A stretch of 58,943 bases of DNA from an uncultured Bacteroidota bacterium (GTDB taxonomy: Bacteria > Bacteroidota > Bacteroidia > AKYH767-A > 2013-40CM-41-45), in contig CALMQM010000093.1 in assembly GCA_937871435.1 (NCBI GenBank), positions 1-58,943 on the forward strand. The letters run 5' to 3'. The number at the start of each line of letters is the position of its first letter. The first letter of the stretch is position 1. Made by a program: the position numbers and the translations under genes. This document shows positions 1 through 58,943 of the stretch, one piece after another. Below the pieces are notes generated by a model. That model had not been told where the DNA came from. It made no database searches and was given only the letters and a program-made list of their open reading frames with translations.

Positions 1-59
1 TGCATGTATTAGGCCTGCCGCTAGCGTTAATCCTGAGCCAGGATCAAACTCTCCATTGT
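1..59 (-). rRNA. rrs: 16S ribosomal RNA, 5' end (truncated by window edge)
   Basis: The reverse complement contains GAGTTTGATCCTGGCTCAG, the universal 16S 5' primer site, followed by GATTAACGCTAGCGGCAGGC, the continuation typical of Bacteroidota. By alignment with the E. coli 16S start (8 nt before GAGTTTGATC) the mature 5' end falls near position 59. The rest of the rRNA operon lies beyond the left edge. Confidence 0.97.
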
Positions 60-218
60 AAAGTTGATTCTTAAATGCTCTGTGGGATTGTTACGTTATT
101 CTGAAAATCACAAAGAAATTGCGAAGTTCAGGGCTTGTTATTTCCTATTCATATCTTCAAAGAACGTTGACTTTATCTCTGTCAACCCCGTTGGGTTGAG
201 GACTTAGTTTTCAATTTG
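60..218 (-). other. rRNA operon leader (transcribed spacer before 16S)
   Basis: Sequence between the proximal rRNA promoter and the mature 16S 5' end on the minus strand. It carries no reading frame worth calling and should contain the processing stem and antitermination signals. One local inverted repeat, CAACCCCGTTGGGTTG, lies at about 183-198. The exact transcription start is inferred from the promoter motif, not seen. Confidence 0.6.
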
Positions 219-224
219 GGGATG

Positions 225-255
225 CAAAAGTAGTAACTACTTTCAACTTTCCAAA
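225..255 (-). promoter_or_regulatory. Proximal rRNA promoter (Bacteroidota consensus)
   Basis: Read on the minus strand, TTTG (252-255) is followed after exactly 19 nt by TACTTTTG (225-232). This matches the Bacteroidota primary sigma consensus, TTTG at -33 and TAnnTTTG at -7. It is followed by GCATCCCC, as in the distal promoter, and points into the 16S gene. Confidence 0.85.
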
Positions 256-407
256 GAAATTATGAAATTTTTTTAAGTTTTTTCATAATTTGCAGCTAAT
301 CAGTCAGAAAAACTCATTATTCAGGTTGCCGATTCAATTCCCCGGCATTCTATCAATTTCTGCTTTTCTGCCCCTTTTGTGTAAAAGAACTGGTGTGAAA
401 GGGGATG

Positions 408-438
408 CAAATGTAGCAAGAATTGTATTCCGTCCAAA
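408..438 (-). promoter_or_regulatory. Distal rRNA promoter (Bacteroidota consensus)
   Basis: Second copy of the same architecture on the minus strand: TTTG (435-438), 19 nt, TACATTTG (408-415), then the same GCATCCCC as at the proximal promoter. It makes a tandem pair 183 nt apart, as often seen for rRNA operons. The sequence from 439 to 630 holds nothing else I can identify. Confidence 0.8.
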
Positions 439-630
439 TATTGATGCAATTAATTTATGAACAGCTGTTCATGCCGGTTTTTGTATTTAAGGAGACACCT
501 CATTTAATGGGAATTTTCTAGAATTCCACATCGTTCATTTTTATCCTGCACAAACGCTATTCTCACCCTATGCATCACAACCATTTAACATAAAATCCGG
601 CGTAAAAAATTGACCTGGTTTCAATTTAAT

Positions 631-1380
631 TCAAGGTGTCGAAGATGAAACCGGAACAATTTTACCATTGAAATACCGATATCCTGTCTGCGTAAATTCA
701 GCTACAAATTTTGCCATTGCCTCCGGTGTAGTCGCCGCCTGAAAATCCGGAAATGCAGTAGAAAACATCTCCGTTTTTACAGATCCCAATGCAAGACAAT
801 TCACAGCAATGCCCAAATCCCTGAACTCTTCTGCTAAACATTCCGTCAGATTGATCACAGCTGCTTTACTCGAACAGTAAGCGCTCAGCCCCTTAAATTT
901 TACACTCCCCTGCACTCCACCCATGCTGCTGATGTTCACTATGTGTGCACAAATGTTTTTTCCCCCATCAATTGCATTCTCAGATTTCTCCGGTGCTCTC
1001 TCAAGCAAAGGAAGCAGCATGCGGATAATATTCACCGTTCCAAAAACATTCGTCGCGTACACTTCCTGCCATTCACTATTCGTGAGTGAAACAAAAGGCC
1101 GGTTGATCAACGTTCCTGCATTGTTGACAAGAAAATCAATGTGCGTACATTCATTCATGATTTCATCTTTCCATCTCTCAACATCTTCCTTTTTGGAAAT
1201 ATCACCGACCAATGGAATCAGTCGTGCTTCTGCCTGCAGATGGCAAGCTTCCTCTTTCAGAGTATCCAATCTTTCACTACTTCTGCTCACAGCGAAAACA
1301 GTGTTTCTTTTATCCGCAGACAATTGAAGTGCAACCTGAAATCCAATTCCGTTGCTGGCACCTGTTACTACTATATTCAT
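631..1380 (-). CDS. SDR-family NAD(P)-dependent oxidoreductase
   Basis: A 249-residue classical short-chain dehydrogenase. The Rossmann glycine motif TGASNGIG is at residues 6-13, NNAG at 86-89, the active-site serine at about 151-152, and the catalytic YxxxK pair at Y168/K172. I start it at the ATG directly before IVVTGASNGIG; an upstream in-frame extension of 37 residues has no family similarity. The substrate cannot be read from sequence; the overall pattern recalls sepiapterin-reductase-like and sugar/carbonyl reductases. It stands alone between the rRNA promoters and a divergent outer-membrane protein gene. Confidence 0.9.
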   Translation of the reverse strand: MNIVVTGASNGIGFQVALQLSADKRNTVFAVSRSSERLDTLKEEACHLQAEARLIPLVGDISKKEDVERWKDEIMNECTHIDFLVNNAGTLINRPFVSLTNSEWQEVYATNVFGTVNIIRMLLPLLERAPEKSENAIDGGKNICAHIVNISSMGGVQGSVKFKGLSAYCSSKAAVINLTECLAEEFRDLGIAVNCLALGSVKTEMFSTAFPDFQAATTPEAMAKFVAEFTQTGYRYFNGKIVPVSSSTP

Positions 1381-1557
1381 TGTTAAATTTCTTATTTGAC
1401 TATTCCAAAGGTGAAAAAAAATGTCCGTATAGCAAGTGATCCTGGTCATCCTGCACTTATATCCACATGCAACAAGATAATACTTGTGCAATGCTGTCGT
1501 TGCATTTGTTTTTTTTCAAACATCAGGAATCTCATTATCTTTACATGACTGGCAATT

Positions 1558-2112
1558 ATGAAAAAATCATCCACTATACTAATTCTATTTGTACTCATGT
1601 TTGGTTCAACTGCATTTTCGCAGGAAAACGAACCTCCTACTCCGATGGCAGCACCCGCGCCAAAACCGGGTTTTTGGGATCATATTTTCACAGGCGGAAA
1701 TTTCGGTTTGCAATTCGGAACGCAAACAATTGTTGAACTCGCACCACAACTTGGATATAAATTCACAGATAATTTTGCCGCCGGAATTGGTATCAAATAC
1801 CTTTATTACAAAATCAACAATTCATACTATAATTACTCCACCAATATCTATGGCGGTAGTGTTTTTGCACGACACATAATTTTCGATGAACTGTTTGTGC
1901 ATGCTGAAGTAGAAATGCTCAATCTGGAAGTTCCGGACCTTTATCGATTTGTGCGTAGAGATGTAACCAGCGTTTTTCTTGGAGGAGGATATCGTCAGAT
2001 GATTGGTGAAAATTCTTCGGTCAATTTTTTAGTGCTTTACAATGTCAATGAAACACTTTATTCCCCATACAGAAATCCAATCATTCGCATCGGATTCGGG
2101 ATTGGAATTTAA
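1558..2112 (+). CDS. Outer-membrane beta-barrel protein, unknown function
   Basis: 184 residues with a signal peptide (MKKSSTILILFVLMFGSTAFSQ) followed by a short proline/alanine-rich linker and then alternating aromatic/hydrophobic strands, such as GGNFGLQFGTQT and YGGSVFARHIIF, ending in a short strand IRIGFGIGI. This is the pattern of small 8-stranded barrels common in Bacteroidota. No enzymatic motif is visible. Its stop codon overlaps that of the converging gene, leaving no room for a terminator. Confidence 0.75.
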   Translation: MKKSSTILILFVLMFGSTAFSQENEPPTPMAAPAPKPGFWDHIFTGGNFGLQFGTQTIVELAPQLGYKFTDNFAAGIGIKYLYYKINNSYYNYSTNIYGGSVFARHIIFDELFVHAEVEMLNLEVPDLYRFVRRDVTSVFLGGGYRQMIGENSSVNFLVLYNVNETLYSPYRNPIIRIGFGIGI

Positions 2113-3542
2113 AAACGCGTTTCTAAAATAAAAGGGACAGCACCATACACGTGTAAATCCACGTTACGCATCACCTGATTGTAATAATCCTGTTTAGGCA
2201 TGTAGTAAATCTGGTACCCTTTTGCAAAATATTTTACCACTGCATCTTCATCCAGATAAGATCGGAATACAACATTCTTTCTCAAGGTATCTCCATTCTC
2301 TGCCACCAATTGATTGTACCATCTCCCTGCTACTATCACTGACCGGCGTGAAACCGAATCCGTCATACTCAGCACTTCTTTAGAAAATTGCATTCCGTTT
2401 CTGCGACGAGAATTGTATGACAATACAGGTCCTTTCAACACATCAAAAACCAAATCTTCTCCACCTGTATTAAAGTGAAAAGATATCGCAGAAGGACTGG
2501 ATGCATCAAATCTTTCGGAAGGTGAGATATTAAAAACAAAAGGAGAAAGAATAAGGCATACACACAGAAAATTAAAGGCTCTCTCATACAAATATTTTCC
2601 AAAAATCATCAGTACAAATGGAACCATTGGAATTAAATATCCTGATTCCATCGGAAGTTTTAAAAACGCGATGATATACAAATCCACTGCGACCAGCCAC
2701 GCAATCACAAATCTCTCGTTCACTGAACGGGGAAAAAGATATTTCTTTGCCGAGGCTCGAACCGGAAGAAACATCAGGATTATGGCAACAACCAAGGACA
2801 GAAATCCCAATACACCCCAAACTTCAACTGAAAATTTATAGAGTACTTTCGGAATAGATGGATAAGGTACATCATAATAGGTGAAAAATCCGAATCCATA
2901 TTGTTTGAATACCGGAATGTAGGCCAGCATTCCTATGATGATTGCAGGAATGCTCAATTTCAAAATACGGTTCAGATTATTTTTAACTCCTTCACTCTTT
3001 GCCAGAAGTATTGCAAAAGGGAGAAGCATTGCTCCACTCGTTATTCGGGAACCTATCGCCAGACCCAGAAACAAACCGGCAACTATCGGATTGCCTTTTA
3101 TCACAAAGTAGAAAGCGATGAGAATAAAAGCCAAAGCAAAATTGTAGTCAATTGTCGTGGTACTATGAATGTACACCACAGGAACCGCAGCTAAAGCAAA
3201 AGAAGCAAGATAGACAGACCGGAAACGCAGCGCTTTTAATGTAAAAAGAAAAAACAAAAACCCGACTGAACTAACCAGGGCGGTGATAAAATTCACAGCA
3301 AACGGGCCTCCTGATATAACCAGTGAACTAAGCCATTCATGCACCGGATACCCCGGCAATCGGCTCACTATATAGGTCCCGCTTTGATGCAAATTCATTG
3401 CAGTAATTGCAACTGCCCATGAATCGCCGTCCAGACCAAATCCGGAAAACAGAAATGGAATTCGGGATAAGAGAACTGCCAGAAAAAATCCGGCTGCCCC
3501 TACCTTCTCATTGCGAAAAATAGTTTTCAGATCCGGACTCAA
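2109..3542 (-). CDS. Polytopic membrane protein, GT-C / ArnT-like glycosyltransferase
   Basis: 477 residues with roughly ten hydrophobic segments. The N-terminal part resembles lipid-linked-sugar (GT-C) glycosyltransferases: a first membrane helix ending in SRIPFL, a first-loop acidic residue in GLDGDSWAVA, and SRLPGYPVHEW before the second helix. The soluble C-terminal tail (about 390-477) follows the last helix. Such enzymes move sugars from polyprenyl carriers on the outer face of the inner membrane. There is no in-frame ATG near the N-terminus and an in-frame stop lies just upstream, so TTG is the likely start. It leads a minus-strand envelope gene group. The acceptor is unknown. Confidence 0.65.
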   Translation of the reverse strand: MSPDLKTIFRNEKVGAAGFFLAVLLSRIPFLFSGFGLDGDSWAVAITAMNLHQSGTYIVSRLPGYPVHEWLSSLVISGGPFAVNFITALVSSVGFLFFLFTLKALRFRSVYLASFALAAVPVVYIHSTTTIDYNFALAFILIAFYFVIKGNPIVAGLFLGLAIGSRITSGAMLLPFAILLAKSEGVKNNLNRILKLSIPAIIIGMLAYIPVFKQYGFGFFTYYDVPYPSIPKVLYKFSVEVWGVLGFLSLVVAIILMFLPVRASAKKYLFPRSVNERFVIAWLVAVDLYIIAFLKLPMESGYLIPMVPFVLMIFGKYLYERAFNFLCVCLILSPFVFNISPSERFDASSPSAISFHFNTGGEDLVFDVLKGPVLSYNSRRRNGMQFSKEVLSMTDSVSRRSVIVAGRWYNQLVAENGDTLRKNVVFRSYLDEDAVVKYFAKGYQIYYMPKQDYYNQVMRNVDLHVYGAVPFILETRF

Positions 3543-3875
3543 TGCGGAATACGTTTTACACTTAGACTCATCGGATTTCTCCGGAAATCAATAACACACA
3601 TCGTAGGCTTAAAAAGCAAACAAAAGAAGCTTGATGTACTCCCCCTGCCTGTAAATTTCATTCAAATATGAAATAAAGATTCACACAAAGCAAGAATTGA
3701 GCTTTAGTCTTTGATACACTGTATTTTCAAAGGGGCAAACTGCTGTTGAATCGTGACGAATGTGAAAATAAATTGGCAAAGCAGGATATTATTTGTCCAG
3801 ATCAGTATTCAATAAATGTTCAAAAATCAGCCAACTCCTCACTCTATTTCACAACCCAGCCCTGATACAAATTGA
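3543..3875. other. Intergenic region, no feature recognised
   Basis: 333 bases between two minus-strand genes. I find no reading frame with coding character, no TAnnTTTG element on the minus strand, no hairpin with a T-run and no repeat. It presumably carries the promoter of the GT-C-like gene. Confidence 0.5.
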
Positions 3876-4562
3876 TTAAAAGTCCTCCAATTCCAGTCGG
3901 CTCATAAAATGTATTATCCGACCGGACTTTCGCTGAATATACGCAGTTGGTTTGGCAGGCGACCATTTGCGGGGATTCGGCAGAACAGCTGCGATTAATG
4001 AAGCTTCACGAACCGAAATATTTTTTGCAGGTTTATGAAAATACTCTTGTGCAGCCGCTTCTGTTCCATAAATCCCGTCACCCATTTCTATTACATTGAG
4101 ATACACCTCCATGATCCGTTGCTTACTCCAGAAAAGCTCAATCAAAAATGTAAAATAGACCTCAAAGCCCTTTCGAATCCATGAACGTGAAGGCCACAGA
4201 AAAACATTCTTAGCAGTTTGCTGACTGATTGTGCTTGCCCCTTTCATCCTTTTTCCCTTATGCCTGTCGTTATAAGCCTGCGCTTTACGAATCGCCTCAA
4301 GATCAAAACCAAAGTGTTCCTCAAAATTCTGATCCTCGGAAGCAATCACAGCCAAAGGCATCGCTGCACTCATGTTTTCTATTGCTGTCCAGTCTTTATG
4401 CATTTTCATGCTTTTCCCGTCTGATTTTTGTTCAACACAACGAATAAGCATTAAAGGAGTGAATGGAATTGGAACAAACCGAAACAAAATTACTGAACCA
4501 ATACTCAATCCAAGAAACCATAAGAATACCTTCAACAAAAAACGCAGTACCTTTTTTATCAT
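3876..4562 (-). CDS. mtgA: Monofunctional peptidoglycan glycosyltransferase
   Basis: 228 residues: one N-terminal membrane anchor (about 7-30) followed by a GT51 domain. The hallmark motif ASEDQNFEEHFGFD (74-87) carries the catalytic Glu76. KGASTISQQTAKN, the RKGFEVYFTFLIELFWSKQRIMEVYLN region and a terminal AVLPNPRKWSP motif follow in family order. There is no transpeptidase domain, so this is the stand-alone type that polymerises lipid II into glycan strands at the outer face of the inner membrane. Length fits MtgA. It is 37 nt downstream of the large secreted protein gene and could be co-transcribed with it. Confidence 0.93.
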   Translation of the reverse strand: MIKKVLRFLLKVFLWFLGLSIGSVILFRFVPIPFTPLMLIRCVEQKSDGKSMKMHKDWTAIENMSAAMPLAVIASEDQNFEEHFGFDLEAIRKAQAYNDRHKGKRMKGASTISQQTAKNVFLWPSRSWIRKGFEVYFTFLIELFWSKQRIMEVYLNVIEMGDGIYGTEAAAQEYFHKPAKNISVREASLIAAVLPNPRKWSPAKPTAYIQRKSGRIIHFMSRLELEDF

Positions 4563-4599
4563 ATGCTAATTCTAATCGTATTATTCAACCAATTCATTT

Positions 4600-7059
4600 T
4601 CACCAGGAGATTATCACTTCTTCATCCTTACTAAGATCAAACCAAAATACGAGATCGCTTCCGTCTTGTTTCATCCTGAGTTCCTTTCCTTCAACATTTA
4701 CATTACGGGCTTTTATTGAAAATGAAATGCCCCATAATTGTTTTCCGGACCTATTAATTACTCTCACCTTATTGCCATTTATTGGCACACATTCTACTTT
4801 TTCAAGATCCAATTGATGCGTGATAAACCGGTCAATAGTAGTCAGGTTTAAAAGTCCTTCATCCCGGAATTTTGCCTGGCGCATCAGTACCTTTTCAAAT
4901 TCAGGAGCAATCCGAATTTTGCTCCCAACTGTTTCGAAATAACCATTGGATGAATCAATCCTTGCAGGATACGCATGAATACAATAGGTAGCTCTGGATT
5001 GAACAAAATCTTTCAAACGTGATTCTGAAAAAGTAAAATCCCAAAGATCAGTACCCGGAGGATCAAGCGTATTCATGGTTGCCCAGTGAATTAAAGAATC
5101 ACTGCGTGTCGGATGCATCCAGAAATCCGGCAAAGGGAAACAATTTCCCCATCCCGAGTATGGAACACTCATGAACGAAAAATAACTGTATGGAGCATAG
5201 AGTCCTGAGTCTTCATAATAACTGTTCCACAAATAACGGACTCCATACTTTTGCCAAAGGTCCTTCGCATAATAGTCAGAATGCCTGTCAAGGCCATCAC
5301 ACATCAAATCCTCTCTGTTACTTTTTTGAGGATTATCATAACCATGATCTATCCATGTTGGTGAATGAAAAGTCTGACTAAAATCCTGTAATGCATCATT
5401 CAATAATTTCCGGTTTGTTGTGTAGTGATCCGGAGTATGTAAACAAATTTCATTTCCATCATGATTCAATTCCACAAGAAATTCCCGGAATCCCGGTGTG
5501 CCCTGAACAGTTGCAATTTCTGATTTTTCTCCGGCTACCCTATCGCTATTCATGACCTTGTCCGGATTAGCGTAAAACACACTCTTTGTAACAGGAATTT
5601 TATTTTTTACAAATCCACCCATTGCATTCTGTGCATGCAGAATCGTATCGCATCCGAAATATATTGCTCTTTGAGTTTGTAAAGATGTATAATCCGCATG
5701 TTCCGTCCAGATCAATGCAGCAGTTTTACCATTTTCATTTTTCATCAATCTGGGAAAAACGTTTTGATTCCAGTTCGTGTAGATAGTAATTTCTGATTTC
5801 AGGGAATCACCGGCCTGAAACAAACTCCGCGAAATGTCTGATTTCACATTGGTGCCTTTCTTCAATAAAGGAAAATGAAAAAAAGGATGATCGGCATAAT
5901 AATCCATGTTTACTATGCATCGCTTATGATCCGTATCAAGTTGTAATGACGATGCGTGCTTAGCGGACGGAATGAGTAAAGTATTTTCTCCATCGCCTGC
6001 CAGGAATCCACAATGATTCAGCCAATATTCATGCTGAAACCAGGCGGTATCGCTTAAAGTAGATGGAAGATATACTTCTTTCAAGTCAGGTACAAAATCA
6101 AAGATCAGGGCAGATCTGGCAACAGTACACTGTTGTTGGAAACGGGTAACAAAAGAAATTTCGAGTGAAGGTCGGAGAGTTGAAAAACAAAAAACAAAGC
6201 GGCTTATGGCAGTAGTATCTCGAGTTTCAAATTTTAAAAAAGTTGCGTCAGTAGAAACTGAATCCCCAAGGAAATTAAAGTCAGAGTTATATTTGTTGAT
6301 TGATTTCGATTTTTTCTGACTTACAAAATCTCCTTTTAAATAATAGAAGAATTCATTCAAAAGTATTTTTCCTTCACTGGTCAAAATTTTGATCGAGCCA
6401 CTTCCTGAATCATAATCAGCATTGAAATAATTGCCTGAATAAATCCTGTTCCACGATAAATTCTTATCACCATTAATAGGAGGATAGTTTTCAGGTAAAA
6501 ACACCGGCAATTGTTTTTCAATAAAATCCAGACTGACATCGTCAACGTCTACCTGAGAAGAAGCTGATTCATTCCAAACATAGATTGCGATAATATTTTC
6601 TGGTGAACTAAAATTTCGTGGGATTTTAAGTTCATTGTGTGAAGGAAACCAGGATCCGGAATTAGAATTCACCGGTGCTTTCAATGGATAATTCTCCCAA
6701 TAAACTTCAGAGTCTCCATGCTGAACACTTATCACAACAGATGCTTTTGGATCACCACCCGTAATTCTGACCTGCAGATCAAATACTATTTCAAGATTTT
6801 TATGAACACACTGCTCAGGAAATTTGCCTTTGTAGCCTATTCCAAAATGGTGAATGGAATCAGTCCTGCTGAAGAACTTCCCTGAAAACGCCTGACCTTC
6901 AATCCTTGTTTCCTGATTCACCCAGGACACTTCCGATGAGTTATTTTCCAAATCGGTTTTTGCGCTCCACAATGTGTCTGCCCTTCTTTCAGCAGAGACG
7001 AAAGAAAATTTCAATACTAAAAAAATAAGAAGGAATAGAATTTTCCGGATGCAGTTCAT
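4600..7059 (-). CDS. Large secreted protein with a NodB-like (polysaccharide deacetylase-type) core
   Basis: 819 residues with a signal peptide (to about residue 23, ending in SFVSA). The first 440 residues look like beta-rich carbohydrate-binding or jelly-roll material. The centre has a pattern of carbohydrate esterase family 4: WTEHAD (451-456) in place of the TFDDG motif, HTPDH (541-545) matching the metal-binding H[ST]xxH motif exactly, and then TWIDHGYDN. The C-terminal 80 residues resemble a small beta domain. Deacetylation of a glycan is a reasonable guess but the altered first motif makes activity uncertain. It sits between mtgA and a lytic transglycosylase, which suggests a periplasmic or surface polysaccharide substrate. 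Confidence 0.6.
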   Translation of the reverse strand: MNCIRKILFLLIFLVLKFSFVSAERRADTLWSAKTDLENNSSEVSWVNQETRIEGQAFSGKFFSRTDSIHHFGIGYKGKFPEQCVHKNLEIVFDLQVRITGGDPKASVVISVQHGDSEVYWENYPLKAPVNSNSGSWFPSHNELKIPRNFSSPENIIAIYVWNESASSQVDVDDVSLDFIEKQLPVFLPENYPPINGDKNLSWNRIYSGNYFNADYDSGSGSIKILTSEGKILLNEFFYYLKGDFVSQKKSKSINKYNSDFNFLGDSVSTDATFLKFETRDTTAISRFVFCFSTLRPSLEISFVTRFQQQCTVARSALIFDFVPDLKEVYLPSTLSDTAWFQHEYWLNHCGFLAGDGENTLLIPSAKHASSLQLDTDHKRCIVNMDYYADHPFFHFPLLKKGTNVKSDISRSLFQAGDSLKSEITIYTNWNQNVFPRLMKNENGKTAALIWTEHADYTSLQTQRAIYFGCDTILHAQNAMGGFVKNKIPVTKSVFYANPDKVMNSDRVAGEKSEIATVQGTPGFREFLVELNHDGNEICLHTPDHYTTNRKLLNDALQDFSQTFHSPTWIDHGYDNPQKSNREDLMCDGLDRHSDYYAKDLWQKYGVRYLWNSYYEDSGLYAPYSYFSFMSVPYSGWGNCFPLPDFWMHPTRSDSLIHWATMNTLDPPGTDLWDFTFSESRLKDFVQSRATYCIHAYPARIDSSNGYFETVGSKIRIAPEFEKVLMRQAKFRDEGLLNLTTIDRFITHQLDLEKVECVPINGNKVRVINRSGKQLWGISFSIKARNVNVEGKELRMKQDGSDLVFWFDLSKDEEVIISW

Positions 7060-7121
7060 TCAACACAAGAAATTGTGATGAACCAAAAGTAACACAAATC
7101 CGGACGGCGGAATAAGAAAAT

Positions 7122-8522
7122 TTACTGCTTACCCTTATAGGACTTTCTGGAAGATCCACCGGCTCTTGTATTGGCTTGTTTCACCGGGCTTTTAGTACCG
7201 GACAAACGCATTGCACGGTCAATACTGTCCTGAAGTGCCAATGAACCAGGATTCATATCCAGATTGAGCTTCAGCAATTTCACGGCATCTTCATAGCGTT
7301 GCCTTTTGGATAATTCTAAAGCTAGTAAATTCACATGCTCTTCACTAGCAGGGTACTTTCTCAAAACAATTTCTTTGTCTGAATTTGTAATGGCGGAGGC
7401 AATGTAGGTATACTCTTTACGAATCGCATTGACACGTTTCATGAAGTAATCGTAAGAAATCATGTCATCAATAAAATCCTGTTCGTAGTGATGAAGAATA
7501 TTTGTCAGTGATTCGTATGCTTCCCAGGGTTTTAATCCTTTTCTGTGATATTTTTTCAAATACTTGTCGCCTTGCACGAGGAACACAGTATCTCCATCCT
7601 GTTGTACAAGAGCATCAAAATTGACAAGTGAAGCCAGGGCTATTTGTGAGTAGTTCTGACTTTCATTCTTGAATCCTCCGCAGGTGGTTTGCCAGATCTG
7701 TAAAAACAAATCTACCCCACCTCTTGATGGATTGAGAGTATTGATTACACAATGAACATTCCCGGCACCTGCATGGTAGGCGTGTAAGACAAGAAGGCGA
7801 AACCAAATGTCCGTTTCTTTATACACGATTCCTCTTTCATCAAGGTATTTTTTCACATTGGCAATGCACCCTACTTTTAAAAGTCTGGCTGCTACACGTG
7901 CCGATTTTTCAAGATCTGATCTATCATCGTGAGTTTTGGTGATGCGTAAACCGTACCTTTTTGCTACACTTTTCATTAATTGAAATGGGCCACCGGCTCC
8001 TACATAAGATTTAGCTTTTTTCTTTCCCGGACTTTCAATTAACAAAATTGCCTGTGCATACCATGGATCACAATCCTGTTCTTCAAATACAGTGATTGCT
8101 TTGCTTATATCTTCCAGCGTTTTCTTTACTTCATAAAATTCACCTTTACCTGCGGTAACATATAAATTTGTCGCGCTATCAAGACAATTTGCTACACATA
8201 CGCTGTCTTTGAAAGATGTTTTCTGCGGTTCACTTTGATTCATCCATACCGACCGGCTCACCACATGAATGGGTTTACGACAGGAAGCCACATTGATTAT
8301 ACAAGAATCACTGGTCATGGAAATGACATCACGCCAAAAACGAGCCTGGGCAAGTGTATCCCACCCTTCTTTATAAAGGGAAGAGTCGCGAAGAAAGTTC
8401 AAACGCAGGGTGTCTTTGGAGGTAATAACAGTTTTCACTACTACCTGAGTTGCACCAATGGTTTCAGCTTTCATCGACGATGAAAAACAAAGGCTCAATA
8501 AAAAGATAAAGAATCTTTTCAT
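7122..8522 (-). CDS. Lytic transglycosylase (SLT-type, MltD-like)
   Basis: 466 residues with signal peptide MKRFFIFLLSLCFSSSMKA. The lysozyme-like SLT domain spans about 140-330. It has the catalytic glutamate in LLIES (E163), GAGGPFQLM (175-183), which stands for the usual G-x-x-GLMQ, and a later HAYHAGAGNV segment. The C-terminal 100 residues are helical with TPR-like character (LALELSKRQRYEDAVKLLKLN) and a basic tail. No LysM is present. It cleaves glycan strands to anhydromuropeptides in the periplasm. It is 62 nt upstream of the NodB-like gene in the same direction, so the group can be read as one envelope operon. Confidence 0.85.
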   Translation of the reverse strand: MKRFFIFLLSLCFSSSMKAETIGATQVVVKTVITSKDTLRLNFLRDSSLYKEGWDTLAQARFWRDVISMTSDSCIINVASCRKPIHVVSRSVWMNQSEPQKTSFKDSVCVANCLDSATNLYVTAGKGEFYEVKKTLEDISKAITVFEEQDCDPWYAQAILLIESPGKKKAKSYVGAGGPFQLMKSVAKRYGLRITKTHDDRSDLEKSARVAARLLKVGCIANVKKYLDERGIVYKETDIWFRLLVLHAYHAGAGNVHCVINTLNPSRGGVDLFLQIWQTTCGGFKNESQNYSQIALASLVNFDALVQQDGDTVFLVQGDKYLKKYHRKGLKPWEAYESLTNILHHYEQDFIDDMISYDYFMKRVNAIRKEYTYIASAITNSDKEIVLRKYPASEEHVNLLALELSKRQRYEDAVKLLKLNLDMNPGSLALQDSIDRAMRLSGTKSPVKQANTRAGGSSRKSYKGKQ

Positions 8523-8618
8523 GTTTCTATTCTCTATAAAAATAGAGATACGCTTCGCAATTAACGAAGTTCAATTAAATTTAGTGTGAATCTTACAGCT
8601 TTGGAAACCCGGAACGGA

Positions 8619-8918
8619 TCAAACACCTCGTTCCTTCTCTTTGTGTCGTTTAATTTGGCGAGACAATGTTTCCATGCACAGGTCAGTAGCTTCTTCGAAA
8701 GTTCTGCATTGTTCTTTTGCCAGTATATCGTTACCGGGGACCTGTATTTTGATCTGAACAATTTTATTCTTGTTGTCGCTGGCTTTATCAATTTTTAAAA
8801 AGACTTCACCGCCAATAATATGATCGTAAAATTGCAAGAGTTTATCTACTTTGTCCTGAACGAATTGAAGTAATTTTGAATCTGCATCAAAATGAATGGA
8901 TTGAACTCTGATCTTCAT
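8619..8918 (-). CDS. hpf: Ribosome hibernation-promoting factor, short form (HPF/RaiA family)
   Basis: 99 residues beginning MKIRVQSIHFDAD, with the beta-alpha-beta-beta-beta-alpha layout of the S30AE domain: a helix KLLQFVQDKVDKLLQFYD, strands around EVFLKIDKA and KIVQIKIQVPG, and a basic helix LCMETLSRQIKRHKEKE. It lacks the C-terminal dimerisation domain of long HPF. It binds the small ribosomal subunit and inactivates ribosomes in stationary phase. It is the third gene of rpsU-xerC-hpf, a gene order widespread in Bacteroidota. Unlike its neighbours it has a full Shine-Dalgarno sequence (see separate entry). Confidence 0.92.
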   Translation of the reverse strand: MKIRVQSIHFDADSKLLQFVQDKVDKLLQFYDHIIGGEVFLKIDKASDNKNKIVQIKIQVPGNDILAKEQCRTFEEATDLCMETLSRQIKRHKEKERGV

Positions 8919-8923
8919 AATAA

Positions 8924-8930
8924 TCCTCCT
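8924..8930 (-). promoter_or_regulatory. Strong Shine-Dalgarno before hpf
   Basis: The minus strand reads AGGAGGA then 5 nt then ATG of hpf. This is a perfect anti-SD complement. It is unusual here: nearly every other start in this window, including rpsU, has no SD. Confidence 0.8.
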
Positions 8931-8936
8931 GAAAAT

Positions 8937-9815
8937 TTATGCCCTGGGGTGGGCTTGTTTGTGTGCTTTTTTTAATTTATCAATTGTATTATGAGTATAA
9001 ACCTGTGTTGCACTCAAATTCGCGTGACCTAACAGTTCTTTAACGCTGTTTATATCTGCTCCATGATTGAGCATATGAGTAGCGAAGGTGTGACGGAGAA
9101 TGTGAGGGCTTTTCTTATCCAGTGTTGTCACTTCACCTAACCGACGAGTGACGATACGGTACACCATTTTTGGATACAGTGTTTTCCCTTTTTCGGTCAC
9201 AAAAAACGAAGGAACATTAGAAAAGTGTTGATCACGCTCTTCCCGGTATTCCTTGATCAGTCCTTTGAGCTTATTTGTAAACGGTATAATCCGTTCTTTG
9301 TTTCTTTTTCCCAGAACTTTTAGCTGCCCCTGGTAAGCATCTACATCCTGATCTGACAATCCGATCAGTTCAGAAAGTCGCATGCCGGTAGCATACAGGA
9401 ATTCAAGAATTAATCTGTCGCGCTGAGATTCAAAGTCTGCCTCATGATTCTCACTTTCAAACAGCAATTCCATCCGGGGCTCTTCGACAAAAACCGGCAA
9501 TCTCCTGGAAGTTTTAGGAGATAAAACTTTCAGCATTGGATTTACCGTGATCTCTCCTTTGCGCAGGAGAAATTTATAGTAAGTTTTGAGTGTTGTAATT
9601 TTCCTGTTGATAGAACGGGGCGTGATTCCTGACTCCATCATATTCACCATCCATGACCGGATCATTGGATGATTAATCTCTGTTACATCACTGACTTCGT
9701 AGGTTTTTTTTTGAAAATTAAAAAACTGAATCAGATCAGATTCATAAGCCAACAGCGTATGAGGAGAGAATCTTTTTTCGAATTGTATGTATTGAAGAAA
9801 GCTTTGAATATTCAT
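8937..9815 (-). CDS. xerC: Site-specific tyrosine recombinase XerC/XerD
   Basis: 292 residues. An N-terminal SAM-like core-binding domain (about 1-85) is followed by the catalytic domain with the full active-site set: R146 in ATGMRLSEL, K170 on the beta-hairpin, H238 and R241 in HILRHTFATHML, H264 in LLGHANL and nucleophile Y273 in QVYTH. It resolves chromosome dimers at dif with a partner Xer protein. Its position between rpsU and hpf is the normal chromosomal one, which argues against a mobile-element integrase. Whether it is the XerC or XerD orthologue cannot be settled from this window. Confidence 0.93.
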   Translation of the reverse strand: MNIQSFLQYIQFEKRFSPHTLLAYESDLIQFFNFQKKTYEVSDVTEINHPMIRSWMVNMMESGITPRSINRKITTLKTYYKFLLRKGEITVNPMLKVLSPKTSRRLPVFVEEPRMELLFESENHEADFESQRDRLILEFLYATGMRLSELIGLSDQDVDAYQGQLKVLGKRNKERIIPFTNKLKGLIKEYREERDQHFSNVPSFFVTEKGKTLYPKMVYRIVTRRLGEVTTLDKKSPHILRHTFATHMLNHGADINSVKELLGHANLSATQVYTHNTIDKLKKAHKQAHPRA

Positions 9816-9833
9816 GCAAGATTACTCTGAACT

Positions 9834-9880
9834 AAAAAAGGGAAAAAATTAATGCATTGCTGCGCTTAATTTTTTCCCTT
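9834..9880 (-). terminator. Hairpin with T-run between rpsU and xerC (terminator/attenuator)
   Basis: A 15-bp perfect stem (9838-9852 with 9866-9880; AAGGGAAAAAATTAA arm) with a 13-nt loop, followed on the minus strand by six T (9834-9839). It ends about 20 nt before the xerC start, so most transcripts from the rpsU promoter probably stop here and only read-through reaches xerC-hpf. Confidence 0.75.
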
Positions 9881-9967
9881 CAGATTTCTTTTCTACCATA
9901 GTCATGTTCAGAAGAACAGATGTGATAGGTAAAGGTAATCAAATATCCTGATACCGTCAATCGAATC

Positions 9968-10162
9968 TTAAAGCGTATTGCTGCGCTTCATGAGATCGAT
10001 GTAACGCGCGTGAATCACTTGCTGGCGGCGGGTTACAGACGGCTTCTCGAAAGTCTGGCGACGACGAAGTTCACGAACAACACCTGTACGTTCAAATTTC
10101 TTTTTGAACTTTTTCAGGGCTTTGTCGATGGACTCGTTTTCTTTAATTGGTACAATGATCAT
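9968..10162 (-). CDS. rpsU: Small ribosomal subunit protein bS21
   Basis: 64 residues: MIIVPIKENESIDKALKKFKKK-type start, an arginine-rich middle (GVVRELRRRQTFEKPS) and a basic tail with VIHARYIDLMKR, all typical of Bacteroidota bS21. In this phylum bS21 helps to sequester the 3' end of 16S rRNA (anti-SD). The ATG has no SD upstream. Expression is from a consensus promoter only about 20 nt upstream of the start, so the 5' UTR is very short. Confidence 0.96.
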   Translation of the reverse strand: MIIVPIKENESIDKALKKFKKKFERTGVVRELRRRQTFEKPSVTRRQQVIHARYIDLMKRSNTL

Positions 10163-10184
10163 GTTTATTCTTTTATAAGGACGG

Positions 10185-10215
10185 CAAAAATAGTGAAATC
10201 CATCAATTCTACAAA
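10185..10215 (-). promoter_or_regulatory. rpsU operon promoter
   Basis: On the minus strand TTTG (10212-10215) is followed after exactly 19 nt by TATTTTTG (10185-10192), a perfect match to the Bacteroidota consensus. It fits exactly between the acyl-CoA dehydrogenase stop and the rpsU start. Confidence 0.85.
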
Positions 10216-10217
10216 TA

Positions 10218-11360
10218 TCACTTCAAAATTTCCCTCGAAATGACCAATTTTTGAATTTCTGAGGTTCCTTCCCCTATTGTACAAAGTTTAGAATCGCGGT
10301 AAAACTTCTCCACCGGAAAATCCTTCGTATATCCATAACCTCCAAATATTTGCACAGCTTCTGTAGAAACTTTAACAGCGACCTCAGAAGCATAATATTT
10401 GGCAAAAGCACTTTCCTTTGTACATTTTTGCTTCTTGTTTTTGAGATCTGCTGCTTGAAAAGTGAGCAATTCTGCTGCTTCAATTTGGGTAGCCATATCA
10501 GCCAATTTGAAGGAAATTGCCTGAAATTCGCCGATTTTTTTACCAAACTGCTCCCTTTCCTTTGAATATTTCAATGCAGCTTCATAAGCACCTTTGGCTA
10601 TGCCGATAGAAAGTGCCGCAATTGAAATTCTTCCACCATCCAACACCTTCATTGCCTGGATAAAACCTTCTCCTATTTCACCTAATATTTGACTTTTATG
10701 AACTCTGCAATCTTCAAAAACCAATTCAGCTGTCTCAGAAGCTCTCATCCCAAGTTTATTTTCCTTTTTGCCGGCTTTAAATCCGGGGGTTCCTCTTTCA
10801 ACAACGAAAGCTGTGATGCCACGGGAATCGAGCAACTCTCCTGTTCTCGCAAGAACTACTGCAACATCTCCGCTTTTTCCATGAGTGATCCAGTTCTTTG
10901 TTCCATTCAGGACCCAAAAATCACCGTCTTGCTTTGCTACACAACGCATCCTCAAGGCATCACTACCTGTATTGGCTTCGGTAAGTCCCCATGCACCGAT
11001 CCATTCTCCGGTTGAAAGCTTGCTCAGGTATTTTTGTTTTTGTTCGTCATTTCCAAATGCCATGATATGACCTGTACACAAAGAATTGTGAGCGGCCATA
11101 GAAAGTCCGATGGAACCACACACCTTCGCTACCTCTACAATAGCTGTGATGTATTCAAAATAACTGAGTTCTGCTCCGCCATATTTATGTGGGACAAGAA
11201 TTCCCATTAAACCGAGCTCTCCCATTTTCTTGAAAGTCTCCACAGGAAAAATCTGTTCCTCGTCCCATTTCATCATATCCGGACGAATATGTGTTTCAGC
11301 AAATTTTCTGATGGTCTCGGCAATCATTGACTGATTCTCAGTCGGGTTGAACTCTATCAT
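10218..11360 (-). CDS. Acyl-CoA dehydrogenase
   Basis: 380 residues, the normal length for the family. N-terminal helical domain, then the FAD-binding middle part with GAWGLTEANTGSDA and WITHG, and a C-terminal helical domain with YSKEREQFGKKI, QIFGGYGYTKDFPVEKFYRD and the IGEGTSEIQ segment that carries the catalytic glutamate of short/medium-chain enzymes. It oxidises an acyl-CoA to the trans-2-enoyl-CoA, passing electrons to ETF; short- or branched-chain substrates are most likely from the sequence pattern. It is 7 nt downstream of apt. Confidence 0.92.
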   Translation of the reverse strand: MIEFNPTENQSMIAETIRKFAETHIRPDMMKWDEEQIFPVETFKKMGELGLMGILVPHKYGGAELSYFEYITAIVEVAKVCGSIGLSMAAHNSLCTGHIMAFGNDEQKQKYLSKLSTGEWIGAWGLTEANTGSDALRMRCVAKQDGDFWVLNGTKNWITHGKSGDVAVVLARTGELLDSRGITAFVVERGTPGFKAGKKENKLGMRASETAELVFEDCRVHKSQILGEIGEGFIQAMKVLDGGRISIAALSIGIAKGAYEAALKYSKEREQFGKKIGEFQAISFKLADMATQIEAAELLTFQAADLKNKKQKCTKESAFAKYYASEVAVKVSTEAVQIFGGYGYTKDFPVEKFYRDSKLCTIGEGTSEIQKLVISREILK

Positions 11361-11367
11361 ATACTAT

Positions 11368-11898
11368 TTAATAATTGATAAGGCTTATCGTATTTTTCGA
11401 ATATTGATTCAATACATTCTGTCCGTTCAGGAATCCCAATGATACCAGGAAGCAGAATCCGGCAACGTGACCACCTTGTCCGCGGATCAACTCAGCGGCT
11501 GCAGCTGCTGTACCTCCTGTCGCTAATAAATCATCATGCACTAAAAAATTTGCTCCGGATGTGATTGCATCTGCATGCACTTCCATTATGGCAGAGCCAT
11601 ACTCTAATTTGTATTCGTAAGAGACCGTTTTATAAGGCAGCTTTCCTTTTTTACGGATAGGAATGAATGGTACTTTAAATTTTTGCGCAAGCATCAAACC
11701 AAATAGAAAGCCGCGACTTTCCACACCTACAATCCCATCAATCTTTTGATCCGAAAAGGACGCATACAAGGCATCAACAATGTCTTTACATAGTTCAACA
11801 TCGAGAAGAATTGGAGTAATATCTTTAAACAGAATACCTTGTTTAGGAAAATTTGGAACATCACGAATGCTGTTCTTTAGGCGATCTTCCAGATGCAA
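11368..11898 (-). CDS. apt: Adenine phosphoribosyltransferase
   Basis: About 176 residues. Family motifs are in order: NFPKQGILFKDITPIL, VGVESRGFLFG, VPFIPIRKKGKLP and the PRPP-binding loop LVHDDLLATGGTAAAA. It salvages adenine to AMP. The start is non-standard: no in-frame ATG exists between the preceding stop and the conserved region. Only TTG codons at 11925 and 11898 are available; I choose the second, which gives the usual short N-terminus before LEDRLKNSIRDVP. The longer alternative adds nine serine-rich residues. Confidence 0.92.
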   Translation of the reverse strand: MHLEDRLKNSIRDVPNFPKQGILFKDITPILLDVELCKDIVDALYASFSDQKIDGIVGVESRGFLFGLMLAQKFKVPFIPIRKKGKLPYKTVSYEYKLEYGSAIMEVHADAITSGANFLVHDDLLATGGTAAAAAELIRGQGGHVAGFCFLVSLGFLNGQNVLNQYSKNTISLINY

Positions 11899-12102
11899 GG
11901 ATGGAGAGAGAGATGAAGATGTCAATTAGGTATGAATTATCTGATGAAGATTAGGAAATGATCATATTTTCTCTTGTAACTGAGTTCTTCACAGTGCATT
12001 CCCGGAATGAAATACCACGAAGGACAATTTGCAAAGAAGAGATAATTTTCACAATTGGATGAAAGTTTAATCGCTCAACTTCATCTGTATCCCTTCCAGC
12101 TC

Positions 12103-13113
12103 TCAGAGAACAAAACTTAAATACCCTGCAAGTTTACGGAGATTTTCTTGAGGTATCAAGGGGATTGAATTTAAGTCATTCATGTTGTGAAAAGGTCCAT
12201 GCTGATCTCTGTAATTTAACAGAATCCTGGCCAATTTAAACCCGACATAGGGATGGAGTTTTAACTCATCAAAATTTATCTTATTCAGTTCAATCAAACG
12301 AAAAGGAATTGTATCCGAAAGAAACACAAATGATTGCACAGCGTTAAACAGGCTGTCATTCATTCCCCAGATTTCATGAAGCTGTTCAAGTGAACAGAAT
12401 CCGCCCAATTTTTCCCGATAAGTAAGTATTCGATGAGTAAAACCGGGACCAATTCCGGGCAAGCGGAGAATTTCTAATGAATCTGCCTTTGCCAGATCTA
12501 TCCGCAATGGATTATTTTTTTGCTTTCGTTCTGAATCTTTCTTTTTGTAATAGTCACCTGAATCGGGTAATAAAATATAGGGCTCCATTCGGAGGTAATC
12601 AGTGTATTTGATACTGTAAATTTTCTGTAAATCTTGTTTAACTCTGAACTTCCCCCCTTTCTCAAGAAACCGAAGAATAATGGAAGCCTGTTTCGCACTT
12701 AACCCGAACAGCATCCACTGCGCTTTGTCAATAGAATTCGGATCAAATTTTTCCATAAGTACTGTTGTTTGTGAAGTATTTTCAATCAGTGATTTACGGG
12801 AATCATCAGAATAGGGAACATTTTCATACGCTTTGCCTGATTGGAAATGGTGGCTGTTTTCTGATAAGTCAGGCTTCTTGAATGTTGAATTTCTCATTGC
12901 TGCCGAATCAGAAATAATTTGTTGATCCAATTCCGATTCATAATTATCGGTGATGATCAATTCAGGATGAAGTGGAAAATAATGCATCCAAAAAAGAATA
13001 GCACATTGTAAACTAAGGATAAGAATGAAGATGACAATCCCCCTCCTTTCGCGTCTGGAAAAAGTAAAATAATCGCGAAATGAAGCTTGTAATATTTTCG
13101 ATGACTTTTTCAT
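12103..13113 (-). CDS. Membrane-anchored helix-hairpin-helix (ComEA-type) protein
   Basis: 336 residues. An N-terminal basic stretch with SRRERRGIV, then a membrane helix (about 24-45), a low-complexity linker, and several helix-hairpin-helix units in the C-terminal two thirds: around FGLSAKQASIILRFLEKGGKF, LRLPGIGPGFTHRILTYREKLGGF, and HPYVGFKLARILLNYRDQHGPF. HhH units bind DNA without sequence specificity. Proteins of this kind are annotated as ComEA family in Bacteroidota and may act in DNA uptake. It is monocistronic here, with no competence genes beside it. Confidence 0.8.
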   Translation of the reverse strand: MKKSSKILQASFRDYFTFSRRERRGIVIFILILSLQCAILFWMHYFPLHPELIITDNYESELDQQIISDSAAMRNSTFKKPDLSENSHHFQSGKAYENVPYSDDSRKSLIENTSQTTVLMEKFDPNSIDKAQWMLFGLSAKQASIILRFLEKGGKFRVKQDLQKIYSIKYTDYLRMEPYILLPDSGDYYKKKDSERKQKNNPLRIDLAKADSLEILRLPGIGPGFTHRILTYREKLGGFCSLEQLHEIWGMNDSLFNAVQSFVFLSDTIPFRLIELNKINFDELKLHPYVGFKLARILLNYRDQHGPFHNMNDLNSIPLIPQENLRKLAGYLSFVL

Positions 13114-13505
13114 TTTGCCTTTCCGGAAGGGAGATTAGAATACCCGGAAAACTACAGCCTACGTTTTGGAACGACAACCATCAAAAGATGGCTTTTATAT
13201 GATGATTAAAATTAACCATTGAGTTCACATAAAATATTTTTATAGAAGAAGAGATAGAAAGACATGCAGTCCGGTCAGTTTCATCTTGCACAATCCAGGT
13301 TAAAGGTATCGAGATAAAATCAGACTCATGTTTTATGCTTCCCGCCTGTATCAAAAATCCTCCTGAAAAAATGATTAACATCAATGTATTATTTCTAAAT
13401 TTGAAAAAAGGTTGAATTGGACATGAACTATAAATTCAATCTATGATGATTTTTTGGAGTATTGTTTGATTTCTTTTACCGCACGAATACAAGTCAGGAT
13501 TCTCT
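13114..13505. other. Intergenic region between divergent genes
   Basis: 392 bases. A plus-strand TAAATTTG at 13396-13403 matches the -7 element and could start the transcript of the cargo gene at 13506, although no TTTG is found 19 nt upstream. A 67-residue minus-strand frame (13181-13384) has no family features and I do not call it. Confidence 0.4.
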
Positions 13506-15092
13506 ATGTTACACAGAATTTTTCTTAGTCTGCTTTTTCTCTTCCTAATAAATTCCTGTCTGGCGCAATCGACTTTTCAAAGGCAATTTAAAGGAGGAAT
13601 TCAACTGGAAGTACTTTCGGAACCGATTGTGCAATCCGGAGGGTTTATTATTGCCGGCACTACAGATTCATTCGCTCTGCATGGTACAGATATGTATTTA
13701 ATCCGATTGAATGAAAATGGTGATACACTATGGTCGAAAACATATGATCATGGACAATATGATGTATGCCAGGCTGAATGCTCTACAGATGACGGAGGAT
13801 TTTTACTTGCCGGTAGAACGGAAGGAATTACTATTAACAATTCCAAAGCTTTGCTGATAAAAACAGACAGTACAGGTCATATGCTTTGGACCAAAACCTA
13901 CGGTGGTCCATCCTATGAAACAGCCATTGATGTCAGACAAACGAAAGACAGTGGATTTATCATCGCAGCTGAAACCCATAGTTACGGAGCCGGAAACAAA
14001 GATATTTTTATGATTAAAACAAATAGTGTTGGAGATACAATTTGGACAAAGGTTCTCGGTGGCGTAGAAGCTGAAAGCGTAAAATCTGTTTGTGAAACCT
14101 CAGATGATGGATATGCAATTACAGGAGTAACTTTCAGCTTCAGTAATGGAAGCGGAAAAATATTTTTAGTCAAGATGGATCGTAATGGTAATGTTGACTG
14201 GACAAAAATTTATGGAGGGAACAATTGGGATTACGGCAGTTCAGTTTTGGAAACTCCGGACAGAGGTTTTATTTTGACAGGAATAACTTATAGTACCGGT
14301 GCTGGAGTTGGAGATGTTATTATGATTAAGACCGATAGTATTGGTAACCGGGATTGGGCAAAAACTTATGGTGGAACTAATACAGAAGTAGGGATGAATG
14401 TAAAAGTATGCAGAGACGGAGGCTTTATTGTATTGGGTCAATCCATCTCTTTCTCTACTGCATGGAATGCATTTTATCTTATACGGACTGACAGATATGG
14501 TGACACATTGTGGACGAGAGCCTATGGAGAAGATCTGAAAAATATTGGTACATCAGTGGAAGAAACCGCTTTAGGTGGGTTTGTTTTATCCGGGTACCGA
14601 GGATATATCGGTTCAAATTCTTCAAGCTATTATCTCATTCAAACGGATTCCGATGGATTTAGTGGTTGTGCAGAAAGATTCACCGCAACCCAGGTTATGA
14701 ATTCCTCGCTCAATGGTTTCACTGCACCGTTTGTGATTACTCAAGCTTCGCCACAGGTGTTATCCATTGCCATGATTGAAGGAAGTGGGTCCGAAGACTC
14801 TACTCTGTGTTCCATCATTAATTCTTTACCTGAGTTTCCTAATTCATCGCTTGAGTCATTAATCATTTCACCTAATCCAAGCAATGAAATATTAACTATT
14901 GAATTCATTCAACCGGTGACAGGTGAAATTGATTTGCATTCTCTTTCCGGAGAGTGCGTTTTTCATTCGTCTCTGATTCAAACAAACAAACTTACCATCA
15001 ATACCGGGACAACACTTAATGGAATTTTTATTTTGAAAGTCAATGATGGGAATTCGATATATTGTAAAAAAGTTTGTTTGATTGCAGATTAA
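13506..15092 (+). CDS. Secreted repeat protein with T9SS type A C-terminal sorting domain
   Basis: 528 residues. Signal peptide to about 20 (ending in SCLAQ). Residues 25-390 hold about seven repeats of some 50 residues with the pattern DGGFILAGxT...D(M/I)xLIKTDxxGDTxWTKTYGG, a beta-propeller-like repeat common in Bacteroidota secreted proteins. The last 75 residues (SLIISPNPSNEILTIEF, then GIFILKVND and a final KKVCLI) are a type A T9SS sorting domain, which directs export by the PorU/PorV system encoded 14 kb to the right. Binding target unknown. A bidirectional terminator follows. Confidence 0.88.
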   Translation: MLHRIFLSLLFLFLINSCLAQSTFQRQFKGGIQLEVLSEPIVQSGGFIIAGTTDSFALHGTDMYLIRLNENGDTLWSKTYDHGQYDVCQAECSTDDGGFLLAGRTEGITINNSKALLIKTDSTGHMLWTKTYGGPSYETAIDVRQTKDSGFIIAAETHSYGAGNKDIFMIKTNSVGDTIWTKVLGGVEAESVKSVCETSDDGYAITGVTFSFSNGSGKIFLVKMDRNGNVDWTKIYGGNNWDYGSSVLETPDRGFILTGITYSTGAGVGDVIMIKTDSIGNRDWAKTYGGTNTEVGMNVKVCRDGGFIVLGQSISFSTAWNAFYLIRTDRYGDTLWTRAYGEDLKNIGTSVEETALGGFVLSGYRGYIGSNSSSYYLIQTDSDGFSGCAERFTATQVMNSSLNGFTAPFVITQASPQVLSIAMIEGSGSEDSTLCSIINSLPEFPNSSLESLIISPNPSNEILTIEFIQPVTGEIDLHSLSGECVFHSSLIQTNKLTINTGTTLNGIFILKVNDGNSIYCKKVCLIAD

Positions 15093-15150
15093 ATACCATT
15101 TTATCCGCCTCTTTTTTCACAACACTTTTATTTATCTCATACAAAAACAA

Positions 15151-15186
15151 ATAAGAAGCGGGAAGTAAATCTTTCCCGCTTCTTAT
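15151..15186. terminator. Bidirectional terminator between convergent genes
   Basis: Perfect 14-bp inverted repeat (15151-15164 with 15173-15186, arm ATAAGAAGCGGGAA) with an 8-nt loop, placed between the stops of the T9SS cargo gene and the methyltransferase gene. A and T runs flank both sides. Confidence 0.85.
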
Positions 15187-15197
15187 TCAACATATTC

Positions 15198-16010
15198 TTA
15201 CTTCTTCACGGTCACTAACATAAAGGTGGCAGTGATTGAAGTTCGGTTTTGATCAGCAATCTGATTTTGATTTTTGAACAACTCTTCCAATTCATTTTGC
15301 AAAGCTTCTGCCTTACCGTTCTTTGCTGCTGCTTCAAATGCATTCATGGTTGGTCCATAATAGTTTTTGAAAGTCTGCACAAATTGAGCAGGAGAATAAT
15401 CCGCTTTAAAAGTGAAAGTATCTTTTGCACAGGAGATATTCTCTTTACTGATTCCTGCCTGAACAAAACGGTCGACAATGTTCGATTCCACGCCCCACAA
15501 CATCGGACTTACAAATCCTTCAGGTGGTGCCGGAGTGTAGGCAGCAGAAATCTTTAATATCTGCGCTACCAATGTCGGGTCACCTGGAATCCAGTTGCCC
15601 ATGACTACTTTTCCACCTTTTTTGGTAACCCGAACCATTTCTTTCGCTACATCCAAAGGATTGGGAGCGAACATTGCTCCGAAAATACTTACTACGAGAT
15701 CGAAACTTTCTTCTTTCAGGTTCAACAGATTACTTGCGTCACCTTCCTGGAAAACGATATTAGAAAGGGATTCTTTTCTTACTCGTGCATTTCCTGCAGC
15801 AACGAGATTACTTGCAATATCAACGCCCAATACCTGCGCGCCGGTTTTAGCGATTGGAATGGCTGTTGTGCCATCACCACAACCCAAATCGAGCACTGTA
15901 AATTTTTTGTCAATACCGATTTTGGCCACTAATTGTGTTCCGCTTTCGCGCATAGTTTCAGCGATTTTTGTAAAATCACCTTTTTCCCATAATGCTTTGT
16001 TAGGATTCAT
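15198..16010 (-). CDS. Class I SAM-dependent methyltransferase
   Basis: 270 residues starting at MNPNKALWEKGDF. The SAM-binding motif I is VLDLGCGDGTTA (about 37-48), followed by the acidic end of strand 2 in VLGVDIA, motif II/III around FQEGDAS and VVSIFGAMFAPNP, and GKVVMGNW. The fold is the Methyltransf_11/25 type (small-molecule or lipid methylation). The C-terminal region AQFVQTFKNYYGP resembles UbiE/MPBQ-like homologues of unassigned substrate. An in-frame extension of 63 residues upstream is rich in unlikely residues and is dropped. Confidence 0.87.
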   Translation of the reverse strand: MNPNKALWEKGDFTKIAETMRESGTQLVAKIGIDKKFTVLDLGCGDGTTAIPIAKTGAQVLGVDIASNLVAAGNARVRKESLSNIVFQEGDASNLLNLKEESFDLVVSIFGAMFAPNPLDVAKEMVRVTKKGGKVVMGNWIPGDPTLVAQILKISAAYTPAPPEGFVSPMLWGVESNIVDRFVQAGISKENISCAKDTFTFKADYSPAQFVQTFKNYYGPTMNAFEAAAKNGKAEALQNELEELFKNQNQIADQNRTSITATFMLVTVKK

Positions 16011-16348
16011 TTTGTTAGATTTTAAAACAGTTAAATAATAGTGAGATTGAATTTGATTACAAAAGTATGTCCGGTTTCCGGCATCGGGCATTCTTAAAAG
16101 TTCAAACTCTTTGCTTAAAAGTTCAGGTTTATAAAAGAGAGTGTAATTGACTGAACATGACACTTTCGCCTGAATCGGTAAGAACTCCGACTGATTCAAA
16201 TTCCGATCCTGTGATTGTGAATTATTTTCTCAAAAATTTTTTCAGTCAGAATAGTCCTTTTCCGGAGAGGATCATGTGAGTTGCCTTCACAATAATTTTC
16301 ATCTGCCGCCCAGTTTAATTTCTTTACTTAGCTCACTCAAATTAATAT
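16011..16348. other. Intergenic region between divergent genes
   Basis: 338 bases between the methyltransferase start and the PhnA-like start. Nothing beyond presumed promoters is recognised; the in-frame extension of the methyltransferase frame through part of it looks like chance. Confidence 0.4.
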
Positions 16349-16933
16349 ATGACATTAGAAGAACAACTACAAGAAAGAAGTAAGGGTAAATGCGAATTGT
16401 GTGAAGCACAGGATGAATTGATAGTTTATCATCTGCCGCCAGAGGAAATTTCGGAGCCTGAAAAAAGTGCATTGTTGTGCGATATCTGTTATCAACAAGT
16501 GTCTAAAAAAGCTGAATTGAATCCGGATCATTGGCACTGTCTAACTACATCCATGTGGAGTGAGACGCCTGCTATCCAGGTTCTCTCGTGGAGGATGCTG
16601 AACAGACTAAAACATGAAAGCTGGGCTACGGAAGCTATTGATATGCTTTATCTGGATGACGAATTACTCAATTGGGCAAAATCAAGCAATGATCACCTGG
16701 AAGAAGAAGTTTCAGAAGTGCATCGCGACAGTCTTGGGAATAAACTTGAAAATGGCGATTCAGTTGTTCTGACAAAATCGCTGGATGTAAAAGGATCCCA
16801 AATTAATGCACGAATAGGAACGGTTGTAAAAAATATCCGTCTCGTTCATGATAACACGGAACAGATTGAAGGCAAAGTAGAAGGACAACAAATTGTCATT
16901 CTGACTAAATTTCTTAGAAAAGTCAGCGTTTGA
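16349..16933 (+). CDS. PhnA-domain protein (YjdM-like)
   Basis: 194 residues. An N-terminal zinc-ribbon-like part has CELC (residues 15-18) and CDIC (about 45-48). The C-terminal 65 residues (HRDSLGNKLENGDSVVLTKSLDVKG ... GKVEGQQIVILTKFLRK) are the PhnA/YjdM SH3-like domain with the signature SLDVKG. Despite the name, a role in phosphonate use is not established for this family. The gene is followed by a DinB-like gene in the same direction, 90 nt downstream. Confidence 0.88.
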   Translation: MTLEEQLQERSKGKCELCEAQDELIVYHLPPEEISEPEKSALLCDICYQQVSKKAELNPDHWHCLTTSMWSETPAIQVLSWRMLNRLKHESWATEAIDMLYLDDELLNWAKSSNDHLEEEVSEVHRDSLGNKLENGDSVVLTKSLDVKGSQINARIGTVVKNIRLVHDNTEQIEGKVEGQQIVILTKFLRKVSV

Positions 16934-17022
16934 TTTTCGGTTCTTCCTAAAAATTACCTTTGGACTAATCACCTCTGAAGTAAATTCTCTTTCAACCTTT
17001 TTTCTCCGAAAAAAAGACATCC

Positions 17023-17511
17023 ATGAATTTATCACAACAACTCGCTAAACATTTCCGCGAAGTAAACAGTGGAGGAAACTGGACATGGTCAAATCTAAAA
17101 GACAATTTAACTGACGTTACCTGGGAACAAGCCACAACAAAAATTCCATCTTACAATACTATTGCTGCCCTTGTTTATCATATACACTATTATATCGAAA
17201 TATTAATTCCGGTTTTGCAAGGAGGCAAATTAGACGGGAGCGATAAATACAGCTTTGATGTACCGCCAATTCATTCAAAACAGGAATGGGATCAACTTCT
17301 CGAAAAGTCACGTCGTGATGCTGAAACGTTTGCCGGTATAATAGAGAAAATGCCTGAAACCAAATTATGGGAAAATTTTCCAGATCCTAAATACGGGAAT
17401 TGGTTAAGGAATATTCTCGGAGTTATCGAACACACTCATTACCATCTTGGTCAAATTGTCATTTTGAAAAAAATGATTCAGTCACAAACTTCAGAAGAGA
17501 AAACAAACTGA
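17023..17511 (+). CDS. DinB-like four-helix-bundle protein
   Basis: 162 residues with the DinB/DUF664-type metal-binding pattern: a histidine in ALVYHIHYYIE (second helix) and the HxxxHxxQ-type pair in EHTHYHLGQIVILKKM near the C-terminus. Members bind a divalent metal and include thiol transferases (bacillithiol, mycothiol) and many of unknown role. No evidence from neighbours points to a substrate. It is distinct from the second DinB-like protein at 38835, sharing only the fold motifs. Confidence 0.82.
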   Translation: MNLSQQLAKHFREVNSGGNWTWSNLKDNLTDVTWEQATTKIPSYNTIAALVYHIHYYIEILIPVLQGGKLDGSDKYSFDVPPIHSKQEWDQLLEKSRRDAETFAGIIEKMPETKLWENFPDPKYGNWLRNILGVIEHTHYHLGQIVILKKMIQSQTSEEKTN

Positions 17512-17528
17512 TAAATCATAAGTATCAT

Positions 17529-18449
17529 TTAATTTGCACTGACTCCAAATTGTTCCAATTGTTTCTGAACTATTTTCAATCCCTCTAAGAAAGAATGAGG
17601 ATGAAAACTCAACTCCTTCTCCGCTTTTTGAATGATAAAACCTGTGACAGGCGGACGTTTTGCCGGTTGTTTTAATGCTTCGGATGAAATCGGGTTAATG
17701 AAAGTGGAATCCAGACTCCAAAAATCGGCAACAATTTTTACCATGTCCAGGATACACATCAACTCTCTTCCGCTAACGTGAAATATACCTTGTTTCTTGT
17801 TGTAAGCGGCCTGAATGCAGGCATCTGCAAGATCTTCAGCGAGTGTCGGTGAACGGAACTGATCATTAATGACATTAATAGTTTTGCCGGCTTTTAATGC
17901 ATTGATTGTCCAGAGAACCACATTGCTTCGGCTGTTATCGTCTACTACTCCATAAATAATAATTGTTCTCAAAATCGCCCAGGACAATTTACTTTCCTGA
18001 ATCCGTTTCTCAGCTTCATACTTTGTGTATGCATAATAACTTTGAGGATTGGGCTTATCCGTTTCCACATAAGGACCATTGGCTCCGTCAAATACAAAGT
18101 CTGTTGACAAATGAACCAGATGTGTACCGTATTTTTCACACGCTTCAATCAGGTATTCCACAGCTTTCACATTGAGTGTGATGGCTTCATCTTTTCTTTC
18201 TTCACATGCATCTACATTTGTCAATGCGGCAGTATTGATAACCGCGTCAGGCTTATATTTTTCGAAAATCTCTGATACTTGATTCCGATCGCTGATGTCA
18301 AGCGATTCATAAATATATCCGGTTTGCACTTTCATGCGGTTGGCTCCTTTGGATGTAGAAATACAACGGACATCTCCCCGTTGAATTAATGCATAAATTA
18401 TTTTCTGACCCAGGAGACCATTGCTGCCTGTAACGAGAATTGTTTTCAA
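17529..18449 (-). CDS. RmlD-like NAD(P)-dependent sugar-nucleotide reductase (extended SDR)
   Basis: 306 residues. Rossmann motif TGSNGLLGQ (about 7-15), LVHLSTDFVFDG and the active-site YAYTKYEAEK (YxxxK), NVVLW, and QFRSPTLAEDLADA, all matching dTDP-4-dehydrorhamnose reductase relatives. The start is a TTG; the only nearby ATG is out of frame. It is 11 nt downstream of the potassium channel gene in the same direction. No rhamnose genes are nearby, so the substrate is unknown. Confidence 0.85.
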   Translation of the reverse strand: MKTILVTGSNGLLGQKIIYALIQRGDVRCISTSKGANRMKVQTGYIYESLDISDRNQVSEIFEKYKPDAVINTAALTNVDACEERKDEAITLNVKAVEYLIEACEKYGTHLVHLSTDFVFDGANGPYVETDKPNPQSYYAYTKYEAEKRIQESKLSWAILRTIIIYGVVDDNSRSNVVLWTINALKAGKTINVINDQFRSPTLAEDLADACIQAAYNKKQGIFHVSGRELMCILDMVKIVADFWSLDSTFINPISSEALKQPAKRPPVTGFIIQKAEKELSFHPHSFLEGLKIVQKQLEQFGVSAN

Positions 18450-18460
18450 TACATGAAAGC

Positions 18461-19498
18461 TTAAGGATTAATAAGTATTTCTTTAAATCGCATTACTTGT
18501 TCCTGCGTTCCCAAAACGAAAAGTTTAGCGTCCTGCAACATAATGGTATCCGGTGGCGGATTGATGACATATTCTCCATCAGCAGTTTTGAACCCGATAA
18601 TATTGGCTCCTGTTTTATTGCGAATCTCCAGATCACGAATAGACTTATTGCGCATATTGGCAGGAAGTGAGCTGAACAAAATTTCCTCCAAACGAATATT
18701 TATCCTTCCTGTTATGTGGTCTATAAACTCCAATACATCCGGCTTGGTAACGAGCGCAGCCATATGAGTTCCGCCTATTTTATCAGGCATGATAACATTG
18801 TCCGCTCCCGCTCTTTTCAATTTATGCTCTGAGGCATCATCTGAAGCACGGGAAATTATCTTTAGTTTCGGATTGCGGTCTCTCGCTGTCAGTACAACAA
18901 AGACATTGGCCGCATCACTTGGCAAGGCAGTGATCAATGCTTTAGCGGAATCAATACCGGCTTCAACGAGCACTTCATCTTTTGTAGCATCCCCCTCTAT
19001 GAATAGAATATCATCTTCTTCACGCATTCTTGCAACCAGTTCAGGCTTGGCTTCAATTGCTACAAACTTTTCGTTCCCGGAACGAAGCTGTTCACATGCT
19101 TGTCTGCCATTTCTCCCGAAACCACAAACGATAACATGATTTTTTAATTTTTGAATTTCTTTGTTCACGCGATAGTGTCTGAAATAAGTTTGAAATTCTC
19201 CTTCAATAATATAACGGGTAATAACTGAAACAGCATAGGCAAAAGTACCAATACTGAAAATAATCAAAATAGAAGTAAATATTTTTCCTGCATCATCCAG
19301 CTCCTTAACTTCCCTGTATCCAACGGTTGCTACAGTGATTACGGTCATGAACACTGAGTCCAGGACAGAATAGTCTTCAATAAAATAAAATCCCAGAATT
19401 CCCACGACCAGTACCAGCATGACCATGGCAATGGCGTAATACAATTTTTTGAAGTAATGGAAATTGCCCAGAATGTTTTTAAAATTCACTGATTCCAT
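18461..19498 (-). CDS. Potassium channel with RCK (TrkA-N/TrkA-C) domains
   Basis: 345 residues. Two membrane helices (about 18-41 and 73-98) flank a pore loop with selectivity filter TVATVGYRE (55-63). The cytoplasmic RCK domain starts HVIVCGFGRNG (121-131, GxGxxG nucleotide motif), includes FIEGDATKDEVL, and ends in a TrkA-C domain (about 260-340; GANIIGFKTADGEYVINPPPDT). Architecture is that of MthK/KchA-like ligand-gated channels. Confidence 0.92.
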   Translation of the reverse strand: MESVNFKNILGNFHYFKKLYYAIAMVMLVLVVGILGFYFIEDYSVLDSVFMTVITVATVGYREVKELDDAGKIFTSILIIFSIGTFAYAVSVITRYIIEGEFQTYFRHYRVNKEIQKLKNHVIVCGFGRNGRQACEQLRSGNEKFVAIEAKPELVARMREEDDILFIEGDATKDEVLVEAGIDSAKALITALPSDAANVFVVLTARDRNPKLKIISRASDDASEHKLKRAGADNVIMPDKIGGTHMAALVTKPDVLEFIDHITGRINIRLEEILFSSLPANMRNKSIRDLEIRNKTGANIIGFKTADGEYVINPPPDTIMLQDAKLFVLGTQEQVMRFKEILINP

Positions 19499-19678
19499 AG
19501 GACAGTAAATGTAAAACTCTGTATTCAGTCAATGCATTCTGTCTAAAATAATTTCCAACAAAACGCCACAAATAACTTCCTCACTTCAACAGGAAACCAG
19601 CACAGTAGAAAAAATGAAAATGAATTAAAAATCAGAATTTCAGTCTTTTAAAACAAGAGAAAAAACTTCACGTGAAAT

Positions 19679-21880
19679 CTACTTTGAAATGAATAAAGGG
19701 CTTTTCCATATGCCTCTGCCATGTGTCCCGATATATAATTCCTGTGTAGCATGCAAAATATCCATATCACTAACCATTACTCTTGGTAATCCGTAGTTGA
19801 AAGAACGCCAGGCATTCAGGTTATCCATAGTCACAAACACTCCAATGTGCGTACCGGCATACACAACATGAGAAGGTTTGTTGTCAAAAAGAAGCACATT
19901 GACATCGGCATCAGAAGGTAAGGCTGATGAATAATTCTTCCATGGATTTTTTCCTTCACCGCCGCTTTCAGATCGCATCACCTTGTAATCCCATCCTCCC
20001 TTAAATCCCACAAGAACAATGTCAGGATTATCGGGTTGTATCGCCAGACAAGTGATAGCGGAGTAACTGACTCCTTTTAAACCGATAGTGATGTCCGTCC
20101 ATGTTTTTCCTCCATCTGATGATTTATACAAACGATGTTCAGGATCAGGAGACCATGCAGGATTCGCGAATGCGGCATAAATCCGGAGTGAATCAGAGGG
20201 CGCTACCGCAATCGCTATGAGTGTTGCATTCCCATCAATTCCGGGAAATGAAGAAAGCGCCGTCCAGCTTTCACCTTTATCTTTACTTTTAAAAAGTGAA
20301 GAATACCCTGTGTAAAGTACATTTTTTTGTTGAGGATCACGGATAAACGGGCGCAAGTATTGCGCTTTTTCTTTCCTTGAAGCTGCCAGATTTCTTGACC
20401 ATGTGATTCCACCATCTTCCGATCGTGAAGTCAGGTTATTATTGCCATCGTTGGAATATTGACACCGTGGAAAATCCGGATCAATCAATGCTTCCATTCC
20501 GTCACCTCCTCTTACCATATACCAACCTGAAATTGAATCATCAGATGGACGGAATTGTTGAGTGCCACAATCCTGCATTCCGGCTAAAATGCGATATGGC
20601 TTTTGTTGCGAGACAGAAACACTCCAGCATTCAGCGATGTTCAGACCCCGACTAATTTGCCGCCAATTCTCTCCTTCATCTGAACTTGCATACAATCCGC
20701 CATCCGTTGATGCATATAGAGTTTTACCTGTGGGATCGAATGTGAGTTCATGCACATCATCATGCAAACCATCACCGGCATTTTTATAATTCCACAGACC
20801 TTTGTATGAAACAAGTTTGTTCACTCTGTTGCCTGCAGAAAAGAAAACAAGATCCGGATTTCCGGGATGCACAGCGAGAGCGGTTCTCCATTCAGGACTG
20901 GCTGGAACAGAAAGTCTTTTTTTAAAAGTTAAACCTGAATTTTCACTCAGATAAAAATCATTTTGATAGGAGTTCTTCAATACGCACAAGGCATAAACAT
21001 TTTCCGGTTTGGCCGGACAAAATGAAAGTTCAAACCGAAGTACAAGTGAATCGGGAGGTAATCCGCGATTAGGTTGAGTGTCCCAATGCAAACCACAGTC
21101 AGTACTCATGTGAATGGTTCTCCCTGAAGCAAACAAGGCATCCGGATTTCCCGGTACAAATTCCAGATCCTTCAGATACCCATCTGTTACACACAAAACG
21201 GGATACCAATTTTTTCCGGCATCAACAGATCGATAAATAAATCCATCAAACGATTTGGTTTTGCTGATACAGGTATGTATCACAACGAGTAGTACATTGG
21301 GCTTTTTTGGATGGATGAGTATTTTTCTCACAACCTTCAGGCTCGGGTATTTCCAAAATGCTGAATCCGGCTTTCCGTCACAACGATACCAGATTCCGAT
21401 CGGTTCACTCCATGTCTTACCTCCATCTGTGGATTTAACTATTCCACGACTTTGACAAGATTCGCTCCCTGCGGCAGGATCATGCATGCTTAAAATGCAA
21501 TCCGGATCTCCTGTGGTGAGATAACATATCCCGGATTTCTTCGGATGAAATGCTAAAGATGCAATTCCGGTATTTGGCAATTGATCCGTATAAGATGGAA
21601 TCCATTGTGCTCCGTTATTTGAAGATTCCCACAAGCCACCGTATGGTGAACCAACATACATTTTGCCGAGATTGTTTTTCAAAAAACATTTTTGTTTTGG
21701 TTGAAAAAATATACCGCATACTCTCCCTATACCTCTGGCATTTTTCAGAGTGTAATCGAATGGGCGAATGAGAGAAGGAAAACTGTCCGGTCCTAATGCT
21801 TGCCAATTCTGAGCAGATACCGAATGAAATCTGAATAATAAAACGAGCAGAAAACCAAAAGTGTAATGCAGTCTGTTCAT
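19679..21880 (-). CDS. Secreted beta-propeller protein with Asp-box (BNR/sortilin-like) repeats
   Basis: 733 residues with signal peptide (MNRLHYTFGFLLVLLFRFHSVSA). Many Asp-box motifs (S-x-D-x-G-x-T-W) are seen: STDGGKTW, RSVDAGKNW, SEDGGITW, SKDKGESW, SSDGGKTW. These are interspersed with DPxxPxxxxxG strands, the layout of a ten-bladed VPS10/sortilin-type propeller or YCF48-like protein. There is no sialidase Arg triad visible and no T9SS sorting domain at the C-terminus, which ends in the last blade (GTHGRGIWKSPL). Function unknown; probably exported by Sec to the periplasm or surface. Confidence 0.8.
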   Translation of the reverse strand: MNRLHYTFGFLLVLLFRFHSVSAQNWQALGPDSFPSLIRPFDYTLKNARGIGRVCGIFFQPKQKCFLKNNLGKMYVGSPYGGLWESSNNGAQWIPSYTDQLPNTGIASLAFHPKKSGICYLTTGDPDCILSMHDPAAGSESCQSRGIVKSTDGGKTWSEPIGIWYRCDGKPDSAFWKYPSLKVVRKILIHPKKPNVLLVVIHTCISKTKSFDGFIYRSVDAGKNWYPVLCVTDGYLKDLEFVPGNPDALFASGRTIHMSTDCGLHWDTQPNRGLPPDSLVLRFELSFCPAKPENVYALCVLKNSYQNDFYLSENSGLTFKKRLSVPASPEWRTALAVHPGNPDLVFFSAGNRVNKLVSYKGLWNYKNAGDGLHDDVHELTFDPTGKTLYASTDGGLYASSDEGENWRQISRGLNIAECWSVSVSQQKPYRILAGMQDCGTQQFRPSDDSISGWYMVRGGDGMEALIDPDFPRCQYSNDGNNNLTSRSEDGGITWSRNLAASRKEKAQYLRPFIRDPQQKNVLYTGYSSLFKSKDKGESWTALSSFPGIDGNATLIAIAVAPSDSLRIYAAFANPAWSPDPEHRLYKSSDGGKTWTDITIGLKGVSYSAITCLAIQPDNPDIVLVGFKGGWDYKVMRSESGGEGKNPWKNYSSALPSDADVNVLLFDNKPSHVVYAGTHIGVFVTMDNLNAWRSFNYGLPRVMVSDMDILHATQELYIGTHGRGIWKSPLFISK

Positions 21881-21974
21881 GGAAAAAGCAGAACGAAGTT
21901 CATGAAAAAATCTGTTTGCTTTTCATCTGAAACGCATGAATTCCGTACAAATCCAAAACAAATTTCTGAGGGAA

Positions 21975-22202
21975 TTATAAATCCCACACTGAAGTCCTTC
22001 TGTTCCGAATGTATGATTTCATCTTTATCCAAAAAGCGAGGATCATGTAAATTATTAACGGAGATCCTACTGTTAGAAATGATGCATAAATAAAAAACAA
22101 GCGAATGACGGAAGTGCGCATATGCATTTTATCTCCAAGATAAGAGCATACACCAAATGCTTGTTTCTCAAAATAATCTCTGATGGAAGAAACGAGTTTC
22201 AT
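21975..22202 (-). CDS. PspC-domain small membrane protein
   Basis: 75 residues: MKLVSSIRDYFEKQAFGVCSYLGDKMHMRTSVIR, then one long membrane helix (LFFIYASFLTVGSPLIIYMILAFW) and a basic tail. GVCSYLGDKM-x-x-RTSVIR-x-FFIY matches the PspC domain. The start ATG overlaps the stop of the DUF2851 gene (ATGA), so the two are translationally coupled. A longer in-frame version extends into that gene and is rejected. Confidence 0.85.
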   Translation of the reverse strand: MKLVSSIRDYFEKQAFGVCSYLGDKMHMRTSVIRLFFIYASFLTVGSPLIIYMILAFWIKMKSYIRNRRTSVWDL

Positions 22203-23476
22203 GGGAGTGAGTTGATAAGCTGGTTTCCTATGGCACAAGATAAGCATTTTTTTTCTGCACAATGATGTATTTTTAACTGAATGAGTGCCTGGCTTTGAAA
22301 TGCAGATCGAGACATAATTCCGGCTTCTTTCCAATTTCGTATAAGGTTGTTGTCTTCTGAAGGAATTGATTCCAATAAATCAAGAGCTTTCTTTTTATGT
22401 TGTTCTGAGCCTTGTTCCGTTCCCCAGGCGAACAAAAAAGGAACAACTGTATTGATCAAAATATTTTCAACTGAAGATTTTCCCATGGATTTCATCATAG
22501 CCTCTGAGGGTTTATCAAAGACATAATGATTCATCCAATAATCTGAAGGAGTTAATTTAAATATTTCTAATCCGTCTGAGAGCGAATTTATATGTAGAAT
22601 TTGGGAGAAAAGATTTTCCTGAGTTGTAATCAATCCGGCGAATTGTGCAATCCTGATTGTGGGAAAATTAGAAGGTCTAAGACGAAGAAATTTCCATGCA
22701 GACGAACTGATTGGCTTCAAATTGTAAATTCGACTGAGATGACTGAATTCTGTTGACAGAGAAATCGGATATGCATCATGAAATCGCTGTGCGAGCAATC
22801 CGGCTTGTCCGAACAATAATGCCTCCACTTCCAGCAAGCGTGATCTGTGTTTCAATAATAAATTTAAAGGGAGCGATCTTGATAACAATTCAAATGGAAG
22901 GGCATTTACCTGGAATCCGAAATTTTTAGCAAGATGCTGGTAAAATGTTTCTTCCCAGTTATTTCTACTCCAGTCGAGAAATTGACGAATGCTTCGCGTT
23001 TTTTCTTCCAGTCTTTCGACGGCAATTCTGTCCAACCAACCGTCCACAGTTATTGAATCCAGTTCCTTTAAGCGATGTGCACAAGGCACCCAGCCACGTG
23101 TTCCAAGCAATTGCAGATAATTCATCCATAAGTGATCAGGGAATTTATTTTTCAATTCTATCGTAGGAACAGAACTCCCATCCTTTCTCAGAGTTGCGAC
23201 ATCTCTTTCAAACACTACATGCAAAATGCAATTGTCATATGCAGCATCAAAATGATGACCATGTTTTTGCCAGTCAGAGGCGTGAAGATGAATTTCCACA
23301 TTTCCCGCCCACAATGTTCCGTCAATTCGAAGCTGCGCATTAAAAAAATCCGGTCCTGCATCGGTATTTAATTTGCCCGGGCGAATTATTTCGACAATGC
23401 TTCCTTCAGAGGTGGCCAAATGCCGTGCGTCAAACAAGCGGTATTGCCAGAGGTAATGGAGAAAAGCTTCATTCAT
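22199..23476 (-). CDS. DUF2851 family protein
   Basis: 425 residues. The N-terminus has the diagnostic DUF2851 pattern: FLHYLWQYRLFD, IRPGKLNTDAGPDFFNAQL, and WAGNVEIHLHASDWQKHGH-H, which contains acidic and histidine residues in nuclease-like spacing. The C-terminus has HHCAEKKCLSCAIGNQL with clustered cysteines. The family is widespread in Bacteroidota and has no established function. It is coupled to the PspC gene downstream. Confidence 0.88.
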   Translation of the reverse strand: MNEAFLHYLWQYRLFDARHLATSEGSIVEIIRPGKLNTDAGPDFFNAQLRIDGTLWAGNVEIHLHASDWQKHGHHFDAAYDNCILHVVFERDVATLRKDGSSVPTIELKNKFPDHLWMNYLQLLGTRGWVPCAHRLKELDSITVDGWLDRIAVERLEEKTRSIRQFLDWSRNNWEETFYQHLAKNFGFQVNALPFELLSRSLPLNLLLKHRSRLLEVEALLFGQAGLLAQRFHDAYPISLSTEFSHLSRIYNLKPISSSAWKFLRLRPSNFPTIRIAQFAGLITTQENLFSQILHINSLSDGLEIFKLTPSDYWMNHYVFDKPSEAMMKSMGKSSVENILINTVVPFLFAWGTEQGSEQHKKKALDLLESIPSEDNNLIRNWKEAGIMSRSAFQSQALIQLKIHHCAEKKCLSCAIGNQLINSLP

Positions 23477-23601
23477 CGGATTAAATTTCCGCTCAAAATA
23501 AATGCAGAAAAAAAAATATCCGGTTTACTAAAAGAGAATTCTTTTAAATAAAAATTACAACTATGAGGTTTCTTAAAAGCAATAACTCATTGATAAAAAT
23601 A

Positions 23602-24435
23602 TCAGACAATTTCGTGTCTTTCAAGAAGCATGGCCATTTCTTCAGCTGTTCGTTTTGCTTCTTTTCGTGCAGCTTCAGCAAAATCTTCTCCGGCTGATGC
23701 ATAAATGATTTGTCGTGAAGAATTCACCAACAAACCGCATTGCTTATTTAATCCGGCATGAGCCACTTCCTCAAGACTTCCCCCCTGTGCTCCTACTCCC
23801 GGAACCAGCAGAAAGTGATCTGGAACTATGGAACGGACAGTATTAAGTAATTCCGGATGTGTTGCACCGATCACATACATCATTTGACCGGCGTCAGCCC
23901 ATTTTTGTGAAGTTCGTAAAACATGTTCATACAATTTCTCTTCTTTGCCTGAAACAGGAGAACACATCTCATTTAATTGAAAATCCATTGATCCTGCATT
24001 GCTTGTAAGTGCGAGGAGAATCACCCATTTGCCCTGACGTAAAAATGGGCTCACCGAATCTTTTCCCATGTACGGCGCCACTGTCACAGAATCAAAATGA
24101 TAATAATCGTAAAATGTGCGGGCATACATTTCTGAAGTATTCCCAATATCACCACGTTTCGCATCAGCAATCGTGAAAACAGATTCAGGTATGCAACGCA
24201 TTGTCTTTTCCAGACTGGTTAAGCCTGCCGGTCCCTGAGATTCATAGAAAGCCAGATTGGGTTTAAATGCAACACAAAACTCTTTTGTGGCCTCAATAAT
24301 CTGCCTGTTAAATTCAAACACAGGATCATCCTGCTTCAACAGGTGTTTTGGAATCCTGGTTATGTCTGTGTCAAGTCCGATGCAGAGAAAAGACTTTTTG
24401 ACACAAATTTGACTGAATAATTCTTCTCTGGTCAT
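23602..24435 (-). CDS. pyrF: Orotidine-5'-phosphate decarboxylase
   Basis: 277 residues, the longer class 2 form (PyrF type 2). FLCIGLDTD near the N-terminus, the catalytic lysine motif [38 protein letters not shown] and [12 protein letters not shown] (phosphate loop) are all present. It makes UMP in de novo pyrimidine synthesis. Monocistronic and divergent from the permease gene. Confidence 0.95.
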
Positions 24436-24597
24436 GATGGGTGTGAAGATACATTTTCCATCCCTTCCCTCCGCATTGGAGACGAATAGTCAATGCAATG
24501 ATCACAAATGGAAGTGGATAAATTCAATCAACTGATTGACAAAGCTGTTGCGGAATCAAACACCAGTAAATATCTTACTAACCAGAAATTACGCGCT

Positions 24598-25968
24598 ATG
24601 TCTTCAGAGAAAAAAAGTTTATCCCTTTTTGATTCTACTGCCATTATCATCGGCTCGATGATAGGATCCGGAATTTTCATTGTCTCCGCTGAAATTGCAC
24701 GACAGGTGCAAACTCCCGGGATGTTATTGCTGGCATGGATAGTCACTGCTGTCATTACCATTTTCGGAGCATTAAGTTATGGAGAACTAGCCGCCGCAAT
24801 GCCAAAGGCAGGAGGACAATACATTTATTTAAAGGAAGCGTATGGACCGATGTATGGCTTTTTGTACGGATGGACTTTATTCTCAGTGATTCAAACAGGA
24901 ACGATAGCAGCAGTAGGTGTAGCATTTGCGAAATTCACAGGAGTTTTCTTTCCGGTGATATCCGGAGATAATTACATTTTTCATCTTGCCTCATTTCATA
25001 TCAGCACACAACAGTTGCTGGCGATCGGAATTATCATTGCGTTGACATTGTATAATTACAACGATGTAAAAACAGGTGCGATTCTTCAAAATATTTTTAC
25101 CGTATCTAAAGTCATCGCCTTGCTTCTGCTGGTGATTCTGGGAATTTACTTTGGTGCAAAAGGAGCGGGCAACTGGAGCAATTTCAGTCCTGCTTTTCCT
25201 GATGTGATTACTCTGACGACAATTGGAATTTTCGGAGCAGCGATGACCGGTTCTCTCTTTTCCGCCGACGCCTGGAATAATATCACCTACACTGCAGGTG
25301 AAGTGCATAATCCTCAACGCAATTTACCATTGTCACTATTTATTGGAACAGGTACGGTAATGATCCTTTATCTCTTGGCCAACTTTGCATATATCTATGT
25401 ATTGCCGATTGATAAAATCCAGCATGCAGAAAATGACCGGGTAGCCACATTGCTTATGGAAACGGTACTGGGTAGTAATGGAAAATTTTTTATGGCTTTA
25501 ATGATCATGATTTCCACATTTGGATGTTTGAATGGCCTCATCCTTACAGCAGCCCGGGTTTATTATGCGATGGCTAAAGATGGTTTATTTCTGCCGAAAG
25601 CTGCAAAGCTGAATAAGAATAATGTTCCGGCAAATTCACTTACGATGCAATGTATCTGGTCCTGCTTGTTGTGCTTCTCCGGTACTTATGGTGATCTTCT
25701 CAATTACATCATGTTTGCAGTGATGTTATTTTATGTACTAACTATTACAGGCTTGTTCATTTTACGAAAAAAGAAACCGAACATGGAAAGACCGTACAAA
25801 GCATTTGGTTATCCTGTCATCCCGTTCATTTATATTTTGATGGCAGCATTGGTTGCCTTGAACATGCTGATTTATCAGACCTCTTCAAGCTTGTACGGAC
25901 TGATAATTATACTGATCGGGATACCAATCTATTTCATCTTTAAAACGAAAAAAGTTCAAGAGTCTTAG
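24598..25968 (+). CDS. APC-family amino acid permease
   Basis: 456 residues from the chosen ATG. Twelve or so membrane helices; helix 1 has SLFDSTAIIIGSMIGSGIF with the unwound GSGIF substrate motif, then LSYGELAAAMPKAGGQYIYLKEAYG, typical of the APC superfamily (LAT/AGT-like). ITYTAGEVHNPQRNLP in the helix 6-7 region fits too. An in-frame ATG at 24508 would add 30 hydrophilic residues not usual for the family. Substrate not predictable. Confidence 0.88.
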   Translation: MSSEKKSLSLFDSTAIIIGSMIGSGIFIVSAEIARQVQTPGMLLLAWIVTAVITIFGALSYGELAAAMPKAGGQYIYLKEAYGPMYGFLYGWTLFSVIQTGTIAAVGVAFAKFTGVFFPVISGDNYIFHLASFHISTQQLLAIGIIIALTLYNYNDVKTGAILQNIFTVSKVIALLLLVILGIYFGAKGAGNWSNFSPAFPDVITLTTIGIFGAAMTGSLFSADAWNNITYTAGEVHNPQRNLPLSLFIGTGTVMILYLLANFAYIYVLPIDKIQHAENDRVATLLMETVLGSNGKFFMALMIMISTFGCLNGLILTAARVYYAMAKDGLFLPKAAKLNKNNVPANSLTMQCIWSCLLCFSGTYGDLLNYIMFAVMLFYVLTITGLFILRKKKPNMERPYKAFGYPVIPFIYILMAALVALNMLIYQTSSSLYGLIIILIGIPIYFIFKTKKVQES

Positions 25969-26100
25969 AACATGGTATTCATTCTTTTGCATTCAAAAGA
26001 TTTCCGGATAAAACAAAGTTGTTTTGAATTGCAGACAACAGATCAGGTAAATAAATGATAAACGGATATTCAGAAAACGAATGTAGTTCAAACATATAGT

Positions 26101-26128
26101 CAAAAAAAAAGCCTCCAGAAGGAGGCTT
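26101..26128 (-). terminator. gldJ terminator
   Basis: 8-bp stem AAGCCTCC (26109-26116 with 26121-26128), 4-nt loop, followed on the minus strand by a run of nine T (26102-26110). Confidence 0.9.
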
Positions 26129-26146
26129 AAAATTTTCTTATGGTAA

Positions 26147-27583
26147 TTATTTCGTTTTAGGTTTAGCTCCTAATCCGACCGGACTACCAACGCGGGTCAT
26201 AGCGCAACGGAAACCGATATCATTTGTTCTTTGTTGCTCATCAGTGAATCTGCGGGCACCAGGAGACAACCAATATGCGCGATCTTTCCAGGATCCACCT
26301 TTGTAAACTCTGGCTTTATCGTTGATCAGAGAAGTGATACCAAAATCATATTTGATTTCAGGTTCATCAGAATCAAGGAAGTTGATGTTGTCAGCTTTAG
26401 TATAATTTCTACGCTCTGTATCTTCATCCGTATTTTTCATTGGTACACGACCAAGACTGTCTTTCTCCATGATTGCACCTTCTTCGTCACGTTGTTGTGT
26501 TTGAAACACGTTACCACGATATGGATTGAAGTCTGATTTATCTTCAGGAGAAAGAGGGCGGTAAACATCCATTACCCACTCGTTCACGTTACCAGCCATG
26601 TTATAGAGACCAAAATCATTCGGCCAGTAAGAATGTACCGGTGCCGGGATATCCGCATTATCATTAAGGAATCCGGCAGTACCCATGTTGTCACCACGAC
26701 CACGTTTGAAGTTGGCCATCATCTGACCTTTGTATTTTTCTTCTTTATTACGAACAATATGTCCGTTCCATGGATATTGACGACGATCTGTTACACGCTC
26801 ATAAATAGTATTTCCGATTTGTGAAAGAGCGGCATATTCCCATTCAGCTTCGGTGGGCAGGCGATATCGTGGAAGAAGAATTCCATCTTCCATACGAACT
26901 TTACGTGTACCATTGGCACCGGAACTTGGGTTAAGGTCAATGAGGTCACTCTTTACAAGTCCTTCGTACTGACCAGCCAGGTAGGCATCAGTATTGAAGT
27001 TATCTTCGTTGATCTGGTTCGGATTGATGCGGAGAATACCTTCACGAATAAGGATTTGTTCGTTTACACGATCCGTTCTCCAGGCACAAAAGTCATTTGC
27101 TTGCAGCCAGTTAACTCCTACAACAGGATATTGCTGATACGAAGGGTGACGGAAATACAACTCAACCAATGGTTCGTTGTAAGCCAATTTATCACGCCAT
27201 ACAAGAGTATCCGGCAAGGCTCTTTTGTAAACCTCGGGGTAGTCGGCACCAAATACACGGGTGATCCAATACAAATACTCAAGGTAATGGACATTTGCTA
27301 CTTCAGTTTCATCCATGTAAAATGAACTCACAGTAGCACGGCGGGGAATATTATTCCAGTCCATGGTAATATCCTGCTCGGTACGACCCATTGTAAATGT
27401 TCCACCTTCAACGAGAACAAGACCTGGTCCGGTCTCTTGCTCATCGTAAGGAACGACTTCGAATCCGCCGTTCTTAGGATCATTATAATTCCAACCGGTT
27501 ACGGCAGATTTTTCTTTCCCGCAGGAAGAAAAAAGTAATGCAACAGCAACCAGGCTGAAGCTATTCCAAATGATTTTTTTCAT
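26147..27583 (-). CDS. gldJ: T9SS / gliding motility lipoprotein GldJ
   Basis: 478 residues. Lipoprotein signal with lipobox ending LLFSSC (Cys21). GWNYNDPKNGGF follows and then a formylglycine-generating-enzyme (FGE-sulfatase) type domain: PGLVLVEGGTFTMG, FYMDETEVAN, VGVNWLQANDFCAWR, YRLPTEAEWEYAA, and later GNVNEWVMDVYRP, YKGGSWKDRAYW, DIGFRCA. The GWNYND stretch and the position beside porU/porV identify GldJ rather than GldK. GldJ forms part of the periplasmic ring under the T9SS translocon. Transcribed away from porU; a strong terminator follows. Confidence 0.88.
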   Translation of the reverse strand: MKKIIWNSFSLVAVALLFSSCGKEKSAVTGWNYNDPKNGGFEVVPYDEQETGPGLVLVEGGTFTMGRTEQDITMDWNNIPRRATVSSFYMDETEVANVHYLEYLYWITRVFGADYPEVYKRALPDTLVWRDKLAYNEPLVELYFRHPSYQQYPVVGVNWLQANDFCAWRTDRVNEQILIREGILRINPNQINEDNFNTDAYLAGQYEGLVKSDLIDLNPSSGANGTRKVRMEDGILLPRYRLPTEAEWEYAALSQIGNTIYERVTDRRQYPWNGHIVRNKEEKYKGQMMANFKRGRGDNMGTAGFLNDNADIPAPVHSYWPNDFGLYNMAGNVNEWVMDVYRPLSPEDKSDFNPYRGNVFQTQQRDEEGAIMEKDSLGRVPMKNTDEDTERRNYTKADNINFLDSDEPEIKYDFGITSLINDKARVYKGGSWKDRAYWLSPGARRFTDEQQRTNDIGFRCAMTRVGSPVGLGAKPKTK

Positions 27584-27622
27584 TTTGGTGATTGGTTGTT
27601 GTTTAGGGATCTAAACGATTGC

Positions 27623-27653
27623 CAAATGTATTTATTTTATTTGAAATTACTAA
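27623..27653 (-). promoter_or_regulatory. Probable gldJ promoter
   Basis: Minus strand TTAG (27650-27653; one mismatch to TTTG), 19 nt, TACATTTG (27623-27630; exact -7 element), about 40 nt before the gldJ ATG. The -33 part overlaps the porP/sprF stop codon. Confidence 0.6.
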
Positions 27654-28606
27654 AATGAAGGGCACTTAATGGTCCTGAATCTCTTCTTTTTAGGATGACA
27701 AGGGAACTGAAGTCCAAGTGATAATTCATGTGATCCTGCAGAGGCATTGTAGAGTTTAGATACCGTTACATCATAACTATATCCGAACTTAAAAATGCCC
27801 TGTTGAAGTCCAACCAATGCAATGAAAGCATCCCCTCCTCTATACCATAGTCCACCAACTAAAGGTGCTTTAGCTACATACAGTCCAATATTGTATTGCT
27901 GGAAATCGCGTTGTTTCTGATACAGGAAATTTGGAGAAATGTAGGTAGTACCATCTCTGTTGCCGGCAATTGGAATAACAGCCCCGATATGAGCTGTAAT
28001 CTTCATCGGCAATTTACTTCCGGGAGAAGTTTTAATGTAAAACTCTTCCGGTTCAGTCATGTGATGTACCGCTACTCCACCGTAATATCTGTTGCTGTAA
28101 CCGAGGATTCCTCCTGAGAAATCCCAGAAACTTTTGTTCGTATTTGGACGAATTTCCTGCGTTTCATAGATAAATCCGTATCTCGGATCAATCATATCCC
28201 CGAATGTGAGTTTATCCCAATCTACTTTCTTTTGAAAATAGGTTCCCTGCAAACCGAATTTTACTGAAAATTCACGGGTAACATTTAACTGATAAGAGTA
28301 AATTCCTGAAACAGTGGTAGTTGTAAGTGTTGCCTCCCCTGCTTTATCATTCAAAACAAGCAATCCTACTCCACCTCCAAGTGCTTCCACATGTTGGTCA
28401 TAAGAGGCTGTATATGTGACAAAAGTACCTGTTAAGGCCGGCCATTGATTTCTGTAATTCAGAGCTAATCTGGGGCAGCGGGCAGTTCCTGCAAAAGCAG
28501 GATTCAGATACAAAGGGTTCGCATAGAATTGGGTAAACTCAGGGTCCTGCGCAAGTACAACACCTGAAAACAGGAGAAAAAACCACAATAAACTTTTCCT
28601 GAGCAT
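27650..28606 (-). CDS. PorP/SprF-family type IX secretion outer-membrane protein
   Basis: 318 residues with signal peptide (ending VVLAQ). The opening QDPEFTQFYANPLYLNPAFAGTARCPR is the diagnostic PorP/SprF N-terminus. A 14-strand-type barrel follows with TTYISPNFLYQKQRDFQQYNIGLYV and a terminal HELSLGLQFPC. These proteins anchor or present T9SS cargo carrying type B sorting domains or take part in the PorKLMN assembly. It lies directly upstream of gldJ in the same direction. Confidence 0.92.
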   Translation of the reverse strand: MLRKSLLWFFLLFSGVVLAQDPEFTQFYANPLYLNPAFAGTARCPRLALNYRNQWPALTGTFVTYTASYDQHVEALGGGVGLLVLNDKAGEATLTTTTVSGIYSYQLNVTREFSVKFGLQGTYFQKKVDWDKLTFGDMIDPRYGFIYETQEIRPNTNKSFWDFSGGILGYSNRYYGGVAVHHMTEPEEFYIKTSPGSKLPMKITAHIGAVIPIAGNRDGTTYISPNFLYQKQRDFQQYNIGLYVAKAPLVGGLWYRGGDAFIALVGLQQGIFKFGYSYDVTVSKLYNASAGSHELSLGLQFPCHPKKKRFRTIKCPSF

Positions 28607-29098
28607 TTGGACCTAATTAGAGTTACGTCTTACGCTTGTCAATGTATAGAGTTACGCAGCTTGCGACTGACCAAAAGCTGCTAAATCCGGACAAGTGTAA
28701 GATTTGCGGGCAAATTAATAATTTTTTTTAGCTCAATTTTGTTTGTAGCAACCTGTGGATAATGACACAATGCAACCCTACTCAGGCTTTTGATTTTTTA
28801 TTTCTAAAACCTGCGCTGGATTGTACTGAATACAGTGGCTCCGAAATTTCTGCTAAAGATAAAAAAAAGGATTCATTGATTCGAGAAAAAAATGCAACTC
28901 CGTTCATTAACAAAATGATTAATCGTCTTCGTCAGGAAAAAGTAAGAAAGTGTTGATTTACAAAAAGAAGATAGTAAAACAAAGGATCGTTCAGCAATTT
29001 TAAATATTTTTGTTATGCAAAATAAAAGTGCTTTCCTTTCGTTTACGGGAGAACCACTTCCTGTTTACCATTACTTAAAATCAAACGCTTGTTTCTCC
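28607..29098. other. Intergenic region between porP/sprF and porU
   Basis: 492 bases between divergent T9SS genes. It holds a direct repeat TAGAGTTACG (28618-28627 and 28647-28656, 29-bp period) close to the porP/sprF start and a plus-strand -7 element TATTTTTG at 29005-29012 before porU. A 64-residue lysine-rich frame at 28762-28956 has no recognisable features; I do not call it. Confidence 0.5.
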
Positions 29099-32000
29099 AT
29101 GTATAAAAAAAGACTATGGACAGTTCTTCTCTTTTGTCTTCCTTTTCTTGCTCACTCTGCTGACTCATTCCAATCACCTCAGGACAAAATTGCAATTTCA
29201 TGGTTGCCGGTATTGGAAACATCCACTCCGGACGAAACTCCAGAACGCACTCTGAGGTTTGAAGGTGGTTCTTACAATGAATTTTTTCAACCTGAATTTG
29301 TCAGAACAATTCCACTCACTTCCAATAGCAGCAATGTGAACGCGACTTTAAGTGAAGTTGAAACTGAACCACTCAAGGAAGCAAATCTGCTCAGCCACCC
29401 TGAAAAGATTGGCCCGGAATTTAAGATTGAAACCAGTGTTGTCTACAGAAAAAAAATGCCTTATGCTTCTGTACGCATCCTGCCTATCCGGAAATCTAAG
29501 ACCGGACAAGGATTTGAAAAACTGATTTCATTCAAGTTAAATGTTTCCCCGTCATTTAACACTAACCGAATCTCACCTGCACGGGCATACTCAAGCAATA
29601 GTGTTCTTGCAAATGGAGACTGGTACAAATTCAGTGTTGTGAACAACGGAGTGTACAAAATCACATACACTCAATTGAAGAATTTAGGAATTGATATCGA
29701 CAATATCGATCCTCATAACATTCGTATTTATGGAAATGGTGGCGGCATGCTTCCTCAGGCCAATTCCAAACCGCGGCCGGATGATTTACTTGAAAATGCT
29801 ATTCTTGTTATTGGCGAATCCGACAATCATTTTGACGCAGCTGACTATATTTTATTCTACGGTACAAGTCAACATCGCTGGATTCAGGATCCTGTCACCA
29901 ATAAATTCAGTCATGTGATGAATCAGTATTCGGATAGTACTTACTATTTCATCACAACTGGTTTGGGCGCTGGAAAAAGAATTCAAACGAGGAATTCTTC
30001 TTCATCCGGTGCAACGAATACCGTCAATTCCTTTGATGCTTATGCATACCATGAAATTGACGCAGTGAATCTTTTAAAATCCGGTCGCGACTGGTATGGT
30101 GAAAATTTTGACAATGTGAATAACAGTCATTCTTTTTCATTTTCCATCCCAAGTATCATTACCACAGACACCTTATTAGTGAGAGCCTCGCTAATCGGTC
30201 GCGCCGAAAACAGTTCGAACAATTCATTCACCCTTTCATTGAATGGACAGACTTTAGCAACTCAGGCATTTTCATCAGTGGGTAGTTCTCCTCAGGATAA
30301 TTATGCCGCGCCTGTGTATATGACCAAAACACTTTTCCCTTCCTCCGGAATTTTGAATGTCGGACTTTCGATGTACTCCGCAGATCCGAATAGTCAGGGA
30401 TGGCTGAATGGTATTGATCTTAACCTGCGTTGTCAGTTGAATTATCTCAATCAGGGGAATCAATTTCTCTTTCGTGATACCCGTTCTGTGGGACCCGGAA
30501 ACATCAGTGATTTTACGATAAGCAATACCAATAACACAACAATGGTATGGGATGTAACAGATCCTACAAATGTTGTTACTCAACAAAGTACTTTTGCTTC
30601 CAATGCAAGTAATTTCAGAACTGAGACTTCTTCTTTACACGAGTTCATCGCGTTCAATGAATCAAGCACCTACTCTCCTGTTTTCACCGGATTAATCGAG
30701 AATCAGAATCTGCATGCTTCACCCAAAGCTACTTTATTGATTGTTACCAGTCCTTTGTTTTTAAATGAAGCGAACGAATTAGCGGATTTTCACCGTACAC
30801 ACGATGGATACGCAACAGTAGTTGCTACAACAACTCAAATCTTCAATGAGTTTTCTTCCGGGGCACAAGACGTAAGTGCGATTCGTGATTTCGTGAAAAT
30901 GTTTTACGACCGCGCTTACACACCGGGTGATCTTCCACGCTATTTATTGATCCTTGGTGACGCTTCCTATGACAATAAAAACCGACTTTCTTCAAATACC
31001 AATTTTGTCACGTCTTATCAAAGTTATGGATCCCTCAATCAGACACAGACTTATATGTCTGATGATTTCTTTGGGTTGCTGGATGATGCTGAAGGAGATT
31101 GGTACAATGGAGAAATTGTAGATCTGAGTGTTGGGCGTCTACCTGTAAAATCTGTTCAGGAAGCACAGGGAATGGTAAACAAAATCATTCATTATGCAGG
31201 CGCGGATTTAAATGGCACATTGAACGCAAACGGAATTAACAGCACTGTTTATGCCGACTGGAGAAATGTGGTCACATTTGTTTCTGATGATCAGGACAGC
31301 AATACTCACTTCAAACAAGCAGATACAATCGCCAAAAGAGTTTCCCGAGATTACCCTTTATTCAATCTCGACAAAATTTACATGGATGCTTACAATCAGC
31401 AATCTACTCCTGGAGGAAACAGATATCCTGACGGACACAAAGCTCTTGTTGACAGAGTGCAGAAAGGCTCCCTCCTTCTGACATACATCGGACATGGCGG
31501 AGAAGTTGGTTGGGGACATGAACGTTTTCTTGAAGTGGACGATATTAATAACTGGACGAACCTTAATGCCATGCCGGCATTTCTTACTGCTACATGTGAG
31601 TTTACCCGTGTCGATGATCCCGGCAGAACCTCCGCCGGTGAATTGGTATTTCTGAATCCGAATGGCGGAGGAATTTGTCTGTTTACTACCTCCCGACTCG
31701 CTTTTTCCAGCTCAAACTATAATCTCTGTCAACGCTTTTTTACTCACGTCTTCACTGAAATTGACGGGCATATGCCAAGTATCGGGGACATCTTTGAGCA
31801 AACAAAAATTGACGTTTACACAGATCAATACGTCAGAAATTTCATTCTGATTGGAGACCCTGCTTTGCGCATGGCTTATCCGAAACTTTCGGTCAAGACA
31901 AATACCATAAACGGATATGACATCAATTCAGTAGTGGATACACTGAAGGCATTACGTCACATCACCATAACGGGAGAAATACAAAATTCATCAGGCTCCA

Positions 32001-32980
32001 AAGTGAGCTCCTTCAATGGGATTATTTACCCGACTGTTTTTGATAAATGGGTAACCTATTATACATTAGGAAATGACCGTAACGTAACCAATGATCCATC
32101 TTATGCAGCTCCTTTTGAATTGCAAAAAAATATTATTTACAGAGGTAAAGCCAGCGTTGTAAATGGTGAATTCAGTTTCTCTTTTGTTGTCCCGAAAGAT
32201 ATTCAGTTTCAGTATGGAAATGGAAAACTAAGTTATTATGCACAGGACGGTTCTACAGATGCATCCGGATTCAGCACACGGGTTCTGGTGGGCGGATATG
32301 ACACTTCCGTTCCACAAGATGCAAAAGGTCCTGAGATAAAACTTTATATCAATGATGAGAAATTTGTTCGCGGAGGTATGACAGATAAAAATCCGGTTCT
32401 GTATGCGGTAGTAGTCGACAGCAGTGGATTAAATACTGTTGGCAATGGAATCGGACATGACATGACTGCAGAACTTGATAACAGCAACAGCAAGATTTAT
32501 GTCTTGAACGATTATTATGAAAATGAACTGAACAGTTATCAAAAAGGAAAAGTCAGGTATCCGTTCAAAGATCTTGCTGCAGGACCCCATTCCGTGAACC
32601 TCAAAGTTTGGGATGTATTCAATAATTCAAGTGAAGCCACAACTGATTTTGTAGTTGCTGAGTCGGCAAAATTAGCACTGGATCATGTCTTGAATTATCC
32701 GAATCCATTTACTACGCACACAACATTCATGTTTGAACATAACCGTCCATTCACCAATCTGGATATACAAATTCAAATTTTTACGGTCTCCGGAAAACTC
32801 ATTAAAACACTTGCCAGTAAAATATATTCTGAAGGTTATCGTTCCGATGATCTCGAATGGAACGGCCTGGATGATTTTGGTGATAAAATCGGGAAAGGTG
32901 TGTATGTTTATAAGCTTCGGGTTCGTTCTTCCGATGGAGATTATGCCGATAAATTCGAAAAACTCGTGATTCTGCGTTAA
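29099..32980 (+). CDS. porU: Type IX secretion sortase PorU (C25 gingipain-like)
   Basis: 1293 residues from MYKKRLWTVLLFCLPFLAHS (signal peptide). The catalytic part is a C25 peptidase domain with His799 in TYIGHGGEVGWGHE and Cys833 in LTATCEFTRVDDPG. Beta-domains follow and the protein ends in a type A sorting domain (LNYPNPFTTHTTFMFEH ... GKGVYVYKLRV ... EKLVIL). PorU removes the sorting domains of T9SS cargo and links them to A-LPS at the surface. An in-frame ATG at 29015 would put 28 residues before the signal peptide and lies just ahead of the predicted transcription start, so it is rejected. PorV follows 60 nt downstream. Confidence 0.95.
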   Translation: MYKKRLWTVLLFCLPFLAHSADSFQSPQDKIAISWLPVLETSTPDETPERTLRFEGGSYNEFFQPEFVRTIPLTSNSSNVNATLSEVETEPLKEANLLSHPEKIGPEFKIETSVVYRKKMPYASVRILPIRKSKTGQGFEKLISFKLNVSPSFNTNRISPARAYSSNSVLANGDWYKFSVVNNGVYKITYTQLKNLGIDIDNIDPHNIRIYGNGGGMLPQANSKPRPDDLLENAILVIGESDNHFDAADYILFYGTSQHRWIQDPVTNKFSHVMNQYSDSTYYFITTGLGAGKRIQTRNSSSSGATNTVNSFDAYAYHEIDAVNLLKSGRDWYGENFDNVNNSHSFSFSIPSIITTDTLLVRASLIGRAENSSNNSFTLSLNGQTLATQAFSSVGSSPQDNYAAPVYMTKTLFPSSGILNVGLSMYSADPNSQGWLNGIDLNLRCQLNYLNQGNQFLFRDTRSVGPGNISDFTISNTNNTTMVWDVTDPTNVVTQQSTFASNASNFRTETSSLHEFIAFNESSTYSPVFTGLIENQNLHASPKATLLIVTSPLFLNEANELADFHRTHDGYATVVATTTQIFNEFSSGAQDVSAIRDFVKMFYDRAYTPGDLPRYLLILGDASYDNKNRLSSNTNFVTSYQSYGSLNQTQTYMSDDFFGLLDDAEGDWYNGEIVDLSVGRLPVKSVQEAQGMVNKIIHYAGADLNGTLNANGINSTVYADWRNVVTFVSDDQDSNTHFKQADTIAKRVSRDYPLFNLDKIYMDAYNQQSTPGGNRYPDGHKALVDRVQKGSLLLTYIGHGGEVGWGHERFLEVDDINNWTNLNAMPAFLTATCEFTRVDDPGRTSAGELVFLNPNGGGICLFTTSRLAFSSSNYNLCQRFFTHVFTEIDGHMPSIGDIFEQTKIDVYTDQYVRNFILIGDPALRMAYPKLSVKTNTINGYDINSVVDTLKALRHITITGEIQNSSGSKVSSFNGIIYPTVFDKWVTYYTLGNDRNVTNDPSYAAPFELQKNIIYRGKASVVNGEFSFSFVVPKDIQFQYGNGKLSYYAQDGSTDASGFSTRVLVGGYDTSVPQDAKGPEIKLYINDEKFVRGGMTDKNPVLYAVVVDSSGLNTVGNGIGHDMTAELDNSNSKIYVLNDYYENELNSYQKGKVRYPFKDLAAGPHSVNLKVWDVFNNSSEATTDFVVAESAKLALDHVLNYPNPFTTHTTFMFEHNRPFTNLDIQIQIFTVSGKLIKTLASKIYSEGYRSDDLEWNGLDDFGDKIGKGVYVYKLRVRSSDGDYADKFEKLVILR

Positions 32981-33040
32981 TTAAACAAAACAAATCTTGT
33001 TTATTCACGTATATTTGCCGACCACATTTTATAACGAAAA

Positions 33041-34282
33041 ATGCATTTTACACAAAAAAAGGCCTTTTTAGCATTGTTTAGCGCTCTGCTGGCCACAGGG
33101 TCCGCTTCCGCTCAGATCAATTCTTTTAAAGATTCACTTCTGGGTCAGATTAACACCATCACTACTTCCGTTCCTTTCTTGCAAATCGCTCCGGATTCAC
33201 GTGCCGGCGGTATGGGAGATTATGGTGTAGCAACTTCTCCGGATCCAAACTCGATTCACTGGAACCCTGCAAAACTGGCTTTTGCAGATAAAAATTTCGG
33301 TTTCTCAATTTCGTATACTCCCTGGTTGCGTGCTTTGGTGAACGACATCAACCTCGCATATATTTCAGGATATAAAAAATTGAAAAATGACCAGGCCTTC
33401 GCGGCTTCATTGCTGTATTTCTCTTTGGGAAATATTGACTTCACAAATGACAACGCGGAAAAAGTAGGATCTTTTAACCCGAATGAATGGGCGTTTGATG
33501 TAGCCTACTCCCGTAAACTTGGTGAAGATTTCTCCGGCGGTATCGCATTGCGTTACATTTATTCAAATCTAACCGGTGGTGTAGCGATTGCAAATAATAC
33601 AATCCAGACTCACGCAGGAACTTCAGTCGCAGCGGATATCTCAGGGTATTACAGAAAGGATATTGAAGTTTCAAACAAGAAATCAATTCTTGCATTTGGT
33701 TTGAATTTATCCAACATTGGATCTAAAATTTCCTACACCGATACAAAGTCAAAAGATTTTATTCCAACCAACTTCCGTTTAGGTACAAATCTCAAAATGG
33801 AGTTGGACAATTACAATACTATTTCTTTCGGTGCTGATATCAATAAGCTCCTTGTTCCTACTCCTCCAGTATATCTGAAAACCAGCGATGGTCGCGACAG
33901 TCTGGATGCTGATTTGAACAAAATCATTCAGGCAGGAAAAGATCCTAATGATGTTTCCCCTGCAGGCGCTTTGTTCAGTTCCTGGTCTGATGCACCTGCC
34001 GGTTTTAAAGAAGAATTGAAAGAGTTTACATACTCTATCGGCGCTGAATACTGGTACGACAAACAATTTGCTATCCGTGCCGGTTATTTCCATGAAGCGA
34101 GCACAAAAGGAAATCGTAAATTCTTCACAATCGGTGCCGGTCTTCGTTACAATGTGTTTGGACTCGACTTTGCATACCTCATCCCTACTACACAAAGAAA
34201 TCCACTTGAAAACACTCTTCGATTTACTTTGATCTTTGATTTTGAAGGATTGAAAAAAGAGAACTCAGAAAGTACTGAATAA
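33041..34282 (+). CDS. porV: Type IX secretion outer-membrane protein PorV
   Basis: 413 residues with signal peptide to about 24 (GSASAQ). TTSVPFLQIAPDSRAGGMGDYGVATSPDPNSIHWNPAKLAF is the conserved PorV/LptO N-terminus, followed by a FadL-like 14-strand barrel and a last strand LRFTLIFDFEGL. PorV shuttles cargo from the SprA translocon to PorU, its gene partner here. Own -7-like element TATATTTG (33010-33017) lies just before it. Confidence 0.95.
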   Translation: MHFTQKKAFLALFSALLATGSASAQINSFKDSLLGQINTITTSVPFLQIAPDSRAGGMGDYGVATSPDPNSIHWNPAKLAFADKNFGFSISYTPWLRALVNDINLAYISGYKKLKNDQAFAASLLYFSLGNIDFTNDNAEKVGSFNPNEWAFDVAYSRKLGEDFSGGIALRYIYSNLTGGVAIANNTIQTHAGTSVAADISGYYRKDIEVSNKKSILAFGLNLSNIGSKISYTDTKSKDFIPTNFRLGTNLKMELDNYNTISFGADINKLLVPTPPVYLKTSDGRDSLDADLNKIIQAGKDPNDVSPAGALFSSWSDAPAGFKEELKEFTYSIGAEYWYDKQFAIRAGYFHEASTKGNRKFFTIGAGLRYNVFGLDFAYLIPTTQRNPLENTLRFTLIFDFEGLKKENSESTE

Positions 34283-34298
34283 ATCACCCATTCAATAA

Positions 34299-34338
34299 AA
34301 AAGAAAAGCGGGCGAATAATCGTCCGCTTTTCTTTTTT
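34299..34338. terminator. Terminator after porV
   Basis: Long stem with an arm AAGAAAAGCGGGCGA (34301-34315) pairing with TCGTCCGCTTTTCTT (one G-T pair), short loop AATAA, A-run before and T-run after; ends the porU-porV unit and lies 18 nt before ispF. Confidence 0.85.
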
Positions 34339-34355
34339 CTGTTTTTTTGTATGAC

Positions 34356-34838
34356 ATGAAAAAGATAAGAATAGGATTTGGATTCGACGTCCACCAATTG
34401 GCAGATGGACGTGATTTTTGGCTTGGTGGAATATTGGTCCCGCATCAAAAAGGTGCAGTCGGACATTCAGACGCGGATGTAATGATCCATGCCATATGTG
34501 ATGCATTGCTTGGCGCCGCCAATCTTGGTGATATAGGTAAACACTTTCCTGATACATCCCAGGAATTCAAAAATATCGACAGCAAAATTCTCCTTCAAAA
34601 AGTTTGTTCCCTGATTGATTCCAACAATTGGGAAATTGGGAATGTGGATGTTACTCTCTGTCTCGAGAAACCTAAAATTGCACCTTTTATTCCTCAAATG
34701 CAGGAAGTATTATCAAAAGTAGCAGGGATAGAGAAAGAAGATATTTCAATCAAGGCAACTACGAATGAGAAAATGGGATATGTCGGGCGACAGGAAGGTG
34801 TCCATTGTTATGCTGTTGCACTATTGCTTAAGAAATAG
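34356..34838 (+). CDS. ispF: 2-C-methyl-D-erythritol 2,4-cyclodiphosphate synthase
   Basis: 160 residues starting MKKIRIGFGFDVHQL (Asp and His zinc ligands in DVH). HSDADVMIHAICDALLGAANLGDIGKHFPDT carries the third zinc histidine and CDP-binding residues; ATTNEKMGYVGR and EGVHCYAVALL complete the family. It makes the cyclic diphosphate of the MEP isoprenoid pathway. Single gene, bounded by terminators on both sides. Confidence 0.97.
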   Translation: MKKIRIGFGFDVHQLADGRDFWLGGILVPHQKGAVGHSDADVMIHAICDALLGAANLGDIGKHFPDTSQEFKNIDSKILLQKVCSLIDSNNWEIGNVDVTLCLEKPKIAPFIPQMQEVLSKVAGIEKEDISIKATTNEKMGYVGRQEGVHCYAVALLLKK

Positions 34839-34847
34839 ATCCAAACA

Positions 34848-34883
34848 AAAAAATCCGGGCACATCGTCCCGGATTTTTTTTTC
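34848..34883 (+). terminator. ispF terminator
   Basis: Stem AAAAAATCCGGG (34848-34859) with CCCGGATTTTTT (34868-34879), 8-nt loop, T-run. Confidence 0.9.
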
Positions 34884-34992
34884 AATACAAATTGTAGTGT
34901 ACGTTTTTCTTTTCTCTGCTTGTGAAAACTACCGGAACTTAATCTATGATTCTTCAGGCAAGGCCCCTAAAAAACAGCTTTGATAAGTCAAA

Positions 34993-35667
34993 TCAGAAAG
35001 ATGTAAAAGTGTATCCTAATCCAATGATGTAATCATTAGCAGGACTCACCAGACTGTGCTGAATCAGGTAAAAGACATTGATGCTGTGATGAAGATTGAA
35101 CTCATAATCTACTCCTGCTTCATAGCGGAAACGATCAATTCCTTCATCTTTTTCTTTCGCGTTATCAATGAGATAAAAAACTTCAGTGGCGAGGTATGGA
35201 GAATATTTTTTGTTCAAATCAATTTTGGCTGTGAGCTTTGTGCGGGAATACCATTCGGGTATTTTCCCCAACTCACTTGAATTAATATCTGTCAATTGTT
35301 CCTGCACTCGTTCTCTGAGGGATAATGTAACAGGACTGATTTTGTATTTATAAGCCAGATCAAGATAAAATCTGTGTCTCTTGCTGTAATACGTTTCCTT
35401 GTTTTTAGAAATTAGCCTGTAATTCAGTGAGGCCTTAAAACGCTTTGTGATATTGTATTCCAGGCTCAGATCGGTAAAATACTGATCTATCCTCGACATG
35501 TTATCCCACAACCGGAATTGCTCACCGATGGCACCGGACCATTTTTGCGTGAACTTATGTTGCAGCGTCAGACTGGTCCATAAACCGGCATCCTCCTGTG
35601 CTTTGGCCATACCTGACACAGACAGAAAGAGAACAAGAAAAGCAAACCGGATTTTGGAATAAATCAT
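34993..35667 (-). CDS. DUF2490 outer-membrane protein
   Basis: 224 residues, signal peptide to SGMAKAQ, then DAGLWTSLTLQHKFTQKWSGAIGEQFRL and repeated amphipathic strands (SLEYNITKRFKASLNYRLI, RFYLDLAYKYKISP, FRYEAGVDYEFN), ending in a short aromatic strand GLGYTFTSF. This is the DUF2490 barrel pattern. It overlaps the DUF4956 stop by 4 nt, so it is the last gene of the VTC operon. It could be the outer-membrane exit or anchor for that system; this is inference. Confidence 0.82.
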   Translation of the reverse strand: MIYSKIRFAFLVLFLSVSGMAKAQEDAGLWTSLTLQHKFTQKWSGAIGEQFRLWDNMSRIDQYFTDLSLEYNITKRFKASLNYRLISKNKETYYSKRHRFYLDLAYKYKISPVTLSLRERVQEQLTDINSSELGKIPEWYSRTKLTAKIDLNKKYSPYLATEVFYLIDNAKEKDEGIDRFRYEAGVDYEFNLHHSINVFYLIQHSLVSPANDYIIGLGYTFTSF

Positions 35668-36281
35668 GATTTTTTTGAAGCGACTGTATCCTCGTAAAAA
35701 TAAATCTTAATGACGGCAATGTCTTTCAGGAAATCAATTTTATTAATACTCACACGGTGAATATCCAAGCCTGTCCGTTTTTTTAGATCTTCAATCAATG
35801 CCTGATGATGTTCCGGCTTGATCATTTCAATATTTTCATATTGAACTGTCTTAATCATCTCATTTCTTACCAGCCAGTTTCCATCCAATGCATAGGTAAA
35901 ACCAATCAAGATAATATTGATTATAGCCAATTCAAAATATGTAGCTTTACTAACAGCGGAAATCAATCCCATTGCGATTACGATAAAGAGATAGGTCATG
36001 TCTTTAGTCGAAATACCTTCTGTTCTGTAACGCAACATGGAGAACACAGCAAACAAGCCAAAAGCTGCTCCCATACTCAAATCCACTTTATTCAACAAAT
36101 AAGTAATTACAAAAATGATGATGTTGAATAAGAAGAATGTGAACAGGTAATCTTTCTTTTTGTAAATCCTGAAATAGATAAGTCTGACAAGGATTAACAT
36201 TGAGATTACATCTATTAAAAGACGTATAAAAAACTTGTCGGACAGTTTGTCAAAGAGTTCGAAAGCTGCTGGATCGTTCAT
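35664..36281 (-). CDS. DUF4956 membrane protein
   Basis: 205 residues with about four membrane helices in the first 130 residues (LLIDVISMLILVRLIYF, YLFTFFLFNIIIFVITYLL, GAAFGLFAVFSMLRYRTEGI, YLFIVIAMGLISAV) and a soluble C-terminal domain. The segment GLFAVFSMLRYRTEGISTKDMTYLFI is the conserved DUF4956 core. The family is repeatedly found beside VTC-domain proteins, as here (2 nt spacing), which suggests a membrane partner of the polymerase. No function is proven. Confidence 0.88.
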   Translation of the reverse strand: MNDPAAFELFDKLSDKFFIRLLIDVISMLILVRLIYFRIYKKKDYLFTFFLFNIIIFVITYLLNKVDLSMGAAFGLFAVFSMLRYRTEGISTKDMTYLFIVIAMGLISAVSKATYFELAIINIILIGFTYALDGNWLVRNEMIKTVQYENIEMIKPEHHQALIEDLKKRTGLDIHRVSINKIDFLKDIAVIKIYFYEDTVASKKS

Positions 36282-36283
36282 TG

Positions 36284-37033
36284 TTACTTTAGTAATTTAG
36301 TTAAATAAAGGAGTGTCGGTTTGAAATTATTTTTCTTGATTTCCGGGTTGAGACTGATTACACCCAGACAATATTTACTGATGGATTTTTGAAGAATGGA
36401 ATACTTTTTCATCAGGTCAATGAATGGGCTTTTATCTCGTCCACTGCCTTGTTTCACTTCCGCGATAACCAATCCTTTGTAATCAACAGTCTTGTGTGAG
36501 TCTTTGAACAACAACTCTGTATCAATTGTTAATCTTTCCTGAGAATGCTTATTTACGAATGTCATCCGAAGGTAATTAACCCATAATTTCGCTTTCAGTG
36601 TTTGCGGGTCAACCGGTGAAATGCTTCTTACAAGTTCTTCTGATTTATCGGAAATCTGATGAACGATTTCAGGTCGTTTGATACGATCCTTGATCGTTCT
36701 TCCTTTGTTATTTTTGAATTTTACTTCAAAAAAATGAAGGTTGGATTCTACGTATCTCCGTGATCTGAATTTAAATCTGTTTAGTTTACCATTATGATGA
36801 CCAAGATACAAGGCATAAAGGTCAGTATCAAAGTAGAGAGTTTCGTAATGGGTGTATCGCTTCTCCCCCGCTTCCAGTACATAATAATCATTTTTCATCT
36901 GCTCTAAAATCTCCGACAGATGAGTATCACGGAACATGAATTTAGTATCGACCCTGTCAAGCAATTTGACATTGTCCATTTGCTTTAATGAAATCGGTTC
37001 AAAAGAACCTAATATAGGATCGAGTAGACTCAC
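36284..37033 (-). CDS. VTC-domain (polyphosphate polymerase-type) protein
   Basis: 249 residues with the triphosphate-tunnel VTC fold. Charged strand residues expected inside the tunnel are present: LLDRVDTKFMF, YETLYFDTD, KLNRFKFRSRRY, FFEVKFKNNKGRTIKDRI, RLTIDTELLF, GLVIAEVKQG, and the final SKYCLGV. Yeast Vtc4 uses such a tunnel to make polyphosphate from ATP; bacterial members next to DUF4956 are poorly known. Start is GTG with no nearby ATG before the conserved region. There is no SPX domain and no membrane helix, so it would depend on the DUF4956 protein for membrane location. Confidence 0.87.
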   Translation of the reverse strand: MSLLDPILGSFEPISLKQMDNVKLLDRVDTKFMFRDTHLSEILEQMKNDYYVLEAGEKRYTHYETLYFDTDLYALYLGHHNGKLNRFKFRSRRYVESNLHFFEVKFKNNKGRTIKDRIKRPEIVHQISDKSEELVRSISPVDPQTLKAKLWVNYLRMTFVNKHSQERLTIDTELLFKDSHKTVDYKGLVIAEVKQGSGRDKSPFIDLMKKYSILQKSISKYCLGVISLNPEIKKNNFKPTLLYLTKLLK

Positions 37034-37041
37034 AGGGGCAA

Positions 37042-37611
37042 TCAGAATTCGTATATGTATTTCTTTTCAGACTCCAGGTTGCCTTTTGCATCATAGCTTT
37101 TACGGCTCACTTTCAACCCTTTATTATCATATAACAAAATGACTTTGTGAGTCACATTGTTTTTATTGTCCAGAGTAATCTCGGTTGTACGGTCACCATT
37201 GGCGTTGTATGTATACACGTCTTTGTCTACAAAGTTTCCACCGGCATCTGTATGAATCTCTTCAATTTTATCACCGTTTGCATTGAATTTTATAGTCTTT
37301 TTCTTCTTGACTTTTCCATCTTCGGTGTAACTGACCTCTTCCGTTTTATCTCCATTTTTATTTAACACATAGCTGAAATGCGATTTGAAAGTACCGTCAT
37401 CATTATAATTGATTTCTTCCACCACTTCCCCATTTGAATCAAAACGCTGAAAAGACTCATTCATGGTATGTTCTTTACCATCCTTGATATCCGTATCAGT
37501 TATCTTTATGGACTTAATTTTGTTCTTTTTGACGTCTTTCTTACTCTGAGAATACGCACCAAATGACAATGCTGTTAATGAAAGCAGCATTAGCAGGAAA
37601 AATCGTTTCAT
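37042..37611 (-). CDS. Secreted YD-like repeat protein
   Basis: 189 residues with signal peptide (MKRFFLLMLLSLTALSFGAYSQ). From residue 60 on it is built of about five repeats of 20-25 residues with the pattern G-D/E-x-x-E-E-I-x-Y-x-x-D/N-G, such as GEVVEEINYNDDG, GDKTEEVSYTEDG, GDKIEEIHTDAGG, GDRTTEITLDNKN. Similar repeats occur in RHS/YD and MORN-like surface proteins. It is highly charged. It lies 8 nt upstream of the VTC gene, so co-transcription is very likely. Function unknown. Confidence 0.75.
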   Translation of the reverse strand: MKRFFLLMLLSLTALSFGAYSQSKKDVKKNKIKSIKITDTDIKDGKEHTMNESFQRFDSNGEVVEEINYNDDGTFKSHFSYVLNKNGDKTEEVSYTEDGKVKKKKTIKFNANGDKIEEIHTDAGGNFVDKDVYTYNANGDRTTEITLDNKNNVTHKVILLYDNKGLKVSRKSYDAKGNLESEKKYIYEF

Positions 37612-37614
37612 CTT

Positions 37615-38058
37615 TTACTGTTGATTGTTTTTAAGAATAATGATATCGGGAGCCACAATTGTCTGGTTCTTGTCTGTGATCTCTACAGTCACAAAAGCCG
37701 GAACTTTGGGTAATGAACCATTGACCGTGCCATTGTATGCTCCAGTCGAATCTTTTGAGTAAGCAAAAAGCTTGTAACTTCCCTTTTGCAGGTATTTGAA
37801 TTCATAGGTACCATCGTAACTGGTCTTGTAATCATTATCGTAAGTGGCATGATCTGCACCGTAGATAATGTATACATCTTCATCCTTTGCAGGAAAAGTG
37901 TCCGGAATGCTCACAAAACCAGGGTCAAAGTCATATACAATCACTTTTCCTGTGATTGTGGAGGTTCCGCCTTCACCAGCTTCTTTTTTACAGGATGCAA
38001 GGGCAATCAAAGAGAAAGCAAGGAGAGAAGATTTGATAATGAGTTGGTTAAATTTCAT
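37615..38058 (-). CDS. Lipoprotein with prealbumin-like / Cna-B-like beta-sandwich
   Basis: 147 residues. Lipobox IALASC (Cys23) followed by KKEAGEGG. The mature part, with STITGKVIVYDF, SIPDTFPAKDEDVYIIYG, TSYDGTYEFKYLQKGSYKLFAYSKD and FVTVEITDKNQTIVAPDIIIL, has the strand order of carboxypeptidase-regulatory or Cna-B-type domains. It is the first gene of the five-gene VTC operon, 3 nt from the next. Confidence 0.75.
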   Translation of the reverse strand: MKFNQLIIKSSLLAFSLIALASCKKEAGEGGTSTITGKVIVYDFDPGFVSIPDTFPAKDEDVYIIYGADHATYDNDYKTSYDGTYEFKYLQKGSYKLFAYSKDSTGAYNGTVNGSLPKVPAFVTVEITDKNQTIVAPDIIILKNNQQ

Positions 38059-38340
38059 TTTCGGAATTTGTGTTAAACGCCTGCAAAGATGGAAATAATT
38101 TCTTTTCAGACTGATGTATTTTTAGTGAATCAAGCCTTTGGATACGGTTAAAACGAGCAAAAAGTTCGCTTTGCTACCCTAAAACGTAAAAAGACATGAT
38201 AAATTCTCATCCCAAAAAGTCATGTTAAAAATATCCTGAAGAATCAGAAAATACTGGCCATAAATCAGCCGGTATCTAACGGAAATGCAACTGGATTCAT
38301 AAGCGAATTCTGTTTACTTTTATCCTCCATTTTACAAAAT

Positions 38341-38838
38341 ATGAAAGAAGTTAACATTCGTTCTGAGTTTGTTGAGTACAATGATGTCACAGAACTGCCT
38401 GAAGATGATCAACGATTGGTGGTCGAGGCGCGTTTAAGTGTGAATAAGGCCTATGCTCCATATTCCAGATTCCAGGTAGGCGCTGCAGTTTTGCTTGAGA
38501 ATGGTATCATCATGCGAGGTAATAATCAGGAGAATGCCAGCTATCCAATCGGACTTTGTGCCGAGCGTGTAGCCATATTTGCTGCCGGAGCAAATTATCC
38601 GGGAATAAAAATCAAAGCTGTTGCCATTACTGCTCAGTCTGATCTTTTCCATATCGACAAACCAATCACACCGTGTGGAGCATGCCGCCAGGCCATTGCC
38701 GAATATGAACACCGTTACCACGGTCCAATTCGGATGATCATGGTTGGAGAAACGGGAAAGGTGCTGGTGGCAAACAGTATCGGTCAATTTCTGCCTTATC
38801 AGTTTACGGCGGATGATTTAAACCTTAAACGCTCATGA
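38341..38838 (+). CDS. cdd: Cytidine deaminase
   Basis: 165 residues with the zinc site C73-A-E75 (CAERVAIF) and P-C112-G-A-C115-R. YAPYSRFQVGAAVLLENG and NNQENASYPIG bind the nucleoside. It converts cytidine and deoxycytidine to uridines. The C-terminal part is short, as in tetrameric Cdd enzymes. Stop overlaps the next start by 4 nt. Confidence 0.95.
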   Translation: MKEVNIRSEFVEYNDVTELPEDDQRLVVEARLSVNKAYAPYSRFQVGAAVLLENGIIMRGNNQENASYPIGLCAERVAIFAAGANYPGIKIKAVAITAQSDLFHIDKPITPCGACRQAIAEYEHRYHGPIRMIMVGETGKVLVANSIGQFLPYQFTADDLNLKRS

Positions 38839-39371
38839 ATGCTTCCGCTTCAGAATACCTGTTGGAAACAATTAAGAGTTTCCGTGGAATGAAGTCCAAT
38901 ACTGAAAAAGCATTTGCGCAGATTTCAGATGCTGAATTTCATTTTCAACCTGACCCAGATTCTAACAGTGTTGCGATAATCATGCAACACATGGCCGGAA
39001 ATATGATTTCGAGGTTTACGGATTTTCTCACGAGTGATGGAGAGAAACCCGACCGGAACAGAGATGAGGAATTTATTGATAAAAATAAAAAGCGTGACGA
39101 ACTGATTGATTATTGGAATCAAGGCTGGACTTGCGTTCTGACTGCATTGGAAACTTTGAAGGAAGAAGATTTGATGAGAATTGTCACTATCCGCGATGAA
39201 CCACATACTGTCATTCGTGCTCTTCAAAGACAATTGGTTCATTACGCTTATCACAGTGGACAAATTGTCTTTCTGTGTAAGATGATCCGAACAAGTTCAT
39301 TTACATCTCTCTCTATTCCTAAAAATAAATCTGCTGCATTTAACGAAGAATTGAAAAGTCGTTCTCATTGA
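38835..39371 (+). CDS. DinB/DUF1572-like protein
   Basis: 178 residues. A DUF1572-type pattern: histidine in IIMQHMAGNMISRFTDFL, GEKPDRNRDEEFID, and RQLVHYAYHSGQIVFLCKMI, which contains the HxxxHxxQ metal motif. Known relatives are putative metal-dependent thiol transferases or stress proteins. It is coupled to cdd (ATGA overlap). Confidence 0.85.
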   Translation: MNASASEYLLETIKSFRGMKSNTEKAFAQISDAEFHFQPDPDSNSVAIIMQHMAGNMISRFTDFLTSDGEKPDRNRDEEFIDKNKKRDELIDYWNQGWTCVLTALETLKEEDLMRIVTIRDEPHTVIRALQRQLVHYAYHSGQIVFLCKMIRTSSFTSLSIPKNKSAAFNEELKSRSH

Positions 39372-39411
39372 GGAGGAATACAGTTTTGACTATCCTGAGT
39401 TTATTCATTTG

Positions 39412-40164
39412 ATGAAAAAAATAATCTGGTTTTTTCTCTTCGCTCTGATGTCCCTCTCCAGTATAGGGCAATCCAGTTTGCGTGATTCCTCCATCAATTT
39501 ATCCATGATCGGGGCGACATTTGCCTACCAATATCCCGGAGGTGATATGGCCGACAGGTTTGGCAATAATTTCAATGTTGGAGGAGTTTTCCAGGTAAAA
39601 CTCAAAAGTAATTTTGTCTTCGGTTTTGATGGAAATTTTTTATTCAATGAACATGTTCGCGAGAATGGTATACTGGACAGTCTGCGTGACTCTGACGGAC
39701 ATTTCATTAATGCGCAGGGACAATTTGCCAGTATAGCGCTTGTTGAAAGAGGCTTCAAATTCGAGTTGAAGGCAGGCAAGATTTTTCCTGTAATTGGTCC
39801 AAATAAGAATTCAGGTTTATTGGCTACAGTTGGTGCAGGAATATTGCAACACAAGATTCGGTTCGAAACAAAAGGCGGGAGTTACCCATCTATTGAAGGA
39901 GACTATGCGAAGGGATACGATCGTCTGACGAATGGACTTTCGGTTACTGAATTTCTGGGCTATATTAATTTCGGGAATAAACGTCTGGTTAATTTTTACG
40001 GGGGACTTGAGTTCACTCAAGCCTTTACACAAAGTCGGCGAGATTTTGATTTTGATTTACAAAAGAAAGATACCAGAAAAAGAATTGACCTTCTTTTCGG
40101 TTTCCGTGTAGCTTGGATTATACCCATCTATAAGCGTGCACCCAGAGCTTATTATTTCGATTGA
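39412..40164 (+). CDS. Outer-membrane beta-barrel protein, unknown function
   Basis: 250 residues from ATG (TTG one codon before). Signal peptide ends SSIGQ. INLSMIGATFAYQYPGGDMADRFGNNFNVGGVFQVKLKSNFVFGFDGNFLF is the usual opening of small Bacteroidota barrels; the last residues KRAPRAYYFD lie after the final strand. The gene is followed directly by the KDO transferase gene, hinting at an LPS or outer-membrane assembly role, but nothing in the sequence proves it. Confidence 0.78.
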   Translation: MKKIIWFFLFALMSLSSIGQSSLRDSSINLSMIGATFAYQYPGGDMADRFGNNFNVGGVFQVKLKSNFVFGFDGNFLFNEHVRENGILDSLRDSDGHFINAQGQFASIALVERGFKFELKAGKIFPVIGPNKNSGLLATVGAGILQHKIRFETKGGSYPSIEGDYAKGYDRLTNGLSVTEFLGYINFGNKRLVNFYGGLEFTQAFTQSRRDFDFDLQKKDTRKRIDLLFGFRVAWIIPIYKRAPRAYYFD

Positions 40165-40172
40165 TTCCCGGC

Positions 40173-41429
40173 ATGAAAATGATGTATTCTTTTGGATTGA
40201 GCATCTATCAATTTCTCATTGCCCTGTCAGCGTCGACCGGAAATGAGAAAGCGAAGCAATGGATTCAGGGAAGAAAAAATCAACAGAATGCACTACAGTC
40301 ACTTCAGGCAAAAAAAGGCAGACGGATCTGGATACATTGTTCTTCGCTTGGTGAATTCGAACAAGGCAGACCATTGATTGAATCAATCAGGGAACATCAC
40401 CATTCAGCTGAGATTATTCTCAGTTTCTTCTCTCCTTCAGGTTATGAAATAAGAAAAAACTATCCGGTGGTAGATCATGTTTTCTATCTCCCAATGGATG
40501 GAAGCCGAAGTTCTGCAAAATTCCTTGATCATATACAGCCTGACATCGTGTTTTTCATTAAATATGAATACTGGCATTTTTATTTGAATGAGTTGTCCAA
40601 AAGAAAAGTTCCTGTCTATGTAGCCTCCGCTATCTTCAGACCGGGACAAATATTTTTCAGTTGGTATGGAGGATTTTTCAGAAACATGCTGAGAAATGTC
40701 ACTCACTTTTTTGTTCAGGATGAAGATTCGATGCGTTTGCTTTCCTCTATTGGATTGACAAATGTGACAATCACAGGAGATACACGATTTGACAGAGTAG
40801 AGAAAATTGCCGATCAAAAACAACGCTTGCCACAAATTGAACAATTTGCCCGGAATCATCATGTGTTTGTTTGCGGAAGTACATGGCCTGCAGATGAAAC
40901 ATTGATTCTTTCAGGAATGAAGGAATTGTTTTCACTTTCAGTCAGGTTGATCATTGTTCCGCATGAAGTGAGTAAGGAACATCTCAGTTCCATCGAACAA
41001 AGCTTGTTGCAATTGTTCCCGGATATTAAATCCTGCTTTTTATCAAATGCAGATTCAACAAACCTGGAAGTAACAGAAGTGATCATTGTTGACAGCATTG
41101 GATTATTGTCTTCTCTCTATAGATATGCACATGTTGCGTACATAGGAGGCGGATTCGGAAAAGGCATTCACAATATACTGGAAGCTGCCGCATACGGAAT
41201 TCCTGTGATTATAGGACCTAAATTTGAAAAGTTCAAGGAAGCCAGAGACCTGGTCAATCTCAACGCTGCCTTTCCGGTGAATGACAAAAGGAGTTTCCTC
41301 CTATCATCTTTGAAATGCTTTAAAGAAGAACAATTCCGAATTGAATGCGGAAATGCAGCTTTGAATTATATAAAAAAAGAGACAGGAGCAACTTTCAGAA
41401 TTCTTGAGAAGGTACCCGAATTGAATTGA
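40173..41429 (+). CDS. waaA: 3-deoxy-D-manno-octulosonic acid transferase
   Basis: About 418 residues of GT30 type. N-terminal membrane-associated helix (MYSFGLSIYQFLIALSA), GRRIWIHCSSLGEFEQGRPLIE (acidic catalytic residue in GEFEQ), FFIKYEYWHFYLNEL, GDTRFDRV, VFVCGSTWPADE, RLIIVPHEVSKEH and YIGGGFGKGIHNILEAAAYGIPVIIGP (nucleotide-sugar site). It adds KDO to lipid A. The reading frame is open 12 nt further to a TTG overlapping the previous stop, but ATG at 40173 is preferred. Confidence 0.94.
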   Translation: MKMMYSFGLSIYQFLIALSASTGNEKAKQWIQGRKNQQNALQSLQAKKGRRIWIHCSSLGEFEQGRPLIESIREHHHSAEIILSFFSPSGYEIRKNYPVVDHVFYLPMDGSRSSAKFLDHIQPDIVFFIKYEYWHFYLNELSKRKVPVYVASAIFRPGQIFFSWYGGFFRNMLRNVTHFFVQDEDSMRLLSSIGLTNVTITGDTRFDRVEKIADQKQRLPQIEQFARNHHVFVCGSTWPADETLILSGMKELFSLSVRLIIVPHEVSKEHLSSIEQSLLQLFPDIKSCFLSNADSTNLEVTEVIIVDSIGLLSSLYRYAHVAYIGGGFGKGIHNILEAAAYGIPVIIGPKFEKFKEARDLVNLNAAFPVNDKRSFLLSSLKCFKEEQFRIECGNAALNYIKKETGATFRILEKVPELN

Positions 41430-41506
41430 ACTGAATTGCAGACGCGTCGGAATGATTCCATATCTATTTTGTATTTTCACAACAATTAATTTCTGAGGAA
41501 GTCAGT

Positions 41507-42058
41507 ATGGTCCGCATTCTGTATATAATCGTCGCTTGTATGTTGTGCTCAGCGACTCCTCCTACTCCACGATATTACTCTACCAATTCAGGTTTCGTTG
41601 CTTTCCGTTCCGAAGCACCTCAGGAAATTATCGGGGCAAAGTCTAATGAGTTAAGGGGAATTCTGGATACAGAAAAAAAAGTTTTTGTATTCAAAGTTTT
41701 ACTGAACACTTTTGAAGGATTTAACAGCGGATTACAAAGGGAACATTTTAATGACAAGTTTCTGGAAACAGAAATTTATCCGGAAGTTATTTTTTCAGGT
41801 AAAATTATTGAAGATGTAAATTTTGAAAATGACGGAACTTTTTCAATTCGCGCTAAAGGAAAACTTACAGTGCACGGGATAGATCAGGAAAGAATTGTGA
41901 AGGTGAATGTAACTGTGAAAAATCACATGATAATTATAGAAAGCACTTTCAGCATACTTCTGGCAGACCATAGCATTAAAGTTCCGAAAGTGGTACATGA
42001 AAAAATTGCCTCAGAAATCAATATAGAAGTAAAGGCTGAACTCAAACCCAAACTCTGA
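41507..42058 (+). CDS. YceI-family protein (paralogue 1)
   Basis: 183 residues with a short signal region (MVRILYIIVACMLCSA). The YceI lipocalin-like pattern is clear: FEGFNSGLQREHFNDKFLETEIYPEVIFSGKI, then GTFSIRAKGKLTVHGIDQERIVKVNV, and KVPKVVHEKIASEINIEV. Family members bind polyisoprenoid-like or amphiphilic ligands in the periplasm. It has a GAGGAA ribosome-binding stretch. It sits 9 nt before the sensor kinase gene and has a paralogue at 46762. Confidence 0.88.
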   Translation: MVRILYIIVACMLCSATPPTPRYYSTNSGFVAFRSEAPQEIIGAKSNELRGILDTEKKVFVFKVLLNTFEGFNSGLQREHFNDKFLETEIYPEVIFSGKIIEDVNFENDGTFSIRAKGKLTVHGIDQERIVKVNVTVKNHMIIIESTFSILLADHSIKVPKVVHEKIASEINIEVKAELKPKL

Positions 42059-42067
42059 CGAATTGAT

Positions 42068-44986
42068 ATGAGGAAACATAACTTCTGTCTTTTTAATATT
42101 CTTTTTTATTTTTTGCTGTACATACAAGTGTCCGGACTAACACCTGTATCCAAAGTTTATGAACTTAAAACTGAGTTGAACAAACCACGTATTCAAAAAA
42201 TCCTGAGGGATAAATTGGGAATGCTGTGGATTGGAACCGATCATGGAGTTTTTCAATTTGATGGAATTTCTTTTCTTCCGGTTGCCACAAAAGATACAAT
42301 TCCAAGTGTGGTTTCAGCAATGTTTCAGGATAAGCAGGAAAAGATTTGGATTGGTTACGAGAATGGCAGAATTGCAACTGTTACTAAAAATGAATTGGAG
42401 TTTATTGATCCGTTGGGAAAAGGCTTCACTACTGCTGTGAGCGCTTTTGCTCAGGATACAGAAGGACGGTTATTTTTTACCACCAAAGGAGAGGGTGTAT
42501 TTTATTTTGACGGTGGCAAAATATCGAATATCAATTTGTCAGATGGGATGTCTGACAACTACTGCTATGCAGCAGTATTGGTTCCGGATGGCAGGATTTG
42601 CGTCGCCACCGATCGTGGCTTAAATTTTATTCGAATCACAAAACAAAAAAAAGAAATCAGTTCTGTTGTTTCTACTCAGGGTTTACCGGATAATATTGTC
42701 AGAACGCTGAGCCTTGATCATTCCAATATTTTATGGATTGGGATGCAGGATCGCGGCATTTGCAAGATGGATCTAAGCTCCGGTAAAATTGAAATCCCGC
42801 AAAATAATTTTTCCTGGAAACACGGTCAGATCAACAGTGTTGTAACCTTAGAAAATGAAATCTGGCTCGGTACTGAAGAAGAAGGTGTTCAAATATCCTA
42901 TAGTGATGGTATTTGTTCTCCCCTTTCATTTCAGGATCAAAAAATTCAACTTTCAAAAATCAACGATCTTACAACAGACATTGAACAAAATGTATGGATC
43001 GCTTCGGGTAACCTTTTAATCCGATCGAGTGGAGAGAAATTGCGTTTTCTTTATGGTCCTTCATCTGAACCCTTTCATTTTAATCATTGCGTTCTTTCTG
43101 ATCACAACGGTTCAATCTGGTTTAGTCCGGATCAACAACTAATGCAGGCCATACCGCTTCCCGGGGGTGTTTACAGTTATAAAAAATACACGGTCACCAA
43201 TCCCCAGAAACTGACTGACATCGTGAGTTTGTATGAAGATGTGTATGGGTTTATCTGGATTGGAACGATGGGTGAAGGTGTATTTCGTCTCAATCCAAAA
43301 AATGAAAAAATTATAAAAGTACATGGGCAGGACAATCTTGAAAACAGCAGCATACTATGCATAAATGGAAAACAGGATGACATTTGGATAAGTGGTTTCA
43401 ATGGTGTTGTTCACTGTGTAATAGAAGCAAATGGAGGTTCAGACGATGCTATACTTTCCTGCAAAGCGACACCTGCGTTGGAAGAATTATCCAATAATTA
43501 CGTGTACTCAGTATATCCCGACAAAAAAGGAAGAATCTGGCTCGGTACAGATGAGCAGGGCTTAGCCATGATTGACAAAAATGAAATTCATTTCTACACA
43601 AAGAAAGACGGATTACCAAGTAATACGATTCATTCAATTGTAGAAGGAATGAATGGGGACATATGGGTAGCCAGCAGCGATGCAGGAATATCGGTATTCA
43701 ATGGAAGTGTTTTTAAAAATTATTCCATCAACAATGGCTTAAGCGATGCATCCCCAGTATCGATTAGTACAGATAAAGGGGGGAATATATATATCATCCA
43801 TAAAAATGGAATTGACATCTTAAATCCGGCTTCAGGAAAAATTATTTATCATGGTGCAGAAGAAGGGCTGGAAGAACTTAATCCGGATCCCAACTCAATT
43901 TCTACAGATAAAAATGGAAATATTTGGATTGGTGCTCAAACAGGGCTTTTGCTTTGCAGGCCGTTCGCTTTTAATTCCTGGCCTCAGGCTTCCATTAAAA
44001 TTACCGGTATCTCCTTGTTTCTTGAGAACATTGATCCGGAAAAACAGAGAGATTTTGCCTATGATGAAAACAACCTGAGAATTGATTTTTCCAGCATCTG
44101 GTATTCTGATCCGGAAAAAATTCACTTCTCTTATTTGTTGGATGGATTTACAACTAAATGGCAGGAAACAAAAGATCGCTCGGTTACATTTCCAAAATTA
44201 CCTCCGGGAAAATATCGATTCAGAGTAAGGGCTGCATTAAATGAAATAGACAAAGATACACCTGAAGCAAATTATTCGTTTGTAGTACATGCCCCATTAT
44301 GGCAAAGGTGGTGGTTCAGAAGTCTGATGTTTTTATTGGCAACAGTGATTTTTTACATTTTAATTCGCCGACGGGAAGAACGATTGCTTAAAGTCGACAG
44401 ATTACAGAAAGAAAAAATTCAATTTCAGTTTGAGACATTGAGAAGTCAGGTGAATCCTCATTTCTTGTTTAACAGCTTTAACACATTGATCACGGTGATA
44501 GAAGAGAATCCGAATAAAGCCGTGGAGTATGTGGAACGTTTGTCAGAATTTTTCAGAAATATAGTAACCTATCGCGATAAAGACCTGATTCGTCTGGAAG
44601 AAGAGTTAAACCTGCTAGACAACTACATATTCATTCAGAAAAAAAGGTATGGAGACTCATTGCAATTAAATATTCATGTGGATCCTGAAGTACGTCATTC
44701 ATTTTTAATTCCACCGCTTACTTTGCAATTGCTTGCTGAAAATGCAATCAAGCACAATTCTGTTTCGAGGGAAACTCCACTGGGGATTGATTTATTTTTT
44801 TCTCAGGATTTATTGTTTGTACGGAATAACGTGAATCCAAAAATTCACAAAGAGAAATCCACCGGTTTGGGTTTACAAAATATTGTAAACAGATATAAAT
44901 TACTAACTACCTTGCCGGTGAAAATTGATCATGCTGAAGATCATTTCACAGTAGCATTACCAATCTTAAACGAAACAGTTTCATGA
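42068..44986 (+). CDS. Propeller-type sensor histidine kinase (LytS-like HisKA, PF06580 type)
   Basis: 972 residues: signal/anchor at the N-terminus, about a dozen Reg_prop repeats (WIGTDHGVFQFDG, WIGMQDRGICKM, WIGTMGEGVFRL, WLGTDEQGLAMID) making two seven-bladed propellers to residue 640, a Y_Y_Y domain (about 655-745), one membrane helix (SLMFLLATVIFYILI), and a cytoplasmic His_kinase domain with phospho-acceptor H798 in SQVNPHFLFNSF and ATP-binding LLAENAIKHNS and STGLGLQNIVNRY. It is the periplasmic-sensing partner of the LytTR regulator, to which it is coupled by a 4-nt overlap. The ligand is unknown; a YceI gene lies 9 nt upstream. Confidence 0.93.
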   Translation: MRKHNFCLFNILFYFLLYIQVSGLTPVSKVYELKTELNKPRIQKILRDKLGMLWIGTDHGVFQFDGISFLPVATKDTIPSVVSAMFQDKQEKIWIGYENGRIATVTKNELEFIDPLGKGFTTAVSAFAQDTEGRLFFTTKGEGVFYFDGGKISNINLSDGMSDNYCYAAVLVPDGRICVATDRGLNFIRITKQKKEISSVVSTQGLPDNIVRTLSLDHSNILWIGMQDRGICKMDLSSGKIEIPQNNFSWKHGQINSVVTLENEIWLGTEEEGVQISYSDGICSPLSFQDQKIQLSKINDLTTDIEQNVWIASGNLLIRSSGEKLRFLYGPSSEPFHFNHCVLSDHNGSIWFSPDQQLMQAIPLPGGVYSYKKYTVTNPQKLTDIVSLYEDVYGFIWIGTMGEGVFRLNPKNEKIIKVHGQDNLENSSILCINGKQDDIWISGFNGVVHCVIEANGGSDDAILSCKATPALEELSNNYVYSVYPDKKGRIWLGTDEQGLAMIDKNEIHFYTKKDGLPSNTIHSIVEGMNGDIWVASSDAGISVFNGSVFKNYSINNGLSDASPVSISTDKGGNIYIIHKNGIDILNPASGKIIYHGAEEGLEELNPDPNSISTDKNGNIWIGAQTGLLLCRPFAFNSWPQASIKITGISLFLENIDPEKQRDFAYDENNLRIDFSSIWYSDPEKIHFSYLLDGFTTKWQETKDRSVTFPKLPPGKYRFRVRAALNEIDKDTPEANYSFVVHAPLWQRWWFRSLMFLLATVIFYILIRRREERLLKVDRLQKEKIQFQFETLRSQVNPHFLFNSFNTLITVIEENPNKAVEYVERLSEFFRNIVTYRDKDLIRLEEELNLLDNYIFIQKKRYGDSLQLNIHVDPEVRHSFLIPPLTLQLLAENAIKHNSVSRETPLGIDLFFSQDLLFVRNNVNPKIHKEKSTGLGLQNIVNRYKLLTTLPVKIDHAEDHFTVALPILNETVS

Positions 44987-45753
44987 AAATTCTCATCATT
45001 GAAGATGAAGAGCCGGCAGCTCAGAGACTAAAAAAAATTCTGGATGAACTGGAACCGGGGGCCGAACTATTGGGAAACCTCGTAAGTGTTCGATCGGCAG
45101 TTGAATGGTTGAAAAACAATCCTGCTCCGGATTTAATACTGTTGGATATTCATCTTGCGGATGGTTCCAGTTTTGAAATTTTCAAAATGACAGAAGTTAA
45201 AACACCTGTCATTTTTATAACTGCATACGATGAATACGCTATCCAGGCATTCAAAGTAACGAGCGTCGACTACCTTCTGAAGCCGATTAAAAAAGAGGAG
45301 TTGAATGAAGCATTGCAGAAATTCAAAAGCATATACGGTAAGGGTAAGCAACCGGCAACGCCGGATTTTGAAAAATTACTGGAAACCCTTCGTCAACCTC
45401 AAGCAGAATACAAAAAGCGATTCCTTATTCGATTTGGTGAACACATCAAAGCTGTGGATGCTGAAAATGTCGCGTATTTTTATACAGAAGAAAAGATCAA
45501 TTTTCTCAGGACATTGGATAATCATACATATCACGTTGATTACAATCTGGACAAACTTGAAGAGATATTGGATCCGACACGTTTTTTCAGGATTAACCGG
45601 CAATTTATTATCAGTATTGACTCCATTGATCAGATGTTTTCCTTTTCAAAATCACGGGTTAAAATCAATTTAAAACCACCTATCAATCTGGATACAATTG
45701 TAAGTACCGAGCGATCTCCTCTTTTCAAAGAATGGCTGGCAGGTAAGGAATAG
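44983..45753 (+). CDS. LytTR-family response regulator
   Basis: 256 residues. Receiver domain with acidic pocket IIEDEEPAA and phosphorylation site D55 in LILLDIHLADG, then T in FITAYDEYA and K in YLLKPI. A linker leads to a LytTR DNA-binding domain (about 140-250: RFLIRFGEHIKAVDAENVAYFYTEEK, RFFRINRQFIISIDSI). Such regulators bind direct repeats one helical turn apart. It has no HTH of any other type. Possible target: the repeat-bearing promoter 330 nt downstream. Confidence 0.95.
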   Translation: MKILIIEDEEPAAQRLKKILDELEPGAELLGNLVSVRSAVEWLKNNPAPDLILLDIHLADGSSFEIFKMTEVKTPVIFITAYDEYAIQAFKVTSVDYLLKPIKKEELNEALQKFKSIYGKGKQPATPDFEKLLETLRQPQAEYKKRFLIRFGEHIKAVDAENVAYFYTEEKINFLRTLDNHTYHVDYNLDKLEEILDPTRFFRINRQFIISIDSIDQMFSFSKSRVKINLKPPINLDTIVSTERSPLFKEWLAGKE

Positions 45754-46143
45754 AGTTTGTATTCTTCTCCTGCTTGCCCGGAAACACCCATTGGTACTGA
45801 ATTTCGGTGGTTTTTATAACAAATTTCCTACATGTTGAAAAGTAGGAAAATGGTTATCTTTTCTCTAATATCTATCTGAATATGCAAGTATTTCCGGTTC
45901 ATTTAGTTTGAACGATTCAGAATTGCGGTAGTATTTGTTGATAATCCCGGAATGTCTTGCATCCGAATCCATAAGGATTCATTCTCCCTACAGATTCCTT
46001 AGGCTTCTTTACGCTTAAATAAGCCAAAAACAAAGAAATCGGTATATATCCAGCTCAGCTTCGTTTTATTCCCGTTCAGCAAAATACGCTTAGAAACGCT
46101 TAACCACCACCCTATCTTTGAAGTATAATTCAAAAAGGGAAAA
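45754..46143 (+). promoter_or_regulatory. Regulatory intergenic region with ACGCTTA repeats and -7 element
   Basis: 390 bases without a gene. Contains ACGCTTA at 46011-46017, 46086-46092 and 46096-46102; the last two are in tandem with a 10-bp period. A TATCTTTG at 46113-46120 matches the Bacteroidota -7 element and lies 24 nt before a small membrane-protein start. No TTTG is found at -33, so an activator may be required. See finding. Confidence 0.5.
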
Positions 46144-46251
46144 ATGAAAACGACGCTGGGATCAAAAAGTAAAATGAATCCGATCTATACAGATCTCATT
46201 CTGGCAGGATTCGTGTTTATCCTGGCTCTTTTCCTTCTGATAGCTTATTAA
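46144..46251 (+). CDS. 35-residue single-span membrane microprotein
   Basis: Reads MKTTLGSKSKMNPIYTDL then one hydrophobic helix (ILAGFVFILALFLLIAY) to the stop. The basic N-terminus and a C-terminal helix fit a small inner-membrane protein with N inside. It begins 24 nt after a -7 promoter element and ends 27 nt before the OB-fold protein gene. I do not recognise a family. Alternatively it is a chance frame in the leader. Confidence 0.5.
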   Translation: MKTTLGSKSKMNPIYTDLILAGFVFILALFLLIAY

Positions 46252-46278
46252 TTGTATAAAGAACCTAAACAATATAAA

Positions 46279-46698
46279 ATGAAAAGGATCATCTTAACAG
46301 CCTCCATCTTCCTGACAGCTGCAGTAGCATTCGGCTATTACCTGTTCAACAAACCGCATGGAAGCATCATTGATGAAACACCGATATTCAGTTCAAAAGC
46401 TGTAGGTCTTGTTGATGAATACGAGGCTGATGAAAATTCTGCGAACACAAAATACCTGGGCAAAGTAATTGAAGTTGAAGGCACCGTTTCTGACAAGAGT
46501 ATGGATGAAAAAGGTGTTCTCAATATTACACTCAAAGGTGGAGACCTTGCCGGAATCGGTTGTCAGTTTGATAAGAACTTCCAAACAGATGCAATGGGTT
46601 TCAAAAATGGTGATCAGGTAAAAATTAAAGGAATATGTACCGGGATACTCATGGATGTGGTACTTGTCGACTGCGTAATATCTGATAATTCCAATTAA
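46279..46698 (+). CDS. Membrane-anchored OB-fold (tRNA_anti-like) protein
   Basis: 139 residues. N-terminal hydrophobic anchor (MKRIILTASIFLTAAVAFGYYLF), then KAVGLVDEYEADENSANTKYLGKVIEVEGTVSDKS, with the tRNA_anti-like OB strand order, GGDLAGIGCQFDKNFQ and QVKIKGICTGILMDVVLVDCVI. Such proteins are usually found with secreted proteins in Bacteroidota. Function unknown. It is in one transcription unit with the microprotein and the following YceI gene. Confidence 0.8.
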   Translation: MKRIILTASIFLTAAVAFGYYLFNKPHGSIIDETPIFSSKAVGLVDEYEADENSANTKYLGKVIEVEGTVSDKSMDEKGVLNITLKGGDLAGIGCQFDKNFQTDAMGFKNGDQVKIKGICTGILMDVVLVDCVISDNSN

Positions 46699-46761
46699 GT
46701 TTAAACAATACAGTAACTTCTCTCCTTCTCTCCTTAAATCTAAACCAGAGTGAAAAAGATT

Positions 46762-47328
46762 ATGAAAAAAGTTCTCATTCTCATTGCCCTAATCATTAGT
46801 GCTGCTAATACTCAGGCACAAACAAAGTTTTTTACAAAAGCCGGTAAAATTACTTTCGATGCAACAACACCTTCTTCACCGGATAAAATTTTCGGCAGTA
46901 ACGACAAAGCGACAAGTGTAATCGATGCTTCCAGTGGTGCAATGGAATTTGCATTGCTGATGAAAGCCTTTTCTTTCGACAAAGCTTTGATGCAGGAACA
47001 TTTCAATGAGAATTATGTGGAATCAGATAAGTATCCAAAAGCAGTGTTCAAAGGCAACATCACCAATATGAAAGATGTTGACCTGAAAAAAGATGGCACC
47101 TATACTGTAAAAGTGAAAGGAAATCTGACAATGCATGGAGTAACCAAAGAAGTAAACGCTGACGGCAAACTGACTGTAAAAGGCGGAGCTATCGTAAATG
47201 GAGTTTCTAAATTCAATGTGCTTTTATCAGACTTTAATGTTGCGATTCCTTCTCTGGTGAAAGACAAAGTTGCATCTGAAGCGAAAATCACAGTGGACAT
47301 CAATTATGATCCACTGAAAGCAAGCTGA
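46762..47328 (+). CDS. YceI-family protein (paralogue 2)
   Basis: 188 residues (GTG at 46750 possible). Signal peptide ends ANTQAQ. The pattern KAFSFDKALMQEHFNENYVESDKYPKAVFKGNI, GTYTVKVKGNLTMHGVTKEV, IPSLVKDKVASEAKITVDI aligns clearly with the YceI gene at 41507, so these are paralogues around the same two-component system. Likely lipocalin-like and periplasmic. A terminator follows. Confidence 0.9.
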   Translation: MKKVLILIALIISAANTQAQTKFFTKAGKITFDATTPSSPDKIFGSNDKATSVIDASSGAMEFALLMKAFSFDKALMQEHFNENYVESDKYPKAVFKGNITNMKDVDLKKDGTYTVKVKGNLTMHGVTKEVNADGKLTVKGGAIVNGVSKFNVLLSDFNVAIPSLVKDKVASEAKITVDINYDPLKAS

Positions 47329-47430
47329 TTCAAGATTATTTATGTGTTCATGTGGTTGGTACCTTTCCTGATCCGATGGCCTGTAAGCCGTCGGGCAGGC
47401 AAGGGAAATAACCAAGAACAATCAGGATAT

Positions 47431-47461
47431 AAAATGTCGGGTTAATCCGGCATTTTTTTTT
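47431..47461 (+). terminator. Terminator after second yceI gene
   Basis: Stem AAATGTCGG (47432-47440) with CCGGCATTT (one G-T pair), loop GTTAAT, followed by ten T. Confidence 0.85.
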
Positions 47462-47493
47462 GCATTGTCACCAAACTGATGCGCGAATTTTTC

Positions 47494-47910
47494 TCAACCA
47501 AATATCAATGCATCAAGACACCATCTGTCTGATTCAACGGGTAACAAAAGCAAGGCGCTGATAAAAACAATGCGAGGCAGGTAAAAGTGCATATCCCACA
47601 TCGCCTTGATGCTGCTGAAAGCAAAAGCTACAAAAATTAAATCCAGAGAAAGAAAAAACAAGCTGTATTCTCTGAACAAACCAATCATCAACAGAGACCC
47701 GCAAATCATTTCAATATAAGAACTGATATAAACCATTGGTCGAAGTAAAGAACCGGGGATCAAAGAAGACTTGACGGATTCACTGAAAGTTTTTACGACA
47801 CTATCAATTTTAATATTAAAAATTTTATCGTAGCCCTGAAACATGAAAAGAATTCCGGTGACTGTCCTTAACAGGAAAATTGCCAGTGAGATATTGAATT
47901 CTTGACTCAT
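47494..47910 (-). CDS. DoxX-like small membrane protein
   Basis: 138 residues, four membrane helices. IFLLRTVTGILFMFQGYDKIFNI at the N-terminus is the DoxX signature, then IEMICGSLLMIGLFREYSLF and a final LPRIVFISALLLLPVESDRW. Members are putative quinone or oxidoreductase subunits of unclear role. 165 nt beyond the SafE gene, same strand. Confidence 0.75.
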   Translation of the reverse strand: MSQEFNISLAIFLLRTVTGILFMFQGYDKIFNIKIDSVVKTFSESVKSSLIPGSLLRPMVYISSYIEMICGSLLMIGLFREYSLFFLSLDLIFVAFAFSSIKAMWDMHFYLPRIVFISALLLLPVESDRWCLDALIFG

Positions 47911-48075
47911 TTTAAATAGTCCGTATAAAAGTATCTTTTAAGAAAAACGAAGATAAGAAGATTTTTGACAACGCTTTTAAGTTCAATCTTCTATTAAACA
48001 GACAATTCATTTCACCAAATATCCGGTGATGAAAAGATGTAAAAACAATTAATTGCCTGCCTCTACTCTTTTGTG

Positions 48076-48744
48076 TCAATGATGATTGCAACAAGAATGG
48101 CTTTCAATGGTGATACCGCGTGCAATTAATAGTATTGCAAGAGACACCGCGATCAACGGAGAAACTTTTTGTATAAAAGTTCTGGTTTTTACACTAAAGA
48201 TATTCCCTGCCATCGTTAAAGTAAGCATCATAGGAACTGTTCCCAGACCGAACAACATCATATAACCCATTCCTCCTTCTAAAGTACCGGTAGTAGCTGC
48301 TCCTGCCAATGCCAGGTATACGAATCCACATGGCAATAATCCATTTACAGCACCAATAAGAAAAAGTGTTTTTTTCGATTTAAGTCCAAACAACTTCCTG
48401 AATAATGATTTTATTTTCGCGGTATAATGTACCAGGAAAATATTCATTGAATTCATTTTCCGGATAAAGAGTGGCACCAATGCAATCAATAATATGAGTA
48501 CACCAGTTGTAATGGATAGAATTTTCTGAAATCCAGCCATGGCCAGAGTATGTCCGATTAAACCCACCAATGATCCAAGCAAGGTATAGGTGAGTACACG
48601 ACCGCCATTGTATAAAAGTCGGCCTGAAAAAAATGACCAGTTTGAACTTTTATCCAGTGGCAATGCAAGAGCAATGGGGCCGCACATTCCAGCGCAGTGA
48701 AAACTTCCAAGGAAACCAACAAGGAAAGCTGAAATGAGCCACAT
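48076..48744 (-). CDS. SafE/TauE-type sulfite exporter-like protein of the cbb3 cluster
   Basis: 222 residues with about six membrane helices. The N-terminal helix contains GFLGSFHCAGMCGPIALAL, whose CxxxC pair is typical of the heavy-metal/SafE group found beside cbb3 oxidase genes; AVNGLLPCGFVYLALAGA follows. It ends in HSCCNHH, a metal-ligand-like tail. Copper handling for oxidase assembly is the likely role by context. It is the last gene of the cco operon, 4 nt from ccoH. Confidence 0.85.
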   Translation of the reverse strand: MWLISAFLVGFLGSFHCAGMCGPIALALPLDKSSNWSFFSGRLLYNGGRVLTYTLLGSLVGLIGHTLAMAGFQKILSITTGVLILLIALVPLFIRKMNSMNIFLVHYTAKIKSLFRKLFGLKSKKTLFLIGAVNGLLPCGFVYLALAGAATTGTLEGGMGYMMLFGLGTVPMMLTLTMAGNIFSVKTRTFIQKVSPLIAVSLAILLIARGITIESHSCCNHH

Positions 48745-48748
48745 GAGA

Positions 48749-49189
48749 TTAATTGATTAGAATTTTTTGTTCAGCATAAAAGGGTGTTCCATTCTGAGAC
48801 CATTGTACCTGAACATTCCACCAACCTTTCTTCAAATTGGCGACATCAACCAATTGCTTTGTACTGCCGGAAGTTGAATCAATGGCGACAATTTTATCCT
48901 GACGAGAATCGTCAGGCTTGAAAAAAGTGATGTTGCCGGATCTTGCACCTTTTGCAGATGGGTATTCAATGGCCACCTTCCCCTGATTCAGTGAAATCCT
49001 GAGTGCGGTATCCAGAGCCGCTGTATTTTTATTCATTTCAATTCTCTGCTGATATTTGATTTCATTTTCATAGTACTTTTCGCTTACCAGATCTACCCGT
49101 TGCTGCGTACACCTGTAAACAAACTGCAGAATGAAAGTCATAAAGACAATCAGGAAAATAACGATACCCCAACCCCAGTTAATTTTCAT
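48749..49189 (-). CDS. ccoH: FixH/CcoH-family cbb3 assembly protein
   Basis: 146 residues: one N-terminal membrane helix (WGWGIVIFLIVFMTFILQFVY) and a periplasmic beta-domain with LVSEKYYENEIKYQQRIEMNKN, the conserved FixH segment, and KKGWWNVQVQWSQNGTPFYAEQKI. It acts in assembly of cbb3 oxidase. Six nt after ccoG. Confidence 0.9.
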   Translation of the reverse strand: MKINWGWGIVIFLIVFMTFILQFVYRCTQQRVDLVSEKYYENEIKYQQRIEMNKNTAALDTALRISLNQGKVAIEYPSAKGARSGNITFFKPDDSRQDKIVAIDSTSGSTKQLVDVANLKKGWWNVQVQWSQNGTPFYAEQKILIN

Positions 49190-49195
49190 AGTTTG

Positions 49196-50605
49196 TTAAT
49201 TTGAATTAGGTCCCAGAAAATTGGTTTTGATTTCATCTAAAATTTGTCCTTTAGATACAATACTAATGGTGACAGGAGTTTTTACTCTCGTAATTTCGCT
49301 TTGTGGCAGTATGACAAAAAACACGCCCTCTACAACCGCGTCATGATTGAGCATCCCTGGTTCAGGTCCTACGAATTTAATTTCTCCTTTAACATCATTC
49401 AGTTTTACTTCAATTGGCAAATCATGAAATGTTTTATTGACCAGTTGAATATTGTACAAATTACTGATCTTATCCCCATCAACTTTTTGAAACATTTGAC
49501 CGGGAGTGCGCAAAATGGTAGTTTCTACATCTGTTCTTAAGGCAAGTAACGTAGAAAGGGTGGTTAATAAAATCAATAACACCACTGAATATCCGATCAC
49601 CCGTGGGGTGATTTTAAATTTCTCTTTGTTTGCAATGCTATTCTCACTTGCATAACGGACAAGACCGCGTTTCAAGCCGACTTTATCCATTATATCATCG
49701 CAGGCGTCAATACATGCTGTACAGTTTACACATTCCAGTTGTGTACCGTTTCGGATATCTATACCGGTAGGGCACACATGAACACAAGCATGGCAGTCGA
49801 TACAATCTCCGAATTTTCGTTCTTCTCCTTTGAGCATTTTGCCCCGCGGTTCTCCACGTACATAATCGTAAGCAATTACGACAGAATTCCTATCCAGCAA
49901 TACACCTTGTAAACGACCATAAGGGCAAACAACGAGGCAAGCTTGTTCTCTGAACCTTGCATATACACCGTAAAATACGCCTGTAAAAATGACCAAAGCT
50001 ATAAAGCCGCCCAGATGTTTTCCGGGGCCTTCCGTTACCAGTAGCTTCAGTTGATCAATCCCGATTATATAAGCGAGGAAAGTATTGGCTATTAAAAATG
50101 CGAGAAGGAAGAATATTCCATGTTTAATAAACTTCTTTCTCATTTTCTCCACCGTCCATGCAGACCGGTTCAATAATTTTTGCTGATTCGCATCTCCTTC
50201 AATTGCAAATTCAATTTTCCTGAAAACCATTTCCATAAAAATGGTTTGCGGGCAAGCCCAACCACACCATACTCTGCCAAATACGGCAGTAAACAGAATG
50301 ATGAAAACAAAGAAAGTGAGCATCGCCAATACAAACAGAAAAAAATCCTGAGGCCAGAAAGGAATTCCAAAAACAATGAATTTCCGTTGAAGAACATTGA
50401 AGAGCATGAGCGGATGACCATCTATTTTCATGAATGGTCCTCCGAACATAAGAGCTAAAAGGACGATGCTTACGATCGTCCTTTTATTATAGTGTCTCCC
50501 TTTCGGTTTTTTAGGATAAATCCAGGCTCTGTCACCATCTTTGCTGATAGTGGAAATCGAATCTCTGAAATCCTCTTTACCGCCGGGAATCGCTTGTGTT
50601 TGCAT
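49196..50605 (-). CDS. ccoG: Cytochrome c oxidase accessory protein CcoG
   Basis: 469 residues from the ATG two codons after a GTG. Membrane helices with a polyferredoxin core: FGRVWCGWACPQTIFMEMVFRKIE, then FREQACLVVCPYGRLQ, and two [4Fe-4S] motifs in CIDCHACVHVCPTG and CVNCTACIDACDD. The C-terminal IG-like domain (about 360-469) is standard. It reduces Cu(II) to Cu(I) for the CuB site. Confidence 0.96.
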   Translation of the reverse strand: MQTQAIPGGKEDFRDSISTISKDGDRAWIYPKKPKGRHYNKRTIVSIVLLALMFGGPFMKIDGHPLMLFNVLQRKFIVFGIPFWPQDFFLFVLAMLTFFVFIILFTAVFGRVWCGWACPQTIFMEMVFRKIEFAIEGDANQQKLLNRSAWTVEKMRKKFIKHGIFFLLAFLIANTFLAYIIGIDQLKLLVTEGPGKHLGGFIALVIFTGVFYGVYARFREQACLVVCPYGRLQGVLLDRNSVVIAYDYVRGEPRGKMLKGEERKFGDCIDCHACVHVCPTGIDIRNGTQLECVNCTACIDACDDIMDKVGLKRGLVRYASENSIANKEKFKITPRVIGYSVVLLILLTTLSTLLALRTDVETTILRTPGQMFQKVDGDKISNLYNIQLVNKTFHDLPIEVKLNDVKGEIKFVGPEPGMLNHDAVVEGVFFVILPQSEITRVKTPVTISIVSKGQILDEIKTNFLGPNSN

Positions 50606-50625
50606 ATACACTTTTCGACCTTAGT

Positions 50626-51627
50626 TTAACTTTTTTTCGCCAGAGATGAATCTTTAGTTGCTATCAAACTGTCATTCTTTGCTGACAGGCTATCACCCGG
50701 TGTTGCAGTTTCTTCAACCCAGATAGTTCCCTGAGGTTCTTTAGCTCCGGGAGGATTTGTTCCCTGTAAGGTGAATAAGAAACTACCGACTTGTTGAATT
50801 TGTTTAGGTGAAAGCTGGCTCTTCCAGGAAATCATTCCTTTTGAAGGAACACCATTGGAAATAGTAGCGAAGATGTTTTTAATTCCGCCACCATGAATCC
50901 AGTAGTTGTCTGTCATGTTTGGTCCAACATTTCCTTGCCCTTTATCACCATGACAAGCAACACAATTTTTTGTGAAGATTTCTTTTCCGGCAGCAATGGA
51001 TGCTTCATCTGTTAATCGAACTACATTTGCTTCCGTCACAAAATTCGCGTCATTTTTCAAACGTGCTTCTTTAGCAAGGTTCGCCTGCATCATTTCATCT
51101 TCGTATTCCGCGATCTGAAGTTTGCCTGAACCGGATACATGGTAATTAATCAGGTAAACGAAAGCGAAAATAATCGTGATATAAAATCCGTATTTCCACC
51201 AGGGAGGCAATTGATTATCGAGTTCATGAATTCCATCGTAATCATGATCAAGCAATACATCTCGTTCTCTTTCTACAGGAACAGATTTTGTAAGACTTTG
51301 CATGAGTTTGCCCCAGCCTGTTTCTCTTCTGACATATTCTTTGGAGCCAGAATTGACGGCTGCAGATCTGCCGGATTTTTCATCCAGAGTTTTCGTGAGT
51401 ACATTGATGGTGTGTGACATGGCAAACACCACAGCGATCAGGATACCTCCGACAAGCAACCAGATATAGGTTGCCGGTTCAAAAAACATTTTTGGAATTT
51501 CCACCGGCTTTTCTTTCATGGTAGAATCTGCCAGTGCGACTTCCTGTGCAATCGCATGGTAACCGGACAACAGAATACCTCCGGAGAGTAAGAAGAAGCG
51601 CAGAAATTTATTTTGATTCGTGTTCAT
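50626..51627 (-). CDS. ccoP: cbb3 oxidase subunit III, single-heme CcoP
   Basis: 333 residues. FixP_N motif DYDGIHELDNQLPPWWKYGFYITIIFAFVYL in the middle, then one class I cytochrome c domain with CVACHGDKG (CxxCH) and a methionine ligand in SKGMISW. Only one CxxCH is present, where Proteobacterial CcoP has two; two membrane helices (about 12-28 and 50-73) precede the FixP_N part. The last 40 residues are a serine/lysine-rich tail. Electron-transfer subunit of cbb3 oxidase. Confidence 0.93.
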   Translation of the reverse strand: MNTNQNKFLRFFLLSGGILLSGYHAIAQEVALADSTMKEKPVEIPKMFFEPATYIWLLVGGILIAVVFAMSHTINVLTKTLDEKSGRSAAVNSGSKEYVRRETGWGKLMQSLTKSVPVERERDVLLDHDYDGIHELDNQLPPWWKYGFYITIIFAFVYLINYHVSGSGKLQIAEYEDEMMQANLAKEARLKNDANFVTEANVVRLTDEASIAAGKEIFTKNCVACHGDKGQGNVGPNMTDNYWIHGGGIKNIFATISNGVPSKGMISWKSQLSPKQIQQVGSFLFTLQGTNPPGAKEPQGTIWVEETATPGDSLSAKNDSLIATKDSSLAKKS

Positions 51628-51638
51628 ACGTGCACGGT

Positions 51639-51824
51639 TTAAATTTTTTCGGATTGTTGTTCTGAATTGTCATTTAAAGGCATGGATGCCAGATCTTGCA
51701 TCGAAGAGGTGTCAGATTTCATCACCCAAATTCCCATGATGAGGAAGAAGAGGAAAAATACGACCAGAGAGAATAAAGGATAAGTTGCTATTCCTTCTAT
51801 TCCTTGTAAATAATTCTTAAACAT
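51639..51824 (-). CDS. ccoQ: cbb3 oxidase small subunit CcoQ-like
   Basis: 61 residues: MFKNYLQGIEGIATYPLFSL, a single membrane helix, then GIWVMKSDTSSMQDLASMPLNDN. Position between ccoNO and ccoP and the FixQ-like layout support the call; sequence similarity in this family is weak. Confidence 0.8.
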   Translation of the reverse strand: MFKNYLQGIEGIATYPLFSLVVFFLFFLIMGIWVMKSDTSSMQDLASMPLNDNSEQQSEKI

Positions 51825-51849
51825 GGCTGATTAATTTTAGGTTTATGAA

Positions 51850-53976
51850 TTATTTTAATGCAGTTGGTTGATCCTTCACTTTGATATCTGTTCCCAGTCT
51901 CTGCAGATAAGCAATCAGGGCGACTACTTCTTTCTTCGGATCCACCTTGATACCGCCTTTAGCCAGATCCGCTGAAATTTCCTGGGCTTGTTTTGCAAGA
52001 ACATCATTGGCCTGCGCATCGAAGCCTTCAGGATATGGAACTCCCAATTTCTGCATCGTTCTGATTTTAGCAGGTGTGGATGAAATATCCAGATCTGCAT
52101 CAATCATGAATTCATAAGCGGGCATGATAGAGCCGGGCGACATTGTTGTCGGATCCAGAAGGTGATTGTAGTGCCAGGAATTCGGATACTTACCTCCTTC
52201 TCTTGCCAGATCAGGACCTGTACGTTTTGAACCCCACTGGAATGGGTGATCATACACGAATTCACCGGCTTTGGAGTATTCACCATAGCGTTCAGTTTCT
52301 GAACGGAATGGCCGGATCATCTGACTATGACATGTATAACATCCTTCACGGATATAAATATCTCTACCCTGTAATTCCAATGGTGTGTATGGTTTCACGG
52401 ATGCAATTGTTGGAATATTTGATTTGATAGTCAGCATAGGAACAATCTCAACAATACCACCAATCAAAATCGCAATTAGCGCTAAGAGTAAAAATTGAAC
52501 AGGTCTGCGTTCAATCCAACGGTGCCAATGTCCGTGAGATGCCGGAGCGATCTTGGCCAATGGTGCTGCTTCCGCTTCTTCATCGCCGATGAATTTACCG
52601 GCAGCTGCTGTTTTCCAAAGATTGTAAATCATCACGATTACACCAATCAGGTAGAGTGAACCGCCGAGTACACGCAATTTGTACATCGGCATAATTTGTA
52701 CAACTGTTTCAAGGAAGTTTGGATAACGCAATACACCTTCAGGAGTAAAATCTTTCCACATAAGAGATTGAGTAAACCCTGCCCAATACATTGGAACTGC
52801 ATAGAACAGAATTCCGAGCGTCGACATCCAGAAATGGAAATTGGCAAGTTTACCGCTAAACAATTGACGGTTGTAGAGTCGTGGGATGAGCCAGTAAAGA
52901 ATACCGAAAGTGAGCATTCCATTCCAACCCAAAGCACCAATGTGAACGTGAGCGATGGTCCAGTCTGTGAAGTGTGAAATCGCATTCACACTCTTGATTG
53001 ACAACATCGGTCCTTCAAAGGTGGACATACCATACGCTGTAACAGCAACCACCATAAATTTCAATACTACACTTTCACGAACGCGATCCCATGCACCACG
53101 CAATGTGAGTAATCCGTTGATCATTCCACCCCAGGATGGAGCAATAAGCATCACTGAGAAAACTACACCCAGAGACTGAGCCCAATCAGGTAATGAAGTG
53201 TACAACAAATGGTGAGGACCTGCCCAGATATACAGGAAGATCAGCGCCCAAAAGTGAATGATCGATAATTTGTACGAGTACACAGGACGATCCGCAGCTT
53301 TAGGAATGAAGTAATACATCAATCCCAGATAAGGTGTGGTCAGGAAAAACGCAACCGCATTGTGGCCATACCACCACTGTACAAGAGCATCCTGTACACC
53401 GGCAAAAATTGAGTAACTTTTGAGAAAACTTACAGGTAACGCAAGTGAATTCACAATGTGAAGAACCGCGACAGTTACGATTGTTGCAATGTAAAACCAG
53501 ATGGCGACATAAAGGTGTCGCTCCCTGCGTTTGATAATCGTACCAAACAGGTTAATAGCAAATACAACCCAGATCAATGCGATCATGATATCGATCGGCC
53601 ATTCTAATTCGGCGTATTCTTTACTTGTTGTTATCCCCAGCGGTAACGTAATTGCTGCGGCAACAATGATTAATTGCCAACCCCAGAAGTGTATTTTGCT
53701 CAGTGCATCACTGAACATACGCGCTTTGAGTAATCGCTGAAGCGAATAGTACACTCCCATAAAAATTCCATTGCCGACAAATGCGAAAATCACCGCATTG
53801 GTATGCAATGGTCTTAACCGGCCAAAGGCGAGATAAGGTGCTAGATTAAGTTTGGGATTCGTAATTTGTAAGGCAACTATAAGCCCTACAAGCATGCCGA
53901 CAAGCCCCCAAATTATGGTGGCTACGGCAAAATCTCTGACAATCTTATTGTCATAACGGAATTTTTCTGTGGTCAT
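51850..53976 (-). CDS. ccoNO: Fused cbb3 oxidase subunits I and II (CcoN-CcoO)
   Basis: 708 residues. CcoN part (about 1-470): LHTNAVIFAFVGNG (low-spin heme), WWYGHNAVAFFLTTPYLGLMYYFIP and GPHHLLYTSLPDWAQ (CuB histidines), and SHFTDWTIAHVHIGALGWNG (heme histidines). CcoO part (about 500-708): GRDIYIREGCYTCHSQMIRPF (heme c) with a methionine ligand in SIMPAYEFM. The fusion of N and O is the normal Bacteroidota form. Catalyses O2 reduction at high affinity with proton pumping. Confidence 0.97.
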   Translation of the reverse strand: MTTEKFRYDNKIVRDFAVATIIWGLVGMLVGLIVALQITNPKLNLAPYLAFGRLRPLHTNAVIFAFVGNGIFMGVYYSLQRLLKARMFSDALSKIHFWGWQLIIVAAAITLPLGITTSKEYAELEWPIDIMIALIWVVFAINLFGTIIKRRERHLYVAIWFYIATIVTVAVLHIVNSLALPVSFLKSYSIFAGVQDALVQWWYGHNAVAFFLTTPYLGLMYYFIPKAADRPVYSYKLSIIHFWALIFLYIWAGPHHLLYTSLPDWAQSLGVVFSVMLIAPSWGGMINGLLTLRGAWDRVRESVVLKFMVVAVTAYGMSTFEGPMLSIKSVNAISHFTDWTIAHVHIGALGWNGMLTFGILYWLIPRLYNRQLFSGKLANFHFWMSTLGILFYAVPMYWAGFTQSLMWKDFTPEGVLRYPNFLETVVQIMPMYKLRVLGGSLYLIGVIVMIYNLWKTAAAGKFIGDEEAEAAPLAKIAPASHGHWHRWIERRPVQFLLLALIAILIGGIVEIVPMLTIKSNIPTIASVKPYTPLELQGRDIYIREGCYTCHSQMIRPFRSETERYGEYSKAGEFVYDHPFQWGSKRTGPDLAREGGKYPNSWHYNHLLDPTTMSPGSIMPAYEFMIDADLDISSTPAKIRTMQKLGVPYPEGFDAQANDVLAKQAQEISADLAKGGIKVDPKKEVVALIAYLQRLGTDIKVKDQPTALK

Positions 53977-54149
53977 AAATCCTCGTTTGTTGAATTATTA
54001 GGTTGTGGTTTATCACTTTCAAAAAGTATCCTGACTGATGGCGTATAATCGTCTTCGTATTGACCATCCCGGACACTCCAGATGAATGCAATTAAAAAAC
54101 CAATGGCCAGTAGCAGGCTGAATAGAATTAAGAGAAATACAACACTCAT
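53973..54149 (-). CDS. ccoS: cbb3 oxidase maturation protein CcoS
   Basis: 58 residues: MSVVFLLILFSLLLAIGFLI membrane helix, then AFIWSVRDGQYEDDYTPSVRIL, which contains the conserved W-x-V-R-x-G-Q-Y/F-x-D-D motif of CcoS. Its TGA overlaps the ATG of ccoNO, so the two are coupled. It is needed for heme/copper insertion in cbb3 assembly. It is first of the block with its own promoter upstream. Confidence 0.93.
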   Translation of the reverse strand: MSVVFLLILFSLLLAIGFLIAFIWSVRDGQYEDDYTPSVRILFESDKPQPNNSTNEDL

Positions 54150-54169
54150 TCTTTGATTCAGATTTCGAC

Positions 54170-54213
54170 CAAAAATATTTTCATTTCACAACTTACTTCA
54201 TGACCCCTATCAT
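54170..54213 (-). promoter_or_regulatory. ccoS promoter with FNR/CRP-type dyad at class II spacing
   Basis: Minus strand: dyad ATGATAGGGGTCAT (54200-54213; ATGA-N6-TCAT), then 22 nt, then TATTTTTG (54170-54177, a consensus -7 element). There is no TTTG -33 element. The dyad centre lies 29.5 nt upstream of the start of the -7 box, the geometry of a class II (about -41.5) activator site. Predicted, not proven. Confidence 0.5.
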
Positions 54214-54392
54214 TAATATAAATGACATTCATCAGTATTCATTTCCGGCCCGGAAAGCATATTGTATATTGCTATTTTTCAATAGTTTATAAAGCTTTAA
54301 TTATATAGTGTCCACATGAGACTATACACCTTCATGAAAAAGAATTCAAAAGATCTTTTACTATTCCAAAATGATGTAGGTGAGAAGAGATT

Positions 54393-56798
54393 TCAGCGCC
54401 TTGCAATGTAATTTGACATTCCGGTTGTAAAGGCAATGATGGAAACCGAACTTATTGGCATCAGAATGGCCGCGATCACAGGTGACAGATTACCCTGCAT
54501 AGCAAAATACAATCCGATGGCATTGTAAATCAGAGCTATGATGAAACTAACAAGAATTATCCGGTGACTGGCTTTTGAAATAGATAAAATATTACCCAAC
54601 CATTGAAACTTATCTGCATTTAATATGGCATCACATGCAGGTGAAAAATTATTGATGTCATCTGAAATAGAAATTCCAACATTACTTTGTTTCAAAGCAC
54701 CGGCATCGTTTAAGCCATCCCCTATCATCAGCACTTCCTTTCCTTGTCGTTGCAGTTCCTGAATGGTATTCAATTTATCCGCTGGAGATTGCCGGAATAC
54801 AATCCGCGCATCCTTTCCAAATACTTTTTTCAGATATGGTAATTCACTGTCGTTATCACCGGAAAGCACAACCAGCTCGTACATTCTGTTTTTCAATTTC
54901 ATAACGAGAGGCTCCAGTCCTTCTCTGTATTGATTTTTGAATGAAAAATATCCTCGCGATTTACCATCGAAACTAACATGTACAACTGTAGATAAAGGAT
55001 TTGTGGACTGCTCCGAAAGATTAGTTCCTGTAAATTTCGCGGAGCCGATTTTTATTTTTGTCCCTGCAACTTTTCCGGATACACCTTCACCGGGAATTTC
55101 AACAAATTCATTTACTAAAATCCTTGTTGTTCCGGGTAAACTTTTGTGAATCAGCTGACTCAATGGATGTGAAGAATGATGCACGAGAGAACGGATAGAA
55201 AGCTCTTCTTCGTCACTGAGGGGAAATCCATGAAATTCAATCGCCGCGCTGTTGTTTCGTGTAAGTGTACCGGTTTTGTCAAATACTATTGTAGATACTT
55301 TGGCAAGTTTTTCAATGACAGAGAAATTCTTGAGATAGAACTTATTTCTTCCAAAAATTCTAAGGATGTTACCCAAAGTGAAAGGAGATGAAATTGCGAG
55401 CGCGCAAGGACAAGCAATGATAAGTACCGCTGTGAAAGCGTTCCAGCCTTTCAGATGATCGCCCTGATAAAACCAATAGCCTAAAGCAAGCAAGGATAAT
55501 CCTACAATAACAAATGTGAAGTAATGGCTGATTTGATTCACCAGTTGCTGAAATTTTCCATCTTCATGCTTCTGAATATAGGCATCTTTATTCCAAAGTT
55601 GAGTCAGATAACTCTGTGAAACCTCTTTCACAACTTCCAATTCAATGATTGCTCCTTTTTGTTTTCCACCCGCATAAATCAATTCCCCGGATTTTCGTTC
55701 CACCGGAATGGATTCACCGGTTACAAAGGCATAATCTATTTGCGCCTGACCTTTTATCAGTACAGCATCAGTCGGTATTAATTCTTCATTTCTGATCAGG
55801 ATGCGGTCACCTACTTTCAATTGAGCTATTGGAATGGACGTTTCTTTTCCGGCTCTTTTGCACATCACGGCAATTGGAAAAAAGGATTTGTAATCTCTTT
55901 CAAACGAAAGCGTTTCATAAGTTTTATCCTGAAACATTCGTCCAATAAGCATAAAGAAAACCAGGCCCGCCATTGTATCGAGGTAGCCTGCGCCTGAACC
56001 GGACAGGATTTCAATAAGACTCCGAACGAACATCACGAGAATTCCCAATGCAATCGGCACGTCAATGTTGAGAAACTTTTGTTTCAAACTTGCGAAAGCA
56101 GAAATGAAAAATTGGGAAGAGCAATAAAAAAACACTGGTAATGATAAAGCCAGATTGATATAACTGAATATTCCTTTGAACCCTGGTTCGATATAATCAC
56201 TCAAGGAAAAATATTCAGGGAAACTAAAAAGCATAATGTTTCCAAATGCAAAGCCGGCAATTCCTATTTTGTAAATACGTGATTTGGATCGTGGAGCCGC
56301 AGCAGGATTGTCCAAATCATTGAGATTGATCATGGGTTCATACCCAATGGTTGTAAGCATCTCTACAACCTGACGTAAACTAATTTTTTGCTCTTCAAAA
56401 ACAACAATGGCTTCTTTCTTCAGAAAATTTACCTGAGAACGAACTATGGACGGATTAATCCTGCTTAAATGCTCGAGCAACCAGATGCAACTGCTGCAAT
56501 GCATCTGGGGAATATAAAAATTGATTGTAGTGTATTTCCCATCTGTAAAATTGATGAGTTTCTTCCGAACCTGTTCATCATCTAAAAACGCATATTTTTC
56601 TTCCAGAAATTTCCCTTTGGGTGATTGTCCGGGAGAAGCATTGTATTGGTAGTAGGAACACAAGTTGTTTTCCTGCAGAATTTCGTACACCAATTTACAG
56701 CCATCACAACAGAACACTTTCTCATCGAGGTGAATAATTTCATCTTTACATTCTTCACCGCAGTGATAACATTTTAATGCTGTTTCTGTGATGCTCAT
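54393..56798 (-). CDS. ccoI: cbb3-type copper-translocating P-type ATPase CcoI
   Basis: 801 residues. N-terminal CYHCGEEC and FCCDGCK zinc-ribbon-like part, HMA domain with QMHCSSCIWLLEHL, membrane helices, TGES, the transmembrane copper motif CPCALAISSPFT, phosphorylation DKTGTL and hinge IGDGLNDAGAL. This is the CcoI/FixI subgroup that exports copper toward the periplasm for oxidase assembly. A 243-nt gap with its own promoter separates it from ccoS. Confidence 0.95.
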   Translation of the reverse strand: MSITETALKCYHCGEECKDEIIHLDEKVFCCDGCKLVYEILQENNLCSYYQYNASPGQSPKGKFLEEKYAFLDDEQVRKKLINFTDGKYTTINFYIPQMHCSSCIWLLEHLSRINPSIVRSQVNFLKKEAIVVFEEQKISLRQVVEMLTTIGYEPMINLNDLDNPAAAPRSKSRIYKIGIAGFAFGNIMLFSFPEYFSLSDYIEPGFKGIFSYINLALSLPVFFYCSSQFFISAFASLKQKFLNIDVPIALGILVMFVRSLIEILSGSGAGYLDTMAGLVFFMLIGRMFQDKTYETLSFERDYKSFFPIAVMCKRAGKETSIPIAQLKVGDRILIRNEELIPTDAVLIKGQAQIDYAFVTGESIPVERKSGELIYAGGKQKGAIIELEVVKEVSQSYLTQLWNKDAYIQKHEDGKFQQLVNQISHYFTFVIVGLSLLALGYWFYQGDHLKGWNAFTAVLIIACPCALAISSPFTLGNILRIFGRNKFYLKNFSVIEKLAKVSTIVFDKTGTLTRNNSAAIEFHGFPLSDEEELSIRSLVHHSSHPLSQLIHKSLPGTTRILVNEFVEIPGEGVSGKVAGTKIKIGSAKFTGTNLSEQSTNPLSTVVHVSFDGKSRGYFSFKNQYREGLEPLVMKLKNRMYELVVLSGDNDSELPYLKKVFGKDARIVFRQSPADKLNTIQELQRQGKEVLMIGDGLNDAGALKQSNVGISISDDINNFSPACDAILNADKFQWLGNILSISKASHRIILVSFIIALIYNAIGLYFAMQGNLSPVIAAILMPISSVSIIAFTTGMSNYIARR

Positions 56799-56838
56799 AA
56801 ATAAACTTGATTAAGAAAATTAAACTCTTCAAAGGTAT

Positions 56839-57600
56839 TCAGGAAATGAGAAGAGGTCTCAGTACTATTATCAGGATGACATATAATACATGATAGACGG
56901 CTTCCATTTTTCCTATTTTAGGTATCGGCCAGGCCATGAAGTCCTCCTTTATCATTACTGGTACCAAACCTTTTATCAGCATAAATATTCCAATGGGCAA
57001 GATGACCCAAAGGTTTTGGTAAAAAAATGACAAAATGAGAATTGAGCATATGACGTAAATCAGTCCTTTTGTTATATTCATTTTAAGCATTCTGTATTTG
57101 ACGGTACAAATGCTTGTTCCAAAATACAAGGAACACAAGAACACATTGGAAGCGATTTTCATCCACGAAATTTCATTTTGTGGATTGTAAGCCAGGCAGG
57201 AAGCAAGACTAAAAACAGCGAAAATCATCCATTCCGCAACAAAAGACTTTTCCATTCTCCTCGAAACAAGAAATATAAACAAAGCACCAAATCCAATAAA
57301 AAAGGGAATGGTGTACAGGAATAAAGCAACCTTAAATAATATAAAAACTCCTGTTGACATAGAAATCAACAAATAAATATACAGCCAATTCATTTTTCTG
57401 CCGGGCATTGGAGATTTTCTTTTGTTTTTTTCTGCCCATAATTCCACAAAATTGAATCCGGCCAACAAGAATAGGATGACCCATATCTGGATCAAACTAA
57501 ATGAATTGCTTAATATCACATTCAACACCCAGCATGTAATCAGTGTGATGTAGGCTCCGTGTTGTCTGCTCCACACAGGGGGAAAAAAACTTTTATTCAT
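56839..57600 (-). CDS. YwiC-like membrane protein
   Basis: 253 residues, about eight membrane helices, with an N-terminal PPVWSRQHGAYITLITCW motif (the RQHGAY/W signature of YwiC). In Bacillus ywiC lies by fnr and nitrate genes; here it lies beside the cbb3 genes, 40 nt upstream of ccoI. Function unknown. An ATG at 57624 lies inside the stem of the upstream terminator, so I prefer MNKSFFPP as start. Confidence 0.8.
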   Translation of the reverse strand: MNKSFFPPVWSRQHGAYITLITCWVLNVILSNSFSLIQIWVILFLLAGFNFVELWAEKNKRKSPMPGRKMNWLYIYLLISMSTGVFILFKVALFLYTIPFFIGFGALFIFLVSRRMEKSFVAEWMIFAVFSLASCLAYNPQNEISWMKIASNVFLCSLYFGTSICTVKYRMLKMNITKGLIYVICSILILSFFYQNLWVILPIGIFMLIKGLVPVMIKEDFMAWPIPKIGKMEAVYHVLYVILIIVLRPLLIS

Positions 57601-57613
57601 AACAGAATATAAA

Positions 57614-57664
57614 AAGCCCCTCATTTATAAACAATTAGTCGCAGTTTGTTCAATAAATGAAGGG
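57614..57664 (-). terminator. OsmC terminator
   Basis: Long inverted repeat: arms 57617-57634 and 57646-57664 (minus-strand core CCCTTCATTTAT with ATAAATGAGGGG) with an 11-nt loop, followed on the minus strand by CTTTTTATA. Confidence 0.75.
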
Positions 57665-57677
57665 CGACAGCAACAAA

Positions 57678-58127
57678 CTAATTAAATCTTACGCTGGGTT
57701 CTATGATTACTTCTCCCTGAACTGCACGGCTGATGATGCAATATTTATCAGACTTTGCGAGCAGGCTTTCCACTACATGTTCACCGGGATTATTTGTAAA
57801 TTCAATAAAGGGAAGCAGGATATATCTTTTCGCTACATATGGCTCAGTCCCTTCCTTTTCAAATTCCACCTTTGCATCCACATGTAATTTCTTAACCGGA
57901 GTTTTGAGCAATTTTGCAAAATGCATGAATGTGGTTGTATAACAGGAAGCAAGAGAAGATATAAGTAAATGCTCAGGAGACCAGATTGTATCACTACCAT
58001 CAAATTCAGGTGGAGGTCCAATCATCAGAGGGGATCTGTCTCCTGACCTTAAAGTCGCTGAACTGTAATTTACATCCCAATCGAGGGATACGGAGTAAAT
58101 ATTCTGAACATTTTCGGCAACTGACAT
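57678..58127 (-). CDS. OsmC/Ohr-family protein
   Basis: 149 residues. WSPEHLLISSLASCYTTTF holds the first catalytic-type cysteine and KSDKYCIISRAV the second, the paired cysteines of OsmC/Ohr organic peroxide reductases. DGSDTIWSPEHLL is characteristic of the YhfA/OsmC subgroup. The longer in-frame version adds 21 hydrophobic residues and is not used. Likely reduces organic peroxides or handles redox thiols. Confidence 0.87.
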   Translation of the reverse strand: MSVAENVQNIYSVSLDWDVNYSSATLRSGDRSPLMIGPPPEFDGSDTIWSPEHLLISSLASCYTTTFMHFAKLLKTPVKKLHVDAKVEFEKEGTEPYVAKRYILLPFIEFTNNPGEHVVESLLAKSDKYCIISRAVQGEVIIEPSVRFN

Positions 58128-58280
58128 GGCGATTTCTTTAAAGGTACAAAGTTGGCAAAAGAACAGCTTGAGAATCATGAGTAATGTCATTTTCTCCTTT
58201 GATTCAAATCAGATTTAACTTTTCTTTTGTTAATTTAAGCGAAATTTACTCTGTTCCTATTTCGTTTTACCCCCAGACTT

Positions 58281-58688
58281 ATGTTTATCATTCAACTTCT
58301 GAATTTACTCAAGTATCGTAATCTAAAATATCGTTCCAAGCTATTCAGTTATTTTAGCATTTACACTCCAATTTTTCTGCTAATGTTAAATTCAAAAGTA
58401 TCCGGACAGGATTTGGATCCACTTCAGACGGACAGGCCGGATCAAACGGAATGTCCATTTACAGTTGCACCCAAACATTTCCAAATGGAAATTGGAGGAG
58501 TATATGTAAAAGACAAAGAAGTAAAGGCCATACTGCTCGACCCAATGAAAGAAACTGCTGATATTGATACCAACAATAACAGTTGGCCGGCGGTGGCTTC
58601 TGCTAGCAAGTTTACAATATTCAAAGCTAAACAGGGGGTAAGAGGTGCTTCAGATGGGATGAACCCAATGAAAGCTGCGAAAAAATAA
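58281..58688 (+). CDS. Chimeric frame: N-terminus of a transporter-like outer-membrane protein joined to the C-terminus of an M1-like peptidase
   Basis: 135 residues. Residues 1-42 are an anchor/signal region; 48-72 (LQTDRPDQTECPFTVAPKHF) match the start of Bacteroidota outer-membrane transporter-like proteins, which continue for several hundred residues. At about residue 73 the text changes to KDKEVKAILLDPMKETADIDTNNNSWP ... FKAKQ ... GMNPMKAAKK, which looks like the last 60 residues of an M1-family aminopeptidase. The frame is intact and a terminator follows. It may be a deletion/recombination product, a true fusion, or an assembly join. Confidence 0.55.
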   Translation: MFIIQLLNLLKYRNLKYRSKLFSYFSIYTPIFLLMLNSKVSGQDLDPLQTDRPDQTECPFTVAPKHFQMEIGGVYVKDKEVKAILLDPMKETADIDTNNNSWPAVASASKFTIFKAKQGVRGASDGMNPMKAAKK

Positions 58689-58711
58689 AAAGTCTGAAAA
58701 TTTCTTATATC

Positions 58712-58746
58712 AAAAACCATCTGAACTAAACGGATGGTTTTTTTGT
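58712..58746 (+). terminator. Terminator after the chimeric frame
   Basis: Stem AAAACCATCTG (58713-58723) with CGGATGGTTTT, loop AACTAAA, followed by a T-run. Confidence 0.85.
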
Positions 58747-58893
58747 TGAATAAAGTATTTAAATTTTTTCTATAGTATAAAACGCAAATCCGGTTCAGGT
58801 GTTTAAAATTCCCGTTCGGGATAAAACCAGTTTTCCGGTATGAATTTAGATATTTATTTTACCAATGTTCGAAACTAAAAAGAACTAACATTT

Positions 58894-58943
58894 ATGAGGC
58901 ATACAATACAATCCCTGTACACATTTATTTTGAGAAAAAAGAT
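58894..58943 (+). CDS. Possible start of next gene (truncated)
   Basis: ATG at 58894 opens MRHTIQSLYTFILRKK and runs off the window. The basic-hydrophobic beginning could be a signal peptide, but 16 codons are too few to judge. Confidence 0.25.
   Translation, partial: MRHTIQSLYTFILRKK

Follow-up and report, generated by a model that had tools for sequence, protein, structure and literature searches.

The question raised by positions 34993–38058 of the window (the whole 58,943-nt stretch of DNA analysed here, from an uncultured Bacteroidota bacterium) is what a gene for a VTC-type polymerase and a gene for a DUF4956 membrane protein are doing in one run with three genes for proteins of the cell envelope. 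All five open reading frames lie on the minus strand with exactly the coordinates given in the initial annotation and, in the order of transcription read from them, encode a lipoprotein read from the sequence (LP, 147 aa, 37615..38058), a 189-aa short-repeat protein (YD, 37042..37611), VTC (249 aa with a GTG start, 36284..37033), DUF4956 (205 aa, 35664..36281) and an outer-membrane protein of the DUF2490 type (OMP, 224 aa, 34993..35667). Their coordinates give the same intergenic gaps as were first reported, 3, 8, 2 and −4 nt, the VTC–DUF4956 gap being the one of 2 nt. Between the five genes and the convergent ispF there is an inverted repeat (AAAAAAATCCGGG-CACATCGT-CCCGGATTTTTTTTT, 34847..34882) that is, from its sequence, a probable bidirectional terminator common to both; a consensus scan did not list it, probably because its stem extends into the T run. 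Sigma-70-like promoters were found in the region at chance level only and no TAnnTTTG box lies upstream of LP. The locus was also considered as an anti-phage system, a reading dropped for want of a PADLOC match.

Conservation of the five-gene unit

The claim that the five genes form a single unit was followed up in 80 named relatives, whose loci were found independently via DUF4956 and used for gene-order counts. VTC lies directly upstream of DUF4956 in 77 of these loci, with a median overlap of 23 nt, and the next gene downstream of DUF4956 encodes the DUF2490 barrel in 72; LP and a YD-like gene are found upstream in 48/80 and 51/80 respectively. The five genes are complete and in the same order in 36/80 loci, only YD being absent from a further 10 and only LP from 11, so the conservation across Bacteroidota that had been proposed as a check is indeed found. 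Among 61 related genomes (the source genome included) 33 carry a close VTC homologue, and LP-(YD)-VTC-DUF4956-OMP recurs in their neighbourhoods; carriers include Runella, Dyadobacter, Emticicia, Larkinella and Flectobacillus as well as many uncultured Bacteroidota. Gene order persists even where OMP is only about 22% identical to its counterpart in the window, and therefore reflects more than recent common descent. LP has a strong match in 33 of the 34 genomes with VTC and in 1 of the 27 without it (Fisher 5.8e-15); it tracks VTC even when the two are unlinked, lying on a different contig from VTC in three genomes (G048, G049 and G060). Together the gene-order and LP co-occurrence counts reject random variation of the accessory genes beside VTC–DUF4956, which had been named as the finding that would speak against a unit, and the five genes are one conserved unit beyond chance. 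Against reading this as a unit for export, the source genome has a second VTC–DUF4956 pair that comes without envelope parts.

Predicted proteins from cytosol to outer membrane

VTC is predicted to be a cytosolic domain of the triphosphate-tunnel polymerase type (PF09359, 1.2e-25, 90.9 bits against a cut-off of 23). The single sequence found no match when the PDB was searched with phmmer, but the family profile did, retrieving yeast Vtc4 (3g3q, 1.5e-4) and Vtc2. In protein numbering, Vtc4 R264, R266, E426 and K458 correspond to R90, R92, E192 and K220 of VTC, all four of which are at 100% in about 100 relatives, and the suggestion that the protein might lack the basic residues of the tunnel can thus be rejected. 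Further counterparts in VTC, to Vtc4 K200, K281, K294 and R361, are probable, given the roles that these residues reportedly have in the Vtc4 structure of 2009. In yeast, R264, R266 and E426 are the residues mutated in catalytically impaired Vtc4 (PMC9911596), and K458 is catalytic (PMC4641920). The acidic patch present in TTM phosphatases is absent from Vtc4 (PMC4641920); at the patch positions of VTC, R27 and K194 are basic but D29 is acidic (the position of AtTTM3 Glu-90 was not placed), and for this reason the sequence favours, without proving, a polymerase rather than a phosphatase. None of the five proteins gave a Pfam match to SPX or DUF202. At one other locus (L153) VTC appeared to be fused to a further domain in a 778-aa protein; nothing in Pfam matches the added N-terminal portion, which overlaps a frame resembling HlyD, and the fusion is probably a reading-frame artefact.

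DUF4956 (Pfam 4.5e-53) is likely to be the inner-membrane channel partner of VTC. Its structural model has five long helices and, at the C-terminus, a small alpha/beta domain (pLDDT 82). Four basic residues are conserved: R84, R86 and K93 flank the helix 3–helix 4 loop, a side that would be cytosolic by the positive-inside rule, and R20 would lie near the opposite face. Foldseek and VIA searches returned no informative solved relative and none showing a channel; kinship with a solved membrane fold was set aside, the matches being scattered, weak and mostly to the C-terminal alpha/beta domain. Such weak matches are no evidence of a new fold.

Two further proteins would belong to the envelope. 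LP, which matches no Pfam family, is predicted from its sequence to be an envelope lipoprotein, the surface position named at first being putative: the lipobox cysteine, Cys23, is followed by a conserved K-x-x-G-x-G-G motif, and C23, G28, G30, G31 and G37 are conserved in 71 relatives, C23 invariantly. YD has a signal peptide, short repeats and a lysine-rich composition, and is predicted to be periplasmic. The YD-repeat label first given to it holds only in part, as its family matches fall just below the Pfam cut-offs (MORN_2 27.4 against 29.6, RHS_repeat 20.5 against 22). Lysine accounts for 7 of the 22 conserved columns of the family, whose median pI is 9.0; the pI of the window copy is 6.9, which counts against the export model set out below.

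OMP belongs to DUF2490, with a Pfam match well above the cut-off (2.3e-31, 109.4 bits against 29.8), a signal peptide and a beta-barrel model in which 11 long strands are listed (pLDDT 89.5). Its members are classed as putative porins (TC 1.B.81) of function not yet established (PMC4827864), and in B. thetaiotaomicron a DUF4956–DUF2490 pair is among the genes of an iron-dependent stimulon (PMC10434189). The solved folds that come nearest include the KdgM porin 4pr7 (Z 16.2, with an rmsd of 2.6 over 162 residues) and NanC (Z 15.3), although autotransporter barrels score nearly the same as KdgM, which weakens the likeness to acidic-sugar porins, and Pfam gave no sequence match to KdgM. The conserved basic residues R52, R84, R99, R118, R120, R142, K144 and R181 all face the lumen, as judged by the alternation of hydrophobic positions. 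Arginine makes up 7 of 17 conserved columns against a background of 6.5% (P 5e-5), an excess that the PorV barrel encoded nearby does not have. So small a barrel may let through no more than short chains or phosphate, a point against the export model. With DUF4956 predicted in the inner membrane, YD in the periplasm and the barrel in the outer membrane, the proposed span from inner to outer membrane is supported.

Association with CotH and HlyD-type proteins

It had been remarked that CotH kinase, often found with VTC and DUF4956, was missing. This is correct for the operon, there being none on the window contig, but not for the genome: when the rest of it was searched one gene family at a time, nine CotH genes were found on other contigs, five of the six proteins examined having type IX secretion tails. 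In relatives CotH lies in the same upstream run in 33/80 loci, as either a CotH-LTD-type IX protein of about 760 aa or a CotH protein of about 480–520 aa. Within the 61 genomes all 34 that are VTC-positive have CotH, 6 have CotH without VTC and 21 have neither (Fisher 2.4e-11). Across 148 genomes sampled phylum-wide, a few of them also in the first set, the corresponding numbers are 29 of 29, 31 and 88 (Fisher 2.2e-14). In 19 class-level genomes, one per family, the two-by-two count is 9/0/1/9 (P 1.2e-4). That VTC implies CotH is nevertheless not an absolute rule, because one control genome, that of Bacteroides ihuae, has both VTC and DUF4956 but no match to CotH. The link is a statistical one, and its meaning a matter of inference. 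With PPK1, on the other hand, VTC shows no association in the same kind of count (25/9/20/7, P 1), and as the source genome holds PPK1 as well, VTC is not a stand-in for it; the product of VTC is therefore likely to be a pool separate from that of PPK1.

A different set of neighbours appears elsewhere in the phylum. Among 20 VTC loci, taken mainly from the phylum sample and many from outside the class of the window, LP and YD are mostly absent and 11 have a 354–376-aa protein of the HlyD-adaptor type beside VTC–DUF4956 (some individual Pfam matches are weak, and profile comparison relates two groups of these proteins). A single locus, L166, also has an OEP/TolC gene, in the order CotH - DUF4956 - HlyD - OEP/TolC - VTC; the neighbours scanned included neither an ABC nor an RND pump. 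Since HlyD-type proteins connect transporters of the inner membrane with channels of the outer, two unrelated envelope modules are joined to one VTC–DUF4956 core. These variants are the strongest argument, at the level of a hint, that the core exports something.

A trans-envelope model, its alternatives and known systems

We put forward, with about as much reason to believe as to doubt it, that the unit is a trans-envelope polymerase and exporter whose product is used together with secreted CotH kinases. Given its conserved Vtc4-type catalytic residues, VTC would polymerize the gamma-phosphate of ATP into polyphosphate in the cytosol, and the growing chain would leave through DUF4956 as an inner-membrane channel, as suggested by the gene pairing and by analogy with the yeast complex, in which synthesis is coupled to passage through a channel with basic walls (PMC9911596). 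Lysine-rich YD, together with LP, might then hold or guide the chain in the periplasm, and the arginine-lined DUF2490 barrel would be its exit through the outer membrane, an assignment prompted by the basic barrel and by the HlyD/TolC variants. The exported product could, on the strength of the statistical link, be used with CotH-type secreted kinases, encoded in trans here. Of the product first proposed, polyphosphate or another anionic chain, the chemical part is likely in view of the Vtc4-type residues; that polyphosphate is exported we infer.

A narrower version of this model has polyphosphate exported for one purpose, to donate phosphoryl groups to CotH, which would act outside the cell in surroundings poor in ATP. 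The one-way dependence fits it, VTC never occurring without CotH in the two samples and CotH often without VTC, as do the type IX tails on five of six CotH proteins and the statement that the ATP supply of spore-coat CotH is still to be explained (PMC7821199). Against it, CotH works with ATP in vitro (PMC7821199), genomes with CotH and without VTC exist, and the one control genome has the reverse combination. We consider it unlikely. To our knowledge no polyphosphate-dependent CotH has been described. Extracellular protein phosphorylation without ATP, driven by a VTC–DUF4956-based machine that exports polyphosphate as the donor for CotH, is improbable too. The narrow barrel with its basic lumen resembles specific porins, and this, with the iron-dependent stimulon of B. 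thetaiotaomicron (PMC10434189), would also suit a polyphosphate that stays in the periplasm as a buffer for phosphate or metal, the barrel exchanging only phosphate and small anions and CotH being an indirect correlate of lifestyle. The presence of CotH in the same run at 33/80 loci is too frequent for a mere correlation of that kind and the HlyD and TolC variants point past the periplasm, and we judge a periplasmic buffer about as improbable.

The remaining alternative concerns the enzyme itself, which could be a tunnel enzyme of the triphosphatase or transferase type that acts as sensor or modifier of a different substrate, in a unit that builds a matrix polymer for export or phosphorylates it. 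Other TTM enzymes of the same fold make no polyphosphate (PMC4641920), one position of the acidic patch does carry an acidic residue (D29), and CotH, ‘PPP’ and DUF4956 adjoin pel polysaccharide clusters (PMC7112168). Set against these are R27 and K194, basic where phosphatases have Glu, the retention of all four Vtc4 equivalents, and the fact that neither a glycosyltransferase nor a pel gene was noted next to the unit in the window; we hold this reading to be somewhat less probable still.

Comparison with known systems places the trans-envelope model between several of them. As in eukaryotic VTC (yeast Vtc1/Vtc3/Vtc4) the tunnel domain keeps its catalytic residues and the membrane partner has conserved basic residues, cytosolic synthesis with passage through the membrane being the model; unlike it, the unit has neither SPX nor DUF202-type helices, has DUF4956 in their place, and adds periplasmic and outer-membrane parts and a link to CotH. 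CotH, a ‘poly-phosphate polymerase’ (PPP), DUF4956 and DUF4832 are accessory genes of Gram-positive pel clusters (PMC7112168), and VTC genes lie beside CotH in C. perfringens NELoc-2 (PMC2879425). These loci share the VTC–DUF4956 core with CotH, and there too its function is unassigned, but LP, YD and a DUF2490 barrel are not described in them; the window, moreover, has no pel cluster, and CotH is in trans in the source genome. OMP resembles KdgM and NanC, porins for acidic sugars, in predicted fold and basic lumen, yet KdgM is 12-stranded where the OMP model lists 11 strands, no sequence relation was found, and OMP sits in a unit for synthesis rather than uptake. The pairing of VTC–DUF4956 with HlyD, and once with OEP/TolC, at other loci of the phylum recalls the tripartite HlyD/TolC exporters, whereas the unit in the window has LP, YD and DUF2490 instead of HlyD or TolC.

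Within the literature searched we found no published description of the five-gene unit, of its dependence on CotH or of the HlyD variant, in agreement with the initial view of an undescribed system, and no machinery assigned to the export of bacterial polyphosphate. No report of enzymatic activity for a bacterial VTC protein turned up either, which counts against the trans-envelope model. The unit is real, conserved and undescribed as a system; it varies the known VTC-type principle of synthesis and translocation, and its product is putative. It bears on the source of phosphate for CotH outside the cytosol, a stated open question (PMC7821199), and its presence in the isolate genera Runella, Dyadobacter, Emticicia and Larkinella makes the questions of export and of CotH directly testable. 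For DUF4956 and DUF2490 it offers a first functional frame.

Second pair and altered forms of the unit

The genome to which the window belongs carries a further VTC–DUF4956 pair at locus L033 (G000:C121:50500-63500), with VTC at 6038-6850 and DUF4956 at 5421-6041 in the locus, both on the minus strand. Its VTC protein is 42% identical to that of the window, and the pair is without the lipoprotein, lysine-rich repeat (YD) or DUF2490 barrel gene in this locus. Two copies of the unit are found in MAG E10_metabat.bin.7 (loci L078 and L083); relative to L078, VTC at L083 has been relocated to a site 3′ of the barrel gene and is encoded on the other strand. Locus L071, which keeps the lipoprotein and DUF4956 genes but has neither VTC nor barrel within the locus, is a version of the unit that is either decayed or VTC-less.

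Associated genes and a related annotation

At L137 a LytS-type histidine kinase and a LytTR response regulator (L137:6623-8415) lie 3′ of the barrel gene, and gene pairs of similar size occupy this position at L114, L119, L121, L125 and L130; all six pairs may encode dedicated regulators. L168 and L171 are loci in which VTC and DUF4956 are joined by an HlyD-type adaptor gene. In both, DUF4956 is followed by a lipoprotein gene with SdiA-regulated/phytase-like matches (L168:4451-5242; L171:4377-5168), possibly a phosphate-related enzyme belonging to the HlyD-type unit. In Clostridium perfringens NELoc-2, 222–226-aa proteins named ‘tubulin/FtsZ, GTPase’ (CP4_0461 and CP4_0464) adjoin VTC genes (PMC2879425); because of their size, location and position these are probably misnamed DUF4956 proteins.

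Type IX-type neighbours

The five-gene unit is adjoined by a convergent block comprising a large PorU-like gene (window 29015-32980), a PorV-like gene (33041-34282) and ispF (34347-34838), so that the block spans 29015-34838. The same neighbours recur in relatives (L034, L068, L070, L074, L078, L082, L099, L106, L131 and L138). PorU and PorV, as these genes are named here from context, are components of the type IX system, which would be the secretion route for the CotH proteins.
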